From a bacterium (lineage in GTDB: Bacteria; Gemmatimonadota; Gemmatimonadetes; Gemmatimonadales; JACORV01): a stretch of DNA of 33,742 bases. The stretch is taken from contig JAJYLI010000006.1 in NCBI GenBank assembly GCA_021787855.1, positions 1-33,742 of the forward strand, read 5' to 3'. Shown piece by piece: positions 1 through 33,742 of this stretch. Position 1 is the first letter of the stretch. The number at the start of each line of letters is the position of its first letter. The translations under genes and the position numbers were made by a program. The notes beneath the pieces were generated by a model. That model did no database searches. It saw nothing but the letters and a program-made list of their open reading frames with translations, and was not told the DNA's origin.

Positions 1-4
1 TCCG

Positions 5-520
5 ATGATCTACACCATCGGTCACTCGACGCGGCCCATCGAAGAGTTCATCGCGCTGCTCGGGGAGCAGGCCGTGGACCTGGTGGTGGACGTGCGGCGC
101 TTCCCCGGCTCCCGGCGCCATCCGCAGTTCGGGGCCGAGGCGCTGACCGCGGCGCTGGCGGCGGTGGGCGTGACGCGCCGCCACGAGGAGGTGCTGGGTG
201 GGCGGCGGAGCCCGGCGCCCGATTCGCCCAACGGCTACTGGCGACGGGCGCAGTTCCGCGGCTACGCCGACCACCTGGCCACGCCGGAGGCCCGGGCGGC
301 GGTGGAGCGGCTGGTGGAAGAGGGGGCGGCGCACCGGCTGGCGCTGCTGTGCGCGGAGGCGGTGCCGTGGCGTTGCCACCGGCAGCTCGTGGCCGACGCG
401 CTCACCGCGCGCGGGCTGGAGGTGTGGCACATCCTCTCGCGGGGCCGCCTGGAGCGCCATGTCCTGAACCCCGCGGCGCGGCCCGGGGGCGACGGGGTGC
501 TGGTCTATCCGGCGCCGTGA
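5..520 (+). CDS. DUF488 family protein
   Basis: This 171-residue protein has the hallmarks of the DUF488 family: the N-terminal MIYTIGHSTR, the VVDVRRFPGS strand-loop, and a C-terminal Cys-rich signature LLCAEAVPWRCHR followed by a helix. The molecular function of the family is not established; the conserved Cys/His/Arg residues suggest a small catalytic or nucleic-acid related domain. The ATG lies 4 bases inside the window, so an upstream start cannot be excluded. It converges on the winged-helix regulator gene, with a GC palindrome between the two stops. Confidence 0.88.
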   Translation: MIYTIGHSTRPIEEFIALLGEQAVDLVVDVRRFPGSRRHPQFGAEALTAALAAVGVTRRHEEVLGGRRSPAPDSPNGYWRRAQFRGYADHLATPEARAAVERLVEEGAAHRLALLCAEAVPWRCHRQLVADALTARGLEVWHILSRGRLERHVLNPAARPGGDGVLVYPAP

Positions 521-541
521 ACCGCCGGGCCCGGCACGCCG

Positions 542-559
542 CCGGCGCCGCGGCGCCGG
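542..559. repeat. Perfect GC palindrome between convergent genes
   Basis: Nine-base arms (542-550 and 551-559, ccggcgccg/cggcgccgg) form a perfect palindrome between the convergent stops of the DUF488 and regulator genes. There is no T-tract on either side, so it is not a classic intrinsic terminator. It may act as a roadblock or RNA end-protecting hairpin, or be chance in GC-rich DNA. Confidence 0.35.
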
Positions 560-565
560 GCCGCC

Positions 566-964
566 CTACGACAGCCGGGTGGCGCGGATCAGCGCCTCCA
601 TGTGCTCCAGGTAGCGCTCCAGCGCGCGCCGCCCGGAGGGCGTCAGGCGGTACTCGGTCCGCGGCAGCCGCCCCTCGAACGACTTGGTGCACGCCACGTA
701 CTGCGCCTCCTCCAGCTTGCGCGCGTGCACGCTGAGGTTCCCGTCGCTGGTGTTGAGCAGCTTCTTGAGGTCGCCGAAGCTCAGCGATTCGTTCACCGCC
801 AGCGCGCTCACGATGCCGAGCCGCAGCCGCTCGTGAATCAGCCGGTCCAGCTCCGAGGCGTGCGCGCTCGCCGGGGGGGAGACCGGGTCCCTCTCCTCCT
901 CGTGCGCGCCCGCGCCGCCCGGGCGGCGTTCTCCATCCTTCCTCACGGCGCTCGCCCTAGCCAC
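566..964 (-). CDS. Winged-helix transcriptional regulator
   Basis: This 132-residue protein has a disordered N-terminal tail of about 35 residues and then a MarR/ArsR-like winged helix. The features are LGIVSALAVNESLSFGDLKK, a recognition-helix segment TSDGNLSVHARKLEEAQYV, and a wing ending RTEYRLTPSGRRALERYLEH. This is the small single-domain family often encoded next to a membrane protein it controls. The GTG start overlaps the end of the upstream membrane-protein gene by 8 bases, so the two are co-transcribed and probably translationally coupled. The palindrome at 1655-1669 beside the operon promoter is a plausible binding site, making the operon a candidate autoregulated unit. The ligand is unknown. 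Confidence 0.85.
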   Translation of the reverse strand: MARASAVRKDGERRPGGAGAHEEERDPVSPPASAHASELDRLIHERLRLGIVSALAVNESLSFGDLKKLLNTSDGNLSVHARKLEEAQYVACTKSFEGRLPRTEYRLTPSGRRALERYLEHMEALIRATRLS

Positions 965-1616
965 CGTGCTTCCGGGCGATCAGCGCGCCATAGACGATGT
1001 GCAGCGCGCCGAACCCCACCGCCATGAGCAGGTTCCCCCACGCGGCGGGCGCCGCGAGCGCCGCCGCCCCCACCACCATGAAGGAAAGGCCCATCACCGG
1101 CACCGCGCGCACCGAGAACGCGCCCGCCGTCGCGAACGCCGTCCCGTAGAGCAGCAGCCACATGCCCGGCAGCAACGCCTGCTGCCCGCCGTAGTACAGT
1201 GGAATGGTCAGGATCGCCCCGGCCGCCAGCGGCGTCACGAAGGTCAGCGTGAACTTCCGCCCCGGCCGGCCGGTCAGGGGCTGCCGCGCCAGCCGCGCCT
1301 TGCGCACCGTCATCCCCACGCCGATCAGCGCGCCCAGCACCGCCTCCGCCAGCCAGATCCGCATCCACGCCCGGTGGGTCGCGGCCTGCTGCGCGAGGTA
1401 CGCCGCGGGCAGCGCGGTGAGCCCGACGATGGCGCCCGCCCAGCCCGACAGCGCCGTGAACGACGCCGCCCCCTCCATCGTCCGGCGGATGTAGCGCAGA
1501 TCGTCCATCGCCCGCGCGTGCAGGGCGTCGCTCTCCCCCCCCCCGGGCGCCGACGGCGCGCCCGGAGCGGAGGCGGAGGCCGGCGCGGGGGTGCGGCCCG
1601 GCGGAGGTGTGGTCAT
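957..1616 (-). CDS. Multi-pass membrane protein co-operonic with winged-helix regulator
   Basis: This 219-residue protein has a Pro/Ala/Ser-rich cytoplasmic-looking N-terminus, an amphipathic segment (DALHARAMDDLRYIRRTMEG) and about six hydrophobic segments. No enzymatic motif is visible. The open frame continues upstream to 1763, but the ATG at 1616 was chosen because a strong promoter (TTGACA, 17 bp, TATCCT) places +1 on that A. The N-terminal coding region contains a run of ten C's (1535-1544). Family members next to PadR/winged-helix regulators are common in soil bacteria, but their function is not known to me. Confidence 0.8.
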   Translation of the reverse strand: MTTPPPGRTPAPASASAPGAPSAPGGGESDALHARAMDDLRYIRRTMEGAASFTALSGWAGAIVGLTALPAAYLAQQAATHRAWMRIWLAEAVLGALIGVGMTVRKARLARQPLTGRPGRKFTLTFVTPLAAGAILTIPLYYGGQQALLPGMWLLLYGTAFATAGAFSVRAVPVMGLSFMVVGAAALAAPAAWGNLLMAVGFGALHIVYGALIARKHGG

Positions 1617-1622
1617 GGCGCG

Positions 1623-1651
1623 AGGATAGGCCGACGCCCCGCCGGTGTCAA
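1623..1651 (-). promoter_or_regulatory. Sigma70-type promoter, predicted leaderless
   Basis: On the minus strand the -35 TTGACA is at 1651-1646, a 17-base spacer follows, and the -10 TATCCT is at 1628-1623. Counting seven positions from the last -10 base gives +1 at 1616, exactly the A of the ATG of the membrane-protein gene. No Shine-Dalgarno would then be present in the mRNA. Confidence 0.7.
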
Positions 1652-1654
1652 GTA

Positions 1655-1669
1655 CTTTGTGGTGCAAAG
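1655..1669. promoter_or_regulatory. Candidate operator, inverted repeat CTTTG-N5-CAAAG
   Basis: A perfect 5-base inverted repeat with a 5-base centre lies 4 bases upstream of the minus-strand -35 box and just before the plus-strand ATG at 1671. Its placement suits a regulator acting on the minus-strand promoter and possibly the divergent gene. The obvious candidate is the winged-helix protein encoded at the end of the same operon. This assignment is inferred. Confidence 0.5.
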
Positions 1670-1670
1670 C

Positions 1671-2177
1671 ATGGCGGCGCAACCCAAGTGCTTGCCACCG
1701 CTGGACCTGGGCGCCGTGGAACCTCCGTCCGCGTGCGCGGTACACCGCCGGGTGCGTTCCCACGACAGGGAGACGCCCCCCGCCGAGCCCCCATCGGAGA
1801 GCCCGGCGGCATTACGGGTCCTCCAGCTCAGCGGCTATCACGGGCAGCCGACCTCCGCCGGGCTGCTGGTCGCCAGGTTCGACGCGGGGCAGCGGATGCG
1901 CCGGGCGGTGAAGGGCCTGGCCGGGTTCTGGGGCGCGATGGTGGTGAGCGTGTTTCTCCCGGTCGCGCACTTCGTGCTGGTGCCGTCGTTCTTCTTTTTC
2001 GGGATCTACCAGTTCTTCAAGCGGCTGCGGGTGAGCGAGCTGGTGCGCGGGGCCCACGGCGTCTGCCCCGACTGCGGTGCCGAGCAGGACTTCGAGACCG
2101 GCGCGCGGCTGGCGCTCCCGATGAGCGTGCGGTGCGCGAAGTGTCATCGCGGGCTGACCCTTGCGGAGGTCGCATGA
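1671..2177 (+). CDS. Membrane protein with C-terminal zinc-ribbon motif
   Basis: This protein of 168 residues (if ATG 1671 is the start) has a polar N-terminus and a segment GYHGQPTSAGLLVARFDAG. A long hydrophobic hairpin (FWGAMVVSVFLPVAHFVLVP and FFFFGIYQFF) follows, and then a cytoplasmic tail with two CxxC knuckles (CPDCGAEQDFETG and RCAKCHRGL). The tail should bind one zinc ion. I do not know the function. GTG 1752 is an alternative start giving 141 residues, and the weakly coding-like first 27 codons make it credible. The stop overlaps the next gene as ATGA, so the two are translationally coupled. The gene diverges from the regulator operon. Confidence 0.75.
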   Translation: MAAQPKCLPPLDLGAVEPPSACAVHRRVRSHDRETPPAEPPSESPAALRVLQLSGYHGQPTSAGLLVARFDAGQRMRRAVKGLAGFWGAMVVSVFLPVAHFVLVPSFFFFGIYQFFKRLRVSELVRGAHGVCPDCGAEQDFETGARLALPMSVRCAKCHRGLTLAEVA

Positions 2178-2323
2178 AACTGTTGCGCGGGCTGATCAGC
2201 TTCAGCGTGGGAACGGTGCTGGGCGCGCTGGGCCAGAAGACGCTGGGGATCACCGGGATGGTGCTCGGCTCGATCGCGGGCATCTTCGCCGGCTACTGGG
2301 GCGCGCGGCGGCTGATGCCGTAG
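2174..2323 (+). CDS. Small 49-residue hydrophobic protein
   Basis: A tiny protein whose central stretch (ITGMVLGSIAGIFAGYWG) is one Gly-rich transmembrane helix, with an N-terminal helix LLRGLISFSVGTVLGALG that may be a second. The ATG overlaps the stop of the upstream zinc-ribbon membrane gene by 4 bases, and a GGAGG lies 4 bases upstream of the start (2165-2169). That supports real, coupled translation. The two proteins may work together in the membrane. No family is recognised. Confidence 0.7.
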   Translation: MKLLRGLISFSVGTVLGALGQKTLGITGMVLGSIAGIFAGYWGARRLMP

Positions 2324-2369
2324 GCGCCGCGGCCGCCTGCCGCCCCGTCCGCCGCGGCCGGCGGACGGA

Positions 2370-2397
2370 TTGACACCCGCGCCGCCCGCGCCATCTT
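2370..2397 (+). promoter_or_regulatory. Sigma70-type promoter, predicted leaderless
   Basis: TTGACA (2370-2375), a 16-base spacer and CATCTT (2392-2397) put +1 at about 2404, within one base of the GTG at 2403 that begins the exported small protein. The -35 is perfect but the -10 is weaker. Confidence 0.5.
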
Positions 2398-2402
2398 CCG
2401 GC

Positions 2403-2591
2403 GTGCGGCTCGCGGTACTCCTCTCCATCGTCACGCTGCTGCCGGCCCCCGCGTGGGGCCAGTCGCGAGCCGGCCCGCGGCCTCGCGCCCGGGTCCGCGC
2501 CACCACCGTCCGGGGCCCGCGCGGCACCGTGCCCGCGCTGCCCCTGGACCGCGTGATCCCCCTGCTCAAGGAATACCGGGCCATCCCATGA
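2403..2591 (+). CDS. Small exported basic protein, coupled to aminotransferase
   Basis: Starting at GTG 2403 the product is 62 residues. It has a signal-peptide-like stretch (VRLAVLLSIVTLLPAPAWGQ, likely cut after AWG), then a short Arg/Pro-rich mature part ending in PLDRVIPLLKEYRAIP. An upstream TTG (2370) is in frame but coincides with the promoter -35. The stop overlaps the aminotransferase ATG as ATGA. The function is unknown; it could be a small periplasmic protein or mainly a coupling leader. Existence as a protein rests on the signal sequence and the overlap. Confidence 0.55.
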   Translation: MRLAVLLSIVTLLPAPAWGQSRAGPRPRARVRATTVRGPRGTVPALPLDRVIPLLKEYRAIP

Positions 2592-3820
2592 GCGCGCTCT
2601 TCTCGACCAACGTCGCCGCCTTGTCACCCAGCGCCACGCTCGCCGTCTCGGCCGAGGCCGCGCGCCTGAAGCGCGAGGGCGTGGCCGTCGTGGACCTCGG
2701 GGCCGGCGAGCCCGACATGCCCACGCCGAAGCTGGTGGCCGAGGCGGGGATCCGGGCCACCCAGCAGGGCAGGACCAAGTACGCCGCGACCGAGGGCCTG
2801 CTGGAGCTGCGCAGCGCCGTCGCGCGGCGGCTCTCCCTGCTCTCGGCCGGCCGGCCGGTGAACGCCGACAACGTGGTGGTCTCGAACGGCGCCAAGCAGG
2901 CGCTCCTGAACGCCAGCTTCTGCCTGTTCGGCCCGCGGGAGAAGGTGCTGGTCCCGACCCCGGCGTGGACCTCGCACCCGCAGATCGTGCAGATCGCGCG
3001 GGCGCTGCCGGTCGCGGTGCACGGCGCGCCGGAGTGGAGCCTCAAGGTCTCGGTGGCGGACCTGGACCGCGCGTGGGACGAGTCGGTGAAGGGCCTGATC
3101 ATGAACTCGCCCTCGAATCCGACCGGCGCGGTGTACACGCTGGCCGAGCTCAGGGCCATCGCCGAGTGGGCGAAGCGCAAGGGCGTCTGGATCGTGTCGG
3201 ACGAGATCTACCGGCGCATCCACTACGGCGACGGCGCGGCGCCGTCGTTCCTGGACCTGCCGGACGAGCTGCTGGAGCGGGTCGTGGTGGTGGACGGGGC
3301 CAGCAAGGCGTACGCGATGACCGGGTGGCGCATCGGCTTCGCCCTGGCGCCGCGGGAGCTGGCGAAGACGATGGCCGCGCTCCAGTCGCACGCCACCTCG
3401 GGCGCCAACACCATGGCGCAGTGGGCCGCGGTCGAGGCGTTCGGCAACGACGCCGTCGAGGCCGACGTCACCCTGATGGTGGGGCGGTTCCGGCAGCGGC
3501 GCGACGTGCTGGTCGCCCGGTTCCGCGCCGAGCTGCCCGGGGTCGAGTTCGTCGAGCCGCTGGGCGCCTTCTACCTCTACTTCCGGGTGGACGACGTGTT
3601 CAGCCGCGCCGTCCCCAACGCCACCGAGTTCTGCCGCCGGCTGATCGCCGACGAGGCCGTCGCGCTGGTGCCGGGGTCCGCCTTCGGCGACGACCGCTGG
3701 GTCCGCCTGAGCTACGCCGCCAGCGAGGAGGCGCTCAAGGAAGGGGTGGACCGGCTGGTGCGCGAGATCAATCGCCTGGCCGCCGAGAAGGCGGAAGCGA
3801 GACAGCAGAAGGCGGGTTAG
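2588..3820 (+). CDS. PLP-dependent aminotransferase, aspartate aminotransferase type (class I)
   Basis: This 410-residue fold-type I aminotransferase transfers amino groups between amino and 2-oxo acids in the cytoplasm. Visible landmarks are the N-terminal LGAGEPDMPTP, NSPSNPTGAVY with the PLP-contacting Asn177, SDEIYR (Asp205, Tyr208), the Schiff-base Lys240 in SKAYAMTGWRIG and Arg248. The C-terminal GAFYLYFRVDD region is typical of the bacterial AspC/AspB subgroup I-gamma. The length matches the family. ATG 2588 was chosen over an upstream in-frame start because it overlaps the stop of the preceding gene and begins the conserved region. Substrate preference (aspartate, or a broader or aromatic range) cannot be read reliably. 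Confidence 0.93.
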   Translation: MSALFSTNVAALSPSATLAVSAEAARLKREGVAVVDLGAGEPDMPTPKLVAEAGIRATQQGRTKYAATEGLLELRSAVARRLSLLSAGRPVNADNVVVSNGAKQALLNASFCLFGPREKVLVPTPAWTSHPQIVQIARALPVAVHGAPEWSLKVSVADLDRAWDESVKGLIMNSPSNPTGAVYTLAELRAIAEWAKRKGVWIVSDEIYRRIHYGDGAAPSFLDLPDELLERVVVVDGASKAYAMTGWRIGFALAPRELAKTMAALQSHATSGANTMAQWAAVEAFGNDAVEADVTLMVGRFRQRRDVLVARFRAELPGVEFVEPLGAFYLYFRVDDVFSRAVPNATEFCRRLIADEAVALVPGSAFGDDRWVRLSYAASEEALKEGVDRLVREINRLAAEKAEARQQKAG

Positions 3821-3925
3821 TAGCCACTCCCCCCTCGCCGCCCGGGAGCGGCGCGGAACTCCGTGTTCTGCCAGCTTCCCGCTCCCCAATGACGGCCCAT
3901 TCTGGCTCGTGGCCGGGCCAGCGCC

Positions 3926-3931
3926 TATATT
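3926..3931 (+). promoter_or_regulatory. Candidate -10 element TATATT
   Basis: TATATT stands out in GC-rich DNA 30 bases upstream of the ATG at 3961. A -35 is unclear; CTGGCT at 3902-3907 gives an 18-base spacer. It may drive the 3961-9199 gene string. Confidence 0.4.
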
Positions 3932-3960
3932 GTCCGCCCGCATCCACTTGGGGCATCGCC

Positions 3961-4488
3961 ATGGGTCTTGGCGGGCGGGTCGTCGAGCGCACCGGCCGGG
4001 CGCCGCACATCTCCTTCCGATGGGATGCCGAGACGGACATCCTGACCGGCACGATCAAGAGCGCGCGGCGCGCGGACGAGGGGCTCACCGGCTCCGTGGA
4101 GCTGGAGGGCAGCGACGGCTCGTTCGTGCTGCTGGACGTCGTCGGCGGCGCGATCCGCGGCGTGGAGGTGGTGGTGTGGCCGGACGTGAAGACGGCCCCG
4201 GCGCTGGCGGCGCCGTCCGCGGTCGAGGAGGCCGACCTGACGCTTTCAGGCCGCCGCTCGCAGCCCTCCGTGGCGGCGGTGGAGGTGGACACCGCGCTCA
4301 CGATCGAGACCAACGCCGCCGAGTCCGTGTTCCACGTGCGCCTGGGGGGGGGCGGGGGCCCGGCGCGGCGGGCGCGCGTGATCCGGGTGGCCGACGGGCT
4401 GCTGGTCGAGATGGACGAGCACAACGAAGTCACGGGGTTGTGGCTGCTCGACGTCCCGCCGTTTCCCGCCGACGAGCCGGTGATGTGA
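3961..4488 (+). CDS. Unknown protein with two short beta-rich halves (DUF2283-like C-terminal half)
   Basis: This 175-residue protein has two similar halves. One is HISFRWDAETDILTG plus VLLDVVGGAIRGVEVVVWPD. The other is VFHVRLGGGGGPARRARV plus GLLVEMDEHNEVTGLWLLDV. The second resembles the DUF2283 pattern (a strand, then D-x-D/E-G and a strand). The halves are joined by an acidic linker. A run of nine G's (4344-4352) followed by C and five G's encodes the Gly tract. It lies 4 bases before sbcD, so it is likely the first gene of that operon. The function is not known. Confidence 0.72.
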   Translation: MGLGGRVVERTGRAPHISFRWDAETDILTGTIKSARRADEGLTGSVELEGSDGSFVLLDVVGGAIRGVEVVVWPDVKTAPALAAPSAVEEADLTLSGRRSQPSVAAVEVDTALTIETNAAESVFHVRLGGGGGPARRARVIRVADGLLVEMDEHNEVTGLWLLDVPPFPADEPVM

Positions 4489-4492
4489 GCGC

Positions 4493-5794
4493 GTGAGAAT
4501 CGCGCACCTGGCGGACGTCCACCTGGGCTTCCGCCAGTTCGCCCGCCTCGACCCCGGCGGGGTGAACCAGCGGGAGGCGGACGTCGCGGAGGCGTGGCGC
4601 CGCGCGGTGGACGCGCTCATCGAGGAGCGCCCGGACGCCGTGCTGATCGCGGGCGACCTGTTCCACTCCGTCCGGCCGACCAACCGCGCCATCATCGAGG
4701 CGTTCACCGGGCTCCGGCGGCTCCGCGAGGCGCTGCCCGCGGCGCCGGTCGTGCTCATCGCGGGCAACCACGACACGCCGCGCTCGGTCGAGGCCGGCTC
4801 GATCCTCAAGCTCATGGGGGCCCTGCGCGTCGAGGTGGTGGACGACGCGCCCCGCCGGCTGCGCTTCCCCGAGCTGGACCTGTCGGTGCTGGCGGTGCCG
4901 CACGCCGCGCTGCTGGGCGAGCGGCACCGCGACGAGTGGCGCCGCGACCCGCGTTCCCGCTACAACGTGCTGACGACCCATCCGGAGCTGCCCGGCCTGT
5001 TCCCCGAGGGCGTGACCGACTACGGGGGCGCGCGGGTGGACCTGGCGGACCTCGGCGGCGCCGGTGGCGGCGCGTTCGACTACGTGGCGCTGGGCCACTA
5101 CCACATCGTGCACCTGGCGGCGCCGGGCATCTGGTACAGCGGCTCGCTGGAGTACACCAGCCCCAACATCTGGGGGGAGTGGAAGACCGAGGACCGCGCG
5201 GAGCCGCTGCGGGTGGAGCAGCGCGAGTGGGGTGAGTGGCGGGAGGAGCGGCGCCGCAACCTCACCAAGGGCTTCCTGGTGGCGGATCTCGACGCGGGCA
5301 GCGTCAGTCGCGTGAACCTGGAGCCGCGGCGCCGGATGTACGACCTGGACCGGCTCGACGCCTCGGGCATGACCGCCGCGGAGCTGGACGCCGCCATCCA
5401 GGCGCGGGTGGCGGAGCTGCCCTTCGTTCTGGATGGTGCGGTCGTGCGCCTGGTGGTGCAGGAAGTGCCGCGCGCGCTGGCGCAGGCGCTGGATCACGAA
5501 GCGCTGCGCGCGCTGCGGGCCAAGGCGCTGCACTTCCACCTGGACCTGCGGCGGCCCGAGCCGCACCGGCGGGTCGTGGGCATCGGGGGCTTCGGGGGAA
5601 GCGGCCGGCAGCCGCTGGCGGACCTGGTCGCGGACTACCTGGGCCGGCGGCCGCTGGACGCCGACCTGGACCGTGAGCGGCTGGTCGCGCTGGGCCGCGG
5701 CTACCTGGAGCGGGTGGAGCGGGATCTGATCGAGGGCGGCGCGCCCGGGGGCGGGGGCGGCGGGGGCGGCGCCGGCGCGGGGGCGGGCGGCTGA
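4493..5794 (+). CDS. sbcD: SbcD/Mre11-type DNA exonuclease subunit
   Basis: This 433-residue calcineurin-like phosphoesterase is the nuclease partner of SbcC/Rad50 in double-strand-break and hairpin processing. All metal-binding motifs are visible: DVH (8-10), GD (54-55), GNHD (91-94), TTH (His163) and GHYH (201-204). A capping domain and an SbcC-binding C-terminal region follow, ending in a Gly tail (GGGGGGGGAGAGAGG) not expected for the family. The start is GTG, 4 bases after the preceding gene. The stop and the sbcC start share one base (TGATG), which indicates translational coupling and equimolar complex assembly. Confidence 0.93.
   Translation: MRIAHLADVHLGFRQFARLDPGGVNQREADVAEAWRRAVDALIEERPDAVLIAGDLFHSVRPTNRAIIEAFTGLRRLREALPAAPVVLIAGNHDTPRSVEAGSILKLMGALRVEVVDDAPRRLRFPELDLSVLAVPHAALLGERHRDEWRRDPRSRYNVLTTHPELPGLFPEGVTDYGGARVDLADLGGAGGGAFDYVALGHYHIVHLAAPGIWYSGSLEYTSPNIWGEWKTEDRAEPLRVEQREWGEWREERRRNLTKGFLVADLDAGSVSRVNLEPRRRMYDLDRLDASGMTAAELDAAIQARVAELPFVLDGAVVRLVVQEVPRALAQALDHEALRALRAKALHFHLDLRRPEPHRRVVGIGGFGGSGRQPLADLVADYLGRRPLDADLDRERLVALGRGYLERVERDLIEGGAPGGGGGGGGAGAGAGG
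5746..5790 (+). repeat. G-tract cluster over the sbcD end and sbcC translation start
   Basis: Several G3-G5 tracts separated by one to three bases lie on the coding strand immediately before the TGATG junction. They encode the Gly tail of SbcD. The spacing fits the G-quadruplex pattern and covers the region where the sbcC ribosome-binding site would be. Confidence 0.5.
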
Positions 5795-8238
5795 TGCGCC
5801 TCCACCGCCTGCACCTCGCGAATTTCCGCCAGCACCGCGACACCACGCTGGAGCTGGGCCCCGGCCTCACGGGCATCATCGGCGCCAACGGCGCGGGCAA
5901 GAGCACGCTGCTCGAGGCCATCGCCTGGGCGCTCTACGGCATGGACGCGGCGCGCGGCACTCGCGACTCGATTCGCTGGCGGCGGGCGCGGCCGCGCTCC
6001 GAGGTGCGCGTGGAGGTGGAGTTCGGGCTCGGGGCGCACGAGTACCGGGTGGTGCGCACGTTGTACGGGGCCGAGCTGTATCTGGACGGGGGGGCGCAGC
6101 CCATTGCGACCTCGCTGGCGGAGGTGACCGCGCGGCTGGGCCGGGTGCTGGGGATGACCCGCGACGAGTTCTTCAACACCTACTTCACCGGCCAGAAGGA
6201 GCTGGCGGTGATGGCGGCGATGAAGCCGACGGAGCGGGGGCAGTTCCTGTCGCGGCTGCTGGGCTACGACAAGCTGCGGCTGGCGCAGGAGCGGGTGCGC
6301 GCGCAGCGGAGCGCGCTCAGGATCGAGCTGGGCGCCCTGGAGCAGGCGCGGCCCGACCCGGCGGCGCTCAAGGCGGCGCGGGAGCGCGCGGCGGCCCAGC
6401 GGGACGAGGCGGCGAAGCAGGCGGCGGCGCTGGAGGCCGCCTTCGGCGAGGCGCAGCGGGCGCGGGAGGCGCACGCGCCGCGGTTCCGGGAGCTGGCGGA
6501 GCAGCGCGAGCGCCACCTCGCGCTGGCGGCGGAGCGCCGGCTGGCGGAGGAGCGGGTCCGGCAGGCGGTGGAGCTGGTGACGCGGCTCGCCGCGGAGCAC
6601 GCCGGGGCGGCCGCGGCGGCGTCCGAGCGGGAGGCGCTGGCGCCGGAGCTGGCGGCCTGGCCCCCGCTCCGGGCCGAGCTGGCCGGGCTCGAGGACCTGG
6701 CGCGGGACGCGGCGCGGCGGCAGACGCTCGAGGCCCAGCTCGCCGAGGTGGCGGCGCAGCAGGGCGAGCTGGAGCGCCGCCTGGCGGCGGCGAAGGCGGC
6801 GGCGGGGGAGGCGCGCGCCCTGGCCGTGCGGCTGGACGAGCGCAAGAGCGAGCAGGAGGCGGTGGAGCGCGAGTACGAGGAGCGGCAGAGCGCCTGGGTC
6901 CGCGAGCGGCAGGACGCGGAGTCCAAGCGCCAGTCGCTGCTCGACCAGTTCCGGGACCTCGAGGCGCAGCGCCAGCGTATCATGGACGCGGGGCCCCGGG
7001 GCGCGTGCCCGACCTGCGGCCGCCCGCTGGGCGACGAGTTCGACGGCGTGGTCGAGCTGCTGACCTCGCAGCTCGAGGAGGTGCGCTCCAACGGCCAGTA
7101 CTTCCGCGGGCGGCTGGAGCAGCTCAAGGCCGCGCCGCCGGAGCTGGCGGCCGTCGAGGCGCGGCGGCAGGGCGCCCGGGAGGCGGTCGAGCGCGAGGCC
7201 CAGGCGCTGGCCGTGGCCACCAGCGCGGCGCGCGAGGCGCAGGAGCTGGAGCGGCAGCGCCGGCGGCACGAGGAGCGGGCGGCGCAGCTCGGCGCCGAGG
7301 TCGCGCGCTTGAAGCCCGGCTACGACGCCGCCCGGCACGACGAGGTGCGGCGGCAAGTGTCGGCGCTGGAGCCCGTGGCGGCGCGCGCCGAGCGCCTGGC
7401 CGCCGTGGCGGAGCGGGCGCCGCGGCTGGCGGCGGACCTCGCCGCGGCGGAGAGCCGGCGCGGCGCGCTGGTCGAAGCGCTGGCCGGGGTGGAGCGCGAC
7501 CTGGCCGCGGTGCCGTTCTCCGAGGACGCCTTCCGGGCGGCGACGGAGGAGATGCAGCGCCGGGACGAGGCGTGGCGGCGCTCGGAGCTGGAACTGACGG
7601 TGGCGCGGTCGGAGCTGGGGGCGGCCACGGAGCGGCTGCGGGCCGCCGAGCGGGCGGAGCAGGAGGCGGCGGTGCACGCCGAGCGCGCGGCCGCGGTCGG
7701 GGCCGAGCTGCGGCTCCACACCGAGCTGGATCGCGCGCTGGGCGACCTCCGGACCGAGCTGAACCAGGAGATGCGCCCCGAGCTGGCGGCCCTGGCGGGC
7801 GAGTTCCTGGCCGCCCTCACCGACGGGCGGTACGACGAGGTGGAGCTGGACGAGAACTACCGCCTCACGGTGATGGAGCACGGCGAGGTCGCGCCCGTCA
7901 TCTCCGGCGGCGAGGAGGATCTGACCAACCTGGTCCTGCGCCTGGCGGTGAGCCAGATGATCGCCGACCGCTCCGGCCAGCCGCTCTCCCTGCTGGTGCT
8001 GGACGAGATCTTCGGCTCCCTCGACGAGGCGCGCCGCGCCCACGTGATCGAGCTGCTGCGCGCCCTGGAGGGCCGGTTCCCGCAGGTGATCCTGATCACC
8101 CACATCGAGGGCGTCCGGGAGGCTGTGGACCGGGTTTTGCGCGTGCGGTTCGACGAGGCCGGCGGTGCCGCCGTGGTGGAGGAAGAGCGGGCGGCGCTGG
8201 CCCTGGACGGGGGTGGGAATGCGGATGTGGCAGCCTGA
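5794..8238 (+). CDS. sbcC: SbcC/Rad50-type SMC ATPase
   Basis: This 814-residue ATPase is the structural subunit of the SbcCD nuclease. It has Walker A GANGAGKST (30-38), a long Glu/Ala/Arg-rich coiled coil, a zinc hook CPTCG (Cys405, Cys408) at its midpoint, a second coil, the signature ISGGEED (about 703-709) and Walker B LLVLDEIFGSLDE (Asp737, Glu738). At 814 residues it is nearer Rad50 of archaea and Thermus-type SbcC than the roughly 1000-residue proteobacterial protein, so the arms are short. Coupled to sbcD by a one-base overlap and to the GNAT gene by a 20-base overlap. Confidence 0.93.
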   Translation: MRLHRLHLANFRQHRDTTLELGPGLTGIIGANGAGKSTLLEAIAWALYGMDAARGTRDSIRWRRARPRSEVRVEVEFGLGAHEYRVVRTLYGAELYLDGGAQPIATSLAEVTARLGRVLGMTRDEFFNTYFTGQKELAVMAAMKPTERGQFLSRLLGYDKLRLAQERVRAQRSALRIELGALEQARPDPAALKAARERAAAQRDEAAKQAAALEAAFGEAQRAREAHAPRFRELAEQRERHLALAAERRLAEERVRQAVELVTRLAAEHAGAAAAASEREALAPELAAWPPLRAELAGLEDLARDAARRQTLEAQLAEVAAQQGELERRLAAAKAAAGEARALAVRLDERKSEQEAVEREYEERQSAWVRERQDAESKRQSLLDQFRDLEAQRQRIMDAGPRGACPTCGRPLGDEFDGVVELLTSQLEEVRSNGQYFRGRLEQLKAAPPELAAVEARRQGAREAVEREAQALAVATSAAREAQELERQRRRHEERAAQLGAEVARLKPGYDAARHDEVRRQVSALEPVAARAERLAAVAERAPRLAADLAAAESRRGALVEALAGVERDLAAVPFSEDAFRAATEEMQRRDEAWRRSELELTVARSELGAATERLRAAERAEQEAAVHAERAAAVGAELRLHTELDRALGDLRTELNQEMRPELAALAGEFLAALTDGRYDEVELDENYRLTVMEHGEVAPVISGGEEDLTNLVLRLAVSQMIADRSGQPLSLLVLDEIFGSLDEARRAHVIELLRALEGRFPQVILITHIEGVREAVDRVLRVRFDEAGGAAVVEEERAALALDGGGNADVAA

Positions 8239-9199
8239 GCGCGCGGCCCGCGGGCCGCTGGCGGCGACCGAGCGCGACATCCCGGGCTTGAACCGGCTGT
8301 TCGCCGACGCCTTCACGGACCGCTACCGGCGGGACGGGCTGGTGGGCGTGCGGGTGCCGTTCCTCCACGCGGCCATCTGGCGCTACGCCATCGCCGACGC
8401 GGGCGCCGGCGCGATGCTGTGGCGCGACGAGCAGGACCGGATCGTGGCCTTCAACATCGCCCACCGCTCCGGAGCCGAGGGCTGGATGGGGCCGCTGGCC
8501 GTGCGTCCCGACCGGCAGCTCGCCGGGGTCGGCAAGGAGATCGTGCTGAGCGCGGTGGAGTGGCTGCGCACCCAGGGCGCGACCGTGATCGGCCTCGAGA
8601 CGATGCCGCGCACGATGGACAACGTCGGCTTCTACAGCCACCTGGGCTTCCTGCCCGGGCACCTGACGCTGACCCTGACCCGCGACGCGCAGCGGCCGCT
8701 CGGCAAGGCGCCGTACGAGGTGCTGGGCGGCATGGACGCCGCGGCGCGGGTGGCGCGGCTGGAGCGGATCCGCGCGCTGGTGGGCTCCCTGGCCCCCGGC
8801 TACGACTTCACCCGCGAGATCGAGCTCACGCTGGCCATGTCCCTGGGCAACGTGATCACGCTGCCGCGCGAGGACGGCTCCGGCGCGCTGGCCGCGTTCG
8901 CCCTGTGCCACAGCGCGCCCCTGGCGGAAGGCGGCACGCGCGACGAGCTGCGGGTGCTGAAGGTCGCCGCGGCCGACGCCGGGGCCTTCGCGGCGCTGCT
9001 CGAGGCCGTGGGCGCGTGGGCGGCCACCCAGGGCATCCGCCGCGTCGCCGTCCGCTGCCAGACCGCCTATCAGGACGCGTACGCGTGGCTGGTGCGGAAC
9101 GGGTTCCGGGTGCGCTGGAGCGACCTGCGCATGACCCTCGCCGACCACCCCGAAGTCAGGCCGGACCAGGGAGTGCTGTGGTCCAACTGGGAGATCTGA
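8219..9199 (+). CDS. GNAT-family protein with two tandem acetyltransferase-like domains
   Basis: This 326-residue protein starts inside the end of sbcC (ATG 8219; ATG 8225 is an alternative). The first GNAT unit (about residues 8-165) contains MGPLAVRPDRQLAGVGKEIV, matching the acetyl-CoA-binding Q/RxxGxG/A loop, then METMPRTMDNVGFYSHLGF-like strand-helix features. A second unit (about 180-325) has LKVAAADAGAFAALLEAVGA and AYAWLVRNGFRV, but no intact CoA loop is obvious. The second half may therefore be structural. The substrate is unknown. Its overlap with sbcC suggests co-expression rather than a proven role in DNA repair. Confidence 0.85.
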   Translation: MRMWQPERAARGPLAATERDIPGLNRLFADAFTDRYRRDGLVGVRVPFLHAAIWRYAIADAGAGAMLWRDEQDRIVAFNIAHRSGAEGWMGPLAVRPDRQLAGVGKEIVLSAVEWLRTQGATVIGLETMPRTMDNVGFYSHLGFLPGHLTLTLTRDAQRPLGKAPYEVLGGMDAAARVARLERIRALVGSLAPGYDFTREIELTLAMSLGNVITLPREDGSGALAAFALCHSAPLAEGGTRDELRVLKVAAADAGAFAALLEAVGAWAATQGIRRVAVRCQTAYQDAYAWLVRNGFRVRWSDLRMTLADHPEVRPDQGVLWSNWEI

Positions 9200-9250
9200 G
9201 CGGAGTGCGGGTGGCGGTCGGGCGGACTCCAGCCCGCGTCCTCCGGCAGG

Positions 9251-10528
9251 TCAGGAGGGCAGGGCCGGCGCGGCCGCGTAGTACGCCGAGGCGCGGTAGC
9301 GCGCCAGCGCGCGGTGGGCCAGCAGCTTGACCAGGACCGCGAGCGGGATGGCGACCAGCAGGCCCACGAAGCCCAGCAGCAGGCCGAACAGCGCCAGGGC
9401 GATCATCACCCACACCGGGTTCAGCCCCACCGCGCCGCCCACGATGCGGGGGCCGGTCAGGAGCTGGTCCATGCCCTGCACGATGGCGTACACGACGACG
9501 AGCTGGAGGAAGGCGGTGCCGATCGCCCCCGAGGCCAGGGCCAGGACCACGCCCGGCAGGAGGCCCAGCGGCAGTCCGATGTAGGGGATCAGGTTGCCCA
9601 GTCCCGCGCTCACGCCCACCAGCAGCGCGCCCGGGAAACCCAGCAGGCCGAGGCCGATCGCGGTCAGCGCCCCCACCAGCGTGGCCTCGGTGAGCTGGCC
9701 GCGCACGTAGCGGCCGAGCTGCGCGTCGTACTCGCGGACGAAGGCGAGCACCCCCTCGCGCCGGGACGGCGGGACCAGCGCCGCGACCCAGCCGGTGATC
9801 CGCTCCCAGGCGTTGAGCAGGTGGTAGGTGACCACCGGCGTCACCACGACGAACCCGACCACCGTGAGCGCGATGCTCACCCCGCGGCCGATGCCGAGGA
9901 TCCCGCCCCACACGCCCCGCAGGATGTCCTGCCACCGGGACTGCACCAGCGCCACCAGGTCCGCCGCGCTGAGGCCCCGGAGCTTCGCCGCCTGCGCCTC
10001 GGTCAGCAGGCCCTGGTTGCTCGCCAGGAAGCTGGCCCGCAGCCGGTCGAGCCAGTCGCCCAGCCGTGCGACGAGGACGGGCACCTTCTGGGCGAGCTGG
10101 ACGACCTGCTGGCCCACGGCGGGGACCAGGACGAGCAGCAGGACCACGACCAGGGCGAGAAAGGGCAGCAGCACCGCGAGGCTGCCCAGCCAGCGGGGCA
10201 CGCGGCGGCGGTCGAGCCAGGCCACGGCCGGGGCCAGCAGATAGGCGAAGGCGAGGCCCAGCACGAAGGGCGCGAGCAGGGTGCCCGCGGCCCAGAACAG
10301 CCACACGGCTACCAGGGCGGTGGCCGCGGCCAGCAGCCGCGCCGCGTGACGGTTCCGGCGCTCGGGCCACAGCACCGCCCACAGGAGCGCGTACACCACC
10401 AGCGGCGACAGCACCCCGCGGACGCTGTACAGCAGCACCGCCACCAGCAGCGCCGCCGGCAGCACCAGGCCGGCCAGGCGCATGCCGCGGCCGGCGGCCT
10501 TGGGGCTCGCCGCGTCCGGGGTGATCAC
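9251..10528 (-). CDS. AI-2E family transporter (PerM/TqsA type)
   Basis: This 425-residue integral membrane protein has the order of the AI-2E transporter family: two N-terminal helix pairs, a soluble amphipathic region (KVPVLVARLGDWLDRLRASF), then a C-terminal bundle. The family signature is LIPYIGLPLGLLPGVVLAL followed by MDQLLTGPRIVGGAVGLNPV. Members export or gate small solutes (quorum signals, Na+/Li+ exchange in some), and the substrate here is unknown. The GTG at 10528 lies at the predicted +1 of a promoter whose -10 overlaps the stop of the upstream small gene, so it can be transcribed alone or with that gene. Confidence 0.92.
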   Translation of the reverse strand: MITPDAASPKAAGRGMRLAGLVLPAALLVAVLLYSVRGVLSPLVVYALLWAVLWPERRNRHAARLLAAATALVAVWLFWAAGTLLAPFVLGLAFAYLLAPAVAWLDRRRVPRWLGSLAVLLPFLALVVVLLLVLVPAVGQQVVQLAQKVPVLVARLGDWLDRLRASFLASNQGLLTEAQAAKLRGLSAADLVALVQSRWQDILRGVWGGILGIGRGVSIALTVVGFVVVTPVVTYHLLNAWERITGWVAALVPPSRREGVLAFVREYDAQLGRYVRGQLTEATLVGALTAIGLGLLGFPGALLVGVSAGLGNLIPYIGLPLGLLPGVVLALASGAIGTAFLQLVVVYAIVQGMDQLLTGPRIVGGAVGLNPVWVMIALALFGLLLGFVGLLVAIPLAVLVKLLAHRALARYRASAYYAAAPALPS

Positions 10529-10535
10529 CGGCGCT

Positions 10536-10564
10536 ACGCTACCACGCGTGGCGGCCGGTCACAA
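10536..10564 (-). promoter_or_regulatory. Sigma70-type promoter, predicted leaderless
   Basis: Minus-strand TTGTGA (10564-10559), a 17-base spacer and TAGCGT (10541-10536) give +1 at 10529, one base before the GTG of the AI-2E transporter. The -10 box covers the stop codon of the small upstream gene. Confidence 0.55.
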
Positions 10565-10694
10565 GGCGGCGGATGAGGAGCACGACGCCCAGGGCCAGGA
10601 ACAGGTGCGGCCAGCCCGCGCCCACGGGATGCACGAAGACCAGGAAGATCCAGATCAGCACCGACACGATGCCGGCGGCCAGTGAGAGATTCAT
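10539..10694 (-). CDS. Small 51-residue two-helix membrane protein
   Basis: Two hydrophobic helices (SLAAGIVSVLIWIFLVFV and LFLALGVVLLIRRL) are separated by a short HPVGAGWPH loop. This resembles the short hypothetical inner-membrane proteins annotated near stress genes. ATG 10694 has a GAGGA Shine-Dalgarno six bases upstream. A longer open frame upstream is not coding-like. It sits 10 bases before the AI-2E transporter gene on the same strand. Confidence 0.72.
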   Translation of the reverse strand: MNLSLAAGIVSVLIWIFLVFVHPVGAGWPHLFLALGVVLLIRRLVTGRHAW

Positions 10695-10715
10695 GCTTGT
10701 CCTCGCGTCAGGGTC

Positions 10716-10743
10716 CGAGTGCCGGGAACCGAGTGCCCGGGAC
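10716..10743. repeat. Tandem 14-bp repeat (two copies)
   Basis: Two adjacent 14-base units, cgagtgccgggaac and cgagtgcccgggac, differ at two positions. They lie between the stop of the aldo/keto reductase gene and the start of the small membrane-protein gene. The spacing of 14 bases is not a helical repeat, and no function is evident. Confidence 0.45.
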
Positions 10744-10791
10744 GGTTGCCGGACGGCGCGGTGGCGGTGGTTCCCGGCCGCAAGCCGCCGA

Positions 10792-11769
10792 TCACTCGTA
10801 GTAGTTCCTCTCCCACCCGTGCTCCTTGAGCTCGTGCAGGAGCCCTGGCGAGAGCTTGCGTCCATCGCTGACGGCGCAATTGGCGCGCGCGTGCGTGGCC
10901 GTCCGCATCCCCGCGATCACGGTCCCCACGGCCGGGTGGCTCAGGCAGAAGCGCAGCGCGCCCTCGGCCAGGGTGTCGGCTTCCCTGAGCAGCACCGGCC
11001 GCAGCCGCTCGACCCGGCGCGCGACCTCCGCCGGCCGGTCGTCCCGGAAGTAGCGCTGGCGCCAGTCGCCGGGCGGGAAGGCCACGCCCGGCTTGATCGC
11101 GCCGGTGAGCCCGCCCTCGTCGAACGGCACCCGCACGATCACGCCCACGTTCCGCTCCCGGCACGCGGGCAGCAGCGCGCGCTCCGGCGACTGGTCGAAG
11201 ATGTTGTAGATCACCTGCAGCGTCTCGATCAGGTCGCAGTGCCGCACCGCCTCGAGCGCGCTGGCGGGATCGTGCTCCGTGTTCGAGATCCCCACGTGGC
11301 GCACGACCCCGCGCTGGATCAGGCCGCCCAGGACGCGCTCGACCTTCTTCCACTCGGGCTCGTTCAGCCACTCGTCGCGCCACACGTGGAACTGCAGGAT
11401 GTCCACCGGCCGGCCGAGGTTGGCCGCGCTGGTCTCGGCCGAACGCGCGACGTAGTCCGCGGAGAACACCTGCGCGAGGGTCGTGCCCGGCAGCGCGGGC
11501 CACACCCGGTCGGCCGGCGGGATCTTGGTGGCCACCACGATCTTCTCGCGGCGCAACGCGACCGCTCGGCCCACCAGCCGCTCGCTGTGCCCGTCGCCGT
11601 ACGCGAGCGCGGTGTCCACGAGAGTGACACCCAGGTCGAAGGCCGCGTGCAGGGCCGCCAGGGCCGCGTCGTCGTCGCCGCCCTGCCACATCGCGCCGCC
11701 GATCCCCCAGGCCCCGAACCCGATTTCCGACACTGTGTAGCCAGTGCGTCCAAGCGGTCGTGCGATCAT
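10792..11769 (-). CDS. Aldo/keto reductase
   Basis: This 325-residue TIM-barrel NAD(P)H oxidoreductase has the catalytic tetrad of the family: Asp52 and Tyr57 (LVDTALAYGDGHSE), Lys82 (IVVATKI) and His128 (VDILQFHVW). The N-terminus MIARPLGRTGYTVSEIGFGA is characteristic of the bacterial AKR group acting on aldehydes or sugars. ATG 11769 has a strong GAGGAG ribosome-binding site seven bases upstream; the in-frame extension to 11868 is not coding-like. The gene diverges from the 6S-like RNA. The substrate cannot be inferred. Confidence 0.92.
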   Translation of the reverse strand: MIARPLGRTGYTVSEIGFGAWGIGGAMWQGGDDDAALAALHAAFDLGVTLVDTALAYGDGHSERLVGRAVALRREKIVVATKIPPADRVWPALPGTTLAQVFSADYVARSAETSAANLGRPVDILQFHVWRDEWLNEPEWKKVERVLGGLIQRGVVRHVGISNTEHDPASALEAVRHCDLIETLQVIYNIFDQSPERALLPACRERNVGVIVRVPFDEGGLTGAIKPGVAFPPGDWRQRYFRDDRPAEVARRVERLRPVLLREADTLAEGALRFCLSHPAVGTVIAGMRTATHARANCAVSDGRKLSPGLLHELKEHGWERNYYE

Positions 11770-11802
11770 GTGCGCTCCTCGCGTGTCACCCGCGCCACAC
11801 TC

Positions 11803-11831
11803 TTGACACCCCGGCACAGGAATCCTAGCTT
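11803..11831 (+). promoter_or_regulatory. Promoter of the 6S-like RNA
   Basis: TTGACA (11803-11808), an exact 17-base spacer and TAGCTT (11826-11831) predict +1 at about 11838. No open reading frame of normal composition follows; a long stem-forming sequence and a terminator do. This is one of the best -35/spacing matches in the window. Confidence 0.7.
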
Positions 11832-11837
11832 GGCTGC

Positions 11838-12036
11838 AGACGATCCGGAAATGGAGCGGAGAGACCAATTATTGAGCCAACAGGTCCGATGGTGGTCCCA
11901 TATACGCCGGTGGACGACAGGCCCCTTCGGTGGGGTAGCCGGAAGCCGATGCGCGGGGCCAGGGGTTACGATTCGGGCTTCAATAATCCTCTTCGCTCCC
12001 TTCCTTACGCCCCGGGTTCACGCCCGGGGCGATTTG
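11838..12036 (+). ncRNA. ssrS: Structured RNA gene, probable 6S RNA (ssrS-like)
   Basis: Seen: a promoter, a roughly 200-nt non-coding unit and an intrinsic terminator. Its ends pair as a long closing stem: 11853-11858 with 11994-11999, 11859-11863 with 11989-11993, 11868-11875 with 11980-11987, and 11876-11878 with 11976-11978. That is about 22 pairs, broken by a small internal loop and one bulge. Next comes an open region of about 15 nt on each side (11879-11893 and 11961-11975), then a stem 11894-11899/11955-11960 and an inner hairpin (11922-11925 with 11932-11935). A closing stem, symmetric central bubble and terminal arm are the architecture of 6S RNA, which binds housekeeping RNA polymerase as an open-promoter mimic. 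The 3' bubble strand AGGGGTTACGA recalls the AGGGTTACAG of E. coli 6S. The family call is by eye. Confidence 0.55.
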
Positions 12037-12040
12037 CTTC
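12008..12040 (+). terminator. Intrinsic terminator of the 6S-like RNA
   Basis: A perfect 9-pair stem (cgccccggg at 12008-12016, cccggggcg at 12023-12031) with a 6-base loop is followed by ATTTGCTT. The tail is T-rich only on the plus strand, so it ends the RNA. The stop codon of the convergent antiporter gene (12018-12020) lies in the loop. Confidence 0.72.
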
Positions 12041-13217
12041 CCCTGCCCTCGCGCAGCACGGCCAGGAACACGCGCGGGGCCTCGAGCGGCCGCCACCCCG
12101 CCGCCGCCGCGACGACCATGCCCGACGCCCAGGCCAGATAGACCAGGGCGACCGGCTCCCGCGTGCCTGGCCAGCCGAACTGCACCAGCCACAGCACGAA
12201 CAGGCCCGCGGCTTCCCACCAGTCGAAGCGCATCTCCATCAGCAGCAGCATCGCCACCAGCGACTGCGCGAGGGTGAGCGCGATCTCGAGCTGCTGCTTG
12301 GCGTCGAAGTGGAACGCGATCCAGCCGCCGCCGGCCGCCGCGTGGGACCAGCCGTACACCAGCGGGATCATCGCCGCGAGGATGGTCCACTGGTTGATGT
12401 TGCTGGAGACCATGTTCATCAGCGCCATGGGCGCCTTGTCCACGCGCCGGGCCCAGTAGAACGCGGACACCTTTTCCGGGAACTCGGAGAGGAACGGCGC
12501 CACCCACTGCACGAACACGAAGTCGGACACGCCCAGCACGGCGGCGATGCCGAGCATGGAGTCGAGGAACGGGCGCGCGGTGAGCCACAGCAGCGCGCCC
12601 CCGGCGAGAAACAGGCCGGCGACGGCCGCGACGCGCCGCCGGCCGCCGAGGTTGTAGGCCCAGCGCGAGACGCGGGGCGCGTCGGCCACCTCCTCCTCCG
12701 CGTGCGGGGGAACCCGGAGCAGCGCCCACAGGTACGCGAGGTAGAGGGCGGCCAGCACCGCCGCGTCCGCGGCGGAGATGGAGCGCTTGAGCAGGATGAC
12801 CAGGAAGTACACCAGGGGAGGCAGCAGGCCCATCACCTCGATGGCGTGCTCGCGCTCGAGCGTGATGGCGGGGAGCCGGCCGTTCCGGCGGCGCCCGACG
12901 AACGCGGCCACGAAGTAGATCATGGGCCACGCGACGCCCACCAGCAGCCGGATGGCCCCGGTGAGGTTGGCGACGGCGAGGTGCGCGCGGCCGGGGTCGC
13001 GCCCCGCCTCCCAGGCGATGACGGCCTCCACCGCGAACTCGGGCAGCGTCTGCAGCCAGGCCAGCGCGGCCAGGGCGAGGCCCTGCGAGATGAGGAACTG
13101 CGCCGCCTCCGCCCCCCAGGCCACCAGGAAGGCGGAGAGCAGCATCGCCGGGAATGTCCACAGCGCGGACAGGGCCGCCGCCCCCGCGGCGGCGGCCCAC
13201 GTCAGGGCGGCGCTCAC
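12018..13217 (-). CDS. Sodium/calcium exchanger family (CaCA) membrane antiporter
   Basis: This 399-residue protein with about ten to eleven hydrophobic helices carries the two inverted alpha-repeats of the family. Alpha-1 is LQTLPEFAVEAVIAWEAG with ANLTGAIRLLVG; alpha-2 is FLSEFPEKVSAFYWA with MVSSNINQWT. The acidic residue in each repeat (the E of LPEF and of SEFPEK) is where cation is bound in CaCA exchangers. A charged central loop (PPHAEEEVADAPRVSR) separates the halves. The start is GTG; no clear promoter or Shine-Dalgarno was seen, so the exact N-terminus is uncertain. Its last codons lie inside the terminator of the convergent 6S-like RNA. Confidence 0.87.
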   Translation of the reverse strand: MSAALTWAAAAGAAALSALWTFPAMLLSAFLVAWGAEAAQFLISQGLALAALAWLQTLPEFAVEAVIAWEAGRDPGRAHLAVANLTGAIRLLVGVAWPMIYFVAAFVGRRRNGRLPAITLEREHAIEVMGLLPPLVYFLVILLKRSISAADAAVLAALYLAYLWALLRVPPHAEEEVADAPRVSRWAYNLGGRRRVAAVAGLFLAGGALLWLTARPFLDSMLGIAAVLGVSDFVFVQWVAPFLSEFPEKVSAFYWARRVDKAPMALMNMVSSNINQWTILAAMIPLVYGWSHAAAGGGWIAFHFDAKQQLEIALTLAQSLVAMLLLMEMRFDWWEAAGLFVLWLVQFGWPGTREPVALVYLAWASGMVVAAAAGWRPLEAPRVFLAVLREGRGSKSPRA

Positions 13218-13301
13218 CGCGCCGAGCGGCGGCTTCCCGGTCGGCGGCGCGGGCGGGGCGAAAGACGCGGCGAGGTTCGCTGGGGCCTCCTTCGCGGCGG
13301 C

Positions 13302-13331
13302 TTGACGATCAGGCCGGGCGGGGCATTATCT
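13302..13331 (+). promoter_or_regulatory. Candidate promoter of the pterin operon
   Basis: TTGACG (13302-13307), an 18-base spacer and TTATCT (13326-13331) predict a start near 13338. That leaves a leader of about 49 nt before ATG 13387. The leader has no clear Shine-Dalgarno sequence. Confidence 0.5.
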
Positions 13332-13386
13332 CTTTCCGGCTCGCGAAGTTAGCTTTCGCCACTCACCTCAACAAGCAAAGCGTCGT

Positions 13387-13800
13387 ATGCCACAGGTCGT
13401 CGTCACCCGGCGGGCGCACTTCAACGCCGCGCACCGGCTCTTCAACCCGGCGTGGTCGGACGCGGAGAACGCGCGGGTCTTCGGGCCGTGCGCCAACCCG
13501 CACTACCACGGCCACAACTACAACCTGGACGTCTCGGTGGCGGGCGAGGTGGACCCCGAGACCGGCTACGTGGTGGACCTGAGCGTGCTGAAGGGCGTGA
13601 TCGAGGAGCGGGTGCTGAGCCGCCTCGACCACCGCAACCTGAACCTCGACGTGCCCGACTTCGCGCGCACCATTCCCACGGCCGAGAACATCGTGCAGTG
13701 GTGCTGGCGGCAGCTCGCCCCGGCCATCCCGCGGGGGCGGCTCGCCCGCCTGGTGCTGTGGGAGACGGAGCGGAACCTGGTCGAGTACACCGGAGGCTGA
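13387..13800 (+). CDS. 6-pyruvoyl-tetrahydropterin synthase-type enzyme (PTPS/QueD superfamily)
   Basis: This 137-residue enzyme converts 7,8-dihydroneopterin triphosphate. Zinc ligands are His16, His41 and His43 ([14 protein letters not shown]). The catalytic Cys35 sits in C-x5-HGH (CANPHYHGH). That spacing is as in animal PTPS (C-x5-HGH), whereas QueD of E. coli has C-x3-HGH. The surrounding segment ([16 protein letters not shown]) also closely follows the mammalian sequence. I therefore favour 6-pyruvoyl-tetrahydropterin formation over 6-carboxytetrahydropterin (queuosine) formation. It is first in an operon with GTP cyclohydrolase I and an SDR, the other two steps of tetrahydrobiopterin synthesis. 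Confidence 0.88.
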
Positions 13801-13801
13801 C

Positions 13802-14380
13802 GTGGACCTGTCCGAGGTGCCCTACGAGGACCTGGTGGCCGAGACGCTGCGGCGGCTCGGCGAGGATCCCGCGCGGCCGGGGCTGGAGCGGACCCCGCAC
13901 CGGGTCGCGGCCTCGATGCGCTGGCTCACCCGCGGCTACCGGCTCGACGCCCAGAAGGTGCTGCGCGAGGCCATGTTCCCGGTCCCGCACGAGAGCATGG
14001 TGCTGGTGCGCGACATCGAGCTGTACTCGATGTGCGAGCACCACATGCTGCCGTTCTTCGGGAAGGCGCACGTCGCCTACCTGCCCAGCGGCCGCATCGT
14101 CGGCCTGTCGAAGCTGGCCCGCGTGGTGGAGATCTACTCCCGCCGCCTGCAGGTGCAGGAGCGGCTGACCGACCAGATCGCCGAGGCCGTCCAGTGCGCC
14201 CTCGAGCCGGCCGGCGTCGGCGTGGTGATCGAGGCCTATCACCTGTGCATGATGATGCGGGGCGTGGAGAAGCAGCACTCCAAGACCGTGACCTCGGCCC
14301 TGCGGGGCGCGTTCCGCGACGATCCCCGGACCCGGGACGAGTTCCTGCGCCTGGTGAGCGGGCCGTTCGGCTTCGAGTGA
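13802..14380 (+). CDS. folE: GTP cyclohydrolase I
   Basis: This 192-residue enzyme converts GTP to 7,8-dihydroneopterin triphosphate, the common precursor of folate and biopterin. Zinc ligands Cys78 and His81 ([10 protein letters not shown]) and Cys149 ([12 protein letters not shown]) are present, as are [20 protein letters not shown] and the N-terminal [10 protein letters not shown]. The length is typical of the bacterial type IA enzyme. The GTG start is one base after the synthase stop, with GGAGG just upstream (CCGGAGGCTGACGTG). It directly follows the PTPS-type gene, so the product of this enzyme is the substrate of its neighbour. Confidence 0.96.
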
Positions 14381-15117
14381 CCTTCCCGCCGCCGGGCCCC
14401 GCGGCGCGACCGCTCGCCGGCACCACCGCGGTGGTGGCGGGCGCCTCGCGCGGGATCGGCCTCGCGGTGGCCGACGCGCTCGGGGCGGCGGGCGCGCACG
14501 TGACGCGGTTGGCGCGGACCCTGGCCGACGGGGAGCGGAACGGCGGCGCGGACCTGCGGTGCGACCTGACCGATCCGGCCGACGTCGCGCGCGCGGCGTC
14601 GCGGGTGCTGGACGGACGTGGAGCGCCGGACCTGCTGGTCAACGCGGCCGGCGTGTTCCTGGTCGCCCCCCTCGCGGAGACCTCGCCCGAGGCGTTCGGC
14701 GCGCAGCTCGCCGGCAACCTGGTCGCGCCGTTCCTGGTGGTGCGGGCCTTCCTGCCCGCCATGCGGGCGCGGGGCCGCGGGACCATCGTGACCATCGGCT
14801 CGGTGGCCGACCACCAGGCGTTCACGGGCAACGCCGCCTACGGTGCCGCGAAGTCCGGGCTCCGCGGCCTCCACGAGGTGCTGCGGCGGGAGCTGGGCGG
14901 CACGGGCGTCCGCGCCACGCTGCTCTCCCCGGGGCCGGTGGACACGACGCTGTGGGACCCCGTTGACCCGGACGCCCGACCGGGCTTCACCAGGCGCGCG
15001 CAGATGCTCAAGGCCGACGACGTCGCGGCGGCCGTGCTGTTCGTCGCCACGCGGCGCGACGGCGTCGCGATCCCCGAACTCCGCATCGTGCCCGAACCCT
15101 GGGCACCGAGGCCCTAG
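14377..15117 (+). CDS. Short-chain dehydrogenase/reductase, candidate sepiapterin-reductase role
   Basis: This 246-residue classical SDR has the nucleotide-binding motif AGASRGIG (21-28), the structural NAAG (89-92), and the catalytic Ser142 (IGSVADH), Tyr155 and Lys159 (YGAAK). A three-residue Asn114 region (LAGNLVAPF) completes the tetrad. The GTG start overlaps the folE stop as GTGA, and its own stop shares a base with the next gene. By motif it could reduce many substrates. Its position as third gene after a PTPS-type enzyme and GTP cyclohydrolase I suggests the two-step reduction of 6-pyruvoyl-tetrahydropterin to tetrahydrobiopterin. That role is inference from context. Confidence 0.9.
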
Positions 15118-16979
15118 TGCGATCCCTCCCCGTGCTCCTGGCCACGCTGGCCCTCGCGGCCGCCGCCGCGCCCGCCCGCGCGCAGACCCGCGCCACCGTG
15201 CCGCCGCTGCCGGATTCCAGCGGCTACGGCACCCCGATCCTGGCCCTGGGCCGCGACCACGCCGGCGGCATCTGGGCGGGCACCTACGGCGAGGGCATCT
15301 ACGTGCTGCGGCCCGGCGCCGCGGCCTGGGAGCGGATCCGCGCGGACTCCTCCGGCCGCAGCATCTCGTTCGACTACGTGGATGCGCTGGGCTTCGGGCC
15401 CGGCCCGGACGTCGTGTGGTACGGCACGGTGGGCGACGGCTGGGGCCGCTCGCGCGACGGCGGCCGCACCTGGGAGAACTGGGACGCGACGGCCCTGGGC
15501 GCGCAATACCTGTACGTGACGCCGAACGGCATCGTGCGCCGCGGCGACACGGTGTACGTGGCCACCGCCGACGGCATCAAGTACACCTGGGACGAGGGGA
15601 CCGTGTGGGGCACGCTGCCGGACACCGGGCGCCGGGCGCTGCCCAGCCCGTACGTGCTCGCGGTCGCCCCCGCGCGCGACACCGGGTTGTGGGTCTCCAC
15701 GCTGCGCGGCGTGGTCCAGTGGAGCTTCGACTTCGGCGCGCGGCCTGCGGATCCCGCGCCCGTGCCGGCGCTGGGCCCGCGCATCCGCGCCATCTTCGTG
15801 GTCCAGGGCCAGAAGGCGGTGGTGCCGCTGGTCCTGGGCGGCGAGGCGTGCCCCGGCAGCCTGCATCCGCAGCGGCGCCAGGTGAAGCCCTACTGGCAGT
15901 GCTCCGGCGTGCTGATGACCGGCGCCCCCCCCACCGGGCGCGCGGTGCGCCAGCTGGTGGGGTGCGGCGACCTGATGTGCGCGGGCGCCACCAGCTCCGG
16001 CGCCATCGTCGGCACGGCGCTGGGCCTCACCCTGTACGCGCCCCCCGGCGCAACGGCGCGCTCGCGCGACGTGTACGCCGTGCTCCCGCCGGCGCCGGGC
16101 GCGAGCGGCGACACGCTGTTCGGCACCGCGTGCGGGTTCCTGCGGGCCCAGCCGGCCGCCTGCCTCGAGCACGGCGACACGGTGGGCGTGCTGGCGCCGG
16201 CGCCGCCCCGGCACCTGCTGTTCGCGCGGCCCATCGCGCTCGCCGACCAGCCCTACATTGACCAGACGTACCGCTACGGCTCGACGATGGGCGGCACCTT
16301 CCAGCAGCACCAGGGCGTCGAGTTCAACAACCCGATCGGGACCCCCGTCCACGCCATCGGCTCGGGGGTGGTGGTGTTCGCCGGCCGCGCGGAGCGCGGC
16401 GCGCTCACGGTGGCGATCCGGCACGACTCGACGCTGACGGTGGACGGCAAGCGGGCGTACGTGTTCTCCACCTACTACCACAACTCGCGCCTGCTGGTGC
16501 ACGTGGGCGAGCGCGTGGCCGCGGGGCAGGTGATCTCGCGCGTCGGGAACACCGGCCGCGCCACCAACCCGCACCTGCACCTGGAGGTGCACGTCGCGCC
16601 CACGGAGAACGTGCAGGCGATCGTGGACCCGGCGCAGCGCTTCCCGCCCTACACGGTGAACCCGGAGCTGTGGATCGAGCCGCTGCCGGGCACCGGGATC
16701 GTCGCCGGCCAGGTGTGGGACGGCCACGGGCGGCCGGCGCCCGAGGCGCGGATCTACGGCATCGTGAAGCCGGAGCCCGCCGAGACGCCGTTCGCGTACG
16801 CCACGACCTACGGCGACAAGGCGCACCCCGACCCCATCTACCACGAGCACTTCGCGGTGAGCGACGTGCCGCCGGGGGAGTACGACCTCAGCGTGACCGT
16901 GGACGGAACGCGGCACGTCAAGCACGTCGTCGTCGCGGCGGGCGAGGTGACCTGGGTGGTGTTCGGCCAGGAGAAGTGA
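15117..16979 (+). CDS. Exported beta-propeller/M23 peptidase-like protein
   Basis: This 620-residue protein has a signal peptide (MRSLPVLLATLALAAAAAPA, cut near ARA-Q22/23). Propeller-like repeats follow (ILALGRDHAGGIWAGTYGEG; GRSRDGGRTWENW, a BNR-type Asp box), then an M23/LytM domain from about residue 390, and a carboxypeptidase-regulatory-like beta domain at the C-terminus. The M23 ligands are His398 (HQGVEF) and HLHLEV (His486, His488). The usual Asp of HxxxD is Glu402, so zinc binding and peptidase activity are uncertain. It could be an envelope hydrolase or a degenerate scaffold or activator. The GTG start shares a base with the SDR stop, but a functional link to pterin synthesis is not evident. 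Confidence 0.85.
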   Translation: MRSLPVLLATLALAAAAAPARAQTRATVPPLPDSSGYGTPILALGRDHAGGIWAGTYGEGIYVLRPGAAAWERIRADSSGRSISFDYVDALGFGPGPDVVWYGTVGDGWGRSRDGGRTWENWDATALGAQYLYVTPNGIVRRGDTVYVATADGIKYTWDEGTVWGTLPDTGRRALPSPYVLAVAPARDTGLWVSTLRGVVQWSFDFGARPADPAPVPALGPRIRAIFVVQGQKAVVPLVLGGEACPGSLHPQRRQVKPYWQCSGVLMTGAPPTGRAVRQLVGCGDLMCAGATSSGAIVGTALGLTLYAPPGATARSRDVYAVLPPAPGASGDTLFGTACGFLRAQPAACLEHGDTVGVLAPAPPRHLLFARPIALADQPYIDQTYRYGSTMGGTFQQHQGVEFNNPIGTPVHAIGSGVVVFAGRAERGALTVAIRHDSTLTVDGKRAYVFSTYYHNSRLLVHVGERVAAGQVISRVGNTGRATNPHLHLEVHVAPTENVQAIVDPAQRFPPYTVNPELWIEPLPGTGIVAGQVWDGHGRPAPEARIYGIVKPEPAETPFAYATTYGDKAHPDPIYHEHFAVSDVPPGEYDLSVTVDGTRHVKHVVVAAGEVTWVVFGQEK

Positions 16980-17007
16980 GGATCTCCACCGCTCGCGACC
17001 GCCATCC

Positions 17008-17616
17008 GTGTTCATCGAGCTGACCGAGATCCTCCGCTGCCCCCGCGACCACGCGGAGTCCTACCTCGTGGCCTCGCCCATGGTCATGGACGGGCGGCGC
17101 ATCGTCCGCGGCGCCGTGGGCTGCCCGGCGTGCCGGGCGGAGTTCCCGATCGTGGAGGGCGTGGCGTACTTCGGCCCCGCCGGCGCCGCCGCGGGCGGCG
17201 AGGAAGCGGCGGCGCCGCCGGACTACGACGCGGCCGCGCTGGCCGCGTTCCTCAACCTGAGCGGACCGGGAGGCTACGTGGTGCTGGTCGGCGCCGCCGC
17301 GCGCGCCGGCCCGGCGCTGGTCGAGGCTGTGCCGGGCGTGCACGTCGTGGCCGTCAACCCGCCGCCCGGGGTCCGGCCGGGGCCGATGCTCTCGCTGCTG
17401 GTCTCGCCGCGGGCGCTGCCGGTCAGGACCGCGAGCGTGCGGGGCGTCGCCCTGGGCGCCGGCCACGCCGGGGGCGGCTGGCCGGCCGAGGGCGCGCGGG
17501 TGCTGCTGCCGGGCCTGAGACTGGTGATCGAGGGCGAGGCCGCCGGCCCGCTCCCCGCCGGGGTGGCGGAACTGGCGCGCGGCGCCGGCCTCCGGGTCGG
17601 CCAGCGGGAACGCTGA
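17008..17616 (+). CDS. Trm112-like zinc-knuckle protein with unidentified C-terminal domain
   Basis: This 202-residue protein begins with a Trm112/UPF0434-like unit: LRCPRDH (Cys11), VGCPAC (Cys39, Cys42) and the closing strand FPIVEGVAYF. The first knuckle lacks its second Cys (CPRDH), so His15 or Asp14 may complete the site. From about residue 75 there is an alpha/beta region (GGYVVLVGAAARAGPALVEA; VHVVAVNPPPG) resembling a methyltransferase-like Rossmann fold without a recognisable SAM motif. The start is GTG. It converges on the acyl-CoA synthetase gene. The function is not known. Confidence 0.72.
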   Translation: MFIELTEILRCPRDHAESYLVASPMVMDGRRIVRGAVGCPACRAEFPIVEGVAYFGPAGAAAGGEEAAAPPDYDAAALAAFLNLSGPGGYVVLVGAAARAGPALVEAVPGVHVVAVNPPPGVRPGPMLSLLVSPRALPVRTASVRGVALGAGHAGGGWPAEGARVLLPGLRLVIEGEAAGPLPAGVAELARGAGLRVGQRER

Positions 17617-17637
17617 CGCCGGTCTAGTCCACCGGCG
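17617..17637. terminator. Short hairpin between convergent stops
   Basis: A perfect 7-base inverted repeat (cgccggt at 17617-17623 and accggcg at 17631-17637) with a 7-base loop sits exactly between, and partly over, the two converging stop codons. There is no T-tract, so termination is only suggested by its position. Confidence 0.35.
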
Positions 17638-19498
17638 CGGGCGCCTCCTCGGCGTACAGCGCGTCAATCTGCCGCCGGTACTTCTGCTCCACGATCCGCC
17701 GCCGCACCTTGAGCGTGGGCGTCAGGTCGCCGTTCTCGATCGAGAAGTCGTGCTCCAGGAGCAGGATCTTCTTGGGCGTCTCGTAGCTGGCCCGGTCGCG
17801 CAGCATCTTCGCCACCTCGCGCTCCACCTTGGCCCGCACCTCCGGCATGCGGATCAGCGCGCGGTGGTCGGGGAACACCAGGTTCTTGTACTTCGCCCAG
17901 CCGTCCAGGTGGTCGAAGTTCGGCACCACGAGCAGGATGCAGAACTTGCGCCGGTCGCCCAGCATCACCGCGTTGGCGACGTACTTGTTCTGCTTGACGC
18001 GCTGCTCGATGGGCTGGGGCGCCACGTTCTTCCCGCCGGCGGTGACGATCAGGTCCTTCTTGCGGTCGGTGATCCGGAGGCAGCCGTCGGGGTCGAGCTG
18101 GCCGATGTCGCCGGTGTGGAACCAGCCGTCGCGCTCCAGCACCTCGCGGGTCTCGGCCGGCTTGTTGAAGTAGCCCTTCATCACGTGCCGCCCGCGGGTG
18201 AGGATCTCGCCGTCCGGCGCGATCTTGACCTCGACGCCGGGGATCGGCGGCCCCACGGTGCCGATGCGCGGCCGCTCGAGCTGGTTGACGCAGATCACCG
18301 GCGAGGTCTCCGTGAGCCCGTAGCCCTCCAGGATCGGCAGCCCCGCCGCGTAGAAGAACTTGGCGATGTCCGCCGGCAGCGGCGCGCCCCCGGAGACGAA
18401 GAAGCGCATCCGGCCGCCCGTCCGCGCCTGGAGCTTGGCGAACACCAGGTGCTGCGCCAGCGCGTAGCCCCGCTCCAGCGGCCAGGGCGCGCGCCGGCCG
18501 GCCAGGCGGTAGTCGGCCCAGCGCTCGCCGGTGGCCTTCGCCCAGAAGAAGATCCGCTTCTTGAGCGCGCCGCCCGAGAGCGCGTTCTCCAGCACCCGCG
18601 CGTACATCTTCTCGTACAGCCGCGGCACGCTGGTCACCACCGTCGGCCGCACCTCCACCAGGTTGGCGGCCACCGTATCAATGCTCTCGGCGTAGTGGAT
18701 GGCCACGCCCGCGTGGAACATCGTGTAGTGGCCGGCCATCCGCTCGAAGATGTGCGACAGCGGCAGGAAGCTGAGCGAGGTGTCCACCGCGTCGAGCCGC
18801 AGCACCTCGAGGCTGCTCACCACGTTGGAGCAGATGTTGTCGTGGGTGAGCATGACGCCCTTGGGGTCGCCGGTGGTGCCGGAGGTGTAGATGATCGTCG
18901 CGACGTCGTCGGGCCGGGCCGCCAGCGCCTCGGAGCGGAAGTGCGCCCCCTCGCCCGCCGCCTCCGCTTCGGCGCCGAGCGCGTACACCGCGGCCAGGCC
19001 CGCCAGGTCGGCGCCGGCGGTGTCGGGGGGGGGATCCATCGCGATGACCGTCCGCAGGGCCGGCAGCTCCGCGCGGATCGAGAGGATCTTGGCGAGCTGC
19101 GGGGCCGTGGAGACGAAGATGGCCACGGCGCCCGAGTCCTTGAGGATGTACGCGATCTGCCCGGCCGGGAGCGTGGGGTAGATCGGGACGTCGGTGGCGC
19201 CGATGGCCAGGCAGGCGAAGTCCGCCACCAGCCACCCGGGCCGGTTCTCCGACAGGATCGCGACGCGATCCCCGCGGCGGACCCCCAGCCGCTTCAGCGC
19301 CAGCCCCGTGCGTTGCACCCGCTGCGCCAGCTCGGCGTGGGTGAGCCGGTGCCACCCGGCGTTCCCCGCCGGCTTGCAGGCCACCGCCAGAGACTTGTGG
19401 CCGTGCCGCTCGACGGCGTCGTAGAACAGCGCGGTGAGGGTGGCGGGCGGCGTGGCCGGCGGCGCGGGGCGGCCGGGCGGAGAGGCGGGAGCGGTCAC
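17624..19498 (-). CDS. AMP-forming long-chain acyl-CoA synthetase
   Basis: This 624-residue ANL-superfamily enzyme activates fatty acids to acyl-CoA via acyl-AMP. The P-loop TIIYTSGTTGDPKGVM (about 201-216), VPIYPTL, GYGLTETSPV and the hinge GDIGQLDPDGCLRITDRKKD are followed by TAGGKNVAPQPIE, and a late TLKVRRRIVEQKY. These place it in the FadD15/eukaryote-like long-chain group rather than acetyl-CoA synthetase. GTG 19498 was chosen: AGGAG lies 9 bases upstream and the conserved N-terminus begins soon after. The in-frame extension to 20221 is antisense-like sequence within neighbouring genes. Nine G's at 19025-19033 fall inside the coding region. It lies downstream of the lipoprotein gene with an 11-base gap. 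Confidence 0.93.
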   Translation of the reverse strand: MTAPASPPGRPAPPATPPATLTALFYDAVERHGHKSLAVACKPAGNAGWHRLTHAELAQRVQRTGLALKRLGVRRGDRVAILSENRPGWLVADFACLAIGATDVPIYPTLPAGQIAYILKDSGAVAIFVSTAPQLAKILSIRAELPALRTVIAMDPPPDTAGADLAGLAAVYALGAEAEAAGEGAHFRSEALAARPDDVATIIYTSGTTGDPKGVMLTHDNICSNVVSSLEVLRLDAVDTSLSFLPLSHIFERMAGHYTMFHAGVAIHYAESIDTVAANLVEVRPTVVTSVPRLYEKMYARVLENALSGGALKKRIFFWAKATGERWADYRLAGRRAPWPLERGYALAQHLVFAKLQARTGGRMRFFVSGGAPLPADIAKFFYAAGLPILEGYGLTETSPVICVNQLERPRIGTVGPPIPGVEVKIAPDGEILTRGRHVMKGYFNKPAETREVLERDGWFHTGDIGQLDPDGCLRITDRKKDLIVTAGGKNVAPQPIEQRVKQNKYVANAVMLGDRRKFCILLVVPNFDHLDGWAKYKNLVFPDHRALIRMPEVRAKVEREVAKMLRDRASYETPKKILLLEHDFSIENGDLTPTLKVRRRIVEQKYRRQIDALYAEEAPAPVD

Positions 19499-19509
19499 GG
19501 GCGTCGCTC

Positions 19510-20247
19510 CTACTGGAAGTGGATCACGAACCGGACGGGCGAGCCGGGCACCGTGGTGCCGTTGGCGCGCGTCGCGCTCGCCTGGACCACCACCGAATCG
19601 GGCCTCGAGCCGGTCCCCGGTTGCCGCGCCACCACCGACGCCGAGCCGGCCGGCGGGCCGAACGTCGTCAGCACCACGGCGCTCAGCGAGTCGTTGCCGA
19701 GGGTGGCCGTCGCCGCGGGCAGGCTGTCGAACACCGGCAGGGTGAGCGCGAAGCTCACCGGGCGCGACGTCAGCCCCACGGTGTCGCCCCGCGTGGTGTG
19801 GAAGTCCAGCAGCGCGACCACCAGGGGCGCCGACACGGAGTCGCCGGCGGGGACCGTGTCCACCGTGGGGCCGGCCGCCACCAGCGAGTCCGCGGCCGCC
19901 TGGACCGTCACCGCGAGCGGGTTCGACTGGAGGCTGCCGGAGATGGCGATCACCCGCCCCGGCCCCGCGCGGAGACCGATCAGGCCGAAGTGCCTCGCGC
20001 TGTCCACCCCCAGCGTATCGGGGGTCAGGGACACCACCCGCACCGGTGCGCCGGGGACGGTGTCGCCCGCGGCGTCGCGCACCCGCACACCCACCACGAG
20101 GGTGTCCTGCTCCTCGACCGAAAGCGCGGCGCCCTGCGACGTGACGAACTCGATGGCGACGGGTTGCGAGAAGTCCGACACCAGGCCCGTGCACCCCGAC
20201 GCCAGCAGCGCGAGCGCGCACGCCACGGACGGCGTGGCGTGGCGGAT
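19510..20247 (-). CDS. Ig-like-domain lipoprotein, uncertain (non-canonical) start
   Basis: The lipobox (ALLASGC, lipidated Cys19 with this start) is preceded by a hydrophobic stretch (SVACALALL) and RH. The mature part is a series of Thr/Val/Ser-rich beta-sandwich repeats (LVVGVRVRDAAGDTVPGAPV; LRAGPGRVIAISGS; FGPPAGSASVVARQPG) of the bacterial Ig-like (Big) type, probably on the outer cell surface. Oddly, no ATG/GTG/TTG occurs at the expected place. An AAGGAG at 20260-20255 is 7 bases from an ATC (20247). CTG 20253 is too close, GTG 20226 leaves a 12-residue signal, and GTG 20331 would lie within the TPR gene. The start is therefore unresolved. The gene is fused closely to the TPR gene upstream. 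Confidence 0.68.
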   Translation of the reverse strand: MRHATPSVACALALLASGCTGLVSDFSQPVAIEFVTSQGAALSVEEQDTLVVGVRVRDAAGDTVPGAPVRVVSLTPDTLGVDSARHFGLIGLRAGPGRVIAISGSLQSNPLAVTVQAAADSLVAAGPTVDTVPAGDSVSAPLVVALLDFHTTRGDTVGLTSRPVSFALTLPVFDSLPAATATLGNDSLSAVVLTTFGPPAGSASVVARQPGTGSRPDSVVVQASATRANGTTVPGSPVRFVIHFQ

Positions 20248-20249
20248 GG

Positions 20250-20711
20250 TCAGGCTCCTTCCAGGCCCACGGATCGCGGGGGCGCCGCGCCCTCGAGATC
20301 GCGGAGCGCCTGCTCCGCGTGCCCGATCCACTGCTGCGCGTCCACCCCGCGGGGAGGATTGCCGAGGAACGCCTTGAGGTGCTGGGCCGCGTCCGCCGTC
20401 TCGCCGCGCCTCAACAGCAGGAACGCCAGACCGTAGTGCGCGCCCGCGAGGGTGGCGTCGGCCTCCAGCGCCTTCCGGTAGTGGCGGACGGCGTCGTCGG
20501 TCTTGCCGGTGCGGCTGAAGGCGATCGCCAGGTTCTGCAGGATGCGCGGCTCGTTGGGATGGTCGCGCAACGCCAGCCGGTAGCTGGTGATGGCGGCGTC
20601 GTAATCGCCCTGGCGCTCGAGCGCGAGGGCCTCGTTGAGGTAGTCCAGGCGCTGCGGCCGAATTGGCGTGTCATCGGCCCGCGCGCCCAGCAGACGCCGG
20701 AACAGCCCCAT
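20250..20711 (-). CDS. Tetratricopeptide-repeat protein
   Basis: This 153-residue cytoplasmic protein has at least three TPR units: YLNEALALERQGDYDAAITS, AIAFSRTGKTDDAVRHYRKA and YGLAFLLLRRGETADAAQHL. A short basic N-terminus (MGLFRRLLGAR) precedes them. TPRs mediate protein contacts, and the partner is unknown. The ATG is 2 nt from the predicted transcription start, so the mRNA is nearly leaderless. The stop overlaps the start zone of the lipoprotein gene. It is the first gene of a probable TPR / lipoprotein / acyl-CoA synthetase operon. Confidence 0.85.
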   Translation of the reverse strand: MGLFRRLLGARADDTPIRPQRLDYLNEALALERQGDYDAAITSYRLALRDHPNEPRILQNLAIAFSRTGKTDDAVRHYRKALEADATLAGAHYGLAFLLLRRGETADAAQHLKAFLGNPPRGVDAQQWIGHAEQALRDLEGAAPPRSVGLEGA

Positions 20712-20719
20712 GATCGGCC

Positions 20720-20748
20720 AAGATAGTAATCGCCCAACCGCTTGGCAA
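20720..20748 (-). promoter_or_regulatory. Promoter of the TPR operon, near-leaderless
   Basis: Minus-strand TTGCCA (20748-20743), an exact 17-base spacer and TATCTT (20725-20720) give +1 at 20713, two bases before ATG 20711. The -35 overlaps, base for base, that of the divergent promoter. Confidence 0.65.
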
Positions 20749-20770
20749 CGGCCAACCTACGGGTTATGGT
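20742..20770 (+). promoter_or_regulatory. Promoter of the phosphoribosyltransferase/TldD operon
   Basis: TTGGCA (20742-20747), an exact 17-base spacer and TATGGT (20765-20770) predict +1 at about 20777 and a leader of about 94 nt. It uses the same palindromic TTGGCAA as the opposite promoter. The leader contains a C/A-rich, G-poor stretch. Confidence 0.5.
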
Positions 20771-20823
20771 CGTGGAGGCCCCGGGCGGGAAGCTGGCGCT
20801 TGCGCCCCGGCCGGCGCCCGGTG

Positions 20824-20863
20824 CACCCTACACTCCACACCCGACACCACACCCTACACCCGG
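20824..20863 (+). repeat. C/A-rich leader with direct repeat caccctacac
   Basis: The decamer caccctacac occurs at 20824-20833 and 20850-20859. The stretch between and around them is almost free of G. It immediately precedes the AGG-ATG of the phosphoribosyltransferase gene, and is a possible unstructured leader or Rho-loading (rut-like) site. Confidence 0.5.
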
Positions 20864-20870
20864 CAGGTAC

Positions 20871-21470
20871 ATGCCCCGGACGCCGAAGGCAACCCAATCG
20901 CGCGCCGTCATGGAGGTGGACTGGCCCTTCTTCGGCGAGCTGTGCCGCGGCCTGGCGCTCAAGGTCTCGGCGGAGTACAGCCCGGACCTGGTGGTGGGCA
21001 TCGCCCGGGCCGGGGTCATTCCGGGGGCGGTCATCGCCAGTATCCTGCGCTCGGGCTTCGCCTCCATCACCGCGACGCGCCAGCACCAGGGCGAGGCGCC
21101 GGCGCTGGTGTCGCGGCCCACCCTGAGCCCCAGGGGCAAGAAGGTGCTGCTGGTGGACGCCACCTGCGATAGCGGCGACACGATGCGCCTGGCGGCCTCG
21201 GTGATGCGGGAGGAGGGGGCGGCGGCGCTGATGACCGCGGTGGCCCTGCGCACCGGCGACTACCGCACGGACTTCTGGGCGCTCCAGACCACGGCGTTCA
21301 TCATCCTGCCGTGGGACCGCTGGGTGGTCCAGGACGGCGAGCTGGTGATCCGGCCGGACTACGAGGAGGCGCTGGAGGAGGCGGCGCGCGGAGCGGCGGC
21401 GCCGGGCGGCGCGGCCCGCACGCCCGCCGCGCGCAAGCCGGCGACCCGCCGGCGGAGGGCGAAGGCGTGA
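20871..21470 (+). CDS. Phosphoribosyltransferase-like protein
   Basis: This 199-residue type I PRTase-fold protein has a PRPP-loop region VLLVDATCDSGDTM (about 92-105), matching the family loop with Ala and Cys in place of the usual acidic or small residues. The first strands (DLVVGIARAGVIPGAVIAS) match the Gly-rich loop. The C-terminal 30 residues are Ala/Arg/Lys-rich and probably disordered. Substrate is unclear (xanthine/hypoxanthine-type PRTases and uncharacterised PRTase-fold proteins are the nearest style). ATG 20871 follows a weak AGG; ATG 20910 is an alternative. The stop overlaps tldD as GTGA, linking the two. Confidence 0.83.
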   Translation: MPRTPKATQSRAVMEVDWPFFGELCRGLALKVSAEYSPDLVVGIARAGVIPGAVIASILRSGFASITATRQHQGEAPALVSRPTLSPRGKKVLLVDATCDSGDTMRLAASVMREEGAAALMTAVALRTGDYRTDFWALQTTAFIILPWDRWVVQDGELVIRPDYEEALEEAARGAAAPGGAARTPAARKPATRRRRAKA

Positions 21471-22879
21471 GCGGCGCGGGCGGCGAGGGGGGGAGGCTGC
21501 GGGACCGGCTTACCGAGGCGCTGAAGCGCTCCCGCGCGGACTACGCCGAGGTGCGCTTCGAGCGCACCCGGGCCAGCCGGGTCGCGTTCCGCGGCCGCCG
21601 CCTCGAGGTGGCCTCCGAGAGCGTGGACGCCGGCGGCTGCGTGCGGGTGCTGTTCAAGGGGCGCGGCTGGGGCGTGGCCTCGTTCACCAGCCTGGAGGAC
21701 CTGCCGGAGATGCTCGCGGCCGCGGAGGCCGTCTCCCGCGCGGTGGTGCTGGAGGAGCCGATCACGCTCGCGCCCGTGGCGCCGCGGGAGGACGAGGTGG
21801 TGCCGGAGGTGGACGGCGATCCGTTCGACATCCCCCTGGCCGCCAAGCGCCGCTATCTCGAGGACCTCAACGGCCTGATGCTGGCCGCCTCGGAGAAGAT
21901 CGCCGACACCCAGTCCACCTACTACGACGAGCGGACCGAGTGGCACTTCGCCAACAGCGAGGGGACCTGGCTGTACGAGCTGCGCCCGGAAATCGGCGTG
22001 TCCGCCGTGGCGACGGCGCGCGCCGGGGAGACCATCGAGCGGTACCACGACAGCGTGGGCTTGAGGCGCGGCTGGCGGAGCGTGCAGGGCCTGGAGCGCA
22101 TGTTCACCAACGCGGCCGCGATGGCGGTGAAGCTGCTGGCGGCCCCGTCCGTCAAGGGCGGCGCCTACCCGGTGGTCCTCGACCCGCGGCTGGCCGGCGT
22201 GTTCGTGCACGAAGCCTTCGGCCACCTGTCGGAGGCGGACTTCGTGTTCGAGAACCCGCAGGCGCGGGAGATGATGACGCTGGGCCGGCGCTTCGGCAGC
22301 GACATCGTGAACATCGGGGACGACGGCGGCGCGGCCGGGCTGCGCGGCACGCTGCCCTACGACGACGAGGGCACGCCCACGGGCAACACCCGGCTGATCG
22401 AGCACGGCATCCTGGTCGGGCGGCTGCACTCGCGCGAGACCGCGGCGAAGATGGGCGAGCGGCCCACGGGCAACGCGCGCGCCATCAGCTTCCGGTTCCC
22501 GCCCATCGTGCGGATGACCAACACCTACATCGAGGGCGGGAGCGGCACGTTCGAGGACCTGATCGCCGACATCAAGCTGGGGGTGTACGCCCTGGACATG
22601 ATCGGCGGGCAGACCTTCCTCGAGAACTTCTCGTTCTCCGCCGCGCACGGCTACATGATCCGCGACGGGAAGGTGGCCGAGCTGGTGAAGGACGTGGTGC
22701 TGGCGGGCAACCTGTTCAAGTCGCTGCAGAGCATTGACCGGCTGGCCGGGGACTTCCGCTTCAACCAGATGGGCGGCGGCTGCGGCAAGGGCGGCCAGGT
22801 CCCGCTCCCGGTCACCGAGGGGGCGCCCCACGTGCGCTTCGCCGAGCTGCTGGTGGGCGGCGAGGTGGGCGCGGGCTGA
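21467..22879 (+). CDS. tldD: TldD-family metalloprotease subunit
   Basis: This 470-residue protein carries the zinc motif HEAFGH (248-253), followed by the SEADFVFENP, TGNTRLIEHGILVGRLHSRE and GEPTGN-like segments of TldD. The C-terminal MGGGCGKGG with Cys is also typical. TldD pairs with TldE/PmbA as a heterodimeric protease acting on small peptides, known from microcin B17 leader removal and CcdA degradation. The partner gene is in this same window (26081-27397). GTG 21467 overlaps the phosphoribosyltransferase stop. An ABC exporter follows within 7 bases. Confidence 0.94.
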   Translation: MSGAGGEGGRLRDRLTEALKRSRADYAEVRFERTRASRVAFRGRRLEVASESVDAGGCVRVLFKGRGWGVASFTSLEDLPEMLAAAEAVSRAVVLEEPITLAPVAPREDEVVPEVDGDPFDIPLAAKRRYLEDLNGLMLAASEKIADTQSTYYDERTEWHFANSEGTWLYELRPEIGVSAVATARAGETIERYHDSVGLRRGWRSVQGLERMFTNAAAMAVKLLAAPSVKGGAYPVVLDPRLAGVFVHEAFGHLSEADFVFENPQAREMMTLGRRFGSDIVNIGDDGGAAGLRGTLPYDDEGTPTGNTRLIEHGILVGRLHSRETAAKMGERPTGNARAISFRFPPIVRMTNTYIEGGSGTFEDLIADIKLGVYALDMIGGQTFLENFSFSAAHGYMIRDGKVAELVKDVVLAGNLFKSLQSIDRLAGDFRFNQMGGGCGKGGQVPLPVTEGAPHVRFAELLVGGEVGAG

Positions 22880-22886
22880 TTCTCCG

Positions 22887-23642
22887 GTGAGCGGCGCGCG
22901 GCCGGACGTGCTCGAGGTCCGGGAGCTGCGGAAGGCCTACGGCGGCCTGGTGGCGGTGGACGGCGTGTCGTTCGCCGTGCGGCCGGGCGAGATCGTGGGG
23001 CTGCTGGGGCCCAACGGGGCCGGCAAGACCACCACCATCAACATGGTCCTGGGCGTGCTGGCGCCCGACGCCGGCACCATCCGCATCGAGGGCCTCGACC
23101 TCCGGACGCACCGCTCCGCGGCGCTGGAGCGGAGCAACTTCGCCGCCGTGTACGCCCCGCTGCCGGGCAACCTCACCGTCGAGCAGAACCTCCGGGTGTT
23201 CGGCCTGCTGTACGGCGTCGCGGGCCTCGAGGCACGGATCGCCGAGCTGCTCCGGGAACAGGACCTGGTGCGGTTCCGCCGGACCAAGTGCGGGCTGCTG
23301 TCCTCGGGCGAGCAGACCCGGGTCTCGCTGGCCAAGGCGATGCTCAACCGGCCGCACCTGCTGCTGCTGGACGAGCCCACCGCGTCGCTCGATCCCGCCA
23401 CCGCCCGCGACATCCGGGGGCGGATCCGCGCCGGCGCGGCCGGCGGCGCGTGCGGCGTGCTGTGGACCTCGCACAACATGCACGAGGTCGAGGAGGTGTG
23501 CGACCGGGTGCTGTTCCTGTCGCACGGGAAGGTGCTGCTCGAGGGCGACCCGCACGTGCTGCCCGCCGTGCACGGCAAGGAGAACCTCGAGGAGCTGTTC
23601 ATCACCGTCGCCCGCGAGCCGCTGACGCTCGCGCCCGCCTGA
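22887..23642 (+). CDS. ABC transporter ATP-binding protein
   Basis: This 251-residue ATPase has Walker A GPNGAGKTT (41-49), signature LSSGEQ (138-143), Walker B LLLLDEPTASLDP (158-170) and the switch His in WTSHNMHEVEE. The Q-loop position lacks a clear Gln: the segment reads VYAPLPGNLTVEQNL, a form seen in one ABC-2 subgroup. GTG 22887 follows the tldD stop by 7 bases, and the permease GTG is 1 base after its stop. With the permease it should form a two-gene ABC-2 exporter; the substrate is unknown. Confidence 0.93.
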   Translation: MSGARPDVLEVRELRKAYGGLVAVDGVSFAVRPGEIVGLLGPNGAGKTTTINMVLGVLAPDAGTIRIEGLDLRTHRSAALERSNFAAVYAPLPGNLTVEQNLRVFGLLYGVAGLEARIAELLREQDLVRFRRTKCGLLSSGEQTRVSLAKAMLNRPHLLLLDEPTASLDPATARDIRGRIRAGAAGGACGVLWTSHNMHEVEEVCDRVLFLSHGKVLLEGDPHVLPAVHGKENLEELFITVAREPLTLAPA

Positions 23643-23643
23643 C

Positions 23644-24444
23644 GTGCGGGCCGGCCGCGTCGCCGCCGTCGCGCTCCGGCAGTCGTACCTGATCCGGGGC
23701 AGCGCCTCCCGCATCGTGCCGCTGTTCGCCTGGGTCGTGGTGGACATCGTGCTGTGGGGGTTCATCACCCGCTATCTCAACACCTTCACGGCGAGCTACA
23801 ACTTCGTGCCGGCGCTCCTCGGGGCGGTGCTGTTCTGGGACTTCCAGTCGCGCGTCATGCAGGGCGTCACCATGGCGTTCTTCGAGGACGTCTGGGCGCG
23901 CAACTTCCTCAATATCTTCGCCACGCCGATCCGTTTGGCGGAGTACCTGAGCGGGCTGGTCGTCTCGAGCATCGCCACCAGCGCGGTCGGCCTGGTGGTG
24001 ATGGCGGTGGTCGCCACCGCCGCGTTCGGGCTCTCCTTCGCGCCCTACGGCCTGCTGCTGGCGCCCTTCCTGGGCATCCTGTTCCTGTTCGGCATCGCGC
24101 TGGGGATCGCGGGCGCGGCGCTGGTGCTGCGCCTGGGGCCCGCGGCGGAGTGGTTCATCTGGCCCATCCCGGCGATCATCTCGCCGTTCGCGGGCGTGTT
24201 CTACCCGGTCGCGGTGCTGCCCGGCTGGATGCGGCTGGTGGCGCGGGCGCTGCCCCCCTCCTACGTGTTCGAGGGGATGCGCGCCATCATCCTGGGACGC
24301 CCGGTGCCGGTCGGGGCTCTGGCGCCGGCCGCCCTGCTGGCGGTGCTGTGGCTGCTGCTGGCGTGCGCGTTCTTCCGGCGCGTGCACCGCTACGCGGTGC
24401 GCACGGGGCTGATCGGGCGCTACAGCGCGGAGAGCGTGACGTGA
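23644..24444 (+). CDS. ABC-2 type permease
   Basis: This 266-residue membrane protein has six hydrophobic helices and the ABC-2 features. These are an N-terminal amphipathic start, LVVSSIATSAVGLVVMAVV, and a membrane-dipping FAGVFYPVAVLPGWMRLVARALPPSYVFEGM segment, the latter being the conserved ABC-2 signature region. It pairs with the ATPase encoded immediately upstream. The stop overlaps the EamA gene as GTGA. Long-chain polysaccharide, lipid, peptide and drug substrates are all known in this family, so none is assigned. Confidence 0.9.
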   Translation: MRAGRVAAVALRQSYLIRGSASRIVPLFAWVVVDIVLWGFITRYLNTFTASYNFVPALLGAVLFWDFQSRVMQGVTMAFFEDVWARNFLNIFATPIRLAEYLSGLVVSSIATSAVGLVVMAVVATAAFGLSFAPYGLLLAPFLGILFLFGIALGIAGAALVLRLGPAAEWFIWPIPAIISPFAGVFYPVAVLPGWMRLVARALPPSYVFEGMRAIILGRPVPVGALAPAALLAVLWLLLACAFFRRVHRYAVRTGLIGRYSAESVT

Positions 24445-25385
24445 CGCGCGGGTCCCGGGTGGCCGGCTACGCGTTCGCGCTGGGCGCGGGCGCGCTGTGG
24501 GGCACCACGGGCCCGCTCTCGACCCTGCTGTACGCGCAGGGCGAGGCGATCACCGGGATCGGCTTCTGGCGCGTGCTGCTCGGCACGCTCGCGCTGCTCC
24601 TCTGGGCCGCGCTGTTCCGGCGGGACCTGCTCAAGGTGGACCGGCGCGGCCTGCTGCTCCTGGGGCTCGGCGGCGGGGCGCTGGTCGCGCTGTTCGAGGT
24701 GGCCTACCAGTTCGCGATCGCGGGCGCGGGCGTGGCCAGCGCGGCGGCGCTGCTGTACACGGCGCCGACCCTCGTCGCCCTGCTGGCGGTGCCGCTCCTC
24801 AAGGAGCGGCTGACCTCGCGCCGGCTGCTGCTGGCCGTGGTGGTGGGGATCGGGGCGGTGCTCGCGGTGCAGGGCGGCCCCCACGGCGCGCACGTGGCCG
24901 GCGTCCCGATGCCCCGCCTGGCGCTGGGGGTGGTGGGCGGGCTCCTGGCCGCCGTGAGCTACGCGGGCACGACGCTGCTGGCGCGCTACGCGGCGCCGCG
25001 CTACGGCGTGTTCCGCATGCTGCTCCTGGAGATCGCCGGCGGCAGCGTGCTCCTGGGGATCATCCTCCCCCTGGCCGGCCGCCCGCCGGCGCCGCCCGCC
25101 ACGACCGGGGGCTGGGTGTACCTCCTGGCGCTGGTGGCCGCGACCGTCATCCTCGCCAACCTGTTCTTCTTTTCCGGCGCCAAGCGCATCGAGGCGGCGC
25201 CCACGGCGGTGGCCGCCACCATCGAGCCCGTGGTGGGCACCCTGCTCGCGCTCGTCCTGCTCTCCCAGCGGCTCACCGTCCTCGGCTGGCTCGGCCTGCT
25301 GATGGTCGTGGGCGCCGTGGCGGCGGGCTACCTCGAAGAGGCGCGCGCCACCCGCGCGTCCGCGCCGGCGATCCAGCTTCCCTGA
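24441..25385 (+). CDS. EamA/DMT-superfamily transporter
   Basis: This 314-residue protein has ten hydrophobic helices in two EamA repeats. The first repeat has GALWGTTGPLSTLLYA and SAAALLYTAPTLVALLA with PLLKERL. The second has VSYAGTTLLARYAA and TAVAATIEPVVGTLLA. The P-T/P-V and E-R-L features are those of RhaT/EamA-type metabolite exporters. It is translationally coupled (GTGA) to the ABC-2 permease and ends the PRTase-tldD-ABC operon. The substrate is unknown. It faces the convergent tag gene. Confidence 0.92.
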   Translation: MTRGSRVAGYAFALGAGALWGTTGPLSTLLYAQGEAITGIGFWRVLLGTLALLLWAALFRRDLLKVDRRGLLLLGLGGGALVALFEVAYQFAIAGAGVASAAALLYTAPTLVALLAVPLLKERLTSRRLLLAVVVGIGAVLAVQGGPHGAHVAGVPMPRLALGVVGGLLAAVSYAGTTLLARYAAPRYGVFRMLLLEIAGGSVLLGIILPLAGRPPAPPATTGGWVYLLALVAATVILANLFFFSGAKRIEAAPTAVAATIEPVVGTLLALVLLSQRLTVLGWLGLLMVVGAVAAGYLEEARATRASAPAIQLP

Positions 25386-25421
25386 CGGTCGGGCCCCGGC
25401 CTCGCCCCGCGAGCCATGGAC

Positions 25422-25997
25422 CTACCCCTGCACCTGCGCCCAGCGGAAGCACGTGACCACGTGGTCGTTGACCATGCCCGTCGCCTGCATGTGCGAATAG
25501 ACGATGGTCGAGCCCACGAACCGGAATCCCCGCGCGATCAGGTCCTCGCTGAACGCGTCGGATTCCTTCGTGCGCGGCGGGATGCCGCGCAGGCGCCGCC
25601 GGTGGTTCACCCGCGGCACGCCGCCCACGAAGCGCCACTGGTAGGCGTCGAAGCTCCCGAACGCCTCCCGCACGTCGAGAAAGGCCCGCGCGTTCTCGAC
25701 CGCCGCGTGGATCTTCTGGCGGTTCCGGACGATCGCGGGGTCCTTGAGGAGCGCGCCGAGCTTCTTCGCGTCGTACCGCGCGACCTTCTCCGGATCGAAC
25801 CCGTCGAAGGCGAGCCGGAAGCCTTCCCGCTTGTTGAGGATCGTGCTCCAGGAGAGGCCCGCCTGCATGCCCTCCAGCACCAGGAACTCGAACAGCGCGC
25901 GGTCATCGTGCAGCGGCGCGCCCCACTCGGTGTCGTGGTACCGGCGCATGAGGCCGGAGCTCTCGCACCAGCCGCACCGCTGCCTGCCGTCGTCCAT
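25422..25997 (-). CDS. tag: DNA-3-methyladenine glycosylase I
   Basis: This 191-residue enzyme of base-excision repair removes 3-methyladenine. Zinc ligands Cys8, His21 (RCGWC; YHDTEWG) and the C-terminal His/Cys pair of MVNDHVVTCFRW are present. So are Glu42 (VLEGMQAGLSW, the base-pocket Glu) and ILNKREGFRLAF. The ATG 25997 with AGGGA upstream fits both the predicted promoter (leader about 20 nt) and the family N-terminus. TTG 26024 is an alternative start. It diverges from tldE, sharing a -35 sequence with it. Confidence 0.95.
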   Translation of the reverse strand: MDDGRQRCGWCESSGLMRRYHDTEWGAPLHDDRALFEFLVLEGMQAGLSWSTILNKREGFRLAFDGFDPEKVARYDAKKLGALLKDPAIVRNRQKIHAAVENARAFLDVREAFGSFDAYQWRFVGGVPRVNHRRRLRGIPPRTKESDAFSEDLIARGFRFVGSTIVYSHMQATGMVNDHVVTCFRWAQVQG

Positions 25998-26022
25998 GGG
26001 ATCCCTGGGAGTGGGGTCCGCC

Positions 26023-26051
26023 AACCTACCCCGGCCGGGCGGGGTTTGGAA
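26023..26051 (-). promoter_or_regulatory. Promoter of tag
   Basis: Minus-strand TTCCAA (26051-26046), an exact 17-base spacer and TAGGTT (26028-26023) give +1 at about 26016, 19 bases before ATG 25997. The -35 is the reverse complement of the tldE -35, occupying the same six bases. Confidence 0.5.
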
Positions 26052-26073
26052 GTCGGCCCGCGCAGGGTACCTT
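26046..26073 (+). promoter_or_regulatory. Promoter of tldE, near-leaderless
   Basis: TTGGAA (26046-26051), a 16-base spacer and TACCTT (26068-26073) give +1 at about 26080, one base before ATG 26081. The -35 shares its six bases with the divergent tag promoter. Confidence 0.55.
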
Positions 26074-26080
26074 CCCGCCC

Positions 26081-27397
26081 ATGATCGAGCGCGTGCTGGA
26101 GCTGGCCAGGCGGTCGGGGCGCTTCGAGGGCTTCGACCTGCTGCTGAGGGACGAGCGGCAGGTCGGGCTGAGGTTCGAGGCCGGCCGCCTCAAGGAGACC
26201 ACCCTGCGGCAGGAGGCGGGGATCAACTTCCGCGGCGTCGCCCGCGGCAAGGTCGGCATCGCCGGCACCACCGATCTCGCGCGCCCCGAGGCGCTGGCCG
26301 ATCTGCTGGAGCGCGCCGCCCACTCCGCCGAGCAGGGCGAGGAATGCGCGCTGGCCTTCCCGGGGCCCGTCCGCCTGCCGTCGGTATCCGTATTCGACGA
26401 CCGCGCGGCCGGGCTCGGCGTGGAGCACCTGGCCTCGTTCGGGCGGCGCGTCGCCGAGCGTCTCAAGCGCCCCGGCTGGCAGGTCACGGCGTCGGTGGAT
26501 CGGTACCTGGAGACCGTGAGCTTCGCCAACTCCGTGGGCCAGACCTTCACCAGCCGCTCGACCGCCGTCTCCGTCGGCGCCGAGGTCACCCGGGTCAAGG
26601 GCGACGACGTGCTGATGGCCTACGACGACGTGACCGCCGCCGGCGTGCCCAGTGACGCCGAGCTGGACGCCATCGCCGCCTCGGTGACGCGCCGGATCGA
26701 GCGCGGCGAGCGCGTCGTCGAGGCCCCCGATGGCAAGCTCCCGGTGCTGTTCACGCCCCACGGCTCGGCCGCGGTGCTCCTGCCGCTCCACCAGGCGCTC
26801 TCCGGCAAGACGGTGCTCCAGGGCATCTCCCCCCTGGGCGGGAAGCTGGACGAGAAGCTGTTCGACGAAGCCTTCGACCTGGCGGACGACCCGCTGCTCT
26901 CCAATCGCGTGGGCAGCCGGCCCGCCGACGACGAAGGCATGCCCTCGGCGCGGCTGCGCCTGATCGAGCGCGGGACGCTGCGCGCCTTCGCGTACGACCT
27001 GGAGACCGCGTCGCGGGCCGGCACGGCCTCCACGGGGCACGGGCGCCGCGGCACGTTCGGCAAGCCGGGGATCAGCTTCTCCAACCTCGTCCTGAAGCCG
27101 GGCGACGCGACGGAGGAGACCCTGCTGCGCGAGATGGGCAACGGCCTGGTGGTGGACGAGCTGATCGGCGTGGGGCAGGGCAACGTGATCAGCGGAGCCT
27201 TCAGCCACCCCGTCGCGCTGGCGTTCCGGGTCGAGAACGGCGAGATCACCGGCCGCGTCAAGGACGCCGCCGTGGCGGGCAACGCCTACGAGCTGCTCAA
27301 GCGCATCCGCGCGGTCGGTCGCGACGCCAAGTGGCTGGGCGGCAGCCGGCTGGTGCCGCCGCTGCTCCTGGACGCGGTGAACGTCGCGAGAAGGTGA
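26081..27397 (+). CDS. tldE: TldE/PmbA-family protein, partner of TldD
   Basis: This 438-residue protein is a homologue of PmbA/TldE, the non-zinc subunit of the TldD/E protease. It has FEAGRLKETTLRQEAGINFR, the DDVTAAGVPSD segment, GSAAVLLPLHQALSGKTVLQG, and DDEGMPSARLRLIERGTLRAF in its C-terminal half. No HExxxH motif is present, as expected for this subunit. It lies 3.2 kb from tldD, in its own transcription unit behind a near-leaderless promoter. The 5' end of the mRNA is predicted to begin at the start codon, so ribosome loading may differ from that of tldD. Confidence 0.92.
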   Translation: MIERVLELARRSGRFEGFDLLLRDERQVGLRFEAGRLKETTLRQEAGINFRGVARGKVGIAGTTDLARPEALADLLERAAHSAEQGEECALAFPGPVRLPSVSVFDDRAAGLGVEHLASFGRRVAERLKRPGWQVTASVDRYLETVSFANSVGQTFTSRSTAVSVGAEVTRVKGDDVLMAYDDVTAAGVPSDAELDAIAASVTRRIERGERVVEAPDGKLPVLFTPHGSAAVLLPLHQALSGKTVLQGISPLGGKLDEKLFDEAFDLADDPLLSNRVGSRPADDEGMPSARLRLIERGTLRAFAYDLETASRAGTASTGHGRRGTFGKPGISFSNLVLKPGDATEETLLREMGNGLVVDELIGVGQGNVISGAFSHPVALAFRVENGEITGRVKDAAVAGNAYELLKRIRAVGRDAKWLGGSRLVPPLLLDAVNVARR

Positions 27398-27419
27398 CGC
27401 AGGGCCTGCTGTAGAGTGT

Positions 27420-27431
27420 GGGGGGGGGGGG
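27420..27431. repeat. Run of twelve G's downstream of tldE
   Basis: A homopolymer of 12 G's on the plus strand lies 23 bases after the tldE stop. It is non-coding here and could form multi-strand G structures or vary in length by replication slippage. Confidence 0.6.
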
Positions 27432-27473
27432 AGGAGCCCGCCGGCCGGCGCCCACCTCCACGCGCGCGAGCCG

Positions 27474-27519
27474 CGCAAAAGAAACGGCGACGATCGGGCA
27501 CGCTCACCGACCGTCGCCG
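27474..27519 (-). terminator. Intrinsic terminator of the FmdB gene
   Basis: A long stem is formed by 27485-27492/27512-27519 (8 pairs) and 27494-27497/27507-27510 (4 pairs), with one mismatch between them and a 9-base loop. On the minus strand it is followed by TTTCTTTT (complement of 27477-27484). This gives a strong intrinsic terminator for the minus-strand zinc-ribbon gene, and the plus side lacks a T-tract. Confidence 0.8.
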
Positions 27520-27555
27520 CATTGCACCCGCCCGCACGGGGCGGCGGGATCAACC

Positions 27556-27780
27556 TCAGCTGAAGCCCCCGCTCCCGCAGGACGCACCGCTCGAGAAGCT
27601 GCCGCCACCGCCGCCCCCGCGGCTGCCCGTCAGCACGTTCACCGTCGTGAAGGCCCGCCCCACGTTGGCGGAACCGCACTGCTCGCACGGCGGCTTCTCG
27701 CCCGAGGAGTACGCGGACATGCTCATCCGCACCTCGAACTTCGCGCCGCAATCGTGGCAGACGTAGTCGTATGCTGGCAT
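27556..27780 (-). CDS. FmdB-family zinc-ribbon protein with Gly/Ser/Cys-rich tail
   Basis: This 74-residue protein begins MPAYDYVCHDCG with two CxxC knuckles (Cys8/11 and Cys32/35), the FmdB zinc ribbon, once implicated as a regulatory protein in formamidase operons. After ARAFTTVNV-like strands, the last 22 residues are GSRGGGGGGSFSSG and ASCGSGGFS, a tail composition seen in some but not all FmdB members. ATG 27780 is preceded by a leader of about 40 nt. Its promoter is overlapped by a strong inverted repeat, so expression is probably switched. A terminator follows. Confidence 0.88.
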   Translation of the reverse strand: MPAYDYVCHDCGAKFEVRMSMSAYSSGEKPPCEQCGSANVGRAFTTVNVLTGSRGGGGGGSFSSGASCGSGGFS

Positions 27781-27816
27781 CGCTCTGGCTTGCTCCCGGC
27801 TCGAATCTGTTCGGCT

Positions 27817-27840
27817 ATAGCGACATAGTAATATCGCTAT
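27817..27840. promoter_or_regulatory. Inverted repeat overlapping the -10 region of the FmdB gene
   Basis: Seven-base arms, ATAGCGA (27817-27823) and TCGCTAT (27834-27840), are separated by 10 bases and overlap the -10 region. An overlapping ACATAG/CTATGT repeat lies in the same stretch. Such an AT-rich dyad in GC-rich DNA is a good candidate repressor or activator site. Confidence 0.65.
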
Positions 27841-27857
27841 GTACCTCGCCTTGTCAA
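27828..27857 (-). promoter_or_regulatory. Promoter of the FmdB gene
   Basis: Minus-strand TTGACA (27857-27852), an 18-base spacer and TATTAC (27833-27828) form a consensus-like promoter, or ATATTA with a 17-base spacer. Expected +1 near 27820, giving a leader of about 40 nt. Confidence 0.65.
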
Positions 27858-27937
27858 CCCCTCCGGCGGCCTTCGCGCCGCAAGAGCCGGACCATGAGTG
27901 AGGCCGATCCGGGAGCGGAAGTCAGGGCGGGTTCGAG

Positions 27938-28519
27938 TTACATCCCGCCCCGCTGGCGCTGCGCCGTCGGCGGCAGCAGGCGGTTGAGGCGCAGGTAGTT
28001 GGCGAGCTGGCTGTAGTGATCCGCCCAGTCGGACACCGTGATCACGGCCAGGTTGGCGCGGGTGGTCTTGCGGCCGCCGAACGACGGCACGGAGTCGGCC
28101 AGCGAGGCGTCGGTCATCTTGGCCAGCGCGGAGTCGCAGAAGGCGAACGACGCCTTGAGCCGGTCCACCAGCTCGGCCTTGGGGGCGGTGGGCTTGATCT
28201 CGGTCCGGGTGGGCGCCGCGACGCCGCCGAGGCCCGCGCAGAAGTGGTCGTTGCCTCCGGCCAGGTGCACGGCCACCTCGCCGACGGTCATCTGCGCCGC
28301 GGTCGGCTTGTAGCGGAGCTTCGCCGCCGGGAACTCCTCGATGGACGCGACGAGGTTCTTGGCCTCGCGCGCCTCGTAGCCGCGGATGGCGTCCGACACC
28401 GGGTTGGTGGCGACCGTCGGCGCCGCTGCGGCCGCGGCCTTCGGGGCCGGCTTCTGGCAGGCGGTGGCCAGGACGCCCAGGGCGGCCGCCGCGGCGAGCG
28501 GATAGGCGAGGCTTCTCAT
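27938..28519 (-). CDS. Exported DinB-fold lipoprotein
   Basis: This 193-residue protein has a lipoprotein signal (MRSLAYPLAAAAALGVLATA, then Cys21) and an Ala/Pro-rich linker. A DinB-like four-helix bundle follows: EEFPAAKLRYKPTAAQMTVG, VHLAGGNDHF and DWADHYSQLANYLRLNRLLP. His85 and His168 match metal ligands of DinB-fold metalloenzymes. The third position (Asp164, four before His168) is Asp, not His, so a D/H variant site is likely. A covalently anchored, extracytoplasmic member of this mostly cytoplasmic family is unusual. ATG 28519 has GGAG nine bases upstream. The function is unknown. Confidence 0.85.
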   Translation of the reverse strand: MRSLAYPLAAAAALGVLATACQKPAPKAAAAAAPTVATNPVSDAIRGYEAREAKNLVASIEEFPAAKLRYKPTAAQMTVGEVAVHLAGGNDHFCAGLGGVAAPTRTEIKPTAPKAELVDRLKASFAFCDSALAKMTDASLADSVPSFGGRKTTRANLAVITVSDWADHYSQLANYLRLNRLLPPTAQRQRGGM

Positions 28520-28657
28520 CGGTTGCGACTCCGGCTGTTTGGGGAAGCCGGAATTGTGATCAGGCCGGGGCCGGCTGTCCAGTACCGCGCGGCGCGTGTG
28601 GCGGGACCTGGGCTGCGCCGCCCCCGGCGAGCCGTGGGTGCGGCTTCCGCGCCCTCA

Positions 28658-28681
28658 GGGGGGGGCGGGGGGGGGGGGGGG
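28658..28681. repeat. Long G tracts (8 and 15) between amidohydrolase and DinB lipoprotein genes
   Basis: Eight G's (28658-28665), C, then fifteen G's (28667-28681), C and GGG lie on the plus strand just beyond the amidohydrolase stop. On the minus-strand mRNA these are C tracts. The sequence may form G-quadruplex DNA, slip during replication, or be an assembly-prone spot. Confidence 0.7.
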
Positions 28682-28685
28682 CGGG

Positions 28686-29660
28686 TCAGCCGCCCAGCAG
28701 CCGCTCGGCGTTGCCGCCCAGAATCAGGTCGCGCTCGCGCGGTGGCAGGCCGAGGCCCCGGATGCTCTCCAGCATGGCGGGGATGCTGCCGATCTGGTGC
28801 GGGTAGTCGCTCCCGGCCAGGAGATGGTCCGCGCCGGCGAAGCCGAGCGCGAGGCGCAGCGCGCCGGGGTCGAAGTTCACCGTGTCCAGGTAGAAGGTCC
28901 GCAGGTACTCGCTGGGCGGGCGCGCGATGCGCGCGCGGCACTCGGCGAACGCGCGCCAGCCGCGGTCCAGGCGTTCGGCCAGATACGGAATGGCGCCGCC
29001 CAGATGGCCGAGCACCCAGCGGATGCGCGGGTAGCGCTCGACCACGCCCGCGAAGACGAGCTTGGCCGCGGCCAGCGTCGTGTCCATCGGGAAGCCCACC
29101 AGCGGCATCAGCCAGAAGTCGGTCATCGCCTCGACGCCGACGGGGTTGGTGGGGTGGATGAACAGCACGGCCTTCAGCTCGTCGGCGGCCCGCCACAGGG
29201 GCTCGAAGCGCGCGTCGGCCAGCGCGACGCCGTTGACGTTGCTGAACAGCATCGCCCCCGGCAGGCGCAGGTGCCGCACCGCGCGCGTCAGCTCCGCCGC
29301 CGCGGCCGCGGGGTCGTTGAGCGGCAGCGTGGCGAGGGCGCGGAAGCGGTCGAGGCGCGAGGCGGCGGCCAGGGCGTCGTTCACCAGCCGGGCCAGGGCG
29401 ACGGCGCGCTCCGGCGTCTCCACGTGCGTGCCGGGCGTGGTGAGGGTCAGGACCTGGACGTCCACGCCGCTCTCGGCGAGCACGGTCTCGCGGTAGCCCA
29501 GGTCGCGGTGCCCGCGCACGGCGACGTTGTAGTCGCCCGGGTAGTGCAGCACCGGGTTGCCGGCGTCGTCCACGAGCACGCGAACGCTGCTGCGCCCCGC
29601 GGCCAGGGCGTCGAGATAGGCCGGCGGATAGAAGTGGTTGTGGAAGTCCATGATTGACAT
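28686..29660 (-). CDS. Metal-dependent amidohydrolase (ACMSD-like family)
   Basis: This 324-residue amidohydrolase-superfamily TIM barrel has the metal motif HNH (His7, His9) near the N-terminus. It also has VLGHLGGAIPYLAERL in the middle and GSDYPHQIG (Asp285) near the C-terminus, with WGGNAERLL-like closing residues (GGNAERLLGG). The ACMSD subgroup catalyses decarboxylation or hydrolysis of small carboxylates. The exact reaction is unknown. ATG 29660 (rather than 29651) has GGGAGG five bases upstream. It is divergent from the M1 peptidase gene and followed by G tracts. Confidence 0.9.
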   Translation of the reverse strand: MSIMDFHNHFYPPAYLDALAAGRSSVRVLVDDAGNPVLHYPGDYNVAVRGHRDLGYRETVLAESGVDVQVLTLTTPGTHVETPERAVALARLVNDALAAASRLDRFRALATLPLNDPAAAAAELTRAVRHLRLPGAMLFSNVNGVALADARFEPLWRAADELKAVLFIHPTNPVGVEAMTDFWLMPLVGFPMDTTLAAAKLVFAGVVERYPRIRWVLGHLGGAIPYLAERLDRGWRAFAECRARIARPPSEYLRTFYLDTVNFDPGALRLALGFAGADHLLAGSDYPHQIGSIPAMLESIRGLGLPPRERDLILGGNAERLLGG

Positions 29661-29677
29661 GGCGGCCTCCCGGCCCG

Positions 29678-29705
29678 AAGGTAATGCCCGCCCGGAACCG
29701 GTCCA
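29678..29705 (-). promoter_or_regulatory. Candidate promoter of the amidohydrolase
   Basis: Minus-strand TGGACC (29705-29700), a 16-base spacer and TACCTT (29683-29678) would start near 29671, giving an 11-nt leader that carries the GGGAGG site. The -35 is weak. Confidence 0.4.
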
Positions 29706-29822
29706 GGGATCACCGGTGGCCGGCCCGGGTACATCGCCGCGTCCCGTGTGGCGGCCCGGCCCGGCGCCGGTCCGCCGCCCGCCCCGTTCGGGGCCCGACG
29801 GTCCTCCACCCGAGGAGAAGCA

Positions 29823-31898
29823 ATGCCTCGCCGCTCGCTGCTCCCGCTGGCCGTTCTCGCGGCCCTCGCCGCCCTGCCCGCCACCGCCATGGCGCAGAAG
29901 CGTCCCCGGTGGCCGGAGCGCGCGATCCGCCGCGACATCCCGATGACGGACATGATCCGGCGCGCCTTCGCCGCGGGCACCCGGGACTCCCTGGGCACGC
30001 CCGGTCCCAACTACTGGCAGATGTGGGACGACTACACGATCCGGGCCGGTCTCGATCCCGCGACGGGGGTGGTCACGGGCCACGAGCACGTGGTGGTGCA
30101 GAACCCCAGCGACAGCGTGATGCGCGTCGTCGTCCTGCGCCTCGACCAGAACCTGTTCTCGCCCAACGTGCCGCGCGCGGAGAAGCTCCCGGCGCTGACC
30201 ACCGGGATGCAGGTGACCAGCCTGATGTTCGACGGCCAGCCGGTGGACCTGAATCCGCCGCCCCGGGCGATGTTCTTCCGCCGCGGCGCCGCGCGGCCGG
30301 CCCCCACGCTGGCGGCCTACGACATGGACCAGACGGTGGCCACGGTCACGCTGCCGACGCCGGTGCCGGCGCACGGGAGCTTCACCCTCGACGCCGACTG
30401 GCACTTCACCGTGCCCGCCATCCCGCCGCACCAGCGCGGCGAGCGCATGGGCGCGTGGGGCGACTCGCTGTTCCAGGTGGCGCAGTGGTATCCGCGGGTG
30501 GCGAAGTTCGACGACCTGCGGCAAGGCGGCTGGGACACCGAGCCCTACCTCGGCACCTCGGAGTTCTACGACAACTTCGGACGGTACGACGTGCGACTGG
30601 TGCTCCCGGCCGGCTGGGTGGTGGGCGCCGGCGGCGTGCTCCAGGATTCGGACCGGGTGCTGACGGCGGCGGAGCGCGGCCGCCTGGCGCACGCGCTCGA
30701 CGCCGACGCCACGCTGCAGGTCCTTTCATCCGGTGACTTCGGGGCGGGGAAGGCGACCGCCGCGGGCGACAGCCTGGTGTGGCACTTCGTGGCGGACACG
30801 GTCCGCGACTTCGCCTGGGCCGCCAGCGACCGCTACCAGTGGGACGTGACCCGCGCGGCGATCCCCGGCAAGGGCGAGGTGCCGGTCAACATCCTCTACC
30901 TGCCGGGGGATTCCGCGCGCTTCGTGGACGCCGGGCCCACGGTGCGCCACGCGCTGGAGTTCTACTCCAGGCTGTGGATCCCGTACGTGTACCCCCAGCT
31001 CACCATGGTGGACGGGCCCGAGGACGGGATGGAGTATCCGATGTTCATCATGTCGGGCGTCGGCGCCGCGGACCACGAGACCGGCCACCAGTGGTGGCCG
31101 ATGACGGTGAACACCAACGAGACCTGGTACCCGTTCATGGACGAGGGCTTCAACCAGTACATGAACATCCTCTCGGCCGCGGACCGGGAGCACCAGGCGC
31201 CGGACCTGAACGGCCTCGGCCAGGCGTACGGGCGGATCAGCGGGGACGAGCAGGAAGCGCCGATGATGTGGGACGCCAACTACGGCGGCCCGCTGTACGT
31301 GTTCCAGGCCTACATCAAGCCGCCGATGATGCTCTCGATGCTGGGCGGCGTCGTGGGCGACACGGCGGTGTGGAAGGCCATGCAGGCCTACGCCGAGACC
31401 TGGCGGTTCAAGAGCCCGTCGCCGTGGGACTTCGCCTTCTCGATGGACCATTCGCTGCACCAGGACCTGGGGTGGTTCTGGTACTACTGGCTGTTCACCA
31501 CCGACGCGGTGGACGGATCCATCTCGAACGTGCGGCGCGCGGGGCGGGCTACCATCGTCACGGTGCGCGAGGACGGCCAGATGCCCTCGCCCGTGGTGCT
31601 CGGCGTGCACTTCGCGCCGACGGGGCCCAGGATCCGGCCGATGAAGAACGCCAGGCTGGTGGACGACTCCACCGCGGTCGTCACCTGGCCGGTGGACGTG
31701 TGGTTCGCGGGGAGCCGCACGTTCCAGGCTCGGCTCGACTTCGGGCCGCGGAAGATCGAGCGCATCGTCTTCGACCCGTACTGCCGCTTCCCGGACAACG
31801 ACCCGAGTGACAACGTCTGGCCGCGGAGCGCCGCGCCCGCGCAGGCGCCGCCGCGGGGCATGCGGGCGATGTTCGGCGCGCCGAGCTGCGGCCAGTAG
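29823..31898 (+). CDS. Exported M1-family metallopeptidase
   Basis: This 691-residue protein has a signal peptide (MPRRSLLPLAVLAALAALPA, cut after TAMA24) and an N-terminal beta domain with D-V-R-L features (YDVRLVLPAGWVVGAGG). The M1 catalytic region follows. DGMEYP (about 401-406) stands for the GAMEN exopeptidase motif, and H418-E-T-G-H422 with Glu441 fits HExxHx18E exactly. The C-terminal helical part has FWYYWLFTTDAVDGSI. It is probably a secreted or periplasmic aminopeptidase-like zinc enzyme. ATG 29823 has GAGGAGAA upstream, a strong ribosome site, and in-frame sequence before it is not coding-like. Confidence 0.93.
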   Translation: MPRRSLLPLAVLAALAALPATAMAQKRPRWPERAIRRDIPMTDMIRRAFAAGTRDSLGTPGPNYWQMWDDYTIRAGLDPATGVVTGHEHVVVQNPSDSVMRVVVLRLDQNLFSPNVPRAEKLPALTTGMQVTSLMFDGQPVDLNPPPRAMFFRRGAARPAPTLAAYDMDQTVATVTLPTPVPAHGSFTLDADWHFTVPAIPPHQRGERMGAWGDSLFQVAQWYPRVAKFDDLRQGGWDTEPYLGTSEFYDNFGRYDVRLVLPAGWVVGAGGVLQDSDRVLTAAERGRLAHALDADATLQVLSSGDFGAGKATAAGDSLVWHFVADTVRDFAWAASDRYQWDVTRAAIPGKGEVPVNILYLPGDSARFVDAGPTVRHALEFYSRLWIPYVYPQLTMVDGPEDGMEYPMFIMSGVGAADHETGHQWWPMTVNTNETWYPFMDEGFNQYMNILSAADREHQAPDLNGLGQAYGRISGDEQEAPMMWDANYGGPLYVFQAYIKPPMMLSMLGGVVGDTAVWKAMQAYAETWRFKSPSPWDFAFSMDHSLHQDLGWFWYYWLFTTDAVDGSISNVRRAGRATIVTVREDGQMPSPVVLGVHFAPTGPRIRPMKNARLVDDSTAVVTWPVDVWFAGSRTFQARLDFGPRKIERIVFDPYCRFPDNDPSDNVWPRSAAPAQAPPRGMRAMFGAPSCGQ

Positions 31899-32002
31899 TC
31901 ACCGGCGCTCGGCGCGGCCGCCGCCCGGCGTCCGCGGCCACGTGAGCCGCCGCCCGGTGTGCCGTGCCTGGTCAGGGAGCCTCCGCGGTCCGGGGGTCGC
32001 GC

Positions 32003-32497
32003 TCATCCGAAGCTGCGCTCGTCGGCCGTCGGTCCGTAGATCGGCGGCAGCGGCACGTCCACCAGCCTGAGGTACACGGTGAGCTGGCCGCGGTGATGGA
32101 CCAGATGGCTGATGGTCTGCCGGACGACGACCCCCCTCGGGGCGGTGAAGATGACCTGATCCCCGTGCTTCAGCGACCAGGGCACGGTGTAGTCGGCGTC
32201 GCTGGAGCGACCGATCGCCTGCTTGGCTTCGGCGACGTTCCGGTCGAACTCCGCGAGCAGCGTTTCCGTCGTTTCGAAGCTGTAGCCGGGTCCCTCGGCG
32301 AGGTCGAGCGACGTCCCCCGCAGCATCCGGGGGATCCAGCCCGGCATCCGCGCGACGAGCTGCGCCAGGTGGCCCAGCGCGAAGGACTTGGGGTGCGGCT
32401 TCCAGCGCGCCTTGTCGGACGGGACCCGCTCGAGCAGCCGGCGGGTGGACGTCATCTCCTGCTCGAACTCCGGCAGCAATCCTTCGGCGATGCTCAT
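32003..32497 (-). CDS. DinB-family metal-binding protein
   Basis: This 164-residue cytoplasmic four-helix-bundle protein has three His at the standard DinB metal positions: His43 (LGHLAQLVAR), His131 and His135 (ISHLVHHRGQLTVYLRL). That is the Bacillus DinB/YfiT-type triad. Members include thiol-transferases (mycothiol/bacillithiol S-transferases) and many uncharacterised proteins. ATG 32497 has GGAG upstream; an in-frame start further upstream (32557) is not needed. It is behind its own promoter with a 36-nt leader and is the second DinB-fold protein in the window. Confidence 0.9.
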   Translation of the reverse strand: MSIAEGLLPEFEQEMTSTRRLLERVPSDKARWKPHPKSFALGHLAQLVARMPGWIPRMLRGTSLDLAEGPGYSFETTETLLAEFDRNVAEAKQAIGRSSDADYTVPWSLKHGDQVIFTAPRGVVVRQTISHLVHHRGQLTVYLRLVDVPLPPIYGPTADERSFG

Positions 32498-32539
32498 GGT
32501 CGCGGCTCCGGGTGAACGCTCTGGCGAGGTGGACGCTGA

Positions 32540-32568
32540 AGGGTACCGAACAAACACCGAAGACGCAA
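32540..32568 (-). promoter_or_regulatory. Promoter of the DinB gene
   Basis: Minus-strand TTGCGT (32568-32563), an exact 17-base spacer and TACCCT (32545-32540) give +1 near 32533 and a 36-nt leader. Confidence 0.55.
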
Positions 32569-32628
32569 GGCGTCGCGAGCCGGCTCAGGGTGCGGGAAGA
32601 GTGGGTTCTTGAGAGGCCTGGAGAAGGG

Positions 32629-33165
32629 TCAGCGGCCCGCGAGCACCGCCTGGTAGTCGGCGCCCTGGGTCATGTGCTCGTACACGGCGGAGAGGGTCTC
32701 CGGCGCTCCCACCAGCCAGCGGCAGCGCGCGTCGCCGCGGGAGCGGCACTCGACCTCCATGACGGCCAGCGCGGCGTTCGCGATCCGGCCCATGAAGTCG
32801 GCGAGCATGCCGGCGGTGAAGAAGCACGAGGGGTACTGGAGGTGCGCGTCCTTCGCGGCCTCGGCCCAGTCGGCCGCGTCCACGGCGATCGCGGCGGAGC
32901 CCAGGGCGGTGACCTCCACCGCGCCCCAGCCGAGCTGGCCGAAGAACCGCGACAGCGCCTCCGCGAGGCGGGGCGCGGCGAGGTCGGCGGGATGCTCCAC
33001 GCCGGTGGCCTGCGGCAGCCAGCTGCTGAACGCGCGGAACGCGTCGGCGCCGGCGGCGTAGCCGGCTTCCTGGAGGGCTTCGGCGCCCGCGCGGTCCCGC
33101 AGCGCGTGGAGCGCGCGGGGCGACAGGGCCACGAGCGACGAGGCGGCGAGAGGGATGTCGGTCAC
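32629..33165 (-). CDS. V4R-domain (4-vinyl reductase-like) protein
   Basis: This 178-residue protein ends in the V4R core: YPSCFFTAGMLADFMGRI, then VMEVECRSRGDARCRW, with the paired Cys140 and Cys148 (ECxxxGxxxC) and a preceding Cys114. The domain occurs in BchJ and in ligand-sensing regulators, where it binds small hydrophobic molecules. The N-terminal half is helical (SLVALSPRALHALRDRAGAE). GTG 33165 lies at the predicted transcription start, so the mRNA is leaderless. It follows a small Cys-rich gene and the end of a chromate transporter on the same strand. No operator was seen. Confidence 0.75.
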   Translation of the reverse strand: MTDIPLAASSLVALSPRALHALRDRAGAEALQEAGYAAGADAFRAFSSWLPQATGVEHPADLAAPRLAEALSRFFGQLGWGAVEVTALGSAAIAVDAADWAEAAKDAHLQYPSCFFTAGMLADFMGRIANAALAVMEVECRSRGDARCRWLVGAPETLSAVYEHMTQGADYQAVLAGR

Positions 33166-33172
33166 GACGGCG

Positions 33173-33202
33173 AATCTAGGCCGCGCCGCCGCGGCGCCGC
33201 AA
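33173..33202 (-). promoter_or_regulatory. Sigma70-type promoter, predicted leaderless
   Basis: Minus-strand TTGCGG (33202-33197), an 18-base spacer and TAGATT (33178-33173) give +1 at 33166, one base before GTG 33165 of the V4R gene. Confidence 0.6.
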
Positions 33203-33215
33203 GAGTCGCCGGGCC

Positions 33216-33434
33216 TCAGGCGTCCGGGGTCGCGCCGCCCGCGCGCTTCGCCTGCCGCTCGAGGAAGGCCAGATGGTGTGGTGAGCCCTCCCTGAGGAGC
33301 GCCTTGCCGCACGTGGGGCAGCGCTCCTCCTTGCAGGGCAGCCCCGGCTGGTGGGGCTGCCGGTGGCCGCAGCCGACGCAGATGCAGGTGCCGCCATGGC
33401 CGCAGTGCCCGTGTTCGTGCTCATCCGTGTGCAT
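33216..33434 (-). CDS. Small His/Cys-rich metal-binding protein
   Basis: This 72-residue protein starts with a His-rich stretch (MHTDEHEHGHCGHGG). Then come CICVGCGHRQPHQPGLPC and RCPTCGKALLREG, two CxxC/CxxCG knuckles typical of a rubredoxin-like or zinc-ribbon fold. Its ATG has a GGAG upstream. It is 63 bases downstream of the chromate-transporter end. Metal binding (zinc or iron) is likely from the residues; a role in metal or oxyanion handling is inferred from the neighbour only. Confidence 0.78.
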   Translation of the reverse strand: MHTDEHEHGHCGHGGTCICVGCGHRQPHQPGLPCKEERCPTCGKALLREGSPHHLAFLERQAKRAGGATPDA

Positions 33435-33497
33435 CGTTCGACTCCGCTTCTCGTTGAGTGTCGGTGCCGGAGCCGGCCGTGCCGGGCCGGCGCGTGC

Positions 33498-33742
33498 TCA
33501 CATCGCCAGCGCCGAGAGGCCGGCGCCGGCCAGGACGACCCACAGGATGTCCACGCCGAGTGTGAGGGCCGTCAGGGCCGCGGCCCCCAGCGCCACGGCC
33601 GGCACCGTCCAGGTCACTTCGCGTCCGAACTCGAAGGTGACGGCCAGCAGCAGGCCCACGAACGACGCCAGGATGCCGCGGAGCACGCGGCGTACCGCGG
33701 GTGAGTTCCGCAGGCGGTCGAAGTACGGGACCGCGAGCAGCA
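33498..33742 (-). CDS. Chromate transporter (ChrA-family), 3' part only
   Basis: The frame runs off the window edge. The visible 80 codons read LLAVPYFDRLRNSPAVRR, then a membrane-spanning region with ASFVGLLLAVTFEFG, VALGAAALTALTLG and WVVLAGAGLSALAM. This matches the C-terminal helices of ChrA-type transporters, where PYF-x-R-L precedes the last helices. The full protein would export chromate or another oxyanion. The gene starts outside this window. It is followed on the same strand by the small His/Cys-rich gene. Confidence 0.75.
   Translation of the reverse strand, partial: LLAVPYFDRLRNSPAVRRVLRGILASFVGLLLAVTFEFGREVTWTVPAVALGAAALTALTLGVDILWVVLAGAGLSALAM

Follow-up and report, generated by a model that had tools for sequence, protein, structure and literature searches.

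The window analysed here, a stretch of 33,742 nucleotides (contig C67 of the 2.8 Mb draft genome G000 of a Gemmatimonadota bacterium), carries at 11838-12036 a non-coding, transcript-sized unit that a first-pass annotation, made from the sequence alone, had proposed to be a 6S RNA gene. The unit is flanked by two minus-strand genes, one for an aldo/keto reductase (start near 11769) and one for a sodium/calcium exchanger (12018-13217); SbcD/SbcC are encoded upstream. Beyond the exchanger gene, which also lies between the RNA and QueD in many members of the order, are the genes for QueD (13387-13800) and FolE (13802-14380). QueD and/or FolE are found downstream of the RNA on the same strand in most of 30 distant members of the class, and most of these distant members are thus the same gene. 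A covariance model built from 48 diverse sequences of relatives (R1) matches the window at 11846-12007 with 137.8 bits and E 1.8e-33 (E-values of R1, and of model R2 below, are rough), and this is the only significant R1 copy in the host genome, the next best match having an E of 6.2. The features of the unit are collected in Table 1.

Table 1. Features of the predicted 6S RNA gene and of its sister-class counterparts. Positions are those of the window unless a locus is named.
Feature	Position	Strand	Basis or remark
-35 element TTGACA	11803-11808	+	Sequence; 6/6 match; promoter pattern kept in relatives
-10 element TAGCTT	11826-11831	+	Sequence; 3/6 match to TATAAT; position conserved in relatives
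Predicted 6S RNA gene (ssrS), primary transcript to terminator end	11838-12036	+	Promoter, fold, terminator, R1 match
Outer closing stem P1, 5' strand	11853-11863	+	Pairs with 11989-11999
Inner stem P2, 5' strand ATTATTGAGCC	11868-11878	+	Pairs with 11976-11987; aligned to 6S consensus CuGAgCC
Predicted product-RNA (pRNA) template	11868-11881	-	Start opposite C11881, 5'-GUUGGCUCAAUAAU; predicted from the alignment of GAGCCAAC to GAGCCGAU of E. coli and to B. subtilis 6S-1
Central bubble, 5' side (putative promoter mimic, template side)	11879-11892	+	Unpaired in open conformer and wide consensus
Apical arm	11893-11961	+	Fold and wide consensus
Best-conserved part of arm, GGCCCC-loop-GGGGTAGC	11920-11939	+	Consensus ATGCCCC...GGGGAAGGC; aligned to 6S GCaaGCC...GGGAAgC
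Central bubble, 3' side	11962-11975	+	Open conformer, wide consensus
Inner stem P2, 3' strand GGCTTCAATAAT	11976-11987	+	Aligned to 6S consensus GGuUCaAg
Outer closing stem P1, 3' strand	11989-11999	+	Fold, covariation
Intrinsic terminator hairpin, 10 pairs	12008-12031	+	Fold; short tail ATTTGCTT
Sister-class 6S RNAs (predicted)	L149, L150, L151, L152, around 1501-1680	- (L150)	RF00013, 30-42.8 bits

An own housekeeping promoter and an intrinsic terminator are expected of a 6S gene, and both are present here. The -35 and -10 elements are separated by 17 bp; the first-pass annotation had called them a consensus promoter, and its elements and spacing stand, but the word is a little strong for a -10 element that agrees with TATAAT at three of six positions. 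Since the -10 element is this weak, the promoter scored under the cut-off of a sigma-70 scan of the window and was not reported by it. The pattern TTGA[CT]-16..18-TAnnnT nevertheless lies upstream of 80 of 93 distinct homologous loci, where shuffled sequences lead one to expect 0.36. A terminator-like hairpin occurs at the corresponding place in 63/93 relatives (9 expected), and in the window it has one pair more than the nine given earlier. The stop of the exchanger gene (12018, minus strand) falls within this hairpin, which may therefore terminate transcription from both directions. In two loci of family f8 (L167 and L168) the stretches that immediately flank the RNA (AAAGACCCC ... GGGGTCTTT) look complementary when 50 bases on each side are viewed, so the closing stem itself may act as a terminator there.

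The minimum free energy (MFE) structure of the RNA joins its two ends by 11 + 8 + 3 = 22 pairs (11853-11863/11989-11999, 11868-11875/11980-11987 and 11876-11878/11976-11978), as the first-pass annotation had estimated, and the fold of all 199 nt is better than that of 198 out of 200 shuffles (z -2.76). The terminal arm that had been foreseen is found in both the fold and the wide consensus. The open region, put earlier at about 15 nt per side, is indeed symmetric (14+14 nt), but the MFE structure pairs across part of it, at -63.6 versus -62.8 kcal/mol for the fully open form, a gap of just 0.8 kcal/mol. Closing stem, open bubble and apical arm are all contained in one RNA of about 160-200 nt, the arrangement by which 6S RNAs are recognised.

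The locus is a conserved RNA and not a chance fold. It was found by blastn in 22 of 41 relatives, and a DNA pattern derived from it, when run against 84,980 species genomes, returned 90 stretches, nearly all of them labelled Gemmatimonadetes, Gemmatimonadales, Gemmatimonadaceae, Gemmatimonadota or Gemmatimonas, with a few titles that give no phylum; on this ground the host is placed in the Gemmatimonadota. Pattern matches in three proteobacteria (L056, L073, L122) were discarded as chance, R1 having found nothing significant in these three genomes. Across 200 Gemmatimonadota genomes R1 located the RNA in 190, which represent 86 of 92 genera, and a genome nearly always has a single copy; five of the ten negative genomes belong to a sister class, four of these having an RF00013-like RNA, and another, G048, holds a diverged candidate (see below). 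Two R1 matches each were obtained in G022 and G178. An identical copy stands at two contig ends of the MAG GZL_ISSM_2_bin.59 (L048:23-135 and L098:5707-5819), and this pair is probably one gene split by the assembly and no duplication.

The first-pass annotation had pointed to covariation in the closing stem of relatives as a check, and the helices do prove to be kept by compensatory change. We aligned 47 sequences, of which 30 represent other parts of the class and were picked up with the model and without the motif. Of the cells, 92.8% were paired as compared to 75.5% in shuffles and 41-58% when the alignment was slid, with two-sided changes in 30 of 35 pairs and none of 500 shuffles as good, figures that should be read with the alignment having been fitted to the model, which favours the modelled structure. 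Two-sided changes affect all eight modelled pairs of P1 (97.1% of cells paired in the wide set) and six of the seven pairs of P2 (96.6%); the GCC/GGC pairs of P2 are present in 45-47 of the 47 sequences, and the CC/GG pairs of the arm are invariant (47/47). From the same 47 rows RNAalifold drew an outer stem of 12 pairs, a small internal loop, an inner stem of 10 pairs, an open bubble and the arm. On closer sets it had proposed a helix GGUCCGA/UCGGGCU, which we rejected as a ground state, only 74.5% of its cells being paired in the wide set. B. subtilis 6S-1 has a central bubble collapse helix (PMC8876501), and GGUCCGA/UCGGGCU may be a release-state helix of this kind.

With the Rfam 6S model RF00013 the window yielded no match, even when the limit was set at E <= 10, bearing out the earlier suspicion that family models might miss the gene, and its gathering score of 46.4 bits was reached in none of 41 genomes in a first search and none of 39 in a second with laxer filters. 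The single match among the 41 relatives is the orthologue in G035, which aligns over the full length of the model (1-187) with 29.1 bits (genome-wide E 8.6e-4); a terminator stands in the corresponding position there, with QueD and FolE following. The Rfam alignment lays CuGAgCCgA on UGAGCCGA, gGGAAgC on GGGGAAGGC and GGuUCaA on GGGCUUCAA. With the laxer filters a further full-length match coincided with the locus that R1 marks in G162 (23.9 bits, E 0.019). One in G161 (E 4.5) lay away from the R1 locus. In G048 the place L154:1478-1645, which directly precedes a tRNA gene (1649-1722), scored 22 bits with RF00013 and 17.3 bits with R1 in a local search, R1 having missed it genome-wide; we regard it as a strongly diverged 6S candidate.

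The sister class provides a bridge to recognised 6S RNAs. There RF00013 matched at full length with 42.8, 42.3, 35.6 and 30.0 bits, and since these scores lie just below 46.4 such RNAs are missed by standard annotation. R1 found nothing in the sister class genome-wide, and in a local search it matched three of the four places (23.9, 21.9 and 21.0 bits; the fourth just 8.9). Reciprocally, the top three matches in 57 kb of a model built from the four sister-class RNAs alone (R2) were window-family RNAs, in L010, L004 and L020. Since neither QueD nor FolE was found near the sister-class loci, the link between them and the window family is one of RNA similarity alone. Homology to recognised 6S RNAs is thus found by way of the G035 orthologue and, in both directions, the sister class; the direct comparison, R1 on E. 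coli ssrS, gave 6.5 bits, not above chance. The better match to another RNA family that had been allowed for did not appear, as the other Rfam families gave only chance-level matches in the window and 18 relatives at E <= 10. SRP RNA, which a GTCAGGCCCC...GGGG hairpin had suggested, was rejected when RF00169 placed the SRP RNA of this genome at G000:C241.

In E. coli 6S RNA the pRNA starts at U44 in GAGCCGAU and has the sequence AUCGGCUCAGGGGACU, and in B. subtilis 6S-1 it starts at C40 and reads GUUCGGUCAAAACU (PMC8876501, PMC12005410). These start sites align with an almost fixed motif in the window family: 103 of 106 loci, most of which came from searches whose pattern already contained the motif, would give the product GUUGGCUCA, and two others (L019 and L137) AUCGGCUCA, the same 9 nt as in E. 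coli. For the lineage of the window the predicted product begins with GUUGGCUCA, and for those of G035 and L019 with AUCGGCUCA. The predicted product starts with a purine at the GAGCCAAC/GAGCCGAT site in all 106, as the sequence of a 6S RNA should have it. Class members found without the motif also have UUGAGCC or UUGGGCC and a pyrimidine at the start, with the exception of L162, which has two extra bases there.

The model matches, the covariation, the RF00013 scores of orthologues and sister class, and the alignment of the pRNA site all support the 6S reading. From this sequence-level evidence we conclude that the locus very probably encodes the 6S RNA (SsrS), in a divergent form, of a bacterium of the Gemmatimonadota, much as had been claimed at first; compensatory changes, the lack of any other Rfam fit and the full-length RF00013 matches on orthologues speak for that claim. 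Given that the predicted product start is almost fixed and sequence conservation is high, the RNA or its product might in this phylum have an extra sequence-specific partner, or the form of RNA polymerase that it binds might differ from that bound by canonical 6S RNA, which we consider unlikely.

The RNA might also be of the Ms1 kind, that is, 6S-shaped, bound to a core RNA polymerase that lacks the primary sigma factor, and working with no pRNA cycle. It shares with Ms1 (scr3559, MTS2823) the overall 6S-like shape, a gene of its own, a phylum-wide occurrence and the failure of sequence searches to find it (PMC9130861), and binding of holoenzyme and of core are indistinguishable from the fold. 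Ms1, however, is marked by a neighbouring HAD-hydrolase gene (PMC9130861) and occurs in Mycobacterium and Streptomyces, whereas the neighbours here encode an aldo/keto reductase, a cation exchanger, QueD and FolE with no HAD hydrolase among them, the host belongs to Gemmatimonadota and not to the actinobacteria, and the conserved blocks, like the place where the pRNA is predicted to start, fit 6S RNA. An actinobacterial Ms1 had been considered initially, in view of the GC content and the neighbouring aldo/keto reductase, and was given up on the Gemmatimonadota relatives and the want of an adjoining HAD hydrolase. Core-polymerase binding has been shown for Ms1 only, host and neighbours set the two RNAs apart, and we hold an Ms1-like RNA to be very improbable.

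A cis-regulatory leader of queD-folE, for example a pterin or folate riboswitch, would fit the fact that most relatives carry QueD and/or FolE on the strand of the RNA, downstream of it. The RNA is not such a leader in the window, because the opposite-strand exchanger gene of 1.2 kb (12018-13217) separates the two; a terminator follows the RNA, no riboswitch family matched, and co-transcription with queD-folE is not indicated by the gene arrangement, so that we find a leader scarcely credible. That the phylum has a new housekeeping RNA which is unrelated to 6S RNA and resembles it by chance, as the lack of an RF00013 score in the window itself and the non-significant E. coli comparison might suggest, has next to no probability in our estimate, given that the best RF00013 matches in class genomes sit on the R1 locus (G035, G162), that the sister-class bridge holds in both directions (R1, R2) and that the host's SRP RNA is elsewhere.

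6S RNA, a small RNA shaped like an open promoter, switches RNA polymerase off and on, and so acts as a global transcription switch. If the locus is a 6S gene, we infer the following from the known 6S RNAs. Transcription would start near 11838 from the housekeeping-sigma promoter and end at the hairpin 12008-12031, and the 22-pair double stem, the 14+14-nt bubble and the terminal arm would imitate an open promoter. The RNA would be expected to build up in stationary phase. When nutrients are exhausted RNA polymerase holoenzyme would bind the bubble and be kept off DNA; when nucleotides return it would use the RNA as template from C11881 leftwards and make a product of about 9-14 nt, predicted to be GUUGGCUCAAUAAU. 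Its synthesis would open P2, and the RNA would refold, possibly through the cross-bubble pairs of the MFE structure, and release the enzyme.

The RNA has in common with 6S RNAs (RF00013; E. coli SsrS, B. subtilis 6S-1) its length, double closing stem, symmetric bubble and apical arm, its own promoter and terminator, the in-register blocks UGAGCC, GGGAAGC and GGUUCA, and a pyrimidine where the product RNA is predicted to start. It differs in scoring under the family cut-off (the window has no score, two orthologues have 24-29 bits) and in the strong conservation of its sequence within the phylum. The family is linked to queD-folE in most members, whereas E. coli 6S is linked to fau (ygfA). 6S-Flavo (RF01685) is a divergent, lineage-level 6S candidate that needs a model of its own; the present RNA is likewise divergent, of lineage level and in need of its own model, and Rfam searches reported no match to RF01685 in the window or its relatives. 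We found no open-access report that pairs 6S RNA with Gemmatimonas, Gemmatimonadetes or Gemmatimonadota, and prior mention elsewhere is possible.

Thus a whole phylum of bacteria common in soil and water, in which the standard RNA library shows no 6S RNA, has a conserved, mostly single-copy gene that is very probably 6S. The R1 model together with the QueD-FolE neighbourhood is a ready route to its annotation and to a widening of Rfam's 6S family, and cultured Gemmatimonas offers a test of promoter mimicry and product-RNA release in comparison with E. coli and B. subtilis.
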